NCBI GenBank assembly: GCA_023251875.1
Contig: JAHEXY010000002.1
Coordinates: forward strand, 248,001-312,000
DNA from: Bacteroidota bacterium
GTDB lineage: Bacteria > Bacteroidota > Bacteroidia > JAHEXY01
Length of the DNA stretch: 64,000 nt
Direction: 5' to 3'
The notes beneath the pieces are model-generated. The model made no database searches. It had not been told where the DNA came from and saw only the letters and a list, made by a program, of their open reading frames with translations. Position 1 is the stretch's first letter. The number at the start of each line of letters is the position of its first letter. This document shows, in pieces, positions 1 to 64,000 of this stretch. The translations under genes were made by a program, and so were the position numbers.

Positions 1-1823
1 TCACAAAACAAGAAAATGTTGATTTTTTAAAAAATATTCCTGTTTCCTTTTACGCCATTGATGAGGCTCATTGTATTTCTGAGTGGGGTCATGATTTTAG
101 ACCTGAGTATAGGCGAATTCGTCCTATCATTAATCAAATTGGCCATGCAGTTCCGGTAATTGCATTAACTGCTACAGCTACTCCTAAAGTACAACAGGAT
201 ATTCAAAAAAGCTTAGGCATGTTAAATGCCAACACGTTTAAAGCCTCTTTTAATCGCCCCAATTTGTATTACGAACTAAGACCAAAAGTAAATGCGGTAA
301 AAGAAATTATAAAAATTGTGAGGTCATTTGCCGGTAAATCCGGAATTATTTATTGCCTCAGCAGAAAAAAAGTTGAGGAATTAGCCAATACATTAAAAAT
401 AAATGGAATTAAAGCTGCCCCTTATCATGCAGGTTTGGATGCAGGTACTCGCTCTAAGCATCAAGATCAATTTTTAATGGAAGATGCAGAAGTAATTGTC
501 GCTACCATTGCATTTGGAATGGGTATAGATAAACCGGATGTGCGATTTGTGATTCATTACGATATTCCTAAAAGTATTGAGGGTTATTACCAGGAAACCG
601 GTCGCGGTGGACGTGATGGTGGAGAAGGAAAATGCATTGCATTTTATAGTTACAATGATATTGTTAAGCTTGAAAAGTTCTTCCAAGGCAAACCTGTTTC
701 AGAACAAGAAATTGGTCGCCATTTATTAGGCGAAGTAGTTTCTTATGCTGAATCTTCAGTATGTAGAAGAAAACACATTCTGCATTATTTTGGAGAAGAA
801 TACCAAACTGAAAATTGTGAAAATTGCGATAATTGTGTTCATCCTAAACTAAGCTTTGAAGGACAAGAATATGTTGAACAATTGCTCGATGCTGTTATGG
901 CCGTTAAAGAACAATTTAAAGACAAGCATATTATTCATGTGTTAACAGGAAATACCAATAGTTCTATTAAATCGTATAAACATGATGAGCTTGAAATTTT
1001 TGGACAAGGCGCTGAAAAAGATGATAAATTTTGGATGGCTGTTATTCGCCAATCGTTAATTGCCGGATTGTTACAAAAAGATATTGAGAACTTTGGTTTA
1101 TTAAAATTAACTGAAGCGGGGAAAGCATTTTTAGAAAATCCAACATCTATAATGCTTACCGAAGATCATAATTACGAAGAAGAAAGTGATGATGCTGAAA
1201 TAGCTGTTGATTCTGCAAAAGGAGGCACAGCCGATCCCTTATTATTTTCGATGCTAAAAGATTTGTGTAAGAAAATTTCGAGAGAAAAAAATCTTCCCCC
1301 ATTTGTAATATTTCAAGATCCATCACTCGATGATATGGCTACGCAATATCCGCTTACTATGGATGAATTAAAGCAAATTGTTGGTGTGGGCGCAGGAAAA
1401 GCCTTGAAATTTGGCGCTCCATTTATTGCGCTTATTAAAAAATATGTTACCGAAAATGAAATAGAACGCCCAATGGATATGGTGGTAAAATCTATTGCCA
1501 ATAAATCTGCATTAAAAGTTTCTATTATTCAAAGTATCGACCGCCATGTGCCGTTTGAAGATATTGCTGCTGCAAAAAATGTAAAGTATGATGCCATTGT
1601 TTCAGAAATTGAAGCCATTGTTGCATCGGGCACAAAACTCAATATCGATTATTACTTAGAAGAAGTAATGGACGAAGAAAGAGTAGAAGAAATTCACGAA
1701 TATTTTTTACAAGCCGAAACAGATTCCATTCAAACCGCTCTCGAAGAACTAGGCAAAGATCAATTTACCGAAGATGATTTGCGTTTGGTGAGAATTAAAT
1801 TTATGAGTGAGGTGGGGAATTAA
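1..1823 (+). CDS. recQ: ATP-dependent DNA helicase RecQ, 5' end cut by window edge
   Basis: Superfamily 2 3'-5' DNA helicase of recombination and repair. The reading frame is open from base 3, upstream of the first ATG at 219, so the gene enters from outside the window and the N-terminal Walker A part is missing. Visible in order: motif II DEAH followed by the RecQ aromatic loop (CISEWGHDFRPEYR), motif III (ALTATAT), motif IV (GIIYCLSRKKVEEL), motifs V and VI (GMGIDKPDVRFVIH, QETGRGGRDG), then the RecQ zinc-binding Cys cluster (CRRKHILHYF, CENCDNC) and a winged-helix/HRDC-like C-terminal part. About 606 residues are present. Family assignment is secure. The DUF4262 gene starts 14 bp after the stop and may be co-transcribed. 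Confidence 0.95.
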   Translation, partial: TKQENVDFLKNIPVSFYAIDEAHCISEWGHDFRPEYRRIRPIINQIGHAVPVIALTATATPKVQQDIQKSLGMLNANTFKASFNRPNLYYELRPKVNAVKEIIKIVRSFAGKSGIIYCLSRKKVEELANTLKINGIKAAPYHAGLDAGTRSKHQDQFLMEDAEVIVATIAFGMGIDKPDVRFVIHYDIPKSIEGYYQETGRGGRDGGEGKCIAFYSYNDIVKLEKFFQGKPVSEQEIGRHLLGEVVSYAESSVCRRKHILHYFGEEYQTENCENCDNCVHPKLSFEGQEYVEQLLDAVMAVKEQFKDKHIIHVLTGNTNSSIKSYKHDELEIFGQGAEKDDKFWMAVIRQSLIAGLLQKDIENFGLLKLTEAGKAFLENPTSIMLTEDHNYEEESDDAEIAVDSAKGGTADPLLFSMLKDLCKKISREKNLPPFVIFQDPSLDDMATQYPLTMDELKQIVGVGAGKALKFGAPFIALIKKYVTENEIERPMDMVVKSIANKSALKVSIIQSIDRHVPFEDIAAAKNVKYDAIVSEIEAIVASGTKLNIDYYLEEVMDEERVEEIHEYFLQAETDSIQTALEELGKDQFTEDDLRLVRIKFMSEVGN

Positions 1824-1837
1824 AAGTGGTAGGCATT

Positions 1838-2593
1838 ATGAAGACTTACAAAGAACATCAATGTATAGATGAGAACAAGCTTATAGTTGACATTAAAAAA
1901 TTTGGTTGGGCAGTTCTTATTATTGAAAAAACAGACTATTTGCCACGTTTTGCTTATACAATTGGACTTTGGAAGAACTTTAATCAACCCGAACTTATCT
2001 CTTTTGGACTAACATCTAGAACACTTCATTCCATTCTTAATATTGGTGGAGAATTAGCAAAATCTGGTCAAAGACTTATCCCAAATAAAGAATATCTTGA
2101 TTTTTTTGAAAATAATTCTACTCGATTTTTAGAAGTAGATGAAAGAAACATTTCAGACTATTTTGGTTATGCAATTTGGTTTAATGGACTAGAAAAATTT
2201 CCTTCACTTCAGCTTGTATGGACGGACCGAAACAATAAATTTCCTTGGGACAATAATTATGAAAAAGAGTTTAAATTTAAACAACCTCTTCTCGATAGAA
2301 ATGCTCATTTTAAGTTTCTGGAATTAAAAAATACAGCTATATGTACAACAAGACAATGGCTATACGATAAAAAAGAAATCCTTCATGTTGTTCATAATCA
2401 AAATGGAGACTGGCAGTTTTTGACTGGAGATCAAACAGTTAATGACATAAAAATTGTTAGCTTAGAACAACTCATATTAAGAGATCAAACACTTAATGAA
2501 ATATTTAATCTTGATTTTGGAGAAGAAGCAAAACGAGAGAAAATTGGAGGCAATTGGATACGTTCAAAAATCCTCCTAGACGATGATCTATAA
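1838..2593 (+). CDS. DUF4262 family protein
   Basis: Protein of about 251 residues. The N-terminal half carries the DUF4262 pattern: a GWAVLII strand, then FAYTIGLWKNFNQPELISFGL, a segment often seen in small bacterial proteins of unknown activity. The C-terminal third (AICTTRQWLYDKKEILHVVHNQNG..WQFL) resembles the DUF2185/immunity-like fold that often trails this domain. I chose the ATG at 1838; an in-frame GTG at 1826 adds four residues. It lies between recQ and the DarT-DarG pair in the same orientation, 36 bp before darT. Its function is unknown. Immunity or stress linkage is only inferred from position. Confidence 0.7.
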   Translation: MKTYKEHQCIDENKLIVDIKKFGWAVLIIEKTDYLPRFAYTIGLWKNFNQPELISFGLTSRTLHSILNIGGELAKSGQRLIPNKEYLDFFENNSTRFLEVDERNISDYFGYAIWFNGLEKFPSLQLVWTDRNNKFPWDNNYEKEFKFKQPLLDRNAHFKFLELKNTAICTTRQWLYDKKEILHVVHNQNGDWQFLTGDQTVNDIKIVSLEQLILRDQTLNEIFNLDFGEEAKREKIGGNWIRSKILLDDDL

Positions 2594-2629
2594 AAGGACT
2601 ACGCCTATTTATTATTTTTTTGCTGAATC

Positions 2630-3271
2630 ATGCCCACCAATATAAATACAACATGGCTATTCCGTATTATTCCAATTCAAAATCTGGAGTGTATTTTGCG
2701 TGATGGATTGTATTGTAAAAATGCGAGCAAAGAGAATCCCGGATTTATTTCAATTGGTAGTAAAGAAATTATTGCTGAAAGAGATAATAGAATTGTAAAA
2801 TGTTTTCCTGATTTGGTAGTTAACGATTATGTTCCGTTTTATTTTTCTGTGCGAACTCCCATGCTTTATAATATTATAACAGGACATGGTGTACCTAAAT
2901 TACCACAAGAGGATATTATTTATATTTGTTGTAAGTTAAGCGAATTAGCGAGCAATAATTTTCAATGGTGTTTTACAGATGGCAATGCAGCAAAGAAAAT
3001 AACAAGGTATTTTAATGATTTAGTTCATATTGATCGATTAGATTGGAATTCAATTAAAACAACTGATTTTCGTGACGAAAACGCAGATGGGGATGAAGAT
3101 AGGCTAAGAAAGAAACACGCAGAATTTTTAGTAAAAGATCATGTGCCAATTAAATACATAAAAGGGATAGCTGTATTGAATAAGGAGAAAGAAAATGAAG
3201 TGAGGGCTATTTTAGAAAAATTAAAACTGGCAATTGACATAAAAATCAAACAAAATTATTATTTCTTATGA
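2630..3271 (+). CDS. darT: DarT-type DNA ADP-ribosyltransferase toxin (DUF4433)
   Basis: DarT enzymes use NAD+ to ADP-ribosylate bases of single-stranded DNA, blocking replication; they act as toxins and in phage defence. This 213-residue protein has the family layout: an N-terminal LFRIIPIQNLECIL strand-helix, Arg51 in the KEIIAERDNR segment, the conserved VPFYFSVRTPMLYNI block (about residues 68-82), and the catalytic-type Glu165 in KKHAEFLVKDHVP. Length matches the family (about 200-220). The stop overlaps the next start by 4 bp (ATGA), the usual translational coupling to the antitoxin DarG. Function by family; catalytic residue assignment is by pattern. Confidence 0.88.
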   Translation: MPTNINTTWLFRIIPIQNLECILRDGLYCKNASKENPGFISIGSKEIIAERDNRIVKCFPDLVVNDYVPFYFSVRTPMLYNIITGHGVPKLPQEDIIYICCKLSELASNNFQWCFTDGNAAKKITRYFNDLVHIDRLDWNSIKTTDFRDENADGDEDRLRKKHAEFLVKDHVPIKYIKGIAVLNKEKENEVRAILEKLKLAIDIKIKQNYYFL

Positions 3272-4317
3272 ACTACATAACAGGCAACTTACTTGAGGCT
3301 GATACACAAGCCTTAGTAAATACGGTAAATACTGTAGGTGTAATGGGAAAGGGAATTGCCCTACAATTTAAAGAACGCTTTCGCCTGAACTTTAAAATTT
3401 ATGCAGATGCCTGCAAAAAGGGTGAAGTGCAAATTGGAAAAATGCTTGTAGTAAAAGAAAATACGCTGAATGGAGAAAAAATTGTCATCAACTTCCCCAC
3501 AAAAAAAGAGTGGTTTAAAAAATCGCAATACGATTATATTGAAGAAGGCTTGAAAGATTTAGTAAGAGTTATTGATGAATATAAAATTAAGAGCATTGCT
3601 ATTCCGCCTTTGGGTTGTGGTAATGGGGGATTAAGGTGGGATAAAGTAAAATTACTATTAGATAAATATCTTGGTCACTTATCACATATCAATATAAAAA
3701 TCTATGAACCCAATGAAGCTGTAAAAGAAATTTTGCAAAAAGAGAAAGCCAAAAAAGAGGTGGAACTTACTGCGGCAAGAGCCATGTTGCTTTATGCGCT
3801 TTATAAGTATGAAAAATTAGGCGAAGTTGCATCCATTTTTGCGGCAAATAAACTAGCCTACTTTCTTCAAAAAAGTGGAGAACCAATGCAATTGCAATTT
3901 GTTGCTTATAAATATGGGCCTTACGCGCAAGCGATAGAAAAGGTTTTATATGCCATGAACGGAAAATACCTAAAAGGCATGGAGCAAATGCAAGCAAGAG
4001 CATTTGAAGCTTTGCAATTAAATTATGAAAGGTATGAAGAGGTAGAAGCCTTTATCAACTCAAAACTGAATTCAAATCAGAAAAAGCGTTTAAATAATTT
4101 ATTTACTGTAATTGAAGGATTTGAAACAACGCTTTCATTGGAAATACTTTCTTCAACACATTTTTTAATCAGCCAAAATCCAAATTTAACGGAAGATGAA
4201 GTATTTGAAAAAATTCAGAGTTGGAACGAGAGAAAGAAAAACATAATTACCAAAGAATATATAAACATAGCTTTAAGCCATCTTAATAATTATAGTAGTA
4301 AACTAAATATTACTTAA
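3268..4317 (+). CDS. darG: DarG-type macrodomain antitoxin
   Basis: Antitoxin partner of DarT. The first ~150 residues are a macrodomain (ITGNLLEADTQALVNTVNTVG, GKGIALQFKERF, IAIPPLGCGNGGLRW), which in DarG removes ADP-ribose from DNA bases. Residues ~160-349 form the C-terminal region that in this family binds and blocks DarT; it begins with a helix containing AARAMLLYALYKYEKLGEVAS. The gene overlaps darT by 4 bp, giving the toxin-then-antitoxin order normal for DarTG. A full-length 349-residue protein implies an intact module. After the stop, 115 bp separate it from the tryptophan dioxygenase gene. Confidence 0.9.
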   Translation: MNYITGNLLEADTQALVNTVNTVGVMGKGIALQFKERFRLNFKIYADACKKGEVQIGKMLVVKENTLNGEKIVINFPTKKEWFKKSQYDYIEEGLKDLVRVIDEYKIKSIAIPPLGCGNGGLRWDKVKLLLDKYLGHLSHINIKIYEPNEAVKEILQKEKAKKEVELTAARAMLLYALYKYEKLGEVASIFAANKLAYFLQKSGEPMQLQFVAYKYGPYAQAIEKVLYAMNGKYLKGMEQMQARAFEALQLNYERYEEVEAFINSKLNSNQKKRLNNLFTVIEGFETTLSLEILSSTHFLISQNPNLTEDEVFEKIQSWNERKKNIITKEYINIALSHLNNYSSKLNIT

Positions 4318-4393
4318 TTTTTGCTTATTGTGATGGAACAGCAATATTCCCAGTATCTGACCAATATCATAACCATACCTCTAATTTTTTGAG

Positions 4394-4401
4394 TAAATTT
4401 G
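4394..4401 (+). promoter_or_regulatory. candidate -7 promoter box for the tryptophan dioxygenase gene
   Basis: The octamer TAAATTTG matches the Bacteroidota -7 consensus TAnnTTTG exactly and ends 31 bp before the ATG at 4433. No TTG at the -33 spacing is visible, so support is from one box only. Confidence 0.35.
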
Positions 4402-4432
4402 CAAGCACGAAAAAGATTCAAAAAATCAGCGA

Positions 4433-5443
4433 ATGGAACTCACACCGGAAATTATAGATAAAATTACCCGACTAAAAGAAAAGTACGATACCATGGGGCA
4501 AGACATCAACAGCTATCTTGATGGATTGTTACTTTCAAATTACCTGCCTTATTGGGAATACATTCATTTAGATACTTTATTATCGCTACAAAATCCAAAA
4601 ACTGATTTTCCGGATGAATCTATTTTCATCATGTACCATCAAATTACTGAACTCTATTTTAAATTGGCCTTACATGAGTTTGATCAAATTGCCAATAATG
4701 GTAAAATTATTAAGCCCAATGGAGAAGATGCCGGATGGAAAGAAAAAATAGAAGTGAATTTTTTTATTGAAAGAGTCAATCGCATCAATTGCTATTTTGA
4801 AGCACTAACAAAATCTTTTGCCATTATGGTTGATGGTATGGAGAAAGAACAATTTTTGCGTTTTAGAATGGCTTTACTTCCGGCTAGCGGATTTCAATCG
4901 GCCCAATACAGAATGATTGAAATTTGTTCCACCGATTTTAAAAATTTAATAGATAAAGATTTTCAAACGCAATACAAAAATAGTGCTGCGTCTATTGAAG
5001 AAATGTTTGAAAATATTTATTGGAAAAAAGGAGCAACAGAATTAGCTACAGGAAAAAAAACATTAACACTAAAACAGTTTGAGAAAAAATATTCAAAAAA
5101 ATTGATTGCTTTAGCAAATGAATACAACACTAAAAATTTATGGGTAAAATACATTTCACTTTCTGAAACGGATAAAAAAAATCCCAAATTAATTGGAGCT
5201 TTAAAGCAGTTGGATGTAAATGTAAATGTGAATTGGCCATTGGTTCATTACAAATCTGCTGTGAGATATTTACATAAAAATCCGGAAGATGTTGCCGCAA
5301 CCGGAGGCACAAATTGGCAAAAATATTTGCCCCCTCGGTTTCAAAAACGTATCTTTTACCCTGAACTATGGACAAAAGAAGAAATTGATAATTGGGGAAA
5401 GAGCTGGGTAGATTCAGTTACTGCTTCTCCGCAACATATTTAA
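4433..5443 (+). CDS. tryptophan 2,3-dioxygenase
   Basis: Haem enzyme that opens the indole ring of L-tryptophan to N-formylkynurenine, the first step of the kynurenine pathway; cytosolic. The 336-residue protein carries the family signature IFIMYHQITELYFKLALHEFDQI (about residues 63-85), which includes the active-site His, and a later WPLVHYKSAVRYLHK segment holding a candidate axial haem His. Length fits bacterial members, slightly above the usual ~280. No other kynurenine genes lie nearby, so the downstream pathway must be elsewhere. The M23 peptidase gene follows after 3 bp, suggesting co-transcription. A candidate promoter -7 box lies at 4394-4401. Confidence 0.88.
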   Translation: MELTPEIIDKITRLKEKYDTMGQDINSYLDGLLLSNYLPYWEYIHLDTLLSLQNPKTDFPDESIFIMYHQITELYFKLALHEFDQIANNGKIIKPNGEDAGWKEKIEVNFFIERVNRINCYFEALTKSFAIMVDGMEKEQFLRFRMALLPASGFQSAQYRMIEICSTDFKNLIDKDFQTQYKNSAASIEEMFENIYWKKGATELATGKKTLTLKQFEKKYSKKLIALANEYNTKNLWVKYISLSETDKKNPKLIGALKQLDVNVNVNWPLVHYKSAVRYLHKNPEDVAATGGTNWQKYLPPRFQKRIFYPELWTKEEIDNWGKSWVDSVTASPQHI

Positions 5444-5446
5444 TAA

Positions 5447-6748
5447 ATGAAACAACATCTACAAACCTTATTGCAATTCATCAATAAGAACAAAATTGCA
5501 ATGGGCATTATTTCAATTTTTGTATTGTTCTTTGCAATAGAATACAATCATAAAAAAACAACTTCACAAAATACAATTTCAAGTAATCGTATTGCTACTA
5601 TTGTTCCTAAAGATAGTGTAACAGAATATGGCCTTTCTCATGATAAATTTAAAGTGATAAAAGCAGCGTTTAAACAAAATGAAAATCTGGGATCTATTTT
5701 ATTTAATTATCATATTACCTATGCCGAGATAGATGAATTGGTAAAAAAAGCATCTAAAATTTTTAGCTTCAAAAACTTTTCTTTCGGAAAAAAATACACT
5801 TTGTTTTGCTCCAAAGATTCCGTTGCAAAAGCCCAGTGCTTTGTTTACGAAACATCGCCTACTGAGTATGTTTTTTTCGATTTTAGAAATGGAATAGCTG
5901 TTTATAAAAAAGAAAAAGAATCGGAACAATGTGTTGAGACTGCTAGTGCCGTTATAGAAGGTTCATTATACGAAACACTTGATCGTTTGGATTTAAGTGC
6001 TGAGCTTGCCACTAAACTTGCAGATGTGTATGCTTGGACAATCGATTTTTATAAAATACAAAAAGGTGATCATTTTAAAGTGGTGTATGAACAAACCTAT
6101 GTTGAAGGAAAACCTGTTGATGTAGGCAGAATTTTAGGAACCGAGTTTACACATAACAAAGAAGATTTTTACGCCATTTATTTTGATGCCAATAATGATG
6201 GCAAAGGAAATTATTATGATGACAAAGGAAATGGAATGAAAAAAGCTTTTTTAAAAGCGCCCCTAAAATTTAGCCGAATCTCCTCTAAATACTCTCTTAA
6301 TAGATTTCATCCCGTACAAAAAATTAACAAACCTCACTTAGGAACTGATTATGCAGCTGCAGCAGGAACTCCTATTATGAGTGTGGCGGATGGCATCGTT
6401 CTAGATGCTAAATTTGGCGTTTATAATGGAAATTATGTGAAAGTAAAACACAATCAAACATACACAACGCAATACTTACATATGTCGAAAATCGCTAATG
6501 GAATGAGGCCTGGTAAACATATTAAACAAGGAGATGTAATTGGTTATGTGGGTAGCACAGGTCTTGCCACAGGTCCGCATTTGTGTTTCAGATTTTGGAA
6601 AAACGGAAAACAAGTTGATCCTTTAAAAGAAAAATTGCCCATGTCTGAACCTATTGATTCTAAATATAAATTGCAATACAACAAAGTAAGGGACGAAATG
6701 ATGTTGAAAATAAAAAATGAAAATACGCCTACTTCACCTAATGTTTAA
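5447..6748 (+). CDS. M23 family metallopeptidase, membrane-anchored
   Basis: Likely cell-wall peptidoglycan endopeptidase of the MepM/NlpD type. Residues ~17-30 form one transmembrane anchor (IAMGIISIFVLFFAIEY), followed by an extracytoplasmic spacer and a C-terminal M23 (LytM) domain from about residue 280. Active-site features: His297 and Asp301 (HLGTD), His345 (QYLHM), and His378-Leu-Cys380 (GPHLCFRFW). In classical LytM enzymes the last motif is HxH, whose second His binds zinc; here it is Cys. I recall this HxC form as common in Bacteroidota homologues, and Cys can bind zinc, so activity is still plausible. It starts 3 bp after the dioxygenase stop. Confidence 0.87.
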   Translation: MKQHLQTLLQFINKNKIAMGIISIFVLFFAIEYNHKKTTSQNTISSNRIATIVPKDSVTEYGLSHDKFKVIKAAFKQNENLGSILFNYHITYAEIDELVKKASKIFSFKNFSFGKKYTLFCSKDSVAKAQCFVYETSPTEYVFFDFRNGIAVYKKEKESEQCVETASAVIEGSLYETLDRLDLSAELATKLADVYAWTIDFYKIQKGDHFKVVYEQTYVEGKPVDVGRILGTEFTHNKEDFYAIYFDANNDGKGNYYDDKGNGMKKAFLKAPLKFSRISSKYSLNRFHPVQKINKPHLGTDYAAAAGTPIMSVADGIVLDAKFGVYNGNYVKVKHNQTYTTQYLHMSKIANGMRPGKHIKQGDVIGYVGSTGLATGPHLCFRFWKNGKQVDPLKEKLPMSEPIDSKYKLQYNKVRDEMMLKIKNENTPTSPNV

Positions 6749-6783
6749 TTATACAAGAAGATTTTAAAACGAAATAAAATTTT

Positions 6784-7015
6784 AAAACCACATAGGTGCA
6801 TAGGCATTTTTTCGGGTGGCTTTATTAGAAATTTGAAACAAGTTATACATAGAAAATAAATTTAAACATAGTTTATGAAGCGAAGCTTCTGCTCTATGTA
6901 AAACTATTGAAGCCTGAAGTATATTTTAGTAAATGTGATAGATAAATGAGATATAAAATAAAACCCATTATGATGAATATATATACCGTCTTAAACCCTA
7001 TATCTCTATGTGGTT
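6784..7015 (+). repeat. 232-bp palindromic intergenic element, copy A
   Basis: Flanked by inverted ends: AACCACATAG near 6786 and CTATGTGGTT ending at 7014. An internal GAAGCGAAGCTTC palindrome lies near 6880-6890. A second copy with the same ends and the same length lies at 35699-35930. No ORF lies inside, so it looks like a non-autonomous mobile element. The right end overlaps the start codon of the lipoprotein gene at 7008. Confidence 0.6.
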
Positions 7016-7448
7016 AAAAAAATTTAATGCAAAAAAAAATCTAATTTTATTTTTTTGTTTCACAACCATTTTTGCAGCCTGCAAAAAATATGAAGATGGC
7101 CCCTCTTTTACCTTAAAATCCGCCACTTCAAGACTTGCCGGAACCTGGCTTCTTACTGGAGGAACTTGGCTTGAAAATGAAACTACAAATGGAAATGTCT
7201 TTACAAATTATACTCAAGAATTTTCAAAAGACAATCTCTATGAGCTCAGCAAAGATTGGATAACAAACAATCTTTCTTATAGCTCAACGGTAACCGGTTC
7301 TTGGGAATGGACAGAAAATAAAGATGGAATTAAAATTACTAATAATGATAGCACATCTTTTTCCATTTCTATTCAAAAATTAACCGGCTCAGAATTTCAT
7401 TATACCGATGAAGATGGTTTTACTTATGAACTAAGTAAACAAGAGTAA
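7008..7448 (+). CDS. small lipoprotein, lipocalin-like
   Basis: A 146-residue predicted lipoprotein. The N-terminus is basic, then hydrophobic, then a lipobox (FAAC, lipidated Cys ~25), so the mature protein is membrane-anchored outside the cytoplasm. The mature part, with SRLAGTWLLTGGTWLENE, a central GSWEWTENKDGIKITN and a final FTYELSK, resembles the small lipocalin-like/DUF5004-type beta-barrel lipoproteins common in Bacteroidota; ligand unknown. The only in-frame ATG before the signal peptide lies inside the right end of the repeat element at 6784-7015. The first residues (MWLKK) are therefore encoded by repeat sequence. Confidence 0.72.
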   Translation: MWLKKFNAKKNLILFFCFTTIFAACKKYEDGPSFTLKSATSRLAGTWLLTGGTWLENETTNGNVFTNYTQEFSKDNLYELSKDWITNNLSYSSTVTGSWEWTENKDGIKITNNDSTSFSISIQKLTGSEFHYTDEDGFTYELSKQE

Positions 7449-7455
7449 TAAATAG

Positions 7456-7533
7456 ATTTTGAAAATTATCCATTTTGTCCCTCTTTAGAGAGGGATTAAG
7501 GGAGAGGAAAGGAAAAAATTAATTTTCGAAATT
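7456..7533. repeat. palindromic CTCTCCC-type intergenic repeat, copy 1
   Basis: The core TCCCTCTTTAGAGAGGGA plus TTAAGGGAGAGGA (7478-7510) is flanked by AT-rich inverted arms (TTTTGAAAATTA / TAATTTTCGAAA). It belongs to the same family as the elements at 9776-9858 and 26642-26733 and the shorter forms at 19955, 21203 and 35198. It sits right after the lipoprotein stop. Confidence 0.65.
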
Positions 7534-7552
7534 TACTTACGTACTGAAAATC

Positions 7553-7583
7553 TTGTCTTTCTGAATAGAAAAACGTATCTTAG
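7553..7583 (+). promoter_or_regulatory. candidate promoter for the small membrane peptide and aldehyde dehydrogenase
   Basis: TTG at 7553-7555, a 20-bp spacer, then TATCTTAG at 7576-7583 (7 of 8 to TAnnTTTG). Expected start of transcription is near 7590, 17 bp before the ATG at 7607. Confidence 0.42.
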
Positions 7584-7606
7584 TGTTTTACCAAAACCTA
7601 CAACAC

Positions 7607-7744
7607 ATGGCCGTAGTTTCTTTATTTATCATTTTGTATTTCACTTATGTGATTACATTTGTAACTCTACCTCGCTGGCTTAAAAAAGTTGGTTTGATTA
7701 AAGTATATGTTAACCCTACAAAGGGATCTAAACAAATGGCATGA
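7607..7744 (+). CDS. 45-residue single-span membrane peptide, coupled to aldehyde dehydrogenase
   Basis: Short ORF MAVVSLFIILYFTYVITFVT, then a basic, soluble tail of 25 residues (LPRWLKK...). One transmembrane helix with a positively charged C-terminus predicts C-in orientation. Its stop overlaps the aldehyde dehydrogenase start by 4 bp (ATGA, 7741-7744), and a plausible promoter lies just upstream at 7553-7583. Both support real translation. I do not recognise the family. It could regulate or tether the enzyme, or act only as a coupling leader. Confidence 0.55.
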   Translation: MAVVSLFIILYFTYVITFVTLPRWLKKVGLIKVYVNPTKGSKQMA

Positions 7745-9156
7745 TTGTTATCGAAGAAAAAGTTACCAGTATGGTATCTGTAGCTAATTGTATTTCTGAC
7801 CAAAGAAAATTTTTCAAAAGCGGAAAAACTCTAAATGTTGGATTTAGAATTGAGCAATTAAAAAAACTTCGGAAAGCCATTCTTGATAATGAAGAAAAAA
7901 TATCGCAAGCATTACACAATGACTTACGCAAGTCAAAATTTGAAGCCTATTCTACAGAAATTGGTATCGTATTAGCCGAAATAGATGATGCGCTAGCGCA
8001 TATTCGTTCTTGGGTAAAACCTCAAAAAGTAAGTACACCTCTTATTCATTTTAAAGCCTCCAGTGCAGTTTATTCTGATCCATACGGAGTAGTGTTAATT
8101 ATTTCTCCTTGGAACTATCCTTTTCAATTACTCTTAGCGCCTTTAGTGGGTGCTATCGCTGCCGGAAATTGTAGCGTTTTAAAACCATCAGAAGTTGCTT
8201 CCTTTACTTCAACTGCTATTACAGAAATTATTGCTCAAACATTTGATCCTGCATACATTGTTTCTATAGAGGGTGATGCTCAAACAACACAAGAATTACT
8301 AAAACATAAATTTGATTACCTCTTTTTTACCGGAGGAACAGAAGTAGGAAGAATTATTTACCAAGCAGCAGCCAAATTTTTAACCCCGGTTACACTTGAA
8401 TTGGGAGGCAAAAGTCCTTGTATAGTTGATGAAGACATTCACCTTGAATATGCCGCCAAACGTATTACTTGGGGTAAATTTGTTAATTGCGGACAAACCT
8501 GCATTGCTCCCGATTACTTATTAGTGAACAAAAAAGTAAAACCCAAACTAATTGCTGCCATTCAAAAAGCCATTAAAGAGTTTTATGGAGAAGATCCTTC
8601 AAAGAGTATCGATTTTCCTAGAATTATTAACCAAAGACATTTTAATAGATTAAAAAATTATTTAGGTAGTGGGAAAATTGTGACCGGAGGGGAAACAAAT
8701 GAAGCGGATAAATATATTGCACCTACAATTTTAGATAATGTTACAGCTGATAGCCTAATAATGCAAGAAGAAATATTTGGTCCTATTTTACCCATTCTTG
8801 AATACAATACAATTGAAGAAGCCATTCAATTTATTAATGAACGACCTAAACCATTGGCATTATATGTTTTTTCAAAGAATAATGCGATTGTTGAACAAGT
8901 GCTTACCCAAACCTCATCGGGAGGTAGTTGTGTAAACGATACTGTAATGCACATTGCCAATTCTCAATTGCGTTTTGGTGGTGTAGGTGATAGTGGTGTG
9001 GGTAGCTACCACGGTCAATTTTCATTCGATACTTTTTCTCATCGTAAAAGTGTATTTATCAAATCCAACCTCATCGATATCCCCTTAAAATATCCTCCCT
9101 ACTCAGGAGAAACCAAATTTAAGCTTATAAAATGGCTGATGGAGTGGTTTATGTAA
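7741..9156 (+). CDS. NAD(P)-dependent aldehyde dehydrogenase (class 3-like)
   Basis: Oxidises aldehydes to acids with NAD(P)+. The 471-residue length and motifs match the class 3 fatty/aromatic aldehyde group (CalB/YwdH-like): SPWNYPFQL and KPSE for cofactor binding, FTGGTEVGR, the general-base Glu in VTLELGGKSPCIVD, and the catalytic Cys in VNCGQTCIAPDY. The C-terminal LIKWLMEWFM is hydrophobic and could associate with the membrane, as in class 3 enzymes. Translation starts inside the stop of the upstream membrane peptide. A strong stem-loop at 9176-9223 ends the unit. Confidence 0.9.
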   Translation: MIVIEEKVTSMVSVANCISDQRKFFKSGKTLNVGFRIEQLKKLRKAILDNEEKISQALHNDLRKSKFEAYSTEIGIVLAEIDDALAHIRSWVKPQKVSTPLIHFKASSAVYSDPYGVVLIISPWNYPFQLLLAPLVGAIAAGNCSVLKPSEVASFTSTAITEIIAQTFDPAYIVSIEGDAQTTQELLKHKFDYLFFTGGTEVGRIIYQAAAKFLTPVTLELGGKSPCIVDEDIHLEYAAKRITWGKFVNCGQTCIAPDYLLVNKKVKPKLIAAIQKAIKEFYGEDPSKSIDFPRIINQRHFNRLKNYLGSGKIVTGGETNEADKYIAPTILDNVTADSLIMQEEIFGPILPILEYNTIEEAIQFINERPKPLALYVFSKNNAIVEQVLTQTSSGGSCVNDTVMHIANSQLRFGGVGDSGVGSYHGQFSFDTFSHRKSVFIKSNLIDIPLKYPPYSGETKFKLIKWLMEWFM

Positions 9157-9175
9157 ATACAGATGCGCTATATAA

Positions 9176-9223
9176 AATAAACAAGTCATTCTTAATCATA
9201 AAAACAAGAATGACTTGTTTATT
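9176..9223. terminator. bidirectional stem-loop terminator
   Basis: Perfect 18-bp inverted repeat: AATAAACAAGTCATTCTT at 9176-9193 and its complement at 9206-9223, with a 12-base loop. It sits between convergent genes and can serve both. Confidence 0.8.
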
Positions 9224-9248
9224 CTATGCTCTATTAAAAAAGTAAAAT

Positions 9249-9572
9249 TTACTCTCCATAAAAATTAACACTAAAGATTCTATTAATTGGCAGAGAGGTT
9301 CCACCTTTTAATGTAATATGGGTATCACAGGTTGACCAAATTGTTGTTGTTACCATTTTTAATCCCCATTCATCTTGAAAAACAATGGAAATTTTTTGCT
9401 GATCAATATTACCTAATGTAGTAGCCAACTGCAATAGTTTAAATCTATTAACAATAGCATTCTTATCCCTAAGTACTTCTTGATTAGGAAAACTAAACTG
9501 GCCAATCTCTTCTTTTTGTACCATTACAGGTACAGCTTGATGTAAAAATGTAGAATTAATTACAATACTCAT
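9249..9572 (-). CDS. small soluble protein of unknown function
   Basis: A 107-residue protein with no signal peptide or membrane span. It alternates hydrophobic and polar residues in a way that suggests a mostly beta fold (VVTTTIWSTCDTHITLKGG, KISIVFQDEWGLK). I do not recognise it. The repeated pattern of short strands with a C-terminal INRIFSVNF is reminiscent of Bacteroidota hypothetical proteins of similar size. It is transcribed alone and is convergent with the aldehyde dehydrogenase gene across the stem-loop at 9176-9223. Normal codon use and an uninterrupted frame in this AT-rich DNA support a real gene. Confidence 0.6.
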   Translation of the reverse strand: MSIVINSTFLHQAVPVMVQKEEIGQFSFPNQEVLRDKNAIVNRFKLLQLATTLGNIDQQKISIVFQDEWGLKMVTTTIWSTCDTHITLKGGTSLPINRIFSVNFYGE

Positions 9573-9775
9573 ACGCTTGGGGGTTTATGGGTTAATAAAT
9601 GGTTTCAGACTCAAATATTGTTTTGAATTCTTTCTTATACGTTAAAATGCACAAAAAGTTACACTTATAAAGTGTTTAATAAAGTAATGATTTAATATAC
9701 AGGAAGAAAAAATTGGATACAATAATGTAAAAAACTCAATATTATTGGTACAAAAACAGAGCATTACATTTTAGG
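9573..9775. other. gene-free upstream region of the small unknown gene
   Basis: Part of a 314-bp gap; the rest holds the repeat at 9776-9858. The DNA is very AT-rich, with no ORF of note, no tRNA-like fold and no clear promoter match on either strand. Confidence 0.5.
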
Positions 9776-9858
9776 GGAGTTCTAAAAATTACAATTTATG
9801 TCCCTCTATTTGAGAGGGATTAAGGGAGAGGAAACAAAAAATAAATTTTTAGAACTCC
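9776..9858. repeat. palindromic CTCTCCC-type repeat, copy 2, with 15-bp inverted ends
   Basis: Terminal inverted repeat GGAGTTCTAAAAATT / AATTTTTAGAACTCC encloses the core TCCCTCTATTTGAGAGGGA and TTAAGGGAGAGG. It is 83 bp long and has no coding capacity. Copy 3 at 26642-26733 shares the GTTCTAAA/TTTAGAAC ends. Confidence 0.75.
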
Positions 9859-9886
9859 GCATTAATAATACGAAACAAGAAAAATA

Positions 9887-10588
9887 CTAATGATTAACTA
9901 CTACTTTTTGGCTGTAATAAAAATCTGATGAAGTTAATTGTACTAAATACATTCCATTGAGTATTTTACTTACTGGTATATTTATCAATCCGGTAGCATT
10001 ATTAAAGCTTTTGTTATATATTAATTGTCCACTTATTGAATAAACAGCAATCGTTAATTGAGGTAATAAAGAAAAAAGCTGAACATCGATTGAATTATTA
10101 ATTGAATTAGCATCTATTTTTACTATATTTTTTGGCGAAAGCCATTTTTTAATCCCACTTGGAGCCGTTACATCAAAAACCAAATTTATTGATACCGTAT
10201 CGTCAATTTCGTCTTCATTCGAAAATAAAAATGTAGCCGTGCTAATGCCCGCTTCTCCATTAGGCATTACATGTGCCGTAAAACTAAAGTTTGAGTCTAA
10301 CGCATTAATCTTTATTGCTCCGGAACTACTACTGGTTGTTGGAGGATAACATTGTTCCCAACAGAAATATGTTTCTTGTGCTCCAGATAAAACTTCATTT
10401 ACTCTATCTACTCTTACATGAATAAGATTGGATGAAATATTTTTTACTTGTACAGTTGCATATCCCTCAGATTTATCTGATGTAGTATAAATAGTATCAC
10501 TAGATATTAATAATTGTATACTTTGAGAATGGCTTTGCGTAATAAATAAACACAGAACAATTACTACAAGGGGTAGATATTTATACAT
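9887..10588 (-). CDS. T9SS-exported CxxxC protein with C-terminal sorting domain
   Basis: 233 residues. Signal peptide at residues 1-22, an Ig-like beta domain, and a T9SS type A sorting domain over the last ~80 residues (VQLFSLLPQLTIAVYSISGQLIYNKSF ... INGMYLVQL type pattern, ending KVVVNH). The middle contains a conserved-looking CWEQCYPP motif followed by a Ser-rich turn. A similar protein at 31111-31797 has CTDICLPP at the same place. The stop-to-start gap to the Omp28-like gene upstream is 17 bp, so the pair is probably one operon. The role is unknown; pairing with a thiol-fold protein suggests redox or metal-linked surface function (inference). Confidence 0.75.
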   Translation of the reverse strand: MYKYLPLVVIVLCLFITQSHSQSIQLLISSDTIYTTSDKSEGYATVQVKNISSNLIHVRVDRVNEVLSGAQETYFCWEQCYPPTTSSSSGAIKINALDSNFSFTAHVMPNGEAGISTATFLFSNEDEIDDTVSINLVFDVTAPSGIKKWLSPKNIVKIDANSINNSIDVQLFSLLPQLTIAVYSISGQLIYNKSFNNATGLINIPVSKILNGMYLVQLTSSDFYYSQKVVVNH

Positions 10589-10605
10589 AAGAGATCATTT
10601 AATTT

Positions 10606-12675
10606 TTAATGCGAAACAGAAATTTTAATTGTTTTCTTATAGCCTTTTGCTTCTACCGCTAACATGTATGTTCCAGAAGCAATGTCAGATGCATTAAATG
10701 CAATAATATTTTTGCCACTATTATAGGTTTTAGCCGAAGCAATTGGTTTAACTAAAGCTCCTGCTGTATTGTATAAATTAAGTGCAAGACTAGCAGGCTT
10801 ATTTAACGTTAATGCAATTGTTGCTTCTGTATTAACGGGAACAGGCACAACAGTAATACCTACTTCAATTGTAATTCCAATAATACTCGAAGCAGACGTA
10901 TCAACTGTAGTTGGCTCAAGCGAAGCAAGAGTAGCTTCATTGGTATTTAATACCTCTCTATGATTTATGCCATTGTTTTCAGAAACAAAAGCAACAAGTT
11001 TTAAATATTTGCTATCATAAGAGGATGGCACAGTATAATTAAAAGTATAGGAATATTTGTCTCCTGGATTTACATACGCAGGAATAACACCTTCAATACC
11101 CCAATCATTTGCCAAATTATCCCTCATTAAATGATGATGCGCATAACTAGGCATAGGATTTCCCAATCCATACCAAGGGCTACCCACAGTATTGTTAAAT
11201 GCATTGGCTTGCTCTGCAATAACGCTATCCTCTGTTAAATATAAATTGATGCGCATATCTCCCATTGCATAGTCTGAATAATCTGCATTTACAGTTGCCT
11301 CTAATTGTCTTGTTGTATCATTATAAGATCCACTAATAGAAACAGCAAGTGGAGAAAAATGGTCATAGCAATCTACAGCATAATCATCCCAATCATCATA
11401 AGAATTGATAGATTCACGTGGTCGACCTTCCCAATAATAACGATCAATTACTGCATCAGGATATCCGCTAAAGAAAAAAGCAGATTGCCAAGTAGGCATA
11501 AAAGCAGCATCTAGATTATCGCCTGCAGAAAATGTAACAATACTCGTATTAGGATAGTACTCTTTTAAGGTATCTAATAAAGCATGCCCTTCAGGACATT
11601 TTTGGCAGCCGGTACTCGTATATTCTTCAACCAACACATGTTTTGTTGAAGGTGTATTTCTAATGGTAAGAACCATTGTTTCAAGAACATCATTACAGTT
11701 TACCGCATCTTTATTGCTTCCATTTAAATTACTCGCCCATACTCTTAGAGTATCAATTTCTCCAGCAGTACTAAACGAAGTAGCATTGCTTAATGTAAAT
11801 GTATATGTTTTACCAGAGGCTATTGAAGATGTACTTACTGTTTCTGTTACGGTTGAGCCACTATTAATGGAATAATTTAAATCAAAAGAAGTAATGCTTG
11901 TTGCTCCGTTATTTAAAAATGTACCTGAAAGATTTACATTTCCTGTTGGAACATTCTTATCCAAATTTAAATCTGTAATAGTGGCATCATAATTTTCTTG
12001 TTTGGTATTATAAAACGTGTACACTTTGTCATCCGTATTCATTGAATTTAAATTGTATGAAAGAGCTGGGCTGCTAGTAACTATTGTATAATCCGAAGCA
12101 TTATCGTTTACACAACCTACTGTTCCACTAAATCCACCTGAACTATAATTTTGAACAATATCAAAACCTCCACACTCATACAAACGAATGGCAAAATCAC
12201 ACATTTGGGTTGATGCCGTTGGATTTCTCATGCTTCTCCATTGTATTACATGAACCCTATTTGGAGCTTCTCCATAATTATTAGTTTCCATAAATCCTCC
12301 TACAAGTCCTAAATCGTCCCAAAAAGCATAAATAGCATTTAATGGCCCTGTTGATGGGGGCAGGCTTGTATTATCATCATAAACCGTTGTATTACTTGTA
12401 TTAAAAGAAATATACCCACTTGTGTAAATTCTATATTCTGTAACCAAATTACCATAGAAATACCAATCAAAAGGAATAGCAATAGGATCGGTTACATAGT
12501 TTTCAGTATTATCACTCGCATTATTTAAGTTATAACGGTTGGCCTGTTGAACATTTTCACCTTCACTTTCATCATAGGGCCAAGATGTTCCTGTAGATGA
12601 TGTATAAATGTACGTTTGTGCTTGTGTAGAAATATAAAATGCAAGGAAAAAAAACGGGAGTAAATATTTTTTCAT
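10606..12675 (-). CDS. Omp28-related T9SS-exported protein
   Basis: 689 residues with signal peptide at 1-19. The N-terminal ~230 residues are a beta-rich lectin-like region, followed by a CARDB/Ig-like domain (VNLSGTFLNNGATSITSFDLNYSI). The Omp28-like thioredoxin-fold domain starts near residue 345: VLVEEYTSTGCQKCPEGHALL with a CxxC pair. The C-terminus is a T9SS type A sorting domain (VVPVPVNTEATIALTLNKPA..., KTIKISVSH). In this family the CxxC segment resembles a thioredoxin active site; whether it is redox active is not shown. It is the upstream partner of the CxxxC protein at 9887-10588. Confidence 0.82.
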   Translation of the reverse strand: MKKYLLPFFFLAFYISTQAQTYIYTSSTGTSWPYDESEGENVQQANRYNLNNASDNTENYVTDPIAIPFDWYFYGNLVTEYRIYTSGYISFNTSNTTVYDDNTSLPPSTGPLNAIYAFWDDLGLVGGFMETNNYGEAPNRVHVIQWRSMRNPTASTQMCDFAIRLYECGGFDIVQNYSSGGFSGTVGCVNDNASDYTIVTSSPALSYNLNSMNTDDKVYTFYNTKQENYDATITDLNLDKNVPTGNVNLSGTFLNNGATSITSFDLNYSINSGSTVTETVSTSSIASGKTYTFTLSNATSFSTAGEIDTLRVWASNLNGSNKDAVNCNDVLETMVLTIRNTPSTKHVLVEEYTSTGCQKCPEGHALLDTLKEYYPNTSIVTFSAGDNLDAAFMPTWQSAFFFSGYPDAVIDRYYWEGRPRESINSYDDWDDYAVDCYDHFSPLAVSISGSYNDTTRQLEATVNADYSDYAMGDMRINLYLTEDSVIAEQANAFNNTVGSPWYGLGNPMPSYAHHHLMRDNLANDWGIEGVIPAYVNPGDKYSYTFNYTVPSSYDSKYLKLVAFVSENNGINHREVLNTNEATLASLEPTTVDTSASSIIGITIEVGITVVPVPVNTEATIALTLNKPASLALNLYNTAGALVKPIASAKTYNSGKNIIAFNASDIASGTYMLAVEAKGYKKTIKISVSH

Positions 12676-12836
12676 TATAAGTGGGTTTTAAGGTAAATCA
12701 AGTTAAACAATAAGCCTAAAGCCAGAAAAAACAAATTTATAAAATTATCAAGCAAAACAAAGATGTATGAGTGATTATAAGTAATTGCCTGATAGAAATT
12801 TCAGTTTATTGAAAAATAAATTTGAGTGGTATAAAA

Positions 12837-13469
12837 TCAACTATTACTAGTCTCTGAATGTATGTTTAAACTACTGCTGTTTGCAAATATTTCTTTATTA
12901 AAAACGATAAGTAGAAATACTCCAATAGTAATTGAGGCATCGGCAATATTAAAAATATCTCCAAAAAATAAGAAAGGTTCATTAGCCCATAGCGGAAACC
13001 AAGACGGAAAATGGCCTTGTATTAAAGGAAAATAAAGCATATCCACTACTCTGCCGTGCAGCCAAGTACCATAGCCTTGATCGGGCATAAATTGAGCCAA
13101 TTGATTGCTACTATCCGAAAACAGTTCAGCATAACAAACGCTATCAATAATATTACCAATGGCTCCTGCAAAAACCAGAGAAAAACTAATAATGGCAATA
13201 GATGGGGCATTCTCTTTTACCAGTTTTAATAAATACCAACCTATGCCCAATACCGCAATAATTCTAAAAACACTTAAAAATAATTTCCCCCATTGCCCCC
13301 CTCCAAACTGAAGGCCAAATGCCATTCCATTATTTTCAGTAAAATGAATAATAAACCAATGACCAAATATAGGAATCTCTTGTTCTAAATACATATTGGT
13401 TTTTACCCAAATTTTTGAGGCTTGATCGAGAAATAAAACTAAGAATATGATGAAGGCGGCTTTTTTCAA
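12837..13469 (-). CDS. lspA: lipoprotein signal peptidase, copy 1
   Basis: Signal peptidase II, an inner-membrane aspartic protease that removes signal peptides from prolipoproteins. 210 residues with four hydrophobic spans, the conserved FTENNGMAFG block, AGAIGNIIDS, and the two catalytic Asp motifs GRVVDMLYFP and FNIADASITIG. Translation starts at TTG (13467-13469). An in-frame stop just upstream excludes an ATG extension. The tail of ~17 polar residues (NSSSLNIHSETSNS) is absent from copy 2 at 16727-17323. The two copies flank a T9SS gene on the other strand. Confidence 0.92.
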   Translation of the reverse strand: MKKAAFIIFLVLFLDQASKIWVKTNMYLEQEIPIFGHWFIIHFTENNGMAFGLQFGGGQWGKLFLSVFRIIAVLGIGWYLLKLVKENAPSIAIISFSLVFAGAIGNIIDSVCYAELFSDSSNQLAQFMPDQGYGTWLHGRVVDMLYFPLIQGHFPSWFPLWANEPFLFFGDIFNIADASITIGVFLLIVFNKEIFANSSSLNIHSETSNS

Positions 13470-13631
13470 TGCTGCGTTTTTATAATTGGTTTACGAAGGT
13501 AGAAATTTCTTGCAAAACTTGCTCCAATTTATTGGAAGATGCAAAGACACTTATCTTCTTAAGCTATGACTTTTGAAACCTTTTTAAATTTTTTGCGTTT
13601 ATTAGAAGCATATATACTTAAAAGATATCGA

Positions 13632-16600
13632 ATGCGCTATTTTTTTCCAATACTATTACTATTCATTTCTTCTCAATGCTTTTATGTTTGTGGCCAAACC
13701 GCAACGCAATTAGAAATTGCCATGGTTCCCTCTCTTGAAACCCACTACACACAAATCCCTTATTATGTAAGAATTATTGCTACAGATAGTAGTCACAACA
13801 TTGATTCTACTTATTCCGGTAATTGTACTGTTGAATTAATAATGGGCCCTAATTCTATACACGGCACAACAACAATTTCTATTACAAATGGTATTGGAGA
13901 GTTTACTGATATTTACTTTAGTATTAGCGGTATTTACAAATTTAAATTTATATCAAATAGTTTAAATATTGTTGTTGTAGATTCTCTTGAAATAAAATCT
14001 TCCAAAAGAGGAAGCATTGCTGCATCACAATTGTATTTTTTTGATGACGATCAAGATAGTATTTATAAAGATGTGGATATTCTTAAATATGTTGCTGCTA
14101 TTGGGGGCAATAAAATAGACACAAACTATAACAACCAAGTAAAAATAAGTTCAATCGGAACAGGAAGCGATTCTATTCTAGGAAACACCGCCCTAAATTT
14201 TGTAAAAGGTATTGCCATTTTTAGCAATTTATATTTTACAAGCGGGGGTGATTACAAGATTGTATGTAACAGCAATGGCTTAAGTGCCGACACAAGTGAT
14301 ATTTATATTATTGACACAAGCACAACACAAATTGTTTCTTGCGACAGCTCTACTTTTGGAAACAGAACCAATCTTGGTTTGTATGGCGGAAATTTTAATG
14401 ATTTAGCTTTTAGCAAAACTACAGGGCGCTTATTTGCCGGACTTGAAACCCCATTTTCTGTATTCTATTCAGATGATACTGCACATACCTGGCATGCGGC
14501 CTTTCCTGAAGATTCATTGGAATTTGCCTGTGGCAATAGAGGTTGGGGAGGCGGTTGTAAAAGAGTACTCACGAATAACATTGGCTGGGTAGCAGCTTAT
14601 ACTAGCGAATCGGGTGGCATAAATTCAAGCATTATTAGTTTCTCAAATGGTGACAGCGGAACATGGAAAACAGCAGCTGATCCATTTATGCTAAAAAATT
14701 GGGGTATAGGTCTATCTCCAACAAAAAATATTGGCTTAAGCGATTATTATATGTATTCTTTGCTGGGCACTACTATTGTTAGGCAAAATGCTTCAGGCAT
14801 TAACCTTGCATCAGATATTATTGATGCGAGCAATGGCGGCACAATACAAGGTATTTACGTTACAGGCATTGCTATTGCTAACACCTCAAGCGGTTATCCA
14901 TTTTATTTTGTAATGGATACGACTGGTACCGCAAACCCTTGCGGTAAACTTTATAAATATGATGGGACTACATTTTCCGATATAAATCTTCCCACAGGAT
15001 TTACCGGTATTAACAATGTATTTATGATACCCGGTTCGGTTACAGGAGACACCTTGTTTATTACCTTATATGACAGTTCCAAAATGGGTAAAATATTTCG
15101 TTCATTTGACGGATGTACTACTTGGACGGATATTTCTGTTAAAAACTCAAATGCCCTTCTTGCAGATGTTGAGTATAGTAATTTATGGGGGAGTTGGAAA
15201 ACTTCTGCTTTAATAACGACTCACGGATCCACATCATTTAATTTGGGTGTTTCGTGGGAAGGAATATCCGTAAATGGGCCTGGGCTTCATCAGCCCACTA
15301 GTTATTATCCTAACAATGCTAATATTGTAATGAACGCAACTAGCATGACGATACGAAAAGGAAGCAATGGAGTAAGCGGTTCATTTGAAAAAACAGCAAA
15401 TTATGGACTGGAGGCCATACAAATTAATAAAATTGTAAGATCAGAACACGAAGGAATGTTTTATTTAGCAACAAATGCAGGGCTTGCATACACTACCGCA
15501 TATCTAGACACTTCTGTTGACGCATTTAACAAATGGAATACCCCTTATGGAGAATTTCCGGTAAGTACTATGAATGACACTTTGCCTATTCTCTCTGTAG
15601 CAATAGATCCAATTGATTCTTTACACGTAATTGCAGCAAATGAGCAGGGATTTTATGTTACCAATTCAGGAATTTCCGGATTTCAACAAATTATTCCAAG
15701 CGGATTTTCTACATCTTCCTCGCTTTTAAATATGGATATTGCTTTTATTACTTCTGATACCGTTTTAGCAACTACATCTAGAAAAGCTAATGGTGAAATA
15801 TGGAGATCGGTAGATGGTGGATTAAGTTGGAACATAGTCTCCCCTTCAAATTTTTGTTATGGAAATACAGTAGCCGTTGGTTATGGAAAAAATGACACCG
15901 TTATATACGTAGGAACAGGCAGGCTTGATATAATAACGGTTCCAGGTTTTTTATGGAAATCAATTGATATGGGAAGCACATGGAGCATTGTTTCTGCCGG
16001 CCCTAATAGTGATAACTATGATTCGCTCTGCATACGTGATATTGCCGTTGATCCAAGAGGTACTGATACGCTTTATATTGCAGCAGGAGTACAACCAGAA
16101 AAAGCATTTGTGGTATCGCATGATGGTGGGCAATCCTATTCTTATATCAACGTCTTAGAAAAAAATGGTTACTGTAGTGCTGTTGCGATAGACAAAAACA
16201 ATCCCGATAGCAATGTATATGTGTCTGTAGATAGAAGTTTGATAGAATATAATCCGGCAGAAAATAAATCTGAGTTATTATTAAGAGGTTTGCCCGGAGA
16301 AATAATGTATGATATTTGCATAGGCTCCATCTTAGTAGGAACCACAACAGGATTTTATACCTTCCATCCTGCTTATGAAGATAAGATAGATTCAACAATT
16401 ATTACCCATCAATTAGAGAATGAGCAAAATAAATTTTCAGTAAATGTATATCCAAACCCCTTTGCTGATGAAGCCATAATAAAATTAACAATAAAAGAAA
16501 ATGCATCTGTGGCGATAGATTTATATGATCTTACGGGCAGAAAAATACAGAGTATTTACAAGGGGAGATCTGAAAAAGGAAGTACTAATTATAATTTCAC

Positions 16601-16688
16601 TGCAAATAATTTAGCATCGGGTACTTATCTCATCAATATAAAAGTTAATGAGATAATAAGTAGAAGGTTGTTGTATCATGTAAGGTGA
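13632..16688 (+). CDS. large T9SS-exported protein with BNR/sialidase-like repeats
   Basis: Secreted protein of about 1018 residues from the ATG at 13632, which places MRYFFPILLLFISSQCFYVCG as the signal peptide. An upstream in-frame ATG at 13566 would bury the signal and is less likely. Two N-terminal Ig-like repeats (~110 residues each, both with a GNTALNFVKGIAIFSNLYF-like pattern) precede a beta-propeller with BNR-type Asp-box repeats (SDDTAHTWHA, SVDGGLSWNIV, SIDMGSTWSIV, SHDGGQSYSY). The C-terminus is a T9SS type A sorting domain (VYPNPFADEAIIKLTI ... GTYLINIKV). It probably binds or reports on surface ligands; no hydrolase active site is evident. Confidence 0.82.
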   Translation: MRYFFPILLLFISSQCFYVCGQTATQLEIAMVPSLETHYTQIPYYVRIIATDSSHNIDSTYSGNCTVELIMGPNSIHGTTTISITNGIGEFTDIYFSISGIYKFKFISNSLNIVVVDSLEIKSSKRGSIAASQLYFFDDDQDSIYKDVDILKYVAAIGGNKIDTNYNNQVKISSIGTGSDSILGNTALNFVKGIAIFSNLYFTSGGDYKIVCNSNGLSADTSDIYIIDTSTTQIVSCDSSTFGNRTNLGLYGGNFNDLAFSKTTGRLFAGLETPFSVFYSDDTAHTWHAAFPEDSLEFACGNRGWGGGCKRVLTNNIGWVAAYTSESGGINSSIISFSNGDSGTWKTAADPFMLKNWGIGLSPTKNIGLSDYYMYSLLGTTIVRQNASGINLASDIIDASNGGTIQGIYVTGIAIANTSSGYPFYFVMDTTGTANPCGKLYKYDGTTFSDINLPTGFTGINNVFMIPGSVTGDTLFITLYDSSKMGKIFRSFDGCTTWTDISVKNSNALLADVEYSNLWGSWKTSALITTHGSTSFNLGVSWEGISVNGPGLHQPTSYYPNNANIVMNATSMTIRKGSNGVSGSFEKTANYGLEAIQINKIVRSEHEGMFYLATNAGLAYTTAYLDTSVDAFNKWNTPYGEFPVSTMNDTLPILSVAIDPIDSLHVIAANEQGFYVTNSGISGFQQIIPSGFSTSSSLLNMDIAFITSDTVLATTSRKANGEIWRSVDGGLSWNIVSPSNFCYGNTVAVGYGKNDTVIYVGTGRLDIITVPGFLWKSIDMGSTWSIVSAGPNSDNYDSLCIRDIAVDPRGTDTLYIAAGVQPEKAFVVSHDGGQSYSYINVLEKNGYCSAVAIDKNNPDSNVYVSVDRSLIEYNPAENKSELLLRGLPGEIMYDICIGSILVGTTTGFYTFHPAYEDKIDSTIITHQLENEQNKFSVNVYPNPFADEAIIKLTIKENASVAIDLYDLTGRKIQSIYKGRSEKGSTNYNFTANNLASGTYLINIKVNEIISRRLLYHVR

Positions 16689-16726
16689 TTTCGAGAGCCT
16701 TAATGTTGTTTTTTGTGCCTCTGTGA

Positions 16727-17323
16727 TTAAATCGTTTGTGTAAAAAATTGTTTCTGAAAAATGAGAATCAAAAATACGCCAATAGTAATGGCCGCATCCG
16801 CTAAATTAAATACAGGGCGAAAAAAAATGAACTCTTCAGAAGCCCATAAAGGAAACCAAGATGGAAAATGGCCTTGTATAATAGGAAAATACAACATGTC
16901 TACCACCCTACCGTGCAACAAACTTGCATACCCTTGTTCCGGCATAAATGTAGCAATTTGGTTATAGCTATCGTTAAAAATTATGCCATAACAAATGCTA
17001 TCTATAATATTACCAATGGCTCCGGCAAAAATGAGAGAGAGCGTTATAATAACGATAGTAGGCGTGTTTTCTTTTATTAATTTCAATAAATACCAACCTA
17101 TACCTAAAACGGCCACAATTCTAAAAACACTTAAAAACAATTTCCCTAATTGGCCACCAAACTGGAAGCCAAAAGCCATTCCATTATTTTCAGTAAAATG
17201 GATGATGAAATAATTTCCAAGAATATGAATTTCTTCTCCAATTAATAAATGGGTTTTCACCCAAATTTTTAGTGCCTGATCAGCAATAAGCACCAGAAGA
17301 ATTGTTAATACAGCTTTTTTCAA
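16727..17323 (-). CDS. lspA: lipoprotein signal peptidase, copy 2
   Basis: Second signal peptidase II, closely similar to copy 1 along its length, with FTENNGMAFG, AGAIGNIIDS, GRVVDMLYFP and FNLADAAITIG all intact. I place the start at TTG 17321-17323 because copy 1 must start at the same TTGAAAAAAGC. An ATG at 17360-17362 would add 13 residues not found in copy 1 and would lie only 8 bp from the terminator stem. Both catalytic Asp residues are kept, so both copies appear functional. Substrate division between the two is unknown. Confidence 0.9.
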   Translation of the reverse strand: MKKAVLTILLVLIADQALKIWVKTHLLIGEEIHILGNYFIIHFTENNGMAFGFQFGGQLGKLFLSVFRIVAVLGIGWYLLKLIKENTPTIVIITLSLIFAGAIGNIIDSICYGIIFNDSYNQIATFMPEQGYASLLHGRVVDMLYFPIIQGHFPSWFPLWASEEFIFFRPVFNLADAAITIGVFLILIFQKQFFTQTI

Positions 17324-17363
17324 ATTTCTATTTTCTGTTGGTTTTAAAATGGAGAAATGCATG

Positions 17364-17398
17364 CAAACAAAAACCCTCCACTTTTTAGCAGAGGGTTT
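17364..17398 (-). terminator. Rho-independent terminator after the DksA/TraR gene
   Basis: On the minus strand, an 8-bp stem AAACCCTC/GAGGGTTT (17398-17391 and 17378-17371) with a 12-base loop is followed by TTTTTGTTTG. It separates the DksA/TraR gene from lspA copy 2. Confidence 0.8.
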
Positions 17399-17424
17399 CG
17401 TTCAAATAAAGTATTTGTTTAATG

Positions 17425-18423
17425 TTATTCTTGAGGAGCTTCACTCATTTTTGCTTCAACAGTTGTTGTAGCATGAGGAACACTTCTTAATCTTTCTTTA
17501 GGAATAAGCTTTCCCGTAACCCTGCAGATTCCATACGTTTTATTTTCAATGCGAAACAATGCATTTTCTAAATGTTGAATTATTTTTTTCTGACGAGTTG
17601 CCAATTGCGCTACTTCTTCTTTGGTCATCACATCCGATCCATCTTCCATTGGTTTAAATGTGTGAGCTGTATCTTCCGTACCATGATCATCGGTTCTGTC
17701 AATGGTTCCTTTTAACATTTCAAAGTCTTTTCTTTTTTCTTCTAATTTTAGTAAAATAAGATCTTTAAATTCCGCTAACTCAGTATCTGAGTATCTTGTT
17801 TTTTCTCCGGCCATATCTGTTTTTTTTATCTGGGTTGAATTTACTGTTGTTTGTGCTTTATTTACTTGATGTAAAGCTTGGGGTTTTACGTAACCATTGT
17901 TAATAGGTTTCACTATTTGTGAGAAATTTTTATTAACATTAAACGCTTTAGTATCAATGGCAGTATTAACAGTAGGCTTGGCCACTTTATTGTTTTTTGT
18001 AGGAATTGATTTTACCGATGAAAGCGGTGTTGCTGTTTTACCATTACTATGAACAGACTTATTAATTACAGGTTTCGCTTCTGTTTTTTTAATTGGAGCA
18101 GCTACTTTTTTTGCAACTACCACTTTTTTAATTTCTTGTTTTACCGGTTTCACAGTTTTTTTAACTACAACTTTAGCAGCTTTTTTAGTTTTAGATACAA
18201 ACACTTTTTTTGCAACTGCCTTTTTTGAAACAATAGCCTTGGTCTTTTTTGATGCAGATGGTTTTGTTTTGCTTACCACTTTTATATTAGGTTTTGCCTT
18301 TTTTGCTACAACTTTTTTTGCTTTAGCTGGAGCTTTTACAACTTTCTTCTTAACTGCAACTGCTTTTTTTGCTTGAGGAGCTTTTTTAAGCTTTGCTTTT
18401 TTTGCGATAATTTTTTTTGCCAT
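17425..18423 (-). CDS. DksA/TraR-type regulator with histone H1-like Lys/Ala-rich N-terminus
   Basis: 332 residues. The first ~120 are almost entirely Lys, Ala and Val in AKKxVAKK-type repeats, like histone H1 tails and bacterial nucleoid proteins. Residues ~120-205 are a Ser/Thr/Asn-rich linker. Residues ~205-332 are a DksA/TraR domain: a coiled coil (FKDLILLKLEEKRKDFEMLKGTI, then DGSDVMTKEE) and a C-terminal YGICRVTGKLIPKERLRSVPHA. Only one Cys (Cys300) of the usual four zinc ligands is left, a form I associate with Bacteroidota. The likely role is an RNA polymerase-binding regulator that also contacts DNA through the tail. It follows ileS by 11 bp. Confidence 0.85.
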   Translation of the reverse strand: MAKKIIAKKAKLKKAPQAKKAVAVKKKVVKAPAKAKKVVAKKAKPNIKVVSKTKPSASKKTKAIVSKKAVAKKVFVSKTKKAAKVVVKKTVKPVKQEIKKVVVAKKVAAPIKKTEAKPVINKSVHSNGKTATPLSSVKSIPTKNNKVAKPTVNTAIDTKAFNVNKNFSQIVKPINNGYVKPQALHQVNKAQTTVNSTQIKKTDMAGEKTRYSDTELAEFKDLILLKLEEKRKDFEMLKGTIDRTDDHGTEDTAHTFKPMEDGSDVMTKEEVAQLATRQKKIIQHLENALFRIENKTYGICRVTGKLIPKERLRSVPHATTTVEAKMSEAPQE

Positions 18424-18434
18424 AAAATTTTATA

Positions 18435-21400
18435 TTAATTGAGTTTGCGTATAGAGACTACGGTTTCTACAGCATCATCTACCTCTACTTTTACACTATT
18501 ATCTATTTCAAGCTCATTTACAAGCTCTAATGAAGAAGCCAATGTCTCTGAGCAAATATAATTTAAATTATTTTGAATTGCCGAATTAATTGCATCATGT
18601 TTTTGAATTTTTACCGAAATCTTATCAATCACATCAAAATCTCTTTCTTTTCTGAGGGTTTGAATTTTGTTCACAAACTCTCTGGCTATACCCTCTTCCT
18701 TAAGATGAGTAGTAATGGTAATGTCTAACGCAACCGTTACCTTGTCATTATAGGCAACTTGCCAACCCGGTATATCTTGTGTGGTAATCTCTACATCTTG
18801 AATAGAAAGGGTTAAAGACTCTCCTTCTACCCCTATAGCAAGCTCCTTTTCTTGTTCAATTTGCCGTATTTGTTCAGGCGTAAATTTATTCACTTCCGCA
18901 GCAATGGCTTTCATTTTCTTACCAAACTTAGGGCCTAATTCTTTAAAATTGGCTTTTATATTTTTAACCAAAATGCCGGACGTATCATTCAAATATTCTA
19001 ATTGCTTTACATTTACTTCGGCTAAAATCAAATCTTTAACAGCCTCAATATGTTGCTGAACATCTTTATTAGCAGGCGATACAAGTATTTTATTTAAGGG
19101 CTGGCGTACCTTTATATTTACTTTTTTTCTCAATGAAAGAACCATTGAAGAAACATCTTGCGCCATTTTCATTCTCAATTCTAATGCTGAATTAATAAGT
19201 AAGCTATCTGCTTTAGGAAAGAAAGATAAATGAACGGACTCTGTTTTTTGCCTACCGGTAATCTTATTTAAATCTCCCAAAAGCCGTTCGGCAAAGAAGG
19301 GAGAGATAGGCGCCATCAATTGAGAAATTACTTCAAGGCATCGATATAAGGTTTGATAGGCAGCTATTTTATCTTGAGAATATTCTCCCTTCCAAAACCT
19401 TCTCCTGCATAAACGCACATACCAATTACTCAAATTTTCTGTCACAAACTCTTGAATAGCTCGTCCTGCTTTAGTAGGCTCATAGTCTTCATAGCTTTCC
19501 TTTACTTCTTTTATCAAGGTATTAAGAAGCGATAAAACCCATTGGTCAATTTCGGGCCTTTTATTTATAGGCACCTCAGGTTCAGCATAGGTAAATCCAT
19601 CAACGTTGGCATAAAGGGCAAAAAAAGCATAGGTATTATGAAGCGTTCCAAAAAATTTACGTTTAGCTTCTTCTATTCCATCAGCATTAAATTTTAAATT
19701 ATCCCAAGGTTGTGCATTAGTAACCAAATACCAGCGCGTAGCATCGGGGCCATATTGTTCAATGATTTTAAACGGATCAACCACATTACCCAAGCGCTTC
19801 GACATTTTATTACCATTCTTATCCAGTACCAAACCGTTTGATATTACATTCTTAAAAGCAATGGAATCAAAAAGCATTACCCCAATGGCATGTAAAGTAA
19901 AGAACCAGCCACGTGTTTGATCAACGCCTTCGGCTATGAAATCAGCAGGAAACACCCCTCTCCCGACCTCTCCCCGAAGGGGAGAGGAGGGATAAAGTTC
20001 TTTATTTTGGAATGGGAAATGATTTTGCGCATACGGCATTGCCCCTGAATCAAACCAAACATCAATTAAGTCTGATTCTCTTTGCATTTTTTTGCCTGAA
20101 GGAGAGACTAAAACGACATCATCAACATAAGGCTTGTGAAGATCAAAAAGAGAATAATTTTTTTCTGAAAAGTCTTGAGCACTAAAATTTGCCAAAGGAT
20201 TGTTTTCCATAAAACCAGCCTTTACTGATTTATCTAGTTCCTCTTTTAATTGTTGTATAGATGAAATGCAAAGTCTTTCGGTTTTGTCTTCGCTCGTCCA
20301 TATAGGAATAGGGATGCCCCAAAAACGAGAACGAGAAAGATTCCAATCTTGTAAATTTTCCAACCAATTTCCAAAACGCCCGGTTCCGGTATGAGATGGT
20401 TTCCAGTTAATGGTTTTATTTAGTTCAACCATTCTGTCTTTTAAAGCAGTAGTTTTAATAAACCACGAATCAAGTGGATAATACAAAACGGGCTTATCTG
20501 TTCTCCAACAATGAGGATATGAGTGTTCGTACTTTTCTATTTTAAAGGCTTTATTTTCTAATTTTAATTTTAGTGCAATTAATTCGTCAACGCTTAAATA
20601 TTTTTCAAGTTTGGGGATAATGGCTTTTAATTTCTCTTGCTGTTCTTTTAGTTCCTGCTCTTTTTCTGCATCAGCATAATAAGCTTCTTTAACGAATTTT
20701 CCTCCTAGTGGAAATAAATTATCTTTTATTTCTGCAATAAAACGTCCGGTTTTATCAACCAGCGTTAACGATCCTATTCCGTTTTGTTTGGCAACCCTAA
20801 AATCATCTGCACCAAAACTTGGCGCAATATGAACAATTCCCGTTCCATCTACAGTAGTAACAAAATCTCCAATTACAACTTTAAATGCCTCTCCGTCTGT
20901 AGGCTGCACGTAGGACATTAATTGTTCGTACTGTATACCCACTAAATCACGTCCTTTACATTCTCCAATAAGTTTGTATGGAATTTGCTTATCCCCCTCT
21001 TTGTAGTCTTCTAATTTTAGTTCTGCATTTTTTTCCGGAAAATATTTGCCCATTAAATCCTTAGCAAGAATTACTGTAAGGGCTTTAAATGTATAAGGAT
21101 TAAAAGTTTGTACGGCAACATAGCTAATGTTTTTTCCAACTGCTAAGGCTGTATTTGAAGGTAATGTCCATGGAGTAGTTGTCCAAGCAAGAAAGAAAGC
21201 GGCCCCCCTCCTAACCTCTCCCCAAAAGGGAGAGGAACTGAAAATGCCAGCTTCGTCAAAAACTTGATCCGCTTGTATTTTAAACTGTGCTACAATAGTA
21301 GTGTCTTTAACATTGACATAACATCCAGGCATATTGAGTTCATGAGAACTTAAACCCGTTCCTGCAGCAGGTGAGTAAGGTTGAATGGTATATCCTTTAT

Positions 21401-21923
21401 ACAAGAGATTTTTTTCATACAGCATGCCTAATAAATACCAAACAGACTCAATATATTTATTGTCGAACGTAAAGTATGGATCTTTTAAATCTACCCAATA
21501 GCCCATCTTTAAAGTAAGGTCATTCCATATATCGGTATACTTTAAAACTTCTTTTCTACAAGCCTTGTTATAATCTTCTACAGAAATTTTTTTTCCGATA
21601 TCTTCTTTTGTAATACCCAACGTTTTTTCAACACCTAACTCAACTGGCAATCCATGTGTGTCCCAACCCGCTTTACGTTTTACCTGAAAACCCTGCATGG
21701 TTTTGAAACGGCAAAACAAATCTTTAAATGTTCTTGATATTACATGATGAATTCCGGGAAGTCCGTTTGCTGAAGGGGGGCCATCATAAAATGTATATGA
21801 AGGAGCCCCATCCCTTTCTTGTATACTTTTTTCAAATATTTCGTTTGTATTCCACCATGTTAATACATCTTTACCAATAGCTGATAGATCAAGACTTTTA
21901 TATTCTGTATATTTTTTCGACAT
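18435..21923 (-). CDS. ileS: isoleucyl-tRNA synthetase with two palindromic-repeat insertions
   Basis: Charges tRNA-Ile with isoleucine; class Ia synthetase, cytosolic. 1162 residues, of the longer eukaryote/archaea-like type. The HIGH motif appears as GIHH (residues 57-60), followed by GWDTHGLPVE; the CP1 editing domain contains LAWTTTPWTLPSN; the KMSKR loop is intact (~706-710). Two stretches are translated from repeat DNA: SSPFWGEVRRG (~229-239), just before the TTTPW editing motif, and SSPLRGEVGRG (~645-655), just before FPADFIAEGVDQTRGW. Both are in frame and flanked by conserved sequence, so the enzyme should still work. The palindromic leader at 21941-22045 lies upstream. Confidence 0.96.
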   Translation of the reverse strand: MSKKYTEYKSLDLSAIGKDVLTWWNTNEIFEKSIQERDGAPSYTFYDGPPSANGLPGIHHVISRTFKDLFCRFKTMQGFQVKRKAGWDTHGLPVELGVEKTLGITKEDIGKKISVEDYNKACRKEVLKYTDIWNDLTLKMGYWVDLKDPYFTFDNKYIESVWYLLGMLYEKNLLYKGYTIQPYSPAAGTGLSSHELNMPGCYVNVKDTTIVAQFKIQADQVFDEAGIFSSSPFWGEVRRGAAFFLAWTTTPWTLPSNTALAVGKNISYVAVQTFNPYTFKALTVILAKDLMGKYFPEKNAELKLEDYKEGDKQIPYKLIGECKGRDLVGIQYEQLMSYVQPTDGEAFKVVIGDFVTTVDGTGIVHIAPSFGADDFRVAKQNGIGSLTLVDKTGRFIAEIKDNLFPLGGKFVKEAYYADAEKEQELKEQQEKLKAIIPKLEKYLSVDELIALKLKLENKAFKIEKYEHSYPHCWRTDKPVLYYPLDSWFIKTTALKDRMVELNKTINWKPSHTGTGRFGNWLENLQDWNLSRSRFWGIPIPIWTSEDKTERLCISSIQQLKEELDKSVKAGFMENNPLANFSAQDFSEKNYSLFDLHKPYVDDVVLVSPSGKKMQRESDLIDVWFDSGAMPYAQNHFPFQNKELYPSSPLRGEVGRGVFPADFIAEGVDQTRGWFFTLHAIGVMLFDSIAFKNVISNGLVLDKNGNKMSKRLGNVVDPFKIIEQYGPDATRWYLVTNAQPWDNLKFNADGIEEAKRKFFGTLHNTYAFFALYANVDGFTYAEPEVPINKRPEIDQWVLSLLNTLIKEVKESYEDYEPTKAGRAIQEFVTENLSNWYVRLCRRRFWKGEYSQDKIAAYQTLYRCLEVISQLMAPISPFFAERLLGDLNKITGRQKTESVHLSFFPKADSLLINSALELRMKMAQDVSSMVLSLRKKVNIKVRQPLNKILVSPANKDVQQHIEAVKDLILAEVNVKQLEYLNDTSGILVKNIKANFKELGPKFGKKMKAIAAEVNKFTPEQIRQIEQEKELAIGVEGESLTLSIQDVEITTQDIPGWQVAYNDKVTVALDITITTHLKEEGIAREFVNKIQTLRKERDFDVIDKISVKIQKHDAINSAIQNNLNYICSETLASSLELVNELEIDNSVKVEVDDAVETVVSIRKLN
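19955..19992. repeat. CTCTCCC-type palindromic repeat inside ileS, site 2
   Basis: ACCTCTCCCCGAAGGGGAGAGG-like palindrome within the coding region. In the ileS frame it reads SSPLRGEVGRG. It shares its core with the intergenic copies, notably 35198-35231. Confidence 0.8.
21203..21236. repeat. CTCTCCC-type palindromic repeat inside ileS, site 1
   Basis: ACCTCTCCCCAAAAGGGAGAGG-like palindrome within the coding region. It translates as SSPFWGEVRRG in the same frame as site 2 at 19955-19992. The two differ by base changes, so they are probably independent or old insertions. Confidence 0.8.
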
Positions 21924-21940
21924 GGTATTTTATTTTAAGT

Positions 21941-22045
21941 AAAGACACCAATTTCACGAATTTGCACTAAGGCAAAACATTATCACTAAAAAAGTATTTT
22001 AGCCTATTAATTTAAATTCGTACTAATTAGCGTAATTCGTGTCTT
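21941..22045. repeat. palindromic leader element in front of ileS
   Basis: Inverted arms: AAGACACCAATTTCACGAAT from 21942 and ATTCGTGTCTT ending 22045, about 105 bp in all. One arm ends 18 bp upstream of the ileS ATG, so the ileS mRNA may carry it as a structured leader. Confidence 0.6.
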
Positions 22046-22127
22046 GTTTTTTAATGTGCAAAGGTAGGCAAGATTTCTATTTTAATAGATATTTATGGAG
22101 GTGAATCTAGAAGGCTAGAATATTTTT

Positions 22128-23207
22128 TTAAAACAATTTAGCTCCCCAAGCTACAGAAGCGGGATGTTGCTCAATGGTTTCGTCAAATAATTCAATAAAT
22201 AAAGCCCCATTGTCTACTGCATTTTGAATAGTTTGTGCAACCCATAAATCTGTTTTGTTATCAATATAGTCTTGCTCTTGAAAAGCCACATTGGTACCTA
22301 ATTGCTTGGCATAATCAATAATGGGAAGATTGGGTGTAGAATCATTAATAGCATTGTATTGAACAATCATTCTGCTTCCATATGCCGAAGCAGCAGTTTT
22401 AACTAAATCAGCGGTAGTAGTATTAAAGAGACCGGGAATAATTGTTCCATTATCACTAATAGAAGGAAATCCATTGGGGTCGGGGATGATGGCAATGTCT
22501 AATGGTTTATCTTTAAATTTTTTATAACAGGCATTTGCAATAGTTTGCCAAGCTGAAAGAACTTTAGTTGGTGTATAGCCATTTGCCAGCCATATTTGAG
22601 CGGCATTGCTGGCGGTATCTGTGCCGCTTACGTAAGTTGAATCTTCATAAGGCAACCTTGTTTCGGCAGTTTCTTGATTAATACCACATATTTTTATTAG
22701 TGAAATAGCAGCGTAACGAGAGGAATTTGATTTTAAATGGTCTTTGAAATCACTTATCAAATCAGAATAGGCATTTATAAAAACGGTTTCCCAAGGTAGG
22801 GGAATATCTACCCAATGTGCATTATTTCCTGAACCATCATGTGGTATTATTTTAAAATGAAGAAAGGTAAATCCTCCTTTTTTGATCCAATGAGGAGAAT
22901 AATCTCCCGCAATAAAAGCAATAGAAACCTTTTTGCCATATGCTATAGCATTATCAATTTCGCTATCTACAAACGACCAGTCGTAATTATCTTCTATTGC
23001 TTCTACAGAATTCCAACCAACACGAATAAAAATTCCACTTACATCTGTGTTTTTCAAAACATCAACATCATGAGCTTTATCAATATTAGAAACCGCATAA
23101 ATACCTCTTGGTAATGGAAAGGCAATTTTGTAATCCATTTCATCTTTTTGGCAAGCACCAAAAAACAAAACCAACAAAATTAATATAGGTAAAAAATGAA
23201 CACGCAT
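22128..23207 (-). CDS. lipoprotein with glycoside-hydrolase-like TIM-barrel fold
   Basis: 359 residues. The N-terminus MRVHFLPILILLVLFFGAC is a lipoprotein signal with lipid-attachment Cys19. The mature part reads like a (beta/alpha)8 barrel of the GH42/beta-galactosidase-like clan: GIYAVSN, SGIFIRVGWNSVE followed by YDWSFVDSEIDNAIAYGKKVSIAF, INAYSDLISDFKDHL, and a final GALFIELFDETIEQHP. The Glu in ALFIELF is where the nucleophile sits in such barrels, but the usual NEP acid/base motif is not obvious (only CGINQET). It could be a degraded or specialised hydrolase. It is transcribed alone. Confidence 0.62.
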   Translation of the reverse strand: MRVHFLPILILLVLFFGACQKDEMDYKIAFPLPRGIYAVSNIDKAHDVDVLKNTDVSGIFIRVGWNSVEAIEDNYDWSFVDSEIDNAIAYGKKVSIAFIAGDYSPHWIKKGGFTFLHFKIIPHDGSGNNAHWVDIPLPWETVFINAYSDLISDFKDHLKSNSSRYAAISLIKICGINQETAETRLPYEDSTYVSGTDTASNAAQIWLANGYTPTKVLSAWQTIANACYKKFKDKPLDIAIIPDPNGFPSISDNGTIIPGLFNTTTADLVKTAASAYGSRMIVQYNAINDSTPNLPIIDYAKQLGTNVAFQEQDYIDNKTDLWVAQTIQNAVDNGALFIELFDETIEQHPASVAWGAKLF

Positions 23208-23362
23208 TTTGTATATCTTTATTCGCTAATTTTAGGTAGGTGAAAAAAATTCTATTTTTCAAGATATAAAAGTAGAACCAAATTATCAAGTGTTTGTCAT
23301 TATTTCTCTAAAAACATGAGAGATAAATTTTTTATTTTATTTTTCTATTACTTCGTTTTCCA

Positions 23363-24037
23363 ATGATTCATTTACAAAACATTCATAAAACATATTATAT
23401 AGGCAATAATGCTCTGCATGTATTAAAAGGAATAGATCTTGAAATTAAAGAAGGGGAATTGGTTTCTATTATGGGATCTTCCGGCTCAGGAAAATCAACC
23501 CTTTTAAACATTTTAGGGATTTTAGATTCGTATGATGCCGGAAATTATTATCTCAATAAAACATTAATAAAAAAATTATCGGAAAGGCAAGCAGCAAACT
23601 ATCGCAACAAGTTTATTGGTTTTGTTTTTCAATCATTCAATTTAATTGCATTTAAAAATGCAATGGAGAATGTTGCGCTACCCTTGTATTATCAAAATAT
23701 AAGTAGAAAAGAAAGAAATAAATTAGCGCTGGAATACCTTGATAAAGTTGGATTAAAACAATGGGCTGAACATTTGCCTTCTGAACTTTCGGGCGGACAG
23801 AAACAGCGAGTTGCCATTGCGCGAGCATTGGTTACAAACCCAAAAGTAATTCTTGCCGATGAACCTACAGGTGCATTAGATTCAAAAACATCTTCGGAGA
23901 TTATGGATATTTTTAAAGATGTAAACAAACAAGGCATGACGGTTATTATAGTAACGCATGAAAACGACATAGCGGCAAACACAAATAGAATTATTAAACT
24001 AAAAGACGGCTTGATAGATAATGGACAGATGGCTTGA
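23363..24037 (+). CDS. MacB/LolD-type ABC transporter ATP-binding protein
   Basis: ATPase subunit of an ABC exporter of the MacB/LolD class. 224 residues, with Walker A GSSGSGKST, Q-loop FQSFNLI, signature LSGGQKQR, Walker B VILADEPTGALD and switch His in VIIVTHE. The LxSGGQ and EPTGALD forms are typical of this class. It overlaps the following permease by 17 bp, and a second permease lies 103 bp further. Together they could form a heteromeric transporter that handles lipoproteins, peptides or drugs in the cell envelope. No membrane-fusion protein is adjacent. Confidence 0.93.
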   Translation: MIHLQNIHKTYYIGNNALHVLKGIDLEIKEGELVSIMGSSGSGKSTLLNILGILDSYDAGNYYLNKTLIKKLSERQAANYRNKFIGFVFQSFNLIAFKNAMENVALPLYYQNISRKERNKLALEYLDKVGLKQWAEHLPSELSGGQKQRVAIARALVTNPKVILADEPTGALDSKTSSEIMDIFKDVNKQGMTVIIVTHENDIAANTNRIIKLKDGLIDNGQMA

Positions 24038-25244
24038 AATATTTAGCACCATTCGCCAGAATAAGTTAAGAACTGCCCTCACTGCTTTTAGTGTGGCTTG
24101 GGGAATTTTTATGCTTATTATTTTATTGGGTGCCGGTAAAGGATTAGAAAATGGTTTTAAATTTCGGTTTAAAGACGATGCTGTTAACAGTATTAGAGTG
24201 GGATCCGGACAAACCAGCATTGCTTATGGTGGTTTACAATCCGGTAGGCAAATTCAATTTACATTGAAAGATTATGAAGCTGTTAAAAATGCTATAAAAG
24301 ATATTGATCATATCTCTGCACGCTATCCAATAAAAGGAAGCCAAGTAGTAAATTATAAAACAAAAAATGGGGTATATGATTTAACGCCCATACACCCTGA
24401 TTTTCGTTTTATAGAAATTACCAATGTATTACAAGGTCGATTTATAAATCCTCTCGATATTTCTCAGTGCCGTAAAGTTGCTGTGATAAGTGATGCAATA
24501 GAAAAGGAACTTTTCGAAAATGATTCTGCCATGGAAAAATACATTCAAATAAGTAGTATTTCATTTAAAGTGGTGGGGATATATAAAGATAACGGAGGCG
24601 AAAATCAATCAAAAACAATTTATTTACCCATTACTACTGCTCAAAAAGTGTTTAACGGACAAGATAAAATTGGTAGAATTTTGTTTACCATTGGCAATGC
24701 TTCGGTTGAAGAAAGCAAACAAATTTCAGATGAAACCTTGAATCTACTTTCAAAGCGGCTCAATTTTTCTAAAGAAGACGACAGAGCTGTTTTTATTCAT
24801 AATAGCATCGAAGATTTTGAACGTGTAATGTCTGTTTTAACCGGAATAAATGGCTTTATTTGGATAGTGGGAATAGGAACCATTATTGCAGGCATAGTTG
24901 GCGTAAGCAACATCATGCTCATTGTTGTAAAAGAAAGAACAAAAGAAATTGGAATAAAAAAAGCTTTGGGTGCAACTCCTTTTAATATTGTAAGTCAAAT
25001 TGTGCAAGAAGCTGTTTTTATTACTGCACTCTCAGGTTATATTGGACTTGTGTTGGGAATAGGATTACTTGAGTTACTTGCAAAATTTATTCCTTCAAAT
25101 GAAATGTTCTCAAATCCAACGGTAGATTTAAGAATAGCTATTAGTGCAACTGTATTGTTAATTATTGCCGGAGCCTTAGCTGGATTATTTCCGGCTATGA
25201 GAGCCGCAAGTATTAAACCGGTTGAGGCATTGAGAGATGAATAA
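24021..25244 (+). CDS. MacB-type ABC permease, first copy
   Basis: 407 residues with the FtsX/MacB layout: one N-terminal transmembrane span (RTALTAFSVAWGIFMLIILLGAGKG), a large periplasmic MacB_PCD domain (residues ~50-270), then three C-terminal spans (IVGIGTIIAGIVGVSNIMLIVV; EAVFITALSGYIGLVLGI; AISATVLLIIAGALAGLFPA). It contains the conserved VKERTKEIGIKKALGA coupling loop. It begins inside the end of the ATPase gene. Its sequence is clearly paralogous to the next gene at 25348-26610 (shared RTALTAF, KERTKEIG and P..RA.SIK.V.ALR blocks). Confidence 0.92.
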   Translation: MDRWLEIFSTIRQNKLRTALTAFSVAWGIFMLIILLGAGKGLENGFKFRFKDDAVNSIRVGSGQTSIAYGGLQSGRQIQFTLKDYEAVKNAIKDIDHISARYPIKGSQVVNYKTKNGVYDLTPIHPDFRFIEITNVLQGRFINPLDISQCRKVAVISDAIEKELFENDSAMEKYIQISSISFKVVGIYKDNGGENQSKTIYLPITTAQKVFNGQDKIGRILFTIGNASVEESKQISDETLNLLSKRLNFSKEDDRAVFIHNSIEDFERVMSVLTGINGFIWIVGIGTIIAGIVGVSNIMLIVVKERTKEIGIKKALGATPFNIVSQIVQEAVFITALSGYIGLVLGIGLLELLAKFIPSNEMFSNPTVDLRIAISATVLLIIAGALAGLFPAMRAASIKPVEALRDE

Positions 25245-25263
25245 AATTAGTTCCATGTTGGAT

Positions 25264-25342
25264 AGTTCAGAGTTTAAAGTTTTTATGACTACCCAACTTT
25301 AAACTAAATAACTTTGAACATTGAACTTTTAAACTTTGAACT
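25264..25342. repeat. palindromic AACTTTGAAC leader element
   Basis: GTTCAGAGTTTAAAGTT on the left, answered by AACTTTAAACT and AACTTTGAAC runs on the right. It ends 5 bp before the ATG of the second permease and so lies in its untranslated leader or a promoter region. Confidence 0.5.
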
Positions 25343-25347
25343 AAAAT

Positions 25348-26610
25348 ATGTTCGAAATAGAAAGATGGCGAGAAGTATTTCATGTATTAGGGCGAAATAA
25401 AATTCGTACTGCACTTACTGCATTTGGTGTATTTTGGGGCATTTTTATGTTGGTAATTATGCAAGGTGCCGGTAATGGTTTAGAAACAGGTGTTCATAAA
25501 ATGTTTGGCGGTTTTGCAACCAATAGTTGTTTTGTATGGACTCAAAAAACCGACAAACCTTATAAAGGATTTAAAATTGGCAGAAGCTTTTCTCTAGAAA
25601 ATGCAGATATAGATGCCCTGCGAAAAAATATTCCTGAAATAAATATTCTTGCTCCTCGCGCTCAATTAGGTGGCTACATGGGTGGAAATAATGTAACAAG
25701 AGGATTAAAATCCGGAGCATTTTCTGTTAATGGAGATTACCCCAATTACAGAAAAATTGTTGCCATTGATATTAACCAAGGTCGTTTTATTAATGAAATT
25801 GATATAAAGGATCAACGCAAAATTGCTGTGATAGGAAATAGGGTACAGGAAATACTTTATGGAAATGATGAAAATCCTATTGGGACTTATATTCAAATTA
25901 ATGGCGTAAATTTTATGGTGGTAGGCACATTCGGCACCAATCGTTCAGGCAAAATGGGCGAACAAGATGCTCAAACCGTTTATATACCCTTTACTACTTT
26001 TCAACATGCATTTAATTTTCAAAATAAATTGGGCTGGTTTGCCGTTACATCTCCCAATAACATTCCAGTAACCATTGCAGAAGGTAAAATATTAGATCTC
26101 TTAAAAAAACGACATCAAATTAACCCTGATGATGGACATGCTTTTGGGCATTTTAACGCAGCCGAAGAATTTGGAAAAGTAAGTAGCTTGTTTATTGGTA
26201 TCAAAGGCTTATCATGGTTTGTGGGCATTCTCACATTATTAGCAGGCGCCATTGGCGTAAGCAATATTATGCTCGTAATTGTAAAAGAAAGAACAAAAGA
26301 AATTGGAGTAAGAAGGGCTATTGGAGCGCAACCCATTCACATCATTACACAAATTATGTTAGAGTCTGTTTTTTTAACCACTCTTGCCGGTTATCTTGGT
26401 TTGATTTCAGGAATAGGTTTATTAGAGCTCATTTCTTTTATCATGAATAAATTTCAAATTGAAAGTACATTCTTTTCCAATCCATTTATTAACATTCAAA
26501 CCGGCTTAACAGCTTTGGTAATATTAATTTTTTCCGGAATTTTGGCAGGCTTTATTCCTGCTTACCGAGCAATTTCAATAAAAGCTGTTGATGCATTGAG
26601 AAGTGAATAA
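25348..26610 (+). CDS. MacB-type ABC permease, second copy
   Basis: 420 residues with the same four-span FtsX/MacB topology and large periplasmic domain as the gene before it, including the VKERTKEIGVRRAIGAQP loop and the C-terminal FSGILAGFIPAYRAISIKAVDALRSE. Two related permeases with one ATPase suggest a heterodimeric exporter. The 103-bp gap before it is filled by the palindromic leader at 25264-25342, so it may have its own promoter or translation control. After the stop comes the repeat at 26642-26733. Confidence 0.92.
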   Translation: MFEIERWREVFHVLGRNKIRTALTAFGVFWGIFMLVIMQGAGNGLETGVHKMFGGFATNSCFVWTQKTDKPYKGFKIGRSFSLENADIDALRKNIPEINILAPRAQLGGYMGGNNVTRGLKSGAFSVNGDYPNYRKIVAIDINQGRFINEIDIKDQRKIAVIGNRVQEILYGNDENPIGTYIQINGVNFMVVGTFGTNRSGKMGEQDAQTVYIPFTTFQHAFNFQNKLGWFAVTSPNNIPVTIAEGKILDLLKKRHQINPDDGHAFGHFNAAEEFGKVSSLFIGIKGLSWFVGILTLLAGAIGVSNIMLVIVKERTKEIGVRRAIGAQPIHIITQIMLESVFLTTLAGYLGLISGIGLLELISFIMNKFQIESTFFSNPFINIQTGLTALVILIFSGILAGFIPAYRAISIKAVDALRSE

Positions 26611-26641
26611 GCCATCCCAGCTTATACTGGATTTAAAATTA

Positions 26642-26733
26642 AAGGGAAGTTCTAAACATTACAATTTATATCTCTCTCTTTGAGAGGGATTAAGGGAGAG
26701 GAAACAAAAAATATAATTTTTAGAACTCTCCTT
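26642..26733. repeat. palindromic CTCTCCC-type repeat, copy 3
   Basis: Ends AAGTTCTAAA / TTTTAGAACT enclose the core TCTCTCTTTGAGAGGGA and TTAAGGGAGAGG. It resembles copy 2 (9776-9858) over its whole length and is non-coding. Confidence 0.72.
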
Positions 26734-26805
26734 AAAAATAATTATTAAAAAAAATGTCCTGAAATTTTGATTACAACATAAAAGGCATAAAAAATATAAA
26801 TCTCC

Positions 26806-27516
26806 ATGTTAGAAAACATTCCTACTTCAACTATTCTTTTTCTCGATATAGAAACAGTTCCTCAATACCCAACATACAATCATTTGCCCGAGCATTTTAA
26901 AAAATTATGGAATAAAAAAGCTACCCATCTTGTTAAAGATGATCAAACAGCTTTTGATGTATATCCACGAGCAGGTATATATGCAGAGTTCGGAAAAATA
27001 ATCTGTATCTCTGTTGGTTATATTGCTGCTAAAGATTCTCATTTAAGAATCAAATCATTTTATGGCGATGAAGAAGGTGTCGTGTTAACGCAATTTGCAG
27101 AATTGCTCAATAGTCATTACAATAAATCACATCACGTGCTTTGTGCGCATAATGGAAAAGAATTTGATTTTCCATACATAGCAAGGCGCATGCTTATTAA
27201 TGGAATTAAACTACCTGCAATTTTACAAATGGCAGGTAAAAAGCCTTGGGAAATTTCCCATATTGATACGCTCGAATTATGGAAATTTGGCGACTATAAA
27301 AACTATACTTCTCTTGAATTAATGGCAACTATATTTAATATTCCTACTCCCAAAGACGATATTGATGGAAGCCAGGTATATGGAGTATATTATGAAGAAA
27401 AAAACCTACAACGCATTGTTGAATATTGCCAAAAAGATGTGCTTACACTTGCGCGCCTTTTAATGAAATTTAAAGGAGAAGCATATATAGAAGATGAACA
27501 GATGAGTATTGTTTAG
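26806..27516 (+). CDS. DEDD-family 3'-5' exonuclease (PolB-type proofreading domain)
   Basis: 236-residue stand-alone exonuclease of the DnaQ/RNase H-like fold, similar to the proofreading domain of family B polymerases. Exo I is FLDIETVP (Asp and Glu), Exo II is CAHNGKEFDFPYIARR, and Exo III is YCQKDVLTLARLL, giving the four acidic metal ligands of the DEDD(y) type. Cytosolic; probably trims or degrades DNA or RNA. No partner gene is evident. The stop (TAG) runs directly into ACCTCTCCCCT, a half-copy of the CTCTCCC repeat. Confidence 0.85.
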   Translation: MLENIPTSTILFLDIETVPQYPTYNHLPEHFKKLWNKKATHLVKDDQTAFDVYPRAGIYAEFGKIICISVGYIAAKDSHLRIKSFYGDEEGVVLTQFAELLNSHYNKSHHVLCAHNGKEFDFPYIARRMLINGIKLPAILQMAGKKPWEISHIDTLELWKFGDYKNYTSLELMATIFNIPTPKDDIDGSQVYGVYYEEKNLQRIVEYCQKDVLTLARLLMKFKGEAYIEDEQMSIV

Positions 27517-27559
27517 ACCTCTCCCCTATTGTTTTTCGAAAAATCATTTCTATCTTTTC

Positions 27560-27592
27560 TAACAACTAATAACCAACAACGAACAACTAATC
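27560..27592 (+). promoter_or_regulatory. AACAACTAATAAC-type leader run before the ABC ATPase
   Basis: A-, C- and T-rich run (AACAACTAATAACCAACAAC, then GAACAACTAA) ending 3 bp before the ATG at 27596. Similar runs precede the genes starting at 35109 and 36202, in the same sense as each gene. It is likely unstructured 5' leader RNA. Confidence 0.45.
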
Positions 27593-27595
27593 TCA

Positions 27596-29398
27596 ATGGC
27601 CGAAATTTTATTAGAAGTTAAGAACCTGATTACCGAATTTTCTATTGAGGGGCAATCTGTAAAAGCGGTAAATGACATTTCATTCTCATTAGCTAAAGGT
27701 GAAACTATTGGAATTGTTGGAGAATCGGGTTCCGGAAAATCAGTTACCTCTCTATCTATGATGAGGCTTATTCCAAATCCTCCTGGTAAAATTACCGGAG
27801 GTGAAATCATTTTTCACGATGAAAAAGGCTCCGTTAATCTGCTTACTCTTTCTGAAAAAGAAATGCAAAAATACCGTGGAAATAAAATTGCCATGATATT
27901 TCAAGAGCCCATGACTTCATTAAATCCGGTATTTACATGTGGCGATCAGGTGATGGAAGCTATCATGTTGCATCAGAAAGCTTCCAGAAAATGGGCAAAA
28001 AAAGAAACCATTGAATTGTTTGAACAAGTACTATTACCAAGACCTGAGTCTATATTTAACTCCTATCCTCATCAGCTATCCGGTGGGCAAAAACAAAGAG
28101 TGATGATTGCCATGGCTATGTCGTGCCAACCCGCTATTATGATTGCTGATGAACCCACTACTGCATTAGATGTTACGGTTCAAAAAACAATTCTTGAATT
28201 GATGAATGAACTGCAGATTAAACAAAACATGGGTATTGTTTTTATTACGCATGATCTAGGAGTAATTGCTGAATTGGCTGATAGGGTATTGGTGATGCAT
28301 AAAGGAAAAATTGTAGAACAAGGAAATGTATTAGATGTTTTTTCAAACCCTAAACATCCTTACACAAAGGGCTTGTTGGCTTGTCGGCCAACCTTGGAGA
28401 AGAGATTGAGAAAACTTCCAACGGTTTCTGATTTTATGGAGATCAACGCTGATGGAGAAATACAAGAAAAAGCAGCTTCAATTGCTGATTTAACCAATAG
28501 CCTTATTCTTACCTCAGAAGACAGAAAAAAAGATCATGAAAAATTATATGTTCAAGAACCCATTTTAAAAGTAAAAAACCTCAAAACGTATTTTACTAAA
28601 AAAGGATTTTTTGGTAAGGTTAAAGAACAAGTTACTGCTGTTAATGATGTTAGTTTTGAAGTGTTTCCGGGAGAAACGTTGGGTCTTGTTGGCGAATCGG
28701 GTTGTGGAAAAACCACTTTAGGCAGAACCCTGCTCCGATTAATTGAGGCAAGTGCTGGCGAAGTATATTACAAAGGCCAAAATTTATTACTTCTTGAAAA
28801 AGAACAATTAAGGGCCTTGCGAAAAGAAATCCAAATTATTTTTCAAGATCCCTATTCCTCACTTAATCCTCGCATGACTATTGGAGATGCCATTACAGAA
28901 CCCATGATGGTTCATAAACTCTACGGTAATGAAAAGGGGCGTAAAGAAAAAGCATTAGAATTGCTTAAAAAAGTAAACATGGATGAATCGCATTACAATC
29001 GCTATCCGCATGAATTTTCAGGTGGTCAACGCCAACGAATATGCATTGCCAGGGCTTTAGCCGTAAACCCTCAATTTATTGTTTGTGATGAATCTGTTTC
29101 CGCTCTTGATGTTTCAGTACAGGCACAGGTATTAAATTTATTAAATGAATTAAAACGAGAATTTGGGTTTACGTATATCTTTATTTCACATGATTTATCG
29201 GTAGTAAAATTTATGTGTGATAGAATGATTGTAATGAATAGAGGTAAAATAGAAGAGATGGGTGATGCCGATTTAATTTATGCTTATCCTCAATCTCCTT
29301 ATACTCAAAATTTGATTAATGCTATTCCGCAAGGAAGATTGGATGATATTAAACTAGCAATAGAAAAACGTAAAAGCCGAAAAGAATTAGAAGCATGA
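27596..29398 (+). CDS. double-ATPase oligopeptide/dipeptide ABC transporter protein
   Basis: 600 residues with two complete ABC ATPase domains in one chain, as in GsiA/YejF-type proteins (DppD-DppF fusion). Domain 1: GESGSGKSV, LSGGQKQR, IADEPTTALDV. Domain 2 from about residue 320: GESGCGKTT, FSGGQRQR, CDESVSALDV. Each is followed by the oligopeptide-type C-terminal extension (KHPYTKGLLACRP, QSPYTQNLINAIP) that marks peptide importers. It would power a DppB/DppC-like permease pair; one such permease is at 56423-57652, far away. CvpA overlaps it by 4 bp. Confidence 0.93.
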   Translation: MAEILLEVKNLITEFSIEGQSVKAVNDISFSLAKGETIGIVGESGSGKSVTSLSMMRLIPNPPGKITGGEIIFHDEKGSVNLLTLSEKEMQKYRGNKIAMIFQEPMTSLNPVFTCGDQVMEAIMLHQKASRKWAKKETIELFEQVLLPRPESIFNSYPHQLSGGQKQRVMIAMAMSCQPAIMIADEPTTALDVTVQKTILELMNELQIKQNMGIVFITHDLGVIAELADRVLVMHKGKIVEQGNVLDVFSNPKHPYTKGLLACRPTLEKRLRKLPTVSDFMEINADGEIQEKAASIADLTNSLILTSEDRKKDHEKLYVQEPILKVKNLKTYFTKKGFFGKVKEQVTAVNDVSFEVFPGETLGLVGESGCGKTTLGRTLLRLIEASAGEVYYKGQNLLLLEKEQLRALRKEIQIIFQDPYSSLNPRMTIGDAITEPMMVHKLYGNEKGRKEKALELLKKVNMDESHYNRYPHEFSGGQRQRICIARALAVNPQFIVCDESVSALDVSVQAQVLNLLNELKREFGFTYIFISHDLSVVKFMCDRMIVMNRGKIEEMGDADLIYAYPQSPYTQNLINAIPQGRLDDIKLAIEKRKSRKELEA

Positions 29399-29901
29399 AC
29401 ATTGTAGATCTTGTTATTATTGCAATTGCAGCCTTAGGAGCTTTTAATGGGTATAGAAATGGTTTAATTGTAGAATTGGCTTCTCTTTTAGGGTTTTTAT
29501 TGGGTATTTATTGCGCTTTGCATTATACCGATTTACTTGTGTTAGCGCTTCCTGCTTGGAACATAAGTAAAAATACCCTGCACCTTATTTGTTTCGTTTT
29601 TTTATTTCTTGCTGTAACCGGTATTATTTATGGCATTGGAAAATTAATTGAAAAATTTGTTTCGGTAGTAATGCTTGGGAAATTAAATCAAATATTGGGA
29701 ATTTTATTTGGCATCTTTAAAACTGCATTTATACTAAGTGCAGTACTTGTTTTATTTAATGTATTTGATGATGAGCCTAATTTTATTCCTAAACAAGCCA
29801 GAGAAGAATCGAAATTATACAAGCCATTATCACTGCTTACCCCAACTCTTTTTCCCTTGATTGAAAATGCAATCAATAAAGAAGCTACGGAAATGAAATA
29901 G
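29395..29901 (+). CDS. CvpA family membrane protein
   Basis: 168 residues with four predicted membrane spans, typical of CvpA (colicin V production) proteins. It begins MNIVDLVIIAIAALGAFNGYRNGLIVELASLLGFLLGIY, the characteristic family opening. Family function is poorly defined and linked to envelope homeostasis. The start overlaps the stop of the ABC ATPase gene (ATGA), so the two are translationally coupled. No clear terminator follows in the 151-bp gap before the convergent T9SS gene. Confidence 0.85.
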   Translation: MNIVDLVIIAIAALGAFNGYRNGLIVELASLLGFLLGIYCALHYTDLLVLALPAWNISKNTLHLICFVFLFLAVTGIIYGIGKLIEKFVSVVMLGKLNQILGILFGIFKTAFILSAVLVLFNVFDDEPNFIPKQAREESKLYKPLSLLTPTLFPLIENAINKEATEMK

Positions 29902-30052
29902 AGTATTTAGAGCCACTTTAAATTTCATTAACTTATATGTATATATTGCCATCCCTCTCGCAATGTCATTAAGATAACCCTATAACGGAAGCTATTGTCT
30001 ATTAGCAAATATTTGGGAGAATAAGACTTGTCGGTTTCTGGTGTTGAGAAAA

Positions 30053-31030
30053 TCAATTCAACTTTTCAAAGTTACCACTTAAAACTTGCCGATGCTTTGT
30101 ATAGATTTTATACAGGCACAATCCGTTTTTAAACTTTGATAAATCAACTGATGTGATTTTAATATTGTTTAAATCTTTTTTCAAAATTAAATTTCCAAGC
30201 ACATCAAAAATTTCAAGTGATTGCATGCAATCATTTCCTTCTAAATTAAATGAAACACTATTTTGCGCAGCATCAGAAAATACACTTAGATTACTTGTAA
30301 TTTTATTATACGGCATTGCAATTCCTGAATAACCCAATAAGCTATCAATATCTGCCGACATATTATAGGGCGCTTTATTAAACCAGCCTTGCTTTGTAAA
30401 CACCACTCCATCTTTTGTAATTAAATAGGCAATATTGGGAGCAGGCCCAAAAGTTAACCACCACTCATTACAGGGCCCATCAATCATAATAGGGGCATCA
30501 ATGGCGGTATAATTAGTAATCATATCGGTAAGTATGGCTTTTCTTTCTCCATAAGTACGAGGTTGACGGTATAAAATATTCTCGGAATAATTTTCGCTGC
30601 TTGTCCATACAGATCCGGAATAGGGAGAAACATCAGTATCCGGATGCGCTTCTATAACATAAACAATTCCCATGGCAATTGTTCCGGAATATGCAGCAGC
30701 AATGGTATTGATATCAGGTATTCTTTGTCTAAAAACGGGGCAAGTATAATTTCCGGCAATTAATAAGATCGGTTTTCCTTTATCAAAAGCCGTTTGCATT
30801 TCCATTGAGTCGCCATACAAATCATAAAGCTTAAAATCTGGCACGGTATCTCCAATTTTAAACCCGGCATTATCAAAATTAGCTGCCATTACAGTATCAA
30901 TAAACGGATCCGGAGAAATAGGATAATCACAAATCGAATCTCCATCGGCCGGAATATGGCTCAAAAATAATTGTGCGTTTGCATTAAAAAATGGAAATAA
31001 AAAAAACAAGACAAATCGTAGTATTCTCAT
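30053..31030 (-). CDS. deiodinase/redoxin-like T9SS-exported protein
   Basis: 325 residues. Signal peptide at 1-19; then a thioredoxin-fold domain from ~60 (KIGDTVPDFKLYDLYG, GKPILLIAGNYTCPVFRQRIPDI, and a later APNIAYLITKDGVVFTKQGWFN); then a T9SS type A sorting domain (SLEIFDVLGNLILKKDL ... KNGLCLYKIYTK). The NYTCP site matches the active-site position of iodothyronine deiodinases, with Cys (TGC codon) instead of selenocysteine. Iodine chemistry is unlikely; a secreted thiol peroxidase or disulfide role is more plausible. It diverges from the CxxxC protein gene over an 80-bp region. Confidence 0.78.
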   Translation of the reverse strand: MRILRFVLFFLFPFFNANAQLFLSHIPADGDSICDYPISPDPFIDTVMAANFDNAGFKIGDTVPDFKLYDLYGDSMEMQTAFDKGKPILLIAGNYTCPVFRQRIPDINTIAAAYSGTIAMGIVYVIEAHPDTDVSPYSGSVWTSSENYSENILYRQPRTYGERKAILTDMITNYTAIDAPIMIDGPCNEWWLTFGPAPNIAYLITKDGVVFTKQGWFNKAPYNMSADIDSLLGYSGIAMPYNKITSNLSVFSDAAQNSVSFNLEGNDCMQSLEIFDVLGNLILKKDLNNIKITSVDLSKFKNGLCLYKIYTKHRQVLSGNFEKLN

Positions 31031-31110
31031 AATAAAAAAATTAATTTGTTAAATTTTGGGGCAGGTGGGAATACAAATTTATTGAATATACGACACAAAA
31101 TCAAATAAAT

Positions 31111-31797
31111 ATGAAGCGTACATCCTTTTTAATTTTACTATTCATTTTTAAAGTTGCGCCTTTACTACATGCACAAAATTTCAATTTTAGCTTGGTAAAC
31201 GACAGTGTAGTTATTGGAAAGCCCGGAAAAGAACTTGTAGTATATGGAACAATTACAAATTTATCTGCTTCTGATATTGAAATATATGTTGTGAGGAAAG
31301 AAGAAAATTTACCCCTCAATTGGTCTACTTCATTGTGTACAGATATTTGTTTACCACCCAATATGGATAGCACTTCAGTCTATATTTATAAAGGGCAATC
31401 ACAATCATTCACGTTTCATTTTTATACTGGCACAACCAATGATAGCGGAAACGCATTGGCAAGCTTTAGAAATGCAAATAATTTATCTGAAGTGTACCAA
31501 CAATATTTTTATGGAATAACGGATAGTACTGCAAAAATAAATGAACATTATTTTAACGAGAAAGCGATATTGATTTATCCCAATCCTTGTAGTTTAATCT
31601 TAAATATTGATTGTGGTAAAAGCATTTTAAATGATGCCATAATTTCAATAAATAATGTTTCTGGTAAAAATGTAATGAATAGTATTTCTTCAGAAATCAA
31701 TTGTATTGATGTTTCTCAATTAAGTAATGGTTATTATTTTTTAGATATTGAAAAAAATAATAGCGTATACAGGCAATTGTTTTTGGTGAAGCATTAG
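31111..31797 (+). CDS. second T9SS-exported CxxxC protein
   Basis: 228 residues: signal peptide at 1-21, a small beta domain, and a T9SS type A sorting domain (KAILIYPNPCSLILNIDCGKS ... LSNGYYFLDI). The central CTDICLPPNMDSTSVYIYKGQSQSF aligns with CWEQCYPP in the protein at 9887-10588, and the two share size and layout. Its neighbour, transcribed away from it, is the thioredoxin-fold T9SS protein, while the other family member neighbours the Omp28 protein. I do not recognise a named family. A link to thiol or metal chemistry is inferred only from this double association. Confidence 0.72.
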   Translation: MKRTSFLILLFIFKVAPLLHAQNFNFSLVNDSVVIGKPGKELVVYGTITNLSASDIEIYVVRKEENLPLNWSTSLCTDICLPPNMDSTSVYIYKGQSQSFTFHFYTGTTNDSGNALASFRNANNLSEVYQQYFYGITDSTAKINEHYFNEKAILIYPNPCSLILNIDCGKSILNDAIISINNVSGKNVMNSISSEINCIDVSQLSNGYYFLDIEKNNSVYRQLFLVKH

Positions 31798-31852
31798 GCT
31801 ATTCTGTAAATAAACAGTTTTTGAACCAATAAAGCTGTTAATGAGCGTTTTT

Positions 31853-32575
31853 TTATTTGAGTTTCTTTGCCATTTTTAAAGTATGCTTCAATGATTTTGT
31901 ACTTGTCCAGTCGTCATGGCCTGTAATAATATATTTGGGTCTTTTACATTTTTCTTGAACATTTTTTATTGTTGTGGCATATTCTTTAATGTTAGCATCC
32001 GCTAAATTACCAAGATTGCTATCCTCAACACTTTTTATTAGGCAGCCGGCATAAAGTATTCTTTCCTTCTCAAACCAAATTACAATGTTATCGGGAGCAT
32101 GACCTTGCCCAGGAAAAAAAGTTTGAAATGAATATTGCTCAATTTTAAAAACGGTATCCTTATCTATTAAAAACTCAGCTCTTTTCATGCTTCTCTTCTT
32201 GCTTAGTTCGTCCGTTTGTTTAGTAGTATATGTTTTAATGCCTTGTTGCTTATAATATTCAAGACCTCCGGTTCTGTCTTCGTGAAAATGTGTAGCAATA
32301 CACATTATTACACTTTTATTGTGCCTTACTTTTATACTATCCAATAATGGTTGAAATTGCGTTGTGTCCCATGGAGAATCAAACATAATTACGCCATTGC
32401 TTGTTAAAAGATACATTCCGTTTGCCGATATCCGATTTCCTTTATAATAATTATAGCTTGTAAAAATATAGAAGTCGCCATTTAGATGAGAAATTTTTAA
32501 ACTACCATCAGAATTTTGTGCAAAGATATTTCCTAAAATAGAAAAGCAGATTATTATTGTTGGTATTGTTCGCAT
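31853..32575 (-). CDS. subclass B1 metallo-beta-lactamase
   Basis: Predicted secreted zinc beta-lactamase, resembling BlaB/IND-type chromosomal enzymes of Flavobacteriia. Numbering below counts from a TTG at 32602; the better start is the ATG at 32575 (residue 10), which begins the signal peptide MRTIPTIIICFSILGNIFAQ. Zinc ligands are all present: His105, His107 and Asp109 in THFHEDRTGG, His168 in GQGHAPDN, Cys187 in YAGCLIK and His229 in IITGHDDW. The B1 substrate-binding Lys190 and the LGN Asn199 are also there. The FDSPWDTTQ and ADANI segments match the same subclass. It lies downstream of the TPR gene, same strand. Substrate range unknown. Confidence 0.9.
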   Translation of the reverse strand: MRTIPTIIICFSILGNIFAQNSDGSLKISHLNGDFYIFTSYNYYKGNRISANGMYLLTSNGVIMFDSPWDTTQFQPLLDSIKVRHNKSVIMCIATHFHEDRTGGLEYYKQQGIKTYTTKQTDELSKKRSMKRAEFLIDKDTVFKIEQYSFQTFFPGQGHAPDNIVIWFEKERILYAGCLIKSVEDSNLGNLADANIKEYATTIKNVQEKCKRPKYIITGHDDWTSTKSLKHTLKMAKKLK

Positions 32576-32621
32576 GATGGTGTTAGTTAAAATTGCTACC
32601 AACTAGTGGTGGCAAAAATAT

Positions 32622-34325
32622 TCAATGGCAGTATTTATTTAATGTCTCTTCTATCGTTAAAGATCCTAATTCCTTTGCTTTGTACCAATCCAGACAAGCT
32701 TCATTCGTATTTCCTTGATTAAATTTTGCAAATCCTCTATATTCATAAGCATCTGCATATTGAGGATTAACCTCTATTGATTTGGAGAAATCTCGAATAG
32801 CACCTTTTAAATTATACATTTTCATCTTTACATTTCCTCGATACAAATATGGAATTTCATTTTCTTGGCCAATAGATATAGCTTTGGTATATTCTTTTAT
32901 TGCTCCTTTAAAATTGTTTAAAGAATATTTTGCAAACCCCATCATAAGATAAGCCTTTCCTAGTTTTGGATTAATTTTAATGACTTTAGAACAATCTTCT
33001 ATAGTTGTTAAAAAATTATTTAGAGCAATATTAGCCTCTCCTCGTTCTAGATAAGCATTTTCATTTTTAGGATTAATTTCTATGGCCTTAGAAAAATCTT
33101 CGATTGCTCCATTTAAATCTTTAAAGTGCAATTTTGCTAAACCTCTGTTATAAAATTCATCTCCATTTTTAGGGCCTAATTCAATTACCTTAGAATAATC
33201 TTTAATTGCAGCCGAATAATTTTTTATTTCATCATTAGCAAGTGCCCTATAATAATATAAATCTTCGTTTGGTTCAATTTCTATAGCTTTAGAAAAGTCA
33301 CTTACAGCATTTGAAAAGTATAGCCCTTCGTAATTGGCTAGTCCACTATTATAATAAACATCTTTATTATTTGGATCTTTTTTATTGTATGGATCAATCT
33401 CAATAGATTTGGCATAATCCTTAATAGCATCAGAATAATTTTTTAGTTCGAAATTTACAAGCCCTCTATTATAATAAGCGCTTTTATCTCTTGGAGATAT
33501 TTCAATACTTTTTGAATAATCGCCCTTGGCCGCAGTATAATTGTTTAGTTCATAATTTGCATTGCCCCTAATTATATACGCGTTATTGTCCATAGAGTCT
33601 ATCTTAATTGCTCTCGAACAATCATTAATTGCGCCCTTTAAATCATTCGTATTATATTCCGCTAAACCTCTACTATAAAATGCATCATCATTATTAGAAT
33701 CAAGTTCTATGGTTTTAGAAAAATCACTTATGGCAGATAGGTAATTTTCCAAATCAAAGTATGTTTGCCCTCTTGCAAAATAAGCATCTAAATATTTCGG
33801 GTTTATTTTTATTGCTGCAGAATAGTCTGCTATAGCAGTAGCCCATTTTTGCATGCCAAAATTTTCAGAATATTCCGCTAATCCCATATAATAATAAGCA
33901 GTATCATTTTTTTCATTTAATTTTATGGCATTTCCAAAGTCTTGAATTGCACCACTCATATCCTGTAGTTTATACTTTGCAAGCCCTCTATTAAAGTAAG
34001 CCCTCTCATCTCTCTCATCTATTTCTATTCTTTCAGAATATTGCTTGGAAAATTTATCTTGGTAATCGATTTCAATAGCTTTAGAAAAATCTAAAATGGC
34101 TTCCTGGTTGTTATTGATATCAAGCTTTACTTTGCCTAAAATATAATATGAAGCGGCATCGTTGCTATTAATTGAGATCGCTTTAATACAACTATCTATA
34201 ATTGCTTGGTATTTTGCAGTAGAGTCTTGGAGAGTTTTCGGTGTGGCTATTTCATTCCTGCTTTGAGAAAAAGCCAAAGAAAATTGAAACAATATAAATA
34301 CAATTATAAATACAGATTTTCTCAT
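32622..34325 (-). CDS. secreted or envelope TPR-repeat protein
   Basis: 567 residues from the ATG at 34325, which begins a signal peptide (MRKSVFIIVFILFQFSLAFS). An earlier in-frame start would overlap the enoyl-CoA hydratase gene and put 32 odd residues before the signal. The rest is about 14 tetratricopeptide repeats, 34 residues each or slightly longer, of the AYYNRGLAKY..L..Y..AIKDYSKAIEINP type. These form a protein-binding solenoid in the periplasm or at the surface; partner unknown. It starts 10 bp after the hydratase stop, so it belongs to that transcript. Confidence 0.85.
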   Translation of the reverse strand: MRKSVFIIVFILFQFSLAFSQSRNEIATPKTLQDSTAKYQAIIDSCIKAISINSNDAASYYILGKVKLDINNNQEAILDFSKAIEIDYQDKFSKQYSERIEIDERDERAYFNRGLAKYKLQDMSGAIQDFGNAIKLNEKNDTAYYYMGLAEYSENFGMQKWATAIADYSAAIKINPKYLDAYFARGQTYFDLENYLSAISDFSKTIELDSNNDDAFYSRGLAEYNTNDLKGAINDCSRAIKIDSMDNNAYIIRGNANYELNNYTAAKGDYSKSIEISPRDKSAYYNRGLVNFELKNYSDAIKDYAKSIEIDPYNKKDPNNKDVYYNSGLANYEGLYFSNAVSDFSKAIEIEPNEDLYYYRALANDEIKNYSAAIKDYSKVIELGPKNGDEFYNRGLAKLHFKDLNGAIEDFSKAIEINPKNENAYLERGEANIALNNFLTTIEDCSKVIKINPKLGKAYLMMGFAKYSLNNFKGAIKEYTKAISIGQENEIPYLYRGNVKMKMYNLKGAIRDFSKSIEVNPQYADAYEYRGFAKFNQGNTNEACLDWYKAKELGSLTIEETLNKYCH

Positions 34326-34335
34326 TGGGAATAAC

Positions 34336-35109
34336 CTAAACAAAATTCGCTTTCCTTTTTTCAATAAATGCTGTTGTGCCTTCTTTAAAATCAGGGCTAT
34401 CAAAACAAGCCGCAAATTCATTTACTTCTGTAACAAAGCCATCAACTCCTTCTTTAAAATGTGCATTCACACAATTTACTACATGACGAATAGCAGAAGG
34501 GGATTTTGTTTTTATTTTCTCTAGAATTTCTTTGCATTTAGGCAAAAGCTCTTCTCGTGTAGTTACATAATTTACCAAGCCCAATTGCAATGCTTCTTGT
34601 GCGCCTATCATATCTGCAGTCATGAGTAATTCAAATGCTTTTCCTTTACCAATTAATTGAATCAATCTTTGCGTACCTCCGTATCCGGGAATAATACCAA
34701 GGTTTACCTCTGGCTGGCCAAATTTTGCATTATCAGAAGCTACTCTTAAATGGCAAGCCATAGCAAACTCACATCCTCCTCCCAAAGCAAAACCATTAAC
34801 AGCTGCAATTACAGGTTTAGGACAATTTTCAATCATATTAAAAATAACATGTCCGTTTTTTGCCAATTGCAATCCTTCTGCTTTTGAAAAAGCAGAAAAC
34901 TCAGTTATGTCTGCACCGGCAACAAATGCTTTTTCTCCTGCTCCGGTAATTATAACACCACGAATATTTTTATCCGCATACACAATTTCAAAAGCTGCTT
35001 TAATATCAACAAATGTTGCTCTGTTCAGCGCATTTAATCTTTGTGGATTATTTACAGTAATGGTAAAGATTCCATTATCTAATTGGGTGAGTAGGTTTTC
35101 AAATTTCAT
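34336..35109 (-). CDS. enoyl-CoA hydratase/isomerase (crotonase family)
   Basis: 257-residue crotonase from the ATG at 35109 (MKFENLLTQLDNG); the longer frame to 35166 only translates the repeat-like leader. Conserved blocks: AFVAGADITEF, oxyanion hole VNGFALGGGCEFAMACHLRVAS with the first catalytic Glu, and FGQPEVNLGIIPGYGGTQRL with the second. With both Glu residues present, hydration of trans-2-enoyl-CoA is likely, in fatty-acid or amino-acid breakdown. The B12-binding protein of the methylmalonyl-CoA type sits upstream on the same strand, which fits an acyl-CoA metabolism cluster. Confidence 0.92.
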   Translation of the reverse strand: MKFENLLTQLDNGIFTITVNNPQRLNALNRATFVDIKAAFEIVYADKNIRGVIITGAGEKAFVAGADITEFSAFSKAEGLQLAKNGHVIFNMIENCPKPVIAAVNGFALGGGCEFAMACHLRVASDNAKFGQPEVNLGIIPGYGGTQRLIQLIGKGKAFELLMTADMIGAQEALQLGLVNYVTTREELLPKCKEILEKIKTKSPSAIRHVVNCVNAHFKEGVDGFVTEVNEFAACFDSPDFKEGTTAFIEKRKANFV

Positions 35110-35120
35110 GGGCTTAATTT

Positions 35121-35151
35121 TGTTGTTGGTTATCAGTTGTTGGTTGTTCGA
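35121..35151 (-). promoter_or_regulatory. AACAACTGATAACCAACAAC leader run before enoyl-CoA hydratase
   Basis: On the minus strand CGAACAACCAACAACTGATA followed by ACCAACAACA ends 11 bp before the ATG at 35109. It has the same composition and orientation as the runs before 27596 and 36202. Confidence 0.45.
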
Positions 35152-35197
35152 AAAAATATGCCTCAATCAAATTGGCATTATCCTTAATCAAGGCATT

Positions 35198-35231
35198 CCC
35201 CTCTCCTTCGGAGAGGGGCTAGGGGAGAGGT
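35198..35231. repeat. CTCTCCC-type palindromic repeat overlapping the B12-protein stop
   Basis: CCCCTCTCCTTCGGAGAGGGG (35198-35218) followed by CTAGGGGAGAGGT. On the minus strand this DNA encodes the final RPLP residues and the TAG stop of the B12-binding protein. Confidence 0.8.
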
Positions 35232-35623
35232 CTTACTGATTTTCTAATATACTCCACAATTTCCTTTGTATCTGTTCCCGGAGCAAAAAGTTTTCCCACG
35301 CCCATTTTATTTAATTCACTCATATCTTTTTCAGGAATAATTCCTCCTCCTGTAAGCAGTACGTCATTCATGTTTTTTTCTTGTAATAATTTTACAAGTT
35401 TACCAAATACTGTCATGTGTGCTCCTGATAAAATACTTATCCCAATTACATCAACATCTTCTTGCAAAGCAGCATTTACAACCATTTCTGGAGTTTGTCG
35501 CAAGCCAGTATAAATTACTTCCATGCCTGCATCTTTTAAAAATGAAGCAATTACTTTTGCACCTCTGTCGTGACCATCTAATCCAACTTTAGCAACTAAA
35601 ACTCGTATTGGTCGATTTTTCAT
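35219..35623 (-). CDS. stand-alone cobalamin (B12)-binding domain, methylmalonyl-CoA mutase type
   Basis: 134-residue protein equal to the C-terminal B12-binding domain of methylmalonyl-CoA mutase: [20 protein letters not shown] with the DxHxxG cobalt-binding motif (Asp16, His18, Gly21), ISILSGAHM, and [11 protein letters not shown]. In split mutases such a subunit works with a separate catalytic subunit, which is not in this window. The last residues (RPLP) and the TAG stop come from the CTCTCCC palindrome, so the native C-terminus was probably replaced by insertion. The enoyl-CoA hydratase follows about 110 bp downstream on the same strand. Confidence 0.9.
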
Positions 35624-35698
35624 TTAATAAAATTACTAATTTTTCATTTGAAAATAATTTATTGAGACTACATAACGATTTTTATGGATAAATTATTA

Positions 35699-35930
35699 AC
35701 CACATAGATGCATAGGGTGTAATTATTTAATTGTGGGGCATGAATTTCTTAAAAACATGAAAGCGCATTTACTGCATTAACAAGATTTCAATAGGTTCAT
35801 ATAGCATAGAAGCTACGCTTCTCCCCTATGTTTAAAAATTTATTTTTCTTTATGTAACCCTTCCTTTAATGATTTACTATTTCTATGAAAATCCATACCA
35901 TTGAAATAAAACTATGTGTCTATGTGGTTT
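35699..35930. repeat. 232-bp palindromic intergenic element, copy B
   Basis: Starts AACCACATAGATGCATAGG and ends CTATGTGGTT. An internal AGAAGCTACGCTTCT palindrome lies near 35809-35823. It has the same length and ends as copy A (6784-7015) and contains no gene. It fills much of the 578-bp gap between the B12 protein gene and rnr; the rest of the gap holds the leader palindrome at 36094-36194 and otherwise nothing I can name. Confidence 0.6.
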
Positions 35931-36093
35931 TTTAGAAATTAAAATATCCAAAGTATCCCTTATAGTTTAAGATATTAAATGGAACATTCATGCCATTTCT
36001 CTACCCATTGAAAACTTTTTTGTATAAATATTTCAATTTGATAAAGTAAATAACTATCGCTATCTAAAAAATTATTACCTTCTTTACTTAAAA

Positions 36094-36194
36094 TTAGTTG
36101 TTAGTTGATCGTTATTAGTTATTCGGGAAGCAAAATAGATCTTGTAGAAATAAAATCCCTTCTAATAACTAACAACTAATAACGAATAACTAAA
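36094..36194. repeat. palindromic leader element in front of rnr
   Basis: TTAGTTGTTAGTTGATCGTT (36094-36113) is answered by CTAATAACTAACAACTAATA (36162-36181) and the run continues to 36193. It ends 8 bp before the RNase R ATG. The right arm is the same AACAACTAATAAC run seen before two other genes. Confidence 0.6.
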
Positions 36195-36201
36195 TCAAAA
36201 T

Positions 36202-38337
36202 ATGTCGAAAAAAAACAAAGGAAATAACCTCAAGCCACGCCTTACAGATGCAATATTGCAGATGTTTCAAGAATATCCATCGCAACAATTCAATTACAAA
36301 CAAGTAGCAAAAAAAGTGGGTGCTGAAGATTCAAATGCTCGCCAATTAGTGAATCAGATTTTGAGAGAACTGAGTATTAGCGGACAATTAACTGAAATGC
36401 AAGCCGGAAAATATAAATTAAAAAGTACAGCCTTATTTGTTCAAGGCAAAGTGGATATGATTTCGGGAGGAGCTGCTTATGTAATTTCAGAGCAAACGGA
36501 AGACGATATTTACATTCCTCAACACAAAACAAATCATGCTTTTCATGGAGATATTGTTAAGGTGAATGTTTTTTCGCGCAAAAAAACTAAAAAACCAGAG
36601 GGAGAAATTATTGAAATTGTTTCGAGAAATAGAACTGAATTTGTTGGCCGTGTTGAAATATCAAAAAGCTTTGCTTTTGTGATGCCCGATAGTAATAAAA
36701 TACATGCCGATTTTTATGTTTCCTTAAATAATTTAAATGGTGCACAACATGGCGATAAAGTAATTGTTGAAATGACGGATTGGCCTAAAGATTCAAAAAA
36801 TCCTTATGGTAAAGTAAAAACTGTTCTTGGAAAAAGCGGAGATAACAATGTTGAAATGCATACCATTTTATTTGAGTATGGCTTTCCTTTGGAATTTCCT
36901 GCAGAAGTAGAACAAGAGGCTGAAAAAATTCCTTTCGAAATTTCTCAAGAAGAAATTAAAAAACGTAGAGATTTTAGAAAAGTAACAACAGTAACCATTG
37001 ATCCTGTTGATGCCAAAGATTTTGATGATGCCATTTCTGTTCAAAAACTAGAAAATGGTAATTGGGAAATTGGAGTGCATATTGCTGATGTTTCGCATTA
37101 CGTTCACCCCAATTCTCAATTAGAAAAAGAGGCCAGAAAAAGAGCTACTTCAGTTTATTTAGTCGATCGTGTTGTGCCTATGTTACCGGAACGTTTATCC
37201 AATGGAGTATGCTCGCTAAGGCCTAATGAAGAAAAACTATGTTTCTCGGCTGTTTTTGAAATGGACAAAAATGCCAATATAGAAAACCAATGGTTTGGCA
37301 GAACGATCATTTGTTCTGATAGAAGATTTGCTTATGAAGAAGCGCAAGCCATTATTGAAACCGGAAAGGGAGATTTTAAAGACGAAATTCTATTACTGAA
37401 TAGTTTGGCAAAATGCCTTAAGAAAAAAAGATTTGAAAAAGGAGCCATTGCATTTAACAAAGTAGAAGTACGATTTAAAATTGATGAAAAAGGATTTCCA
37501 ATTGGAGTTTATATAAAAGAACAAAAAGAAGCCAACCATTTGGTTGAAGATTTTATGTTGCTTGCCAATCGTAGTGTTGCCGAATTGGTTGGCAAATCGA
37601 AATACAAAGAACAAACAAGACCATTTGTTTACCGTATACATGATACGCCAGCGCCTGAAAGATTACAAGAATTTGGAGAATTTATTGTTCGCTTTGGCTA
37701 TAAGTTAAAATTGAATACCCCTAAAGAAATTAGTTCATCAATAAATAAATTGATGGACGATATAAAAGGCAAGGGAGAAGAGAATTTAATTGAAACTCTT
37801 GCTATACGTTCAATGGCAAAGGCTATTTATACAACAGAAAATATTGGCCATTATGGACTGGCATTTGAATACTATACTCATTTTACTTCTCCGATAAGAA
37901 GGTATCCTGATGTAATGGTGCATCGCTTACTCGAGGACTATTTACAAAATCAGCCAGCGGCAAATGCAGAATCATTAGAAAAAGCCTGTGTACATTCAAC
38001 CGAAATGGAAATAAAAGCCGCCAGCGCAGAACGAGAGTCAATAAAATATAAGCAAGTAGAATACTTGATGAACAGAAAAGGAGAAATTTTTGATGGCGTT
38101 ATTTCTGGCGTTACCGATTGGGGTTTGTTTGTTGAATTAACCGAAACCAAAAGCGAGGGCCTTATTCGCATTGCCGAAATTGCTGACGATGATTATTATA
38201 CTTATAGTGAAAAAGAATATGCCATTATAGGTCGAGAAACCGGTCGTAGATTTCAATTAGGCGACAAAGTAAAGGTATTACTAAAAAAAGCCGACTTAGA
38301 AAGAAAGCAATTGGATTTTATGTTATGGTATGAGTAG
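36202..38337 (+). CDS. rnr: ribonuclease R
   Basis: 3'-5' exoribonuclease of the RNB family, degrading structured RNA. 711 residues in the normal order: N-terminal winged helix (ILQMFQEYPSQQFNYKQVAKKVGA), cold-shock domains (~80-230), the RNB catalytic domain with the Asp cluster IDPVDAKDFDDAISV and GVHIADVSHYVHP, VVPMLPERLSNGVCSLRP, FTSPIRRYPDVMVHRLL, and a C-terminal S1 domain (IFDGVISGVTDWGLFVEL). The C-terminus ends just after S1, without a long basic tail. The promoter region carries the palindromic leader at 36094-36194. Confidence 0.95.
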   Translation: MSKKNKGNNLKPRLTDAILQMFQEYPSQQFNYKQVAKKVGAEDSNARQLVNQILRELSISGQLTEMQAGKYKLKSTALFVQGKVDMISGGAAYVISEQTEDDIYIPQHKTNHAFHGDIVKVNVFSRKKTKKPEGEIIEIVSRNRTEFVGRVEISKSFAFVMPDSNKIHADFYVSLNNLNGAQHGDKVIVEMTDWPKDSKNPYGKVKTVLGKSGDNNVEMHTILFEYGFPLEFPAEVEQEAEKIPFEISQEEIKKRRDFRKVTTVTIDPVDAKDFDDAISVQKLENGNWEIGVHIADVSHYVHPNSQLEKEARKRATSVYLVDRVVPMLPERLSNGVCSLRPNEEKLCFSAVFEMDKNANIENQWFGRTIICSDRRFAYEEAQAIIETGKGDFKDEILLLNSLAKCLKKKRFEKGAIAFNKVEVRFKIDEKGFPIGVYIKEQKEANHLVEDFMLLANRSVAELVGKSKYKEQTRPFVYRIHDTPAPERLQEFGEFIVRFGYKLKLNTPKEISSSINKLMDDIKGKGEENLIETLAIRSMAKAIYTTENIGHYGLAFEYYTHFTSPIRRYPDVMVHRLLEDYLQNQPAANAESLEKACVHSTEMEIKAASAERESIKYKQVEYLMNRKGEIFDGVISGVTDWGLFVELTETKSEGLIRIAEIADDDYYTYSEKEYAIIGRETGRRFQLGDKVKVLLKKADLERKQLDFMLWYE

Positions 38338-38583
38338 AAAGAAACGCAGATACCACATAAAACTGTTCTTTTTATTGTCCTGATTTTATAAGGTGCGTAA
38401 CATGTGCTGAAATTCCCCTCCTCTTACCTGAAAACAAAAGGGTTCTTCAATATTTTTATTTAAAAATGTGATCTATTATAACTGATATTTTTAAATAAAT
38501 GTTCTTATTTCAGTATTAATTTTTCTGTTTATTAGAAAAAACCTAAGTATAAATCCTGATAGAACGTAAAAAAGAGCCCTTCT

Positions 38584-41500
38584 ATGAAAGAAAGATCTAT
38601 CTGTATTGCTATTTTTTTGCTTGTATTGCAAGCATCTCATGCTACCAAATATACTTGGAATGGAAGTTCAAGTAGCAATTGGAATACTGCCGCAAATTGG
38701 ACTCCATCAAGTGCAGTTCCTACTTCATCAGATTCAGTTTATTTAAATTCATCGGGGACAAGTCCTTTATTAGATCAAAATCGTTCTATAAAAGCATTGT
38801 ATACCACTAGTGGTAGTTTAAATTTGAATGGCTTTACACTCACTATAACTGCTACAACTAAAATAAAGAGCTCTACTATTACAAATGGTAGCATAAGTGC
38901 ATCAGGAGATAGTACATACTTTTATTTTGCTACCGTATCAGCAAAAATTACAGGCATTACAAAAACTATTTTAACCCAATCTTCTACTTTTAGCAACACC
39001 CTTTACCTTGAAAAAACCGGAACTACTTCTAATGCATGTGTTGGAGGTAATACATTTAATAGCAAAGCTACTTTTGTAAATAGTGGATCAAGCACACTGT
39101 ATTTAGCATACACCACTAAAGATATATTTAATGATACATCCGTTTTTATCTCTTCCGGTAGCGGAAGTATTTTAGCAGCCTATCTAGACTCATCAAATTT
39201 TAATGGAAACATCTATGTTTCTTCAACCGGAACAAGTACGGGAGTTTCTTTTGGAGGCTCATCGGGAAAACTTTCTATCGCATCCGGAAAAAAAATATAC
39301 ATTCATTCGAGTGGCTTTACTATAGGGGATTTATTGTTTAATAAATTATATGAAATTGGTACCGATACCATCAACTTAACTTTAACCGGCACCTCTACAT
39401 TCAGGCTTCAATATTGCAACATTAATGGATATGTGAATATTAATGCCGCTAATTTATCTCTACAAAAATGCACATTTAACAAAGCCTGTGTATTCACAAA
39501 AACCGGTAGTGCTTATAACAATTGCTATGGAGGAAATACGTTTAACAAAACGCTTACTATTCACAATAACGGAACCAACGGATTAAAATTTGCCAATAAC
39601 GAAGGTGATGTTTTTAATGATACCGTTCGTATCTATGGAGATAATAATGGTGTTGACATGGCCTGGAGAGGCGCTTCATATTTTAATGGAAATGCAGTAT
39701 ATGTAAACTCTACTAAAGCAGGTATTACTTTTGGAAATGATACAGGCAGAACGTATTTTTCAAGTGCTACTAAATTAAAAATTGGAGATGCCGGATTTCA
39801 TAAAGGCACTTTAGGCTTTAGACATTTTACTCAATTAGGAAGTGACTCTATAACTTTAACCCTACTTGATTCAAGCCGTTTAAAGGTAGATACAGGATGT
39901 GTATTCAATGGTATTTTTTACGGACAAGCACCCAATATTAAATTATACAAAGCCACTTACAACAAAAAAACAACCTTTATTAAAACAGGTTATGAAAGTG
40001 ATGTGTGCAATGGGGATAATGTATTTACCGATACCCTTATTTTAACCAATAGCGGAACCAACAGTATTCGATTTGCGGCAGTATCCAGAGATACATATAA
40101 TTCTGCTGTGTATATAAAAAATACGGGAAGCTCATATATTGAAATTGCTTATAAAGGAACTTCCGGTTCTCCCAATTTATTTAATGGAGATGTTTATGTA
40201 AGTTCAACTGCCGGTTCAGGAATTAGAATTGGATATGGAACCGGCTATTCAACATTAGCCTCGGGTAAGGCAATTAAAATTGGATCAAGCGGATTTAGCG
40301 CAGGTGATTTATACATACTTTATTTAACACAAAACGGAACTACAACCTCAACCATTACCATGACGGGTACTGGCTTATTAAGTTATCAATATTCAACATT
40401 TAGCGGAAGTATGAATATTACTGCTACCAATGTATTTTTAAAATATTGCACCTTTAATTCAGCTTCTAGCTTTACCAAAACAGGATCATCTTCCAATAGT
40501 GATTATGGAGGCAATATTTTTAATGCAGCCGCAACATTTACCAATACAGGTTCAAGTTTTTTAAGATTGGCTAATACTGTAGAAGATAAATTTTATGCCG
40601 ATGCAACTTTTACAAGTACAGGCTCAAGTTATATTGATGTGGCGTATATTGGTCCTACTATTTTTAATGGAAACATTACTGTAAATTCAACAGGTTCCAG
40701 TACTGGAATTAAATTTTGTCAGAATCAAGGAACGGCTTCTTTAGCTAGTGGTAAATTAATTCAAGTAGGAGTAAGTGGATTTACTGCCGGTAGTTTATAC
40801 TTGCAAAATTTTACGCAAAGTGGAAGCACTGCTCAAGCCATTTCATTAGGAAGTAGTGCAAGTGTTTATTTACAAGACGGAACTTCTTTTTCAGGAGCTT
40901 TAACAATAAGTACCGGAAATATTTATCTTACAGGAAGCACTTTTAGCAATGCTCTTTCTATAACTAAAACCAGTAACAGTAACAATTATTCTACAGGCGG
41001 CAATATTTTTAATGCTGCACTTTCGTTGACCAATAGCGGTACAGGAACACTTCGCATGGCAGCAACTTTAGCAGATGATTACAATGGCAATGTAAGTTTT
41101 ATAAACTCTTCTTCAGGAAGCATAGAACCTGCCTATGCAGGAAGCAATACATTCTCCGGGGATATTAGTATTACCTCTTCATCAGCCATGAATTTTGGTT
41201 CAGGCACAGGAACTGTTGTATTGGATAAATCAGGTACTCAACTTTTAGATGGTAATACAACTTATAATTTTTACCACCTCAATATTTCAGGTGGAACAGG
41301 TATGGTAACTACTAACAGAGATATTAATTTAAACAATGCCGCAAGTATATTTACCATTGGAGCAAGAGCATTTGATATTAATAGCAAAACATTAACAATA
41401 GAGAATACTGCAACATCTGCCATTTCATATACTACTGGTTATATTGTAAGCGAAGATGCAGATAACTCAAGCAAAATAAAATGGAAGATCAGTACTACAA

Positions 41501-42507
41501 CCGGAAGTCATGTTTTCCCTTTTGGAAAATCAGACGCTACTCAAGTTCCATTTACTTTTAATTTAACATCAGGAGATGCAGGATATTTAACAGTTTCTAC
41601 TTTTCCTACAGCAAGCAACAATACTCCACTTCCCACTTCTCCCATTAATGTTACAAATATTAATGATGGATATGGCAATAATATCAGCAGTGATGCAGTT
41701 GATCGTTTTTGGCAAATTGACGAAACAGGCACAACCGCTACTGCAACTATTATATTTACTTATGCCAATTCAGAAGTGCCCGCAACAGGTGAATCGAGCC
41801 TTAAACCTGCCAGATACAATTCAAGTACTAATCTATGGAAAAATACGGGTTTCTCTTATTCAAATAATGCAAGTGCCAATACGCTAACAGTTACAGGTGT
41901 AAATCAATTTTCTCCTTGGACAATTGTAAATTCTTCAACACCATTACCGGTCGAATTTATTTCTTTTGATGGAAAACAAAAAGACAATGGCGTACAATTG
42001 AATTGGAAAACCGCTTCGGAAATTAATAACGATTATTTTACTATTGAAAGAAGTATAGATGGAATAACTTATGAAGCACTTGAAAATATTGCCGGTGTAG
42101 GAAATAGCAATATCGTGTTATCATACGATTATTTTGATGCTCAGCCATTGAATGGAATAAATTATTACAGAATAAAACAAACTGACTACAACGGAGCTTT
42201 TGATTATACCAATGTAATTGCTGTTAATTATTTTGCAAACGGAGATGATAAAACCCAAATTATTTCAACTGTTTTTATTCAAGGCCAAATTCAAATTTCA
42301 GCTTATGCAACACAATCGCAATATGTAAATATTGGATTGTATGATATAAGCGGTCGTCAACTATTTTTTAAACAAGCGCTATTATCGGCAGGTAATAATT
42401 CATTTTCTGTTGCAGCCAATCTAAATCAAAACGGAATAAACATTCTTTTTATTTCTGAATTAGACGGGAATAAATTATTTGTTGAAAAAATAGCCGGAAT
42501 TAATTAA
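38584..42507 (+). CDS. 1307-residue T9SS-exported protein with ~163-residue modular repeats
   Basis: Signal peptide at 1-20 (MKERSICIAIFLLVLQASHA). A G8-like opening follows (TWNGSSSSNWNTAANWTPSSAVPTSSDSVYLNSSG). From about residue 154 there are four complete modules and a shortened fifth, starting near residues 154, 315, 476, 641 and 804. Each module has YGGNTFN, a TNSGSSxLRLA strand, a xDxFN strand, FNGNIYVSSTG, LASGKxIxIGSSGF and a CTFN...FTKTGS end, suggesting a right-handed beta-helix. The C-terminus has an Ig-like region and a T9SS sorting domain of the PVEFISFDGKQKDNGVQLNW type. It looks like a surface adhesin or scaffold. Confidence 0.82.
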   Translation: MKERSICIAIFLLVLQASHATKYTWNGSSSSNWNTAANWTPSSAVPTSSDSVYLNSSGTSPLLDQNRSIKALYTTSGSLNLNGFTLTITATTKIKSSTITNGSISASGDSTYFYFATVSAKITGITKTILTQSSTFSNTLYLEKTGTTSNACVGGNTFNSKATFVNSGSSTLYLAYTTKDIFNDTSVFISSGSGSILAAYLDSSNFNGNIYVSSTGTSTGVSFGGSSGKLSIASGKKIYIHSSGFTIGDLLFNKLYEIGTDTINLTLTGTSTFRLQYCNINGYVNINAANLSLQKCTFNKACVFTKTGSAYNNCYGGNTFNKTLTIHNNGTNGLKFANNEGDVFNDTVRIYGDNNGVDMAWRGASYFNGNAVYVNSTKAGITFGNDTGRTYFSSATKLKIGDAGFHKGTLGFRHFTQLGSDSITLTLLDSSRLKVDTGCVFNGIFYGQAPNIKLYKATYNKKTTFIKTGYESDVCNGDNVFTDTLILTNSGTNSIRFAAVSRDTYNSAVYIKNTGSSYIEIAYKGTSGSPNLFNGDVYVSSTAGSGIRIGYGTGYSTLASGKAIKIGSSGFSAGDLYILYLTQNGTTTSTITMTGTGLLSYQYSTFSGSMNITATNVFLKYCTFNSASSFTKTGSSSNSDYGGNIFNAAATFTNTGSSFLRLANTVEDKFYADATFTSTGSSYIDVAYIGPTIFNGNITVNSTGSSTGIKFCQNQGTASLASGKLIQVGVSGFTAGSLYLQNFTQSGSTAQAISLGSSASVYLQDGTSFSGALTISTGNIYLTGSTFSNALSITKTSNSNNYSTGGNIFNAALSLTNSGTGTLRMAATLADDYNGNVSFINSSSGSIEPAYAGSNTFSGDISITSSSAMNFGSGTGTVVLDKSGTQLLDGNTTYNFYHLNISGGTGMVTTNRDINLNNAASIFTIGARAFDINSKTLTIENTATSAISYTTGYIVSEDADNSSKIKWKISTTTGSHVFPFGKSDATQVPFTFNLTSGDAGYLTVSTFPTASNNTPLPTSPINVTNINDGYGNNISSDAVDRFWQIDETGTTATATIIFTYANSEVPATGESSLKPARYNSSTNLWKNTGFSYSNNASANTLTVTGVNQFSPWTIVNSSTPLPVEFISFDGKQKDNGVQLNWKTASEINNDYFTIERSIDGITYEALENIAGVGNSNIVLSYDYFDAQPLNGINYYRIKQTDYNGAFDYTNVIAVNYFANGDDKTQIISTVFIQGQIQISAYATQSQYVNIGLYDISGRQLFFKQALLSAGNNSFSVAANLNQNGINILFISELDGNKLFVEKIAGIN
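39040..41220 (+). repeat. tandem ~485-bp coding repeat modules
   Basis: Five module starts near 39043, 39526, 40008, 40504 and 40993. The last module is cut short near 41220. Repeats are diverged at DNA level, so they are old, but the YGGN(T/I)FN and FTKTGS blocks recur at the same phase. Confidence 0.7.
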
Positions 42508-42536
42508 GTTAGGCGATTAAGAATACTTACCCATTT

Positions 42537-42573
42537 AATCCTGCCAGGTTTTAAAAACCCGACAGGATTTTTT
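42537..42573. terminator. bidirectional stem-loop terminator
   Basis: AATCCTGCCAGGTTTT and AAAACCCGACAGGATT pair with one or two mismatches, followed by TTTT. It lies between the convergent T9SS and SNF2 genes. Confidence 0.75.
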
Positions 42574-42581
42574 ATGGAAAA

Positions 42582-45089
42582 TTATTTTTTAAACATCTGC
42601 AATAATGCCGTAAAGGCAGCAGCCGCTTTATATACAGCCCCTTCATCCGTAATAGGAATTTTTAAATTCACCTGCCCTGTATTTTCATCCTTCTCCATAC
42701 AACTTGAAATAACAGCCTGCATTTTTTCGGGATGCGAAATTGCGTTTGTCAATTGATCGAAAAACGAAGCGCCTGTTTTCCATAATTCAGCTACTTCATT
42801 TTTTATTGGAGTGTTGTCATTTTGAATTTTTGACGATTCAATATTTTCTTTAAAATTTACAGATGCGTAAGACGGCTCTTGAGCTAATAATTGGGGCTTA
42901 TATTCGCTTACATAATCAGCTTGATTTTCTGCAACACTTATTTCTTTTTGATCTTGTAGTTCTGCATACTCTTGTGTTTCATTTTCGGTATTTGTAATTG
43001 GCGCTGTTGCAGAAGTTAATTTATCAACCGTTTCCATAAATTGCTTCATCTTGCTTTCGCCCATAAATACAGTGCTTTCTCCTCCATCTAAAACACCTTC
43101 AAATAATTTTTTCTTGAATGAGATAAGCTCCAGTAGCCTTTCTTCAATAGTACCTTTGGCAATAAGATTAATAATGGTTACCGGCTTTTGTTGGCCCAAA
43201 CGATGAATACGCGCAATGCGCTGTTCCAACACCGCAGGATTCCACGGACAATCGAGGTTAACAAGTACCGATGCGCTTTGTAAATTCAATCCCACACCTC
43301 CGGCATCGGTTGAAAGAAACACTTTGCTTTCCGGATCATTTCTAAAATTATCCAATAAATCTTTTCTGTCTGCCGAAGGAACGCCACCATGCAAATATTC
43401 AAATTTCACTTTTCGTTTTTCAAGTTCCCATGATACCAATCTGGTCATGCGCTCCCATTGGCTAAACACCACAATTTTTTCTTCTTTGTTTTGCAGCACC
43501 TCATCTAAAATAACCATGAGTTCATCAACCTTTGTATCGTGACGTGTTTGCTGATCTAATATGTAGGTGCTATTGCTCACCATACGCATGCAGTTAAGCC
43601 CAAGTAATAAACGCTGACGGTCTGCTTCGTTTAAAAATTTACACCGTCTCCATTTATTCACCAAGCGACAAACAATTTCATAATATTCTTCATGTATTGT
43701 AGCCTGCTCATTTGTAACACCCACCATTAAAATTTTATCAATACGTTCGGGCAATTGTTTAAGCACTTCTTTTTTTGTTCTGCGAATACAAATAGACGAA
43801 ATTGATTTGCCAATGGTATGCAAATCTTTATAGCCAATAACTTTTCCGGTGTTTTCTTCTATAATTTGATGATCGTACAAGAATTTGGATAATAGACCCA
43901 ATTTATATTTATCAACAAATTCTACCAGCGAGTGCAATTCTTCTAATTTATTTTCGAGCGGTGTTCCGGTAAGTACTAAAGAGTATTGCGATTGTAATTT
44001 TTTTATGGCTTGGGCCGTTTTTGTTTTCCAATTTTTAATACGTTGGGCTTCATCCAAGATAATTAAATCAGGTCCGGCTCCATTTATACTCTCAATATCT
44101 TTTACAGCAGCATGGTATGATACAATTTTGTAGAAAGCCTGCTCTTTGTATTGATCGGCTCTTTTATCAAACAGGCCTTCAATTACGGCTACTGCATTGT
44201 TGGTAAACTTTTCTATTTCGGTTTTCCATTGGTATTTTAAGGAAGTGGGGCAAACAATCAAAACGCTTTGAATGCCAAATAATTTTTTCATGAGCTCGGC
44301 AATAGCAATAGATTGTATGGTTTTTCCGAGTCCCATATCATCGGCAATAATATACCGGCCTGCACTTGCGGCAGCTAAAACAGATTCTTTTTGATATGGA
44401 AATAATTTTGCTTTTATGAGTGCGTCCAACTCTTTGCTCTCATGCCCTTTGGTAAAATAATTACTCACTAATTTCTGTCTTCTTCTATTTTCGCGTTCCG
44501 TAATAATAAAATCCAATGCATCGGGATAGCATCTAAAATCGGCATCAAGTTTTTGAATTTTTTCTAAAAACTTGTCAAAGGTTTCGTAAGCATCTTCTTT
44601 TAAAATTCCATTGCCATCAAAATAAGTTGATACCAGTTTTTCAATTTCTTTATTTACTGCGGTTCCCAATCGAACAGCAATTTTTCTTTTGAAACCATAT
44701 TTTAATGATACGGACGAATAGGTTTGTTGATAGCCAAGTTCAAGTATTTTAGTAAACCCTTTTTGTTTGCTGAGATAATTGAATACATATTCAATGTGCT
44801 TGCAAGTGCCCAGGTTATTACCTTTAAAATCGGGGCAATTGCAAAAATTGAGCCCGATGTTTTTACTTCTGATAGCCACTTTATATGTTTTTTCGCTCTG
44901 TGGGTTTTGCACAGAAAAATCAGAAAACAGTTTATGGCCGCCAATGTTTTTAACTATAAATTTTTGCTCTAATGCAAATTGTCTGCGCAACGCAATTTGC
45001 CATTCTTCAAAAGAAACTTTATCGGGCTTGTAGGTATTCGAATATTTAATGGTTTTGGTAGTTTTCTTTTTAGTGGCAGTGGCTTTCAT
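42582..45089 (-). CDS. SNF2-family helicase with N-terminal SWIM zinc finger
   Basis: 835 residues. The SWIM finger is Cys83, Cys85, Cys96, His98 (CNCPDFKGNNLGTCKH), followed by a SNF2 ATPase: Walker A DDMGLGKTIQS, DEAQ box LDEAQRIKNW, TGTPLEN, and the helicase C domain with STDAGGVGLNLQSASVLVNLD and QRIARIHRLGQ. A low-complexity ~150-residue C-terminal tail follows. It is a DNA translocase likely to remodel protein-DNA complexes. It neighbours the toxin-antitoxin island, but the terminator-like separation and ordinary composition suggest it is a resident gene. Confidence 0.93.
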   Translation of the reverse strand: MKATATKKKTTKTIKYSNTYKPDKVSFEEWQIALRRQFALEQKFIVKNIGGHKLFSDFSVQNPQSEKTYKVAIRSKNIGLNFCNCPDFKGNNLGTCKHIEYVFNYLSKQKGFTKILELGYQQTYSSVSLKYGFKRKIAVRLGTAVNKEIEKLVSTYFDGNGILKEDAYETFDKFLEKIQKLDADFRCYPDALDFIITERENRRRQKLVSNYFTKGHESKELDALIKAKLFPYQKESVLAAASAGRYIIADDMGLGKTIQSIAIAELMKKLFGIQSVLIVCPTSLKYQWKTEIEKFTNNAVAVIEGLFDKRADQYKEQAFYKIVSYHAAVKDIESINGAGPDLIILDEAQRIKNWKTKTAQAIKKLQSQYSLVLTGTPLENKLEELHSLVEFVDKYKLGLLSKFLYDHQIIEENTGKVIGYKDLHTIGKSISSICIRRTKKEVLKQLPERIDKILMVGVTNEQATIHEEYYEIVCRLVNKWRRCKFLNEADRQRLLLGLNCMRMVSNSTYILDQQTRHDTKVDELMVILDEVLQNKEEKIVVFSQWERMTRLVSWELEKRKVKFEYLHGGVPSADRKDLLDNFRNDPESKVFLSTDAGGVGLNLQSASVLVNLDCPWNPAVLEQRIARIHRLGQQKPVTIINLIAKGTIEERLLELISFKKKLFEGVLDGGESTVFMGESKMKQFMETVDKLTSATAPITNTENETQEYAELQDQKEISVAENQADYVSEYKPQLLAQEPSYASVNFKENIESSKIQNDNTPIKNEVAELWKTGASFFDQLTNAISHPEKMQAVISSCMEKDENTGQVNLKIPITDEGAVYKAAAAFTALLQMFKK

Positions 45090-45173
45090 AAAAAATATGA
45101 TTTAGAAAATTAAATGGGAAAGCAAAAATAATTATTGATCAGTTAATTATGTTAAAATAGGGGCGGGGAGTTA

Positions 45174-45281
45174 TTAACAAAATGAAGTGCTGAGGCTCAT
45201 ATTGAGGTCTGCGGCCAATTGTTCTCGTGTACTATTTTTTAATTTGCGAAATTTTTTAATGTTATCGCCTATATTGTTCAT
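45174..45281 (-). pseudogene. N-terminal fragment of an XRE regulator gene
   Basis: 35 codons, MNNIGDNIKKFRKLKNSTRE followed by QLAADLNMSLS, match the first 31 residues of the intact regulator at 47188-47544 almost exactly, then run into TSFC and a stop. The helix-turn-helix is cut after its second helix, so it is not functional. Confidence 0.75.
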
Positions 45282-45319
45282 GTTATTGCAATCGTTTTGC
45301 AAAAAAATGAGGTATTCAA

Positions 45320-45664
45320 TTATTTTATTTCAATTATCAGGTTCTCAATTTGCGCTTTCAATATTGGCAAATCTTGTTTAATTGTTTGATAAATTGTTAC
45401 AGCAGAAACGCCAAAATATTCATGAATTAGTTTATTGCGCATATCTTTCATTAAGCCCCATTCTATTTGGTTGGCTTGGTTTTTTAATTTATTACTAATT
45501 TTTGAGGCCGCTTCTCCAATAATTTCAAACCGCCTAATAATAGCGTCATGCACTAACAAATTAGATGAAAACTCAGCTTCCGTTAAATTGCCAATAAAAT
45601 TTTCTATTATACTGATAGATTCTAATATATCATTCAGGTACACTTTGTCGTCTCTTCTTTTCAT
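45320..45664 (-). CDS. hepT: HepT-type HEPN RNase toxin
   Basis: 114-residue helical HEPN (DUF86) protein. The RNase motif Rx4HxY is present as Arg76, His81 and Tyr83 (RNKLIHEY). HepT toxins cleave RNA and are neutralised by MntA, a nucleotidyltransferase that adds AMP to the Tyr of this motif. The gene overlaps the mntA-like gene by 4 bp (45661-45664) and lies downstream of it. Length and motif are complete, so the module looks functional. It is flanked by fragments of an XRE regulator. Confidence 0.88.
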   Translation of the reverse strand: MKRRDDKVYLNDILESISIIENFIGNLTEAEFSSNLLVHDAIIRRFEIIGEAASKISNKLKNQANQIEWGLMKDMRNKLIHEYFGVSAVTIYQTIKQDLPILKAQIENLIIEIK

Positions 45665-45942
45665 AAAAGGGGTATGGCTTCTCTCAATATATTCTGTTTG
45701 ATAGATTGTTTTATGGCAGAATACTCCACAATGTCTATTTTTCTTTTGGTAATTAGCCCTAACTCTTTCTCCATTCTTAGAATCACAAATATTGAAACCG
45801 GCTTGCTTGTTTCAATTAAAATATCAATATCGCTGTTTTTATCTTCTTCTCCTCTGGCAAACGAACCAAATATAGCAGCTCTAGAAACCGGGTAATTGTT
45901 TAAAATACCCATTATTTGTTTTTTTAAGGTATCCAATAACAT
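45661..45942 (-). CDS. mntA: MntA-type nucleotidyltransferase antitoxin
   Basis: Minimal nucleotidyltransferase partner of the HepT toxin. The catalytic GSx10DxD motif is complete: GSFARGEEDKNSDIDILIE. I chose the ATG at 45942, giving 93 residues (MLLDTLKKQIMGIL...); the open frame continues to a TTG at 46011 but that extra 23 residues is not typical. In the family this enzyme transfers AMP from ATP to the toxin. It is translationally coupled to hepT by a 4-bp overlap. The region upstream is the C-terminal fragment of an XRE regulator. Confidence 0.87.
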   Translation of the reverse strand: MLLDTLKKQIMGILNNYPVSRAAIFGSFARGEEDKNSDIDILIETSKPVSIFVILRMEKELGLITKRKIDIVEYSAIKQSIKQNILREAIPLL

Positions 45943-46049
45943 ATCGCGTATTTTAAAATTTATTGTTTTTGAAATCTGTTCTATAAATTTAGGCAAAACG
46001 ATTTTAAACAATGATTAATTATTAGTGTACCAACAATTTTTATCTCCCC

Positions 46050-46257
46050 TTACTTCTGCGTAGCCAACTTTTTTAACCTCTCATTTTCTTTCTCCAATAA
46101 TTGAATATACTTTTCTTTGTAATCATCAGAATGAAAATGCATGTTTTCGGCTCTTGCCCCCAAGTCTTGGGCCAGTTTATTGTTAGATACATTAAATACT
46201 TGTGAAGCATTAAAATTTAGCATTTGAGACACATCAACGCCCAGCACTTTTGAAATT
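46050..46257 (-). pseudogene. C-terminal fragment of an XRE regulator gene
   Basis: About 69 codons matching the C-terminal half of the intact regulator at 47188-47544, from SKVLGVDVSQMLNF to ENERLKKLATQK. Similarity stops abruptly at about 46257, 12 bp from the higA stop. The DNA-binding half is missing. Confidence 0.75.
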
Positions 46258-46268
46258 AGATAGCCGCT

Positions 46269-46709
46269 TCATACAAATTCTTTTCTTGTATTCATAACAC
46301 TTGCATTTTTTAAATGAGAATTTATTGGAGATTTTAATTTATATGGCCTGTTAAAAAGTTCTTGGTATACTTTGAAATACATTGAAAGATTGCGAATAAT
46401 TTCTTTTGATAAGCCTTTTTTATAACGCAAAATATCAGATATATACCCCTTGCTTACCTTAAGTATTTTCGCAAGGTCATTCTCCTTTAATTTATGATCT
46501 TCCATAAAAGAATGTAATATTTCAATAGGGTCAACATCATTAAATATACTATGTTCTTCATCCCATTTTTTAATGAGGTAAGTAAGTAAATCTATTTCAT
46601 CGCTAATGGCTTTATTTTTTGAAGGCAACTCAACTAGTGTCTCAAGTACCTGACAATACTCTTTATATTGAGACTTCGATTTAATGATTGTATATTTTAG
46701 TGTTTTCAT
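46269..46709 (-). CDS. higA: HigA-type antitoxin with XRE helix-turn-helix
   Basis: 146 residues. The N-terminal ~60 residues are helical (QYKEYCQVLETLVELPSKNKAISDEIDLL). The helix-turn-helix lies in the C-terminal half (HKLKENDLAKILKVSKGYISDILRYKKGLS), as in HigA antitoxins that bind toxin and repress the operon. It starts 2 bp after the toxin stop, in the toxin-first order characteristic of higBA. The C-terminal tail (SHLKNASVMNTRKEFV) ends right at the junction with the XRE regulator fragment. Confidence 0.87.
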   Translation of the reverse strand: MKTLKYTIIKSKSQYKEYCQVLETLVELPSKNKAISDEIDLLTYLIKKWDEEHSIFNDVDPIEILHSFMEDHKLKENDLAKILKVSKGYISDILRYKKGLSKEIIRNLSMYFKVYQELFNRPYKLKSPINSHLKNASVMNTRKEFV

Positions 46710-46711
46710 AC

Positions 46712-47044
46712 TTAGTAAACATTAATTGTATATTGCAAATTTTCACTACAAAGCTTGTCATATCCGGCATGTGTTCCTATCCAACATACAAATAAGTGCA
46801 CCTCTTTTGTTCCAAATACATATTTACAAATCATTCGATATTTATTACCTCCGATATCAAATATAACTCTATTACTACCTCTACCAAGTATATCCGCAGA
46901 ATTATAAGTTAATTTAATATCACCCGGTTGTTGCCAATTTGCATTTTTTAATTTTATAATCCATTTCTGAAAAGAGACTAAACTTGTCGGATGATTAATG
47001 CTAAATATTTTTAGCGTTTCCTCTTTTATTAAATGGACTCTCAT
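46712..47044 (-). CDS. higB: HigB-type mRNA interferase toxin
   Basis: 110-residue RelE-superfamily toxin of the HigB_toxin type: LVSFQKWIIKLKNANWQQPGDIKLTYNSADILGRGSNRVIFDIGGNKYRMICKYV, with the basic Arg/Lys residues used in ribosome-dependent mRNA cleavage, and a C-terminal VHLFVCWIGTHAGYDKL. It precedes higA by 2 bp. Length is full. The region 47045-47187 upstream should hold the promoter bound by HigA; I found no clear inverted-repeat operator. Confidence 0.88.
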   Translation of the reverse strand: MRVHLIKEETLKIFSINHPTSLVSFQKWIIKLKNANWQQPGDIKLTYNSADILGRGSNRVIFDIGGNKYRMICKYVFGTKEVHLFVCWIGTHAGYDKLCSENLQYTINVY

Positions 47045-47187
47045 GATTATACAAAAAGGTCACACACACACAAATTTGTTCTATATGTACGCAAAATTCG
47101 TAAAAATGTTTCAGTGATGCAATATCGAGCTCTGATAATGAAGATATTTACGATTTAAACAATCTGATTTTATCTATAAAGGGGCAC

Positions 47188-47544
47188 TTATTTCTGCACA
47201 GCCAATTTCTTTAACCTCTCGTTTTCTTTCTCTAATAACTGAATATACTTTTCTTTGTAATCATCATTATGGAAATGCATATTTTCAGCTCTTGCGCCTA
47301 ATCCTTGCGCCAGTTTATTATTTGAAACATTAAATACCTGCGATACATCAAAATTCAACATTTGCGAAATATCTACTCCAAGCACTTTTGAAATTTGTTC
47401 TATCCTTGAAAGTGTTAAATCAATTTCACCTCTTTCAATTTTGCTGTAACCGCTAAGGCTCATATTGAGGTCTGCGGCCAATTGTTCTCGTGTAATATTT
47501 TTTAATTCACGAAATTTTTTAATGTTGTCGCCTATGTTGTTCAT
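47188..47544 (-). CDS. XRE-family transcriptional regulator with C-terminal coiled coil
   Basis: 118 residues from the ATG at 47544 (MNNIGDNIKKFRELKNITRE). The helix-turn-helix spans residues ~5-60 (TREQLAADLNMSLSGYSKIERGEIDLTLSRIEQISKVLG). The C-terminus has a short coiled coil (KEKYIQLLEKENERLKKL). It is a single-copy-looking intact gene, but two partial copies lie at 45174-45281 (N-terminal part) and 46050-46257 (C-terminal part). It is divergent from the SBBP-repeat T9SS gene across ~120 bp and may control it or the toxin module. Confidence 0.85.
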   Translation of the reverse strand: MNNIGDNIKKFRELKNITREQLAADLNMSLSGYSKIERGEIDLTLSRIEQISKVLGVDISQMLNFDVSQVFNVSNNKLAQGLGARAENMHFHNDDYKEKYIQLLEKENERLKKLAVQK

Positions 47545-47664
47545 GTCCGCTAAAGTAGCAAAATAATGTTTACGGTGGCAATATAATATCAAAAAAAATG
47601 ATTTTTGTTTTGGGGAATGGTTTTATTTGTTGAATCGAATTAAGAAAACTTAAGCCCCTTTACT

Positions 47665-49365
47665 ATGATAAAATATTCCTTTCTTTTTGCAGCGGTTTTA
47701 TTTGTTTCTGCATCTATTAATGTAAATTACATTTATGCTCAAGCCCCAGACTGCGCTTGGGCAAAAAGCGCAGGGGGCAATGATGATGATAACGCTTATT
47801 CTGTTACTACTGATGCAAGCGGCAATATAATAGTTGTAGGATATTTTAGTAGCCCCACAATAACCTTTGGCTCCACAACCTTGACTAACACCTCCTCCTC
47901 CTTTGATATGTTTATCGTGAAATACGACCCTAGCGGAAATGTTCTTTGGGCAAAAAGTGCAGGAGGGAACGACACTGATTGGGCAAGTTCTATTACTACT
48001 GATGCAAGCGGCAATATAATAGTTGTAGGCGTTTTTAGTAGCCCAATAACCTTTGGCTCCACAACCTTGACTAGCCCCACCACCTCCTTTGATATGTTTA
48101 TCGTGAAATATGATACAGATGGCAATGTTCTTTGGGCGAAAAGCGCAGGAGGCAACTCTTTGAATCTAGCAACTTATGTTGATGTTGATGCCAGCGGAAA
48201 TATTCTCATATCAGGATATTTTTTTAGTGGAACAGGAACAATTATCTTTGGAAATACTACTCTGACCGGAACAAGCCTTAGTGATGATATATTTATTGTA
48301 AAATACGATGCCAATGGAAATGTTCTCTGGGCAAAAAGTGCAGGCGGGGGTTTTAGCGATGAAGCATATTCTGTTGTTATAGATGCCAACGAAAATATTT
48401 TCATAACAGGCGATTTTAATAGCCCCTCAATTGTCTTTGGTAATACTATCTTATTTAATACCGATAATACAGGAAATACATCTGATGTATTTATTGCCAA
48501 ATATGATAAAAATGGAAATGTTCTCTGGGCAAAAAGTGTAGGAGGAGGCAATGGGGATGGGGCTAATTCTGTTACTGCAGACGCAAGTGGAAACATCATA
48601 GTAGCTGGATATTTTGATAGTCCCACAATAACTTTTGGTGCGATTTCCTGTGTTAATGCCATTAACACAGGAAATATATCTGATATATTTATTGCCAAAT
48701 ATGATGGGAGCGGAAACCCTATATGGGCAAAAAGTGCAGGAGGAAGCGATTGGGATGCAGCGTATTCTGTTACTGCTGATGCCTCCGGAAATATTCTTAT
48801 AACGGGAGTTTATTTCAGCTCTTCCATTACTTTAGGATCCGTTACCTTAACTAATGCTGGTAATGACGACATGTTTCTTGTCGAATATGATACAAGTGGC
48901 AATGTCCTCTGGGCAAAAAGTACGGGTGGGGCTTATGAGGATTACGGAAGCTCCGTTACTACCGATATAAATAAAAATATCGTAGTGGCTGGAGTTTTTA
49001 GTGACTTCACAATAACTTTCGACTCCATCACCTTGACTAACACTCATGCTGGATATAGAGATGTGTTTATTACCAAATATGACAACGGAAACATTACAGA
49101 AGTTAGTGATGAAAAAAACGAAGAGTTATTCTCTATTTACCCCAACCCATCTAGAGGGATATTTAACATACAGCCTTCAAAATTAACCGAAACTGCGAAT
49201 CTGAAAATTTATACTGCATTGGGAGATGAAATTTACTCCTCTCTCATTAATGATTACAGAGCGCCAATTTCAATTGATCTTTCTCAACAACCAAACGGTA
49301 TTTATTTAATTATTGCAAAAACAGAAGAGGGAGTAATGAACAAAAAAATAATTATTCAGAAATAA
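47665..49365 (+). CDS. T9SS-exported SBBP-repeat beta-propeller protein
   Basis: 566 residues. Signal peptide at 1-25, then eight SBBP-type propeller repeats of about 55 residues, each with VLWAKSAGG, a DASGNIIVVGYF strand, SPTITFGSTTLTN and a DMFIVKYDxxGN end. The C-terminus is a T9SS type A sorting domain (FSIYPNPSRGIFNIQPSKLTETANLKIY ... QPNGIYLII). It is likely a surface-displayed propeller with unknown ligand. The highly repetitive DNA (GGCAATATAATAGTTGTAGG recurs) makes it prone to repeat-number change. Confidence 0.85.
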   Translation: MIKYSFLFAAVLFVSASINVNYIYAQAPDCAWAKSAGGNDDDNAYSVTTDASGNIIVVGYFSSPTITFGSTTLTNTSSSFDMFIVKYDPSGNVLWAKSAGGNDTDWASSITTDASGNIIVVGVFSSPITFGSTTLTSPTTSFDMFIVKYDTDGNVLWAKSAGGNSLNLATYVDVDASGNILISGYFFSGTGTIIFGNTTLTGTSLSDDIFIVKYDANGNVLWAKSAGGGFSDEAYSVVIDANENIFITGDFNSPSIVFGNTILFNTDNTGNTSDVFIAKYDKNGNVLWAKSVGGGNGDGANSVTADASGNIIVAGYFDSPTITFGAISCVNAINTGNISDIFIAKYDGSGNPIWAKSAGGSDWDAAYSVTADASGNILITGVYFSSSITLGSVTLTNAGNDDMFLVEYDTSGNVLWAKSTGGAYEDYGSSVTTDINKNIVVAGVFSDFTITFDSITLTNTHAGYRDVFITKYDNGNITEVSDEKNEELFSIYPNPSRGIFNIQPSKLTETANLKIYTALGDEIYSSLINDYRAPISIDLSQQPNGIYLIIAKTEEGVMNKKIIIQK

Positions 49366-49473
49366 ATGCCGTTTGCTCGAGAAGATCATGTGTCCTTAAT
49401 TTAAACAAGCAACGCATTTTTATTTTCTGGCAACAATGTTTAAAAATAATAGTGTATATAAAAATCTAAAATT

Positions 49474-49932
49474 ATGGATAATAAATTAGATGAGTTACTT
49501 GCAAAACACAAACAAAGTGTTGTTAATCAAAAAGAACAAATGAAAAATGCTTCTAAAGAGCGAGGTGAACAAATAAACAATTTTAAAGAGCAGTTCGCAA
49601 CTCTGCTAAATACGACAATCAGAAATAAAATGAAAAATATTACTGATCGTCTAACAAAAAATGGACATAAAGTTGATATACCCGAAGAAAATAAAGAGCG
49701 CGAAATAGCTCATCCACATTTATCATATACTATAAAAATTGACGGTAGGGCACAGAACTTTGTAAAAGTAATTTTCGTTGGAAACTATGATCATAAAGAA
49801 GTTTTAATAAGAACGATTGTTTCAAAACAAGGTATTAAGGAAACAAAAAATTCTTATGACATCATTGCTGTTACAGATGACTTGATAGAACAAGCAATTT
49901 TTAACTGTTTTAGTAAGGCTTTAGAATATTAA
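49474..49932 (+). CDS. hypothetical protein, helical N-terminus
   Basis: 152 residues with no signal peptide. Residues ~1-65 are Lys/Glu/Gln/Asn-rich and likely helical or coiled coil (LLAKHKQSVVNQKEQMKNASKERGEQINNFKEQF). The rest has alternating strands (YTIKIDGRAQNFVKVIFVGN). I do not recognise the family. The next gene, at 50034, is another short highly charged protein in the same direction, 101 bp away, so the two may form a small operon. They sit between two T9SS genes without sharing their signals. Confidence 0.5.
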   Translation: MDNKLDELLAKHKQSVVNQKEQMKNASKERGEQINNFKEQFATLLNTTIRNKMKNITDRLTKNGHKVDIPEENKEREIAHPHLSYTIKIDGRAQNFVKVIFVGNYDHKEVLIRTIVSKQGIKETKNSYDIIAVTDDLIEQAIFNCFSKALEY

Positions 49933-50033
49933 GCAGGGACAAAAAAGTAATAGCTACTAATGCATACTTGCGGAAGAGGCGGACTCTAATTCAATTAACA
50001 ATAGCCCCCATTTACAATCAAACTAAATTAAAT

Positions 50034-50294
50034 ATGGAAAAGAAACTAAATCGTATTATGAAAGTAAAATCAGCTGACATAGTATTAAATGAAACTGAAT
50101 TAAATATTTCAATTGTTCTAGATATCTTTTCAAAAGAAAATTCAAAAATGCTGAAGGAGCTATTTAATGCATCAGGGCAGAGTATTACAATGGCTATTCA
50201 TTATTCTATTGAAAAAGAGAATGAGAAAAAAGAAGTGAAAAAGAAAAAATTGGAAGTGGCATCAGGACCCAAAGTAACAAGGCCATTAAAATAA
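50034..50294 (+). CDS. hypothetical small charged protein
   Basis: 86 residues from the ATG at 50034 (MEKKLNRIMKVKSADIVLNE). An in-frame TTG at 49968 would add 22 residues without a better ribosome-binding site. The C-terminus is very basic (EKKEVKKKKLEVASGPKVTRP). No signal peptide or membrane span is visible and I do not recognise it. It lies downstream of another unknown protein at 49474-49932 and could be its partner. Confidence 0.45.
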   Translation: MEKKLNRIMKVKSADIVLNETELNISIVLDIFSKENSKMLKELFNASGQSITMAIHYSIEKENEKKEVKKKKLEVASGPKVTRPLK

Positions 50295-50378
50295 AATTGG
50301 TTCGTAATTTTATTATACCCAAAAAAATGAAACGAGGATAAATGAAATTTCATGATTAATATTTAAATCCAAAAAACA

Positions 50379-51542
50379 ATGAAAAAAATCTTAGCCATTG
50401 CCCTAACAGCATTATCAATTAATGCTTTTGCACAAATACCAACAACAGGCCTGGTTGGATATTACCAACTCAATGGCAGTGCTAGTGATGGCAGCGGCAA
50501 CAGCAATGATGGCACAATGACAAATGGTGCAACATTTACCACCGATAGGTTTGGCAATGCCAATAGTGCCGCATTGCTTGATGGTACTAACGATTACATT
50601 GCTTTGCCATCGGGCAGTTCAACTTCATTAAACATTACCGGAGATTTTACGGTTTCTTATTGGATAAAAACTACCGACTTGGCTGCGATTATTACAACGC
50701 TTGGCAATAGTGTTTACGCGAATTCCGGTGGGTATTTAACCGGCTTGGGGCTGGGTAATGTGGGCAGCGGAAAGGTAACTGCCGCTACACAAGGCATTAA
50801 TTGGACTGGCTCAAACTCAAATGCAATACCCGACAACACTTGGCATCATGTTACCGTGCTTTTAAAATCAGATACATTAAAATATTACATAGATGATGTA
50901 TTGGATAATCAAGTAACAGGCATTCTTTCTCCTTTATCATGGAATGGAAACAGAGTACTTGGTTGCCGTGATGATTTGTATATGACCGCAGGCGCAAATT
51001 ATGCAGGCGCACTTGACGATTTAAGAATTTATAATGTAGCGCTTACATCTACCGAAGTGAGTTCGCTTTTTACCGAAGGAATGTGTTATCAAACAACATA
51101 CGATACGGTTACTGTAGCTATTTATGACACAAATTACGTAACCCTAACAGACACCAATTATGTTACCATTACGGATACAAATTATGTTACAGATACGAGC
51201 TATGTAACTATTACGGACACAAATTATATTTCAGTAAGCGATACTTTAGTAATTAATGTAGTGTTGAGCGGTATTAATAACACCAACAACACAAACATTA
51301 TTAAAATTTATCCAAACCCTGCTGCAACACATATCTATATTGATAATGGAGATTATTCAACAATGAATGGATACACTTTAAGAATTGACAATAGTTTAAA
51401 CCAAACCGTATTTACCTCCCCAATAAACCAGCAACAATTTTATGTTGATCTTTCAACATGGTCGGGCAAGGGAATTTATTTTGTATATGTAATTGATAAT
51501 TTAAGCAATACCCTTGATGTGCGAAAAATTATTTTGCAGTAA
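50379..51542 (+). CDS. T9SS-exported LamG-domain protein
   Basis: 387 residues: signal peptide at 1-18, a LamG/concanavalin A-like lectin domain (LVGYYQLNGSASDGSGNSNDGTMTNGATF ... GALDDLRIYNVALTSTEV), a linker with five to six repeats of DTNYVT(I/L)T (~residues 245-290), and a T9SS type A sorting domain (NTNIIKIYPNPAATHIYIDNGDY ... GIYFVYVIDNLSNTLDVRK). It likely binds carbohydrate. The last 142 bp, from 51401, are repeated three more times downstream, at 51903, 52405 and 53311. Confidence 0.85.
   Translation: MKKILAIALTALSINAFAQIPTTGLVGYYQLNGSASDGSGNSNDGTMTNGATFTTDRFGNANSAALLDGTNDYIALPSGSSTSLNITGDFTVSYWIKTTDLAAIITTLGNSVYANSGGYLTGLGLGNVGSGKVTAATQGINWTGSNSNAIPDNTWHHVTVLLKSDTLKYYIDDVLDNQVTGILSPLSWNGNRVLGCRDDLYMTAGANYAGALDDLRIYNVALTSTEVSSLFTEGMCYQTTYDTVTVAIYDTNYVTLTDTNYVTITDTNYVTDTSYVTITDTNYISVSDTLVINVVLSGINNTNNTNIIKIYPNPAATHIYIDNGDYSTMNGYTLRIDNSLNQTVFTSPINQQQFYVDLSTWSGKGIYFVYVIDNLSNTLDVRKIILQ
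51110..51245 (+). repeat. tandem DTNYVT-encoding linker repeats
   Basis: Five or six copies of a short ACxGAxACAAATTATGTxAC-type unit in the LamG gene, encoding DTNYVT-like linkers. Copy number could change by slippage. Confidence 0.6.
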
Positions 51543-52044
51543 GCCGAAATGCAATGAAGGAATTAATTGAGATGCGATTGTTCATGAGCCTTTAGGCTCA
51601 GTATATTTATAGAAAAGTAAACGAGAGATATTTGTGTGTGCCTTTAGGCACAATATGAATCATTTGCTTTTCCATAAATTCATGTACCAAAATTTACATT
51701 CAAATTATCTATAAAAATAGTTGCCCGATGGTATTGTCCCTAAAGGGACAATGCAATAGAATGCTGGCTATGGTTTTCTATAAATATTAAAATCCCTAAA
51801 GGGATGTTGGTCAACCTCGCATAGCTTGGCTATACGCGCAAGCAGATAGTCTGAATTTAGGCAAGGCATTTGTGTCGCCTAATCTATAATAATAATTTTA
51901 CCCCAAACCGTATACACCTCTCCCATAAACCAGCAACAATTTTATATTGATCTTTCAACATGGTCGGGCAAGGGAATTTATTTTGTGTACATAATTGATA
52001 ATTTAAGCAACACTATTGATGTGCGAAAAATTGTTTTGCAGTAA
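51543..52044 (+). repeat. 502-bp tandem repeat unit 1 with orphan sorting-domain end
   Basis: It consists of 360 bp of non-coding DNA followed by a 142-bp copy (51903-52044) of the LamG gene 3' end, in frame to its own stop but with no start. The non-coding part has four palindromes: TGAGCC-TTTA-GGCTCA (51585), TGTGCC-TTTA-GGCACA (51637), TGTCCC-TAAA-GGGACA-like (51735) and ATCCC-TAAA-GGGAT (51792). Confidence 0.9.
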
Positions 52045-52546
52045 GCCGAAATGCAATGAAGGAATTAATTGAGATGCGATTGTTCATGAGCCTTTAGGCT
52101 CAGTATATTTATAGAAAAGTAAACGAGAGATATTTGTGTGTGCCTTTAGGCACAATATGAATCATTTGCTTTTCCATAAATTCATGTACCAAAATTTACA
52201 TTCAAATTATCTATAAAAATAGTTGCCCGATGGTATTGTCCCTAAAGGGACAATGCAATAGAATGCTGGCTATGGTTTTCTATAAATATTAAAATCCCTA
52301 AAGGGATGTTGGTCAACCTCGCATAGCTTGGCTATACGCGCAAGCAGATAGTCTGAATTTAGGCAAGGCATTTGTGTCGCCTAATCTATAATAATAATTT
52401 TACCCCAAACCGTATACACCTCTCCCATAAACCAACAACAATTTTATATTGATCTTTCAACATGGTCGGGCAAGGGAATTTATTTTGTGTACGTAATTGA
52501 TAATTTAAGCAATACCCTTGATGTGCGAAAAATTATTTTGCAGTAA
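52045..52546 (+). repeat. 502-bp tandem repeat unit 2 with orphan sorting-domain end
   Basis: By eye its first 360 bp are identical to unit 1. The 142-bp sorting-domain end (52405-52546) differs from unit 1 at several positions and matches the LamG gene better near its 3' end, giving a mosaic pattern. Confidence 0.9.
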
Positions 52547-52667
52547 ATATAGCGGATGCCTCAAAAGTAGCAACACCGCCATTTTGTTAAGCTAACATAC
52601 GTTTTGTATGCTTGGCAAAAACATTTATCTTGCGGTCTGTTTTATTTCAAAAAATAATGTACTTGCT

Positions 52668-52898
52668 ATGAGATTACAAATAATACAAGATGGACAAGGA
52701 AAAAATTCAGGTGTTTTTATTCCTATCGAGGATTGGACTTTAATAAAAATAAACTATCCGGATATTGATACATTAGACAGCAATATTCCAAATTGGCAAA
52801 AGAAATTATTGGATACAAGATTAAAAGCCATTACGAAAAACCCGATGAGTATAAAGCCTATTGATGAACTTTTTAATGAATTGGACAAAAGTATTTAA
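52668..52898 (+). CDS. probable antitoxin of a ParE-like module
   Basis: 76 residues from the ATG at 52668 (MRLQIIQDGQGKNSGVFIPI). An open frame reaches back to an ATG at 52608 with a hydrophobic start that does not fit. The short N-terminal strand plus charged helical C-terminus (NWQKKLLDTRLKAITKNPMSIKPIDELFNEL) is typical of small addiction-module antitoxins placed just upstream of RelE/ParE toxins. The toxin follows after 3 bp. The family call rests mainly on context. Confidence 0.6.
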   Translation: MRLQIIQDGQGKNSGVFIPIEDWTLIKINYPDIDTLDSNIPNWQKKLLDTRLKAITKNPMSIKPIDELFNELDKSI

Positions 52899-52901
52899 TT
52901 T

Positions 52902-53207
52902 ATGCCTTATACTTTATCATACTTTAAGGATGTTAAATTAGATGTAAAAGACGCCAAGGTCTGGTATAAAAAGCAACAAGTAGGATTAGAAAATCGCTTT
53001 GCCGATTCTATAAAAAACGCCCTTGTTAGGTTGCAACAAAACCCATTTGTATTTGCTGTTCGATATAAAAATATTCGCATTGCACACCCAAAGGTTTTTC
53101 CATATAGTATTCATTTTTTTGTTGATGATGACAAACAACAAATTGTAATTATTGCCATTGTCCATAACAAACGAAAGCCTGCTGTTGCTAAAAAAAGGAT
53201 TCGCTAA
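52902..53207 (+). CDS. RelE/ParE-superfamily toxin
   Basis: 101-residue toxin of the RelE/ParE fold: YTLSYFKDVKLDVKDAKVWYKKQQVGLENRFADSIKNALVRLQQNPFVFAVRYKNIRIAHPKVFPYSIHFFVDDDKQQIVIIAIVHNKRKP. The ending IVIIAIVHNKRKP is a hallmark of this group. It may inhibit DNA gyrase (ParE) or cleave mRNA (RelE); the sequence does not decide. The module lies between orphan sorting-domain copies 3 (52405-52546) and 4 (53311-53452). Confidence 0.83.
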   Translation: MPYTLSYFKDVKLDVKDAKVWYKKQQVGLENRFADSIKNALVRLQQNPFVFAVRYKNIRIAHPKVFPYSIHFFVDDDKQQIVIIAIVHNKRKPAVAKKRIR

Positions 53208-53310
53208 ATATTTAAATTCAGAGAATTATCGACTTATACTCGCCAATATGTGGTTCTCGGAATTTTCATAAGGAATTTGCGTAAGTTAATCTCTCAATGC
53301 AAGTTTAAAC

Positions 53311-53452
53311 CCAAACCGTATTTACCTCCCCCATAAACCAGCAACAATTTTATGTTGATCTTTCAACATGGTCGGGCAAGGGAATTTATTTTGTGTATGT
53401 AATCGATAATTTAAGCAACACCCTTGATGTGCGAAAAATTGTTTTGCAGTAA
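53311..53452 (+). repeat. fourth copy of the LamG-gene 3' end (orphan sorting domain)
   Basis: A 142-bp copy of 51401-51542, ending in the same TAA. About 9 bp of gene sequence precede it (AGTTTAAAC), with one extra C. A diverged version of the downstream flank follows. With it, this 324-bp gap before ruvC is explained. Confidence 0.88.
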
Positions 53453-53531
53453 AACAAAATGCAATGAAGAAATTAACTGTAAAGCGCTTATTCTATGGAC
53501 CTTTTGTCTCAGCATATTTATAGATTCGCAG

Positions 53532-54098
53532 TTACGCTTTCCTTTGAAGATTCTCTGTTATAAAAGCTTTCCATCCTGAATATTTCTTTCCTACACTGTT
53601 ATTTCCATTTTGAAAGTGATGGCACACGGCCGCAGCCAAACCATCTGTTGCATCTAAATTATTGGGCAATTCTTTTATGCTTAGTAATTGCTGAAGCATT
53701 TTGGCCACTTGTTCTTTTGAAGCATTTCCATTTCCGGTTATTGATTGTTTAATTTTTCGGGGCGCATATTCATGAATGGGTAAATCACGATAAAGGGCTG
53801 CTGCAATAGCAACACCTTGAGCCCTTCCCAACTTTAACATCGATTGAATATTTTTTCCAAAAAAAGGAGCTTCAATGGCTAGTTGATGCGGATGAAATTC
53901 ATCAATAAGGGAAAGTGTTCTCGCAAAAATTTTCTTTAGCTTTTCAGAGTGCCCTTCTATTTTTGCAAGATCCAACACCCCTAGAGCAATCAATTTCATT
54001 TTTGAACCGGAAATTTGAATGAGCCCATATCCCATCAACACAGTTCCAGGATCTATTCCCAAAATAATTCTTTCATTACTTGCGGTATCATTACTCAT
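53532..54098 (-). CDS. ruvC: crossover junction endodeoxyribonuclease RuvC
   Basis: 188-residue Holliday-junction resolvase, acting with RuvAB in homologous recombination. Catalytic acidic residues are in the expected places: [14 protein letters not shown] (Asp), [10 protein letters not shown] (Glu) and [15 protein letters not shown] (two Asp). The middle block [11 protein letters not shown] and [19 protein letters not shown] match the family. Length is normal (~170-190). It faces the flippase-like gene across 134 bp that contain the palindrome at 54140-54172. Confidence 0.95.
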
Positions 54099-54139
54099 AT
54101 ACGTACTTTTCTATTATCTTCGGTTTTATTAGTGAGGCT

Positions 54140-54172
54140 CAGATTTTAGGAGCGATAGCGAACTAGAATCTG
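54140..54172. repeat. short palindromic element upstream of ruvC and the flippase gene
   Basis: CAGATTTTAG and CTAGAATCTG flank GAGCGATAGCGAA. A separate small hairpin AATCCCGCT/AGCGGGATT lies at 54184-54206. Both are in the shared intergenic region of divergent genes. Confidence 0.45.
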
Positions 54173-54232
54173 CCAGTCGAACTAATCCCGCTTTTTTAGC
54201 GGGATTTAAGATTAATACTTTTTTACAAATTA

Positions 54233-55276
54233 ATGTCGGCAATAAAAAAATATATCTTCCTTACTAAATTAGCAGTTATCTCACTTGCCTTTATTTTTAT
54301 TTATAAACAAATTTACCACCATCAAGAATCCTTTTCGAATCAACTAATACAAGCTTTAGCAAAAGCAAACAACGTAAATAACCTTATCATTTGTTTAGTC
54401 CTCGTATTTATCAATTGGGGGCTTGAAGCCTTTAAATGGCAAATGATGATTGCTAAAGTAGAACAAATTTCTTTTGTAAATGCATTTAAAGCGGTGCTAT
54501 CTGGTGTAACAACGAGTATTTTTACGCCTAATAGGGTAGGGGAGTTTGGGGGAAGAATTGTTTACCTCGACCGTGCAGATTGGATAAAAGCATCTCTTAT
54601 TTCTGTATTAACCGGAATTGGTCAATTACTTATTACTATCATTGTGGGTATTTGCGGTTTTCTATTTTTTTTTCCCACTTATTTTGCAATCAATACCTAT
54701 CTCTATTTATTAATAGCATTTATTTCTTCCACTTTATTGGTATCACTTTTATTTATGTTTTTAAATATTGCCATTCTTGAATCCATTGTAATGAAATTTA
54801 ATATTTTTCTTATTGATAAAATGCATATTAAATGGCTTAAAAAGATGAATGACTACATAGAAGTATTTTCTTACTATAATTTACGTGAATTAGCAAATCT
54901 TTTAAGTATCAGTTTTATACGATACATCGTATTCTCAATACAATTTTGGCTTATGTTAAAAATATTTGGTATTCCCTTGGAATTTGCCAGCGGCATGGTT
55001 CTCATTTCTGTTGTATTCTTTTGCATGACTATTATACCCACTTTTGCCATTACCGAAGTGGGTGTTCGAACATCAGTAGCCGTATTTATTATTGGTTCGT
55101 ATTATTTAAATCAAAATTTTCCCTTAACACCTATCGAAAACCTAGATACCGTTAACCCGGGATTTAGTACAGCTGTTATTCTGTCGTCATTTTCACTTTG
55201 GCTTATTAATTTAGCACTTCCGGCATTAATTGGTTCGTTTTTTATCTTACGGCTTCGTTTAAAAAATTTCAAATAA
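54233..55276 (+). CDS. flippase-like membrane protein (UPF0104/LPG synthase TM region)
   Basis: 347 residues with about eight membrane spans, of the lysylphosphatidylglycerol synthase transmembrane-region superfamily (UPF0104/AglD-like), recognised by NWGLEAFKWQMMI near the N-terminus and the TPNRVGEFGGRIVYL block. Related proteins move or modify lipid-linked sugars. The stop overlaps the glycosyltransferase start by one base, so the two are translated together, and a lipid-glycosylation role is inferred. The N-terminus begins with one signal-anchor-like span (IFLTKLAVISLAFIFIY). Confidence 0.82.
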   Translation: MSAIKKYIFLTKLAVISLAFIFIYKQIYHHQESFSNQLIQALAKANNVNNLIICLVLVFINWGLEAFKWQMMIAKVEQISFVNAFKAVLSGVTTSIFTPNRVGEFGGRIVYLDRADWIKASLISVLTGIGQLLITIIVGICGFLFFFPTYFAINTYLYLLIAFISSTLLVSLLFMFLNIAILESIVMKFNIFLIDKMHIKWLKKMNDYIEVFSYYNLRELANLLSISFIRYIVFSIQFWLMLKIFGIPLEFASGMVLISVVFFCMTIIPTFAITEVGVRTSVAVFIIGSYYLNQNFPLTPIENLDTVNPGFSTAVILSSFSLWLINLALPALIGSFFILRLRLKNFK

Positions 55277-56415
55277 TGAGTGAGGCTATTTATTTTTCTT
55301 TTTTTGCATTTGCCCTTCTAGCATCTATTGCTTATGCACTACTGATTTTGATTTATTACAAGGGCTGGAGAAATCTTACATCTATTATTCCGGCTAAGCA
55401 TAATTATAAAACTAAAATATCGGTAATAGTTCCTGCACGTAATGAAGAAAATCATATTAAAAATTGTATTGAAGGGGTATTGCAACAGGATTATCCTAAA
55501 ATATTATTTGAACTCATTATTGTTGACGACCATTCAACAGACCACACCTTTTCCATTGCTTCGCAATACGAAAACGACAAATGTAAGGTTATTCAATGCA
55601 AGGCTACTCAGCACACAATTGCATATAAAAAGCAAGCTATTCAAGAGGCCATAGAAATTGCCAGTGGCGAATTAATTGTTACTACCGATGCTGATTGCCG
55701 AATGAATAAAAGTTGGCTTTCGTCAATTGCAACTTTATATGAAAAGGAAAAACCTAAAATGATTGTTGGGCCGGTTTGCTTTAGCGAAGAAAATACCTAT
55801 TTCGAAAAAATGCAATCACTCGAATTTATAAGCCTTATTGGATCAACGGGATCATCTTTATTTTATAAAAAACCCCTCATGTGCAATGGTGCTAATCTTG
55901 CATACGAAAGAAAAACTTTTTTAGAAGTAAATGGATTTGAAGCACATAAAAATATTGCTACAGGCGATGATATGCTACTTATGCTGCATATCAACAAAGC
56001 ATTTCCTAATAGTATTGCTTATTTAAAATCATACGAAGCAGTGGTATACACACATGCCAAAAAATCATTGCAATTGTTTTGGGAGCAAAGAAAAAGATGG
56101 GTTTCCAAGAGCAAATATTATAATGATGTATACGTCATTTTAATTTCTCTTTTGGTTTATGCAAATAATTTTATTCCACTAGCAAGTCTTTTCTTTTCAT
56201 TTGCCTATCCTAAACTTATATTTGTTTTTTTGGTTACTTTTAGTTTTAAGTCAATGGTGGATTATTTCTTCCTTAGAGAAATTAGTTTATTTTTTAAAAA
56301 AGATGATTTAATGAAGTTATTTATTCCCGTACAGCTAAGTTATTTATTGTATGTAGCTGTTATTGGCTTTGTAAGTAACTTTGGTTCTTATAAATGGAAA
56401 GACAGAAAATATTAA
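55276..56415 (+). CDS. family 2 glycosyltransferase, membrane-bound
   Basis: 379 residues. An N-terminal membrane span is followed by a GT-A catalytic domain: ISVIVPARNEENHIKNCIEGVL, LIIVDDHSTDHTF, VTTDADCRMNKSW (DxD-type metal site), the LMCNGANLAYERKTF acceptor block, and GDDM followed by WEQRKRWVSK, the QxxRW-like motif of processive GT2 enzymes. Two or three spans follow at the C-terminus. It probably adds sugars to a lipid or surface polymer with its flippase-like neighbour. It starts within the stop of that gene. Confidence 0.9.
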   Translation: MSEAIYFSFFAFALLASIAYALLILIYYKGWRNLTSIIPAKHNYKTKISVIVPARNEENHIKNCIEGVLQQDYPKILFELIIVDDHSTDHTFSIASQYENDKCKVIQCKATQHTIAYKKQAIQEAIEIASGELIVTTDADCRMNKSWLSSIATLYEKEKPKMIVGPVCFSEENTYFEKMQSLEFISLIGSTGSSLFYKKPLMCNGANLAYERKTFLEVNGFEAHKNIATGDDMLLMLHINKAFPNSIAYLKSYEAVVYTHAKKSLQLFWEQRKRWVSKSKYYNDVYVILISLLVYANNFIPLASLFFSFAYPKLIFVFLVTFSFKSMVDYFFLREISLFFKKDDLMKLFIPVQLSYLLYVAVIGFVSNFGSYKWKDRKY

Positions 56416-56422
56416 CGAGACC

Positions 56423-57652
56423 TTGAATAAAGATAAACTACATATTTCACGCTCTCTCTATGCACTGGCCTGGTTAAGGTTTTTGAAAAATAAACTGGCC
56501 ATTATTAGCCTAGCCATTGTTGCATTATTTGTACTCATTGCAATTTTAGGCCCCCTCATTCGGCCCGATCACACACCGTATGCCAATGACCAAATACTAG
56601 AACTCTCTTTAAAAAAACCGGGCACAACAGTACAGCTATTAAAAATTTGCAAAAATGCTCCTACTAAAAATAGAGGCTGGTTTCAAAAAATGCTCTTTGG
56701 CCAAGAAGCTGATTATATATACATCCCCATTCAACATTATAGCATTGAGCAAACAGAATTATTAGTTGAAGAATATTCCGGCCTTGAACACAAGAGAGGA
56801 AAAGACCTGCATTACAATATTGCCGATATTGTTTTTCCCTTATCGCCCAATAACACTACCATTAGTTTCTCAAATGGCTATTTCACTTTTATAGACAATC
56901 ATGAAAAAAAGCAAACCGTTTTGAGAGATGTAATTTTAGATAAATTGGTTAATGAAAACATTATCAAAAAAACTTTTTGGTTGGGAACAGATCGATTTGG
57001 ACGTGATATGCTAAGCCGCTTAATGGCAGGCACAAGAATATCACTTGCTGTTGGATTTATTTCTGTGCTTATTTCTCTTTTAATTGGAATAACATTAGGA
57101 TCAATAGCCGGCTATTTTAGAGGTAGAATTGATGAAATGATTATGTGGCTCATTAATGTGGTATGGTCAATACCCACCCTTTTATTAGTAATTGCAATAA
57201 CAATGGCACTGGGTAAAGGATTTTGGCAAGTTTTTGTAGCTGTTGGATTAACCATGTGGGTTGAAGTAGCACGTATGGTACGCGGGCAAGTTATCAGTCT
57301 AAGAGAAAATGAATACATTGAAGCCGGTAAAGCTTTGGGCTATTCTAATACACGAATTATTATTCGACATATTTTACCTAATATAATGGGGCCTGTAATT
57401 GTAATTTCGGCTGCTAATTTTGCTTCCTCAATTTTAGTTGAAGCCGGTTTAAGTTTTTTAGGCATCGGTACACAACCTCCTATGACATCATGGGGAACGA
57501 TGATAAAAGACCATTATGGCTATATAATTGTGGATGCAGCTTATTTAGCTATTTTACCCGGCCTAACGATTATGATGCTAGTACTTGCCTTTATTTTATT
57601 AGGAAATGGATTGCGAGATGCCTTTGATGTAAAGGGCGGAATAAGGGACTAA
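56423..57652 (+). CDS. oligopeptide/dipeptide ABC transporter permease (DppC/OppC-like)
   Basis: About 409 residues. I place the start at TTG 56423 (MNKDKLHISRSLYALAWLRF), 7 bp after the glycosyltransferase stop; the frame also opens at a TTG inside that gene (56381). One span (LAIISLAIVALFVLIAILGPLIRP) is followed by a ~130-residue extracytoplasmic insert, longer than in classic DppC, then five spans with the BPD_transp signature EAGKALGYSNTRIIIRHILPNIMGP. FWLGTDRFGRDMLSRLMAGTRISL is characteristic of DppC/OppC. The likely ATPase is at 27596-29398. Confidence 0.9.
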   Translation: MNKDKLHISRSLYALAWLRFLKNKLAIISLAIVALFVLIAILGPLIRPDHTPYANDQILELSLKKPGTTVQLLKICKNAPTKNRGWFQKMLFGQEADYIYIPIQHYSIEQTELLVEEYSGLEHKRGKDLHYNIADIVFPLSPNNTTISFSNGYFTFIDNHEKKQTVLRDVILDKLVNENIIKKTFWLGTDRFGRDMLSRLMAGTRISLAVGFISVLISLLIGITLGSIAGYFRGRIDEMIMWLINVVWSIPTLLLVIAITMALGKGFWQVFVAVGLTMWVEVARMVRGQVISLRENEYIEAGKALGYSNTRIIIRHILPNIMGPVIVISAANFASSILVEAGLSFLGIGTQPPMTSWGTMIKDHYGYIIVDAAYLAILPGLTIMMLVLAFILLGNGLRDAFDVKGGIRD

Positions 57653-57658
57653 AAACAA

Positions 57659-57689
57659 AATCCCGTTTATCAAAAAGATAAACAGGATT
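57659..57689. terminator. bidirectional stem-loop terminator
   Basis: AATCCCGTTTATC and GATAAACAGGATT pair with a 5-base A-rich loop and one bulge. It lies between the convergent permease and stress-protein genes. Confidence 0.75.
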
Positions 57690-57718
57690 GTAAATTTATT
57701 TAAAGTTTTATTTTTCTA

Positions 57719-58582
57719 TTAAAACCCTAGAATACCTGAGGATACATAAATATCTTTTCTAGGATTTACACACATTACCGGAATCTGATATTTATTGTTG
57801 ATCATTTTTTCTTCAAAGGGTCCAATAAAAAAATCTGATAGTTCTTTATTTTCACTCGTCATAGCCATAATTAAATTGGCATTAATATGAGTAGCATATT
57901 CCATTGTTTGTTCAGCAAAATCTTTGTTATCAACTATCTTTAAAGAATATAAAATTCCATTTTCAAGTAATTCTCTTTTTGCAAATGCTAAATTAGCTTC
58001 TAATTTCTTTTTTAGAAACTCATCTTTTTCTTGTGTGGTAATCAAATGCATTTTAGAATTGAATTTTTTAGCCAAATGCACGGCCCAACCCAATTGTTGT
58101 TTTGATTCTTTTGTAAAATTAAGGGGCAGCACTATATCTTTAAATCCATTAACAATGGTTTGTTGCAGTTTCTTTTGTACTATTACAAATGGCACTGTTG
58201 AATTGGTAATTACCTTAAGCGCACGGCTTCCAAATACTTTTTGTAAACCAACTGTTCCGTGAGTGCCCATAACTATTAGATATGCATCAATCTCTTTTGC
58301 TACTGCACCAATATCTTCAAATATATTACCTTCTCTTACTATCGCACTTATTTTAATATTACTATCTCCTTTGGCTTCATCACCCATTTTAAGTAAATCC
58401 TTTTGGATGAGCGTATCCGTATAGGTAGCTAATCGTCTTTCATAATAGTCTCCACTTACAATATGAAGTAGACATATTTCATGTTTAAGAAGTCTTGCTA
58501 AAGCAACTGCATGGTCTAATGCACATTTTGTTACCGGAGTAAAATCAATGGGTACGAGGATAATGTTTTTTGGCGCTTTCAT
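57719..58582 (-). CDS. two-domain universal stress protein, copy 1
   Basis: 287 residues: two UspA domains in tandem. Domain 1 (~1-140) has KNIILVPIDFTPVTKCALDHAVALARLLKHEICLLHI and the nucleotide-binding pattern GTHGTVGLQKVFGSRALKVI. Domain 2 (~145-287) is shorter in its motif. It is paralogous to the next gene, with many shared blocks (NGILYSLKIVD, QIPVMCVNPRKD). Usp proteins bind ATP and support survival under stress. It lies 122 bp downstream of copy 2, on the same strand, near a cAMP-type cyclase. Confidence 0.88.
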   Translation of the reverse strand: MKAPKNIILVPIDFTPVTKCALDHAVALARLLKHEICLLHIVSGDYYERRLATYTDTLIQKDLLKMGDEAKGDSNIKISAIVREGNIFEDIGAVAKEIDAYLIVMGTHGTVGLQKVFGSRALKVITNSTVPFVIVQKKLQQTIVNGFKDIVLPLNFTKESKQQLGWAVHLAKKFNSKMHLITTQEKDEFLKKKLEANLAFAKRELLENGILYSLKIVDNKDFAEQTMEYATHINANLIMAMTSENKELSDFFIGPFEEKMINNKYQIPVMCVNPRKDIYVSSGILGF

Positions 58583-58704
58583 AAATAAAGGGTTAAATAG
58601 TTTTATTTAGCCATGATTTACGTGAAAAGGAGAAAAAAGTTTCATTTTTTAAGTACATCTTTTCCTTATTCATTACAACCAACTGATTTACAAACATTAA
58701 AAAA

Positions 58705-59565
58705 TCAGCTTGCCCTTTCGATAATTTGAGCCACATCCAAATCTTTTCTTGGATTTACGCACATTACAGGGATTTGGTATTCATTATTAATGAGCTTTTC
58801 TTCAAAAGAACCAATTAAAAACTCCCTTAATTCCTTATCCTCATTTGTCATTACCACAATGAGATTGGCATTTATATGATGGGCGTGTTCAATTGTTTGA
58901 TCAGAGAATCCTTTTGTTTTTTTATCTGCCACTTTTACAGAATAGAGTATTCCATTCTCTAATAAGAGGCGTTTTGCTAAGTTTAAATTTGCTTTGGTTT
59001 TGCTTAATAAAAAACCTTCCGTTTCATGAGTAGTAATAATATTAATAGTAGAGCCAAACATTTTAGCTATATATATAGCCCATCCTAACTTCTGCTTTGA
59101 ATCTTTTGATAAGTTAAGTGGTAAAACGATATTTTTAAAACCATGAGAAATGGTAGTTTGCATTTTCTTTTGTACTACTACAAAAGGAACTATTGAATTG
59201 GTAATTACTTTTAGTGCACGACTTCCAAAAACAGATTGCAAACCTTGTGTACCATGCGTACCCATTATTATTAAATAGGCATTAATTTCTTTTGCTACAG
59301 AACCAATATCGGCAAAAATGGTTCCTTTTTTTACAATGCCATCTATTTTAAGGCCTGTACTTTCTTTAACTTCATTGGCTAGCTTATCTAATAATTCTTG
59401 GGCTTTCTGCACTTGCTGATCAGTTGAAGTAAATTCGACTATATGAAGCATGCATATCTCATGCTTTAGTAATTTGCTTAATTCAATTGCATGATCAAGG
59501 GCGCAACGAGTTACTTCGGTAAAATCTATTGGGACTAAGATTATATTTTTTTCATACTGGCTCAT
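58705..59565 (-). CDS. two-domain universal stress protein, copy 2
   Basis: 286 residues with the same two-UspA-domain layout as copy 1, including IILVPIDFTEVTRCALDHAIELSKLLKHEICMLHI and GTHGTQGLQSVFGSRALKVI for ATP binding. The two copies resemble each other along their length, so they arose by tandem duplication. It starts 56 bp downstream of the cyclase-ATPase-TPR gene (59622 on), in the same direction, so cAMP-type signalling and stress protein expression may be linked. Confidence 0.88.
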   Translation of the reverse strand: MSQYEKNIILVPIDFTEVTRCALDHAIELSKLLKHEICMLHIVEFTSTDQQVQKAQELLDKLANEVKESTGLKIDGIVKKGTIFADIGSVAKEINAYLIIMGTHGTQGLQSVFGSRALKVITNSIVPFVVVQKKMQTTISHGFKNIVLPLNLSKDSKQKLGWAIYIAKMFGSTINIITTHETEGFLLSKTKANLNLAKRLLLENGILYSVKVADKKTKGFSDQTIEHAHHINANLIVVMTNEDKELREFLIGSFEEKLINNEYQIPVMCVNPRKDLDVAQIIERAS

Positions 59566-59621
59566 GACAGGAAATTAAGAATAAAATTTCTATTGCAAAA
59601 ATTAGGGCTTAATATATAAAC

Positions 59622-62600
59622 TTAATTGTTATTTTCTAATTTTTCAATATTTTCTTTAAATGCCAAGATAGGAGATTTACTATATAACTCTTTAAATAAT
59701 TCAAGAGATTTTTGTCGATGTAATTCTGCGTTTATTGCTTCATATTTAATTTTTAAAGCCATTCTCCAAATTTCTAAATTAAGATAAGCCAATTCATGAG
59801 GCGTTTTAGTTGCTTTTAATAAGATTCTTAGGTGGTGAATAATCTTAGGATCTTCCGTAATTGCAAACCTGCTTTTAGATAACATAATGATGGCTTCTGT
59901 GGTAATATCTTTTTGATTTATTTCTTCAGCTAAATCATTACACTTCTGCGCATACTTTTCGGCTTCAATATAATCGTGACTTTCATAATAGCAATAAGCC
60001 ATTCCATAATAGTTACGAGGAATTTGCACTTTAAATCCAATATCTCTAAACTCTTTAATAGCCAATTCATATTGCGCAATAGCATTATTCCACTCTTTTT
60101 TTATAAGATAAACACCGGCAATATTTCCCAAAAGAATAGACTTTAATTTTCTGTCTTTAATTTGTTGTGCAATATCTAATGCTTCGTTATAAATTTGCAT
60201 AGCATTATCTAATTCTCCTATTCTAAATTTAGCTAAACCTAAACTTAATAAAGTTTGACAGGTTTCTTTCTTGTATCCATTTTTCTTAAATATTTCAAGT
60301 TGTTCCGCTAAAAATTCAATGGCTGTTTTTTCATCAAAAGCATTTATTTTTACTACTGCCAGGTTACATATTGCTTTTGCCAAGCCTATTTCGTCACCCA
60401 CATCTTTCCAAAGTGAAACTGCTTTATAGGTATAAACCTCAAAAGAATCTGCATCGCCTAATAAGGCATAATTCCAACCTAGGCGTGTATAAATATGCGC
60501 CAGTTGTTTTTTATTATCCTGGTCCATTGCTAATTTTTCAGCTTCAAAATATCTGGTTTCAGCAACTTTATATTGACTAATAAATTGCATGATATCGGCA
60601 TATTTAACCAATACATCTATTTTTTGTATGTTTTGTGTTTTAGCTAATGAAAAACGGTTTATTAATTTTTCTAAGAAGCCAATTGCTTCATTATTGGCAT
60701 ATTCATCTGCTGCTTTATTGCCGGCTTCGAATAAATAGTGAATGGCTTTTTCATTTTCATCTGTACGATCATAGTGAAATGCTAAATCATAATACTGTTG
60801 ATTTAAATTTTGACTATTTGCTTCTTCAATAACTTCGGCAATTAATTTGTGTAGTAATTTTTTATTGGATTCAAGTAATGTATTATAGGATACTTCTTGT
60901 ATTAATATATGTTTGAACTGGAATTGATCGTGGTCATTTATCGATTGTATAAAATCATTCTCACTTAAATACTTTACTCCCGGTAAAATATCCACAGTAT
61001 TACCCATTTTAGTTTCTACTTGAGAAAGAACGCTCACACTAAATTTACGGCCTATAACAGCTGACTTTTGTAACAAAAGTTTATTTTGAGTTTGTAAATG
61101 ATCTATTCTTGAAAGAATTAATGCATTTAAGTTTCCGGGTATGGGTATTTCTACATTTTTTAAGAACTTTTTTCTTTTAAAATCAATAAAAGTTTCATTA
61201 TTAATCATGGCAATCCATTCTTCAATATAAAAGGGATTACCTTCTGATTTTTCGAGTAGTAAATTTTTTATATTTTCCGGAATTTCAACTCTACCCAATA
61301 TTGATTTTATGAGTAATAATGCATATTCACTGGTTAATGATTTTAATTCAATTTCTTTTATTGTTGAATTTTTTTCTATTTCTGTTTGAATTTTGTAATC
61401 TGTTCTACTTGTAAATAAAAATAACAATTGAATTGCTTTTCCTTTATCATTAACATCAATTAAACTAATGGTTCTAAAAAGAAAATTTAAAAATTCACTT
61501 GAGTTTTGGTCGTTCCATTGTAAATCTTCAAGAATAATCACCAGGGGATAACCTTGCTTATTTACTTTTTTAGCCAAAGCAAAAATGAAAGTTTTAAGCG
61601 CATGTTGAATGTGTAATTGTAAATCTTGTCCTTTTAGTGTAAGCCTATTATCAGTATATTTTATACCTAATAAAAAACCTAAAACAGGAATGGTTTCAAG
61701 AAGATCTGTTTTTTCTTCTTCATCAACAGTAAATTTTGAAAGGTTTCGTATAACAATCTCTAATTTATTTTTTGTTTGTTCAATAGTTTCAAAAGATAAA
61801 ACTTGTAAGTATCTTTTTAAAATATCAATAAATAAGTAATAGGTAATTTGAGAAAGATTGGTAGCGGATCCATGTAAAAAAACAATTGAATCACCTTCAT
61901 CGTATAATCGATTTTGAATAAATTCATTTAAAAACCTAGTTTTTCCTATACCCGCAACTCCTTTTATACTAATAATGGTTGGCCTAATGATTTGTTCAGA
62001 TTGGCTTGATTTTAATTTTAATATTCCTTCGTTGTAATAATTTATAACATGATCGAGCTCATAATCTCTTCCAATAAATTTTGTTTTTGATGTTTCAATA
62101 GCGTAAGATTCATTTTTACCCTTAACTAAATAAACATTTATAGGATTAGCTTTTCCTTTTACTACAATTTCTCCACGGCTTTCAAAAATAAAATCACTTT
62201 CAACTAACATCATGGTTTCTTCAGGAATCATAATGCCATTAATAGGTGCATTTGATTCCATTCTTGAAGCTACATTTACCGCATCACCATAAACAGTAAA
62301 ATCTCCTTCTCTTTCTTCTCCTACTTTACCCGTTACTACTAAACCTGTATTGATTCCTATTCTTACTCCTAAGTCAATATATTTATCTTTAAATTGGGGT
62401 TTAGATAATAAATAAGCATTAAACTTTTTTAATTGCTCTAGCATTTCTAGTCCACAATAAATAGCACGTTTAGTATCTCTTTCAGAAGCTTTTTTTGCTC
62501 CAAAAAGTGCCATTACTAAATCTCCTTCATATTTATCAACATAACCTCCATATTTGTTAATACAATAGGTAAAAGCTTTTAAAAGCGTATCTAATAAATT

Positions 62601-62768
62601 TTGTACTTGTTCAGAGTCTAGGGTTTCGGAGAGTGCAGTAAAACCTTTTACGTCAGCAAATAGAACAGAGACATTTCTTCTTTCTCCTTCTTTTAATTTA
62701 ATAACCTCTATTGCCTTACTAAGCTTTTTGTCTTCAAAAACATTTTCTATTAAAAAATCTTCAAACAT
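59622..62768 (-). CDS. class III adenylate cyclase fused to AAA ATPase and TPR repeats
   Basis: 1048 residues in three parts. Residues ~1-210: class III cyclase with metal-binding Asp39 (FADVKGFT) and Asp83 (YEGDLVMALFG), adenine-selecting Lys79 and an Asp in GDFTVYGDAVNVASR, and the N-x3-R transition-state residues in NVASR; all catalytic residues are present. Residues ~240-620: STAND-like AAA ATPase with Walker A GVAGIGKTRF and Walker B VIILEDLQWND. The rest: about ten TPR repeats. Such proteins sense a signal and make cAMP. Two UspA genes follow downstream and the YwqK-like gene lies upstream. Confidence 0.92.
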   Translation of the reverse strand: MFEDFLIENVFEDKKLSKAIEVIKLKEGERRNVSVLFADVKGFTALSETLDSEQVQNLLDTLLKAFTYCINKYGGYVDKYEGDLVMALFGAKKASERDTKRAIYCGLEMLEQLKKFNAYLLSKPQFKDKYIDLGVRIGINTGLVVTGKVGEEREGDFTVYGDAVNVASRMESNAPINGIMIPEETMMLVESDFIFESRGEIVVKGKANPINVYLVKGKNESYAIETSKTKFIGRDYELDHVINYYNEGILKLKSSQSEQIIRPTIISIKGVAGIGKTRFLNEFIQNRLYDEGDSIVFLHGSATNLSQITYYLFIDILKRYLQVLSFETIEQTKNKLEIVIRNLSKFTVDEEEKTDLLETIPVLGFLLGIKYTDNRLTLKGQDLQLHIQHALKTFIFALAKKVNKQGYPLVIILEDLQWNDQNSSEFLNFLFRTISLIDVNDKGKAIQLLFLFTSRTDYKIQTEIEKNSTIKEIELKSLTSEYALLLIKSILGRVEIPENIKNLLLEKSEGNPFYIEEWIAMINNETFIDFKRKKFLKNVEIPIPGNLNALILSRIDHLQTQNKLLLQKSAVIGRKFSVSVLSQVETKMGNTVDILPGVKYLSENDFIQSINDHDQFQFKHILIQEVSYNTLLESNKKLLHKLIAEVIEEANSQNLNQQYYDLAFHYDRTDENEKAIHYLFEAGNKAADEYANNEAIGFLEKLINRFSLAKTQNIQKIDVLVKYADIMQFISQYKVAETRYFEAEKLAMDQDNKKQLAHIYTRLGWNYALLGDADSFEVYTYKAVSLWKDVGDEIGLAKAICNLAVVKINAFDEKTAIEFLAEQLEIFKKNGYKKETCQTLLSLGLAKFRIGELDNAMQIYNEALDIAQQIKDRKLKSILLGNIAGVYLIKKEWNNAIAQYELAIKEFRDIGFKVQIPRNYYGMAYCYYESHDYIEAEKYAQKCNDLAEEINQKDITTEAIIMLSKSRFAITEDPKIIHHLRILLKATKTPHELAYLNLEIWRMALKIKYEAINAELHRQKSLELFKELYSKSPILAFKENIEKLENNN

Positions 62769-62803
62769 AGTATTGACGAACTTATATGGCTATTTATTAA
62801 AAA

Positions 62804-64000
62804 TTATTGTTCTTGTTGATCAATTTGGCTAATATCAGGTTTTAATTTTATCCCATCGTATTTTTTTTCTATATCGTTTTCATAATCAATATCCATAAAA
62901 ATAGTACCATCTTGATTGTATTTTCTCCACATTCCTTCACGTTTTCCCATAGAATAATTTTGTTCTTCCTTTAATTTACCTGTTTCATCGTAATATTTAT
63001 GTTTTCCATCAGGATTACCATCTATGTAATTGCCTTCATAATTTACTTTTCCGGTTTTAAAATAATAATAAGTCCAAATACTATCTCGTAAATCTGCTTT
63101 ATAATTTCCAATTTCTTTATGATCTGCAATTTGATAGATCCATCTTCCTTCTTTTAATCCATCAATGTATTCTCCTTCAGCAATAACAGTTCCTGTATCA
63201 CTGTATTCTTTCATATATCCATTTTCCTTACCCGCTGTATATATTTCTTCTCTTAATAAGTTACCACTTTCATAATACCATTTCCAGTTTCCATCCGGTT
63301 TACCTGAATCGTTATAATGTCCTTCTTGTTCTGTTTTTCCATTTTTGTGATAAAACTTCCAATCTCCTATACGTTTCCCATTTTTATATTTTCCTTTACT
63401 TTTTAATTCACCTGTATCATATTTATCAATCCATGAGCCTTGTTTCAAACCAGATTCATCAATAATTCCTTCTGACATTACTTGCCCTTCGGCATATATT
63501 TTTGACGCTGTAATTTTTCCAATGGTATCATATTCTCTAAAAACTCCTTCAGGAACTCCATTTTTATAACTTCCTACTGATTTAACTTTAGCATCATCAT
63601 AAAATTCAGTTTTAACTTCCAATTTTGGTAATTCTTCTGCATTTTGTATCAATTCTCCATTGACATATTTTAAAGCTTTTACCAATGCTCCCGTTGTATC
63701 GTATTCTCTAAAATATCCATTTTTAAGATCATCCGTATAGGTTCCCTCAAGTTTAGAATTTCCATTTTCATAAAATTCTACCCAATCACCTTGTTTTAAA
63801 TTCTTATAATCTAATTTATTGATTTTCTTTTTCTTTAAAAGATATCCTGTTTTATATTCAATTAAGGTAATAACTCTACCATCATTAGCATATTCAAATC
63901 CTTTTCCATTTTCCTTTCCTTTACTGTACTGAATTTTCTTACTTATTTTTCCATCAGGATAATAAAATAAAGCTAAACTATCTTTGATATCGTTCACATA
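62804..64000 (-). CDS. MORN/YwqK-repeat protein, 5' end cut by window edge
   Basis: About 399 residues are visible and the frame is open to the window end, so the start lies outside. The protein is a run of about 14 YwqK-type MORN_2 repeats of 22-24 residues (GYFREYDTTGALVKALKYVNG, GSWIDKYDTGELKSKGKYKNGKRIGDW, GKHKYYDETGKLKEEQNY). Such repeats form a beta-solenoid; family members are annotated as antitoxin- or surface-related, but no function is certain. It precedes the cyclase gene by 35 bp on the same strand and is probably in that operon. Confidence 0.82.
   Translation of the reverse strand, partial: YVNDIKDSLALFYYPDGKISKKIQYSKGKENGKGFEYANDGRVITLIEYKTGYLLKKKKINKLDYKNLKQGDWVEFYENGNSKLEGTYTDDLKNGYFREYDTTGALVKALKYVNGELIQNAEELPKLEVKTEFYDDAKVKSVGSYKNGVPEGVFREYDTIGKITASKIYAEGQVMSEGIIDESGLKQGSWIDKYDTGELKSKGKYKNGKRIGDWKFYHKNGKTEQEGHYNDSGKPDGNWKWYYESGNLLREEIYTAGKENGYMKEYSDTGTVIAEGEYIDGLKEGRWIYQIADHKEIGNYKADLRDSIWTYYYFKTGKVNYEGNYIDGNPDGKHKYYDETGKLKEEQNYSMGKREGMWRKYNQDGTIFMDIDYENDIEKKYDGIKLKPDISQIDQQEQ

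Follow-up and report, generated by a model that had tools for sequence, protein, structure and literature searches.

Silent-donor conversion systems, such as the pilin pilS loci and vls, draw on donors that supply variants of a protein's exposed, variable region. Integrons, and the elements found in tRNA genes, insert at a site and restore its end. In Porphyromonas gingivalis, the type IX secreted surface proteins undergo domain rearrangement and allelic exchange, and whole domains or alleles differ between strains (PMC5266723). The locus described here lies in a window, i.e., the whole stretch of DNA that was analysed, of 64,000 nucleotides, in which the last 46 codons of a LamG gene recur three times downstream as headless copies. 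As in P. gingivalis (PMC5266723), it concerns surface proteins that bear a type IX sorting domain and diversify by rearrangement and recombination; however, the array repeats the last 46 codons only, inside one genome and without gene bodies. In common with the silent-donor systems, headless partial copies adjoin one expressed gene and appear to recombine with it, but these copies carry the conserved end, with five conservative changes and nearly the same peptide, and do not qualify as donors of that kind. The spacers of the array contain paired short palindromes of the type clustered beside a Y1_Tnp gene at locus L106, and in this resemble the REP/BIME elements of RAYT transposases, although the array itself has no transposase gene. 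Partial tandem gene duplication, followed by concerted evolution through unequal crossing-over and gene conversion, shares with the array the direct repeats of fixed period, the gene body in the first copy only, the mosaic sites, and the similar coding parts next to diverged flanks. Compared with that pattern, the array unit ends in a sorting domain, and one spacer has been swapped for a toxin-antitoxin pair. In the literature searched, mostly outside subscription journals, headless type IX sorting domains are not described.

With a probability of about 0.68, the array arose by tandem duplication of the gene end together with its spacer, its copies exchange sequence, and its headless members need no function. 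It is probably a neat example of repeat evolution, of an ordinary kind.

Organization of the LamG gene and its four gene ends

The features of the locus, all on the forward (+) strand, are as follows:

50379..51542, +: LamG gene, 387 aa, with a Laminin_G_3 domain, a Thr/Asp-rich linker and a type IX secretion sorting domain
51401..51542, +: copy 1, the final 46 codons and the stop of the working gene
51543..51902, +: spacer 1, with four REP-like palindromes; 0/360 differences from spacer 2
51903..52044, +: copy 2, headless; 12/141 differences from copy 1; open frame of 53 aa
52045..52404, +: spacer 2, 360 bp, identical to spacer 1
52405..52546, +: copy 3, headless; 8/141 differences from copy 1; open frame of 53 aa; homology ends at the copy-3 TAA
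52547..53232, +: insert in place of most of the third spacer, single-copy in this genome and not significantly homologous to spacer 1
52608..52898, +: antitoxin-like gene (PF09720 Unstab_antitox, 22.6 bits, slightly under the cut-off of 23.3)
52902..53207, +: ParE-like toxin gene (Pfam PF05016, 28.0 bits, above the cut-off)
53233..53310, +: diverged homologue of the final ~75 bp of the spacer, 49/81 alignment columns identical
53311..53452, +: copy 4, headless; 5/141 differences from copy 1; open frame of 47 aa
53453..53524, +: diverged homologue of the spacer start (~71 bp), including a decayed palindrome, 56/72 columns identical

The LamG gene matches PF13385 (E 4e-21) and, at its C-terminus, PF18962 (28.7 bits against a cut-off of 27), which identifies a type IX secretion sorting domain (Por_Secre_tail). 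Only the second half of PF18962 is represented in copies 2–4. The repetition of the 3'-end is far above chance (E 1e-53 to 1e-71). The 142-bp end sequence is absent from the rest of the 4.8-Mb genome and from 98 others belonging to the class, none of which is related more closely than at class level. The positions, equal length, common stop and preserved frame that the earlier note had assigned to the four copies are all correct, as is its statement that copies 2–4 lack a gene body. The 502-bp period and the identity of the 360-bp spacers, which it also gives, likewise hold. The same junction recurs at this constant period in copies 2 and 3 and is diverged in copy 4, as in a tandem array of direct repeats. 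Tandem Repeats Finder did not output the array, the longest period of the program being 500.

The earlier note overlooked the spacer homologues on both sides of copy 4, together with the toxin-antitoxin pair in the third spacer. Copy 4 is preceded by about 75 bp with homology to the ~75 bp 5' of copies 2 and 3, at a score reached by 0 of 2879 control stretches, and is followed by about 72 bp with homology to the ~71 bp 3' of copies 1 and 2. The stretch before copy 4 also has a weak homology to the upstream part of the LamG gene itself, which 27 of 2875 controls equal. Since diverged spacer sequence flanks copy 4 on both sides, copy 4 is most simply the last unit of the array, and the array a tandem duplication with a period of 502 bp. 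The ParDE-like pair between copies 3 and 4 lies within the single-copy insert; the true start of its antitoxin-like gene may be further in, near 52670. Two further toxin-antitoxin-like pairs are situated at 45320-47044, one composed of an MNT-like nucleotidyltransferase and its partner and the other of HigB and an HTH antitoxin.

Each 360-bp spacer contains four short palindromes, GCCTTTAGGC or CCCTAAAGGG, located in spacer 1 at 51588, 51640, 51738, and 51794. They match palindrome clusters in loci L106 and L105 of the same genome, and the cluster in L106 adjoins a RAYT-type Y1 transposase gene (Y1_Tnp PF01797, E 8e-28). At L105:7264-8410, a palindrome-rich tandem array with units 527 bp apart adjoins a gene for 980 aa with WD40-like repeats.

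Divergence of the copies and probable exchange with the gene end

Over the common 141 bp, the four copies vary at 14 sites (four at first, one at second, and nine at third codon positions) and differ pairwise at 5–12 sites. Nine of the changes are silent and five are conservative replacements (F/Y, V/I twice, L/I, and I/V), in agreement with the earlier description of the differences as mostly silent or conservative. Compared with the neutral share of silent sites, this ratio gives p = 6e-4; when transitions are roughly allowed for, p rises to 0.008. Among the headless copies, pN/pS is 0.14-0.27, and hence few changes replace a residue.

The coding parts and their flanks have diverged to markedly different extents. 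Copies 1 and 4 show 5/141 coding differences but 16/72 differing columns in the downstream flank (Fisher p = 4e-5), and copies 2 and 4 show 9/141 coding differences but 32/81 differing columns upstream (p = 3e-9). Between copies 2 and 3 the relation is reversed, with 6/142 differences in the copies against 0/360 in the spacers (p = 5e-4). Furthermore, the variable sites are arranged as a mosaic. The eight differences between copies 1 and 3 all lie on the left, and the last six variable sites agree, with zero differences 3' of 51488 (copy-1 coordinates). The mosaic pattern that the earlier note had perceived is thereby borne out (permutation p = 0.005), but merging of neighbouring sites leaves the signal weak (p = 0.034). 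The note had also called such mosaicism unexpected for a simple duplication; this is true of one event, but a tandem array that undergoes repeated unequal crossing-over and conversion yields a mosaic.

Because the coding part of copy 4 is far less diverged than its flanks and the variable sites form a mosaic, the headless copies probably recombine with the working gene end. The silent-heavy pattern of change fits variants born in the working gene and then copied out. Purifying selection on the copies themselves is an alternative cause of the low coding divergence and the few replacements, and with one genome the two are inseparable; conversion by the gene end is the simpler reading, since the headless copies have no gene body. 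In addition, a headless end at locus L175 differs from its gene by 9 silent and 12 replacement changes, a ratio not significantly different from that of the array (p = 0.31), so the argument for selection is on its own modest.

We infer the following order of events for the tandem duplication. The duplication unit would have started inside the LamG gene, at 51401, and ended in the intergenic spacer, generating copies of gene end plus spacer. With a unit start inside the gene, a body is possible in the first copy only, and headless copies follow. Later unequal crossing-over would have altered the number of units; the identical spacers point to the recent gain of one unit, and the contrast between 0/360 differences in the spacers and 6/142 in the copies is expected if crossing-over joined alleles that had already diverged. 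The right half of copy 2 matches neither neighbour, so a single crossing-over is insufficient, and an extra exchange or repeated mutation is needed. A ParDE-type toxin-antitoxin pair would then have displaced the greater part of the third spacer, and the last copy would have lost some of the spacer on its 3' side. Meanwhile, homologous recombination among the 141-bp copies, including the working gene end, would keep them similar and mosaic, i.e., evolving in concert, and no function of the headless copies would be needed. If tandem duplication is all that occurred, the array is a clear fossil of a gene end evolving in concert with its own copies.

Shared gene ends in related genomes and in the same genome

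The family end was found in 11 other genomes, mostly on LamG proteins. In genome G109, two LamG genes (loci L114 and L122) share 474 bp at the front (84%) and 404 bp at the back (92%), the latter part ending at the stop codon, and no similarity was detected between the front and back parts. The same pattern of near-identical ends around unrelated middles is present in genes of G099 and G103. The reverse exists in G102, where LamG genes at loci L112 and L123 have an identical middle of at least 360 bp and diverged ends. In G109, two headless family ends each stand directly 3' of the stop of another sorting-domain gene; these two genes, at locus L066 (1093-1215, +, and 1430-1540, -), are convergent. 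The records of these relatives are labelled metagenome-assembled genomes, and single cases are to be taken with care. Among the loci compared, ruvC synteny gave no match in the relatives.

The near-identical ends around unrelated middles indicate that recombination in the LamG family is real; judged from sequence, the genes of the family exchange parts in related genomes. The possibility that relatives never join this end to other bodies, which would have spoken against the earlier note, thus does not apply, as near-identical family ends occur on different middles. It is conceivable, and on balance rather unlikely, that type IX surface proteins with LamG domains diversify by swapping their middles between constant ends through homologous recombination, with the headless ends of this array and of G109 as substrates or left-overs. 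If headless ends do join in this exchange, they would be a visible trace of the renewal of secreted surface proteins in Bacteroidota. A role of the array in swapping LamG middles would be novel and is, for this genome, hypothetical.

A more specific proposal is that the headless ends form a selected donor store or landing site, at which recombination in the constant end provides the gene with a new end or middle. The apparent exchange between copies and gene end, the paralogues in G109 with near-identical ends and unrelated middles, the reverse case in G102, and the headless ends directly 3' of two other sorting-domain genes in G109 all agree with it. However, the present genome contains no second gene bearing the 142-bp end of the LamG gene, the stored variants alter the peptide almost not at all, and the stored part is limited to the final 46 residues, the variable middle being absent. 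Moreover, no such array accompanies any of the 150 other sorting-domain genes surveyed (the best-scoring 150 of 367 candidates, in stretches around each). A kept store or landing site is accordingly improbable. The earlier suggestion of a reservoir for recombination with the LamG gene holds in respect of the recombination, for which the coding/flank contrast and the mosaic argue, and is doubtful in respect of a selected store, as the variants encode almost the same peptide.

Among the best 150 of 367 candidates, the survey yielded one further clear headless end, at L175, and one 50-bp remnant (C15:225794-225838). In the same set, C11:28716-28865 matches the end of C11_21384 at 89%, and most other close end matches are the ends of whole paralogues. 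The L175 element (12137-12367, -) is a headless complete sorting domain, whose last 150 bp are 95% identical to the gene end one gene upstream. Behind gene B stand second copies of the gene end, of the link that follows it (5 differences in 75), and of the initial bases of gene B, which plainly reads as a tandem duplication with the second gene B lost. This is an event of the type proposed for the array, and speaks for that reading. At L106 (6490-6585 and 8624-8719), a pyruvate carboxylase-like gene has its final ~68 bp, together with the 28 bp behind them, repeated at 97%, the duplicated end standing beyond the RAYT-type Y1 transposase gene and the palindrome cluster (a REP/RAYT module). Duplicated gene ends are therefore not confined to sorting domains.

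Assembly, possible function of the headless ends, and possible cassette insertion

Strain variants of one unit placed end to end by the assembler could in principle mimic the array, and both the identity of two spacers across 360 bp and the division of the genome assembly into 23 contigs fit such an error. However, the array stands on a contig of 579 kb, the copies differ at up to 12/141 positions, and copy 4 is set apart by diverged flanks and by another neighbour. These differences mean that one duplication or more is genuine and old, and there is little likelihood that the array is an artefact.

A function of the headless ends themselves, as short peptides, RNA elements, or terminators under selection, would account for the low pN/pS given above. 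It is very unlikely, as the short frames lack an in-frame start with a body, and neither an Rfam match nor a fold above chance was obtained.

The cassette idea of the earlier note is equally far from probable in the form of a site-specific recombinase or mobile element that places cassettes at the 3' end of the gene and re-forms that end each time, the toxin-antitoxin pair being one cassette. The right edge of copy 3, sharp at the stop, the position of the toxin-antitoxin pair between two copies, and the headless ends behind foreign genes at L066 are in its favour. On the other hand, the flanks of copy 4 are spacer-like on both sides, as expected of tandem duplication, and the toxin-antitoxin pair is single-copy. 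The 142 bp fold no better than chance (DNA fold z -0.6) and contain no attC-like structure. Neither a recombinase nor an integrase is present among the ten nearby proteins scanned (45.6-53.2 kb), and the lack of any other gene with this end in the genome also speaks against such a site. Integron-like or 3'-end-targeting integration was ruled out as the main reading by the shared flanks and the lack of a fold. A plasmid or phage origin of the array was discarded because no match was found.

Upstream of the LamG gene, a sorting-domain gene with SBBP repeats occupies 47665-49365 and contains an internal tandem repeat of 186 bp at 47757-48156.
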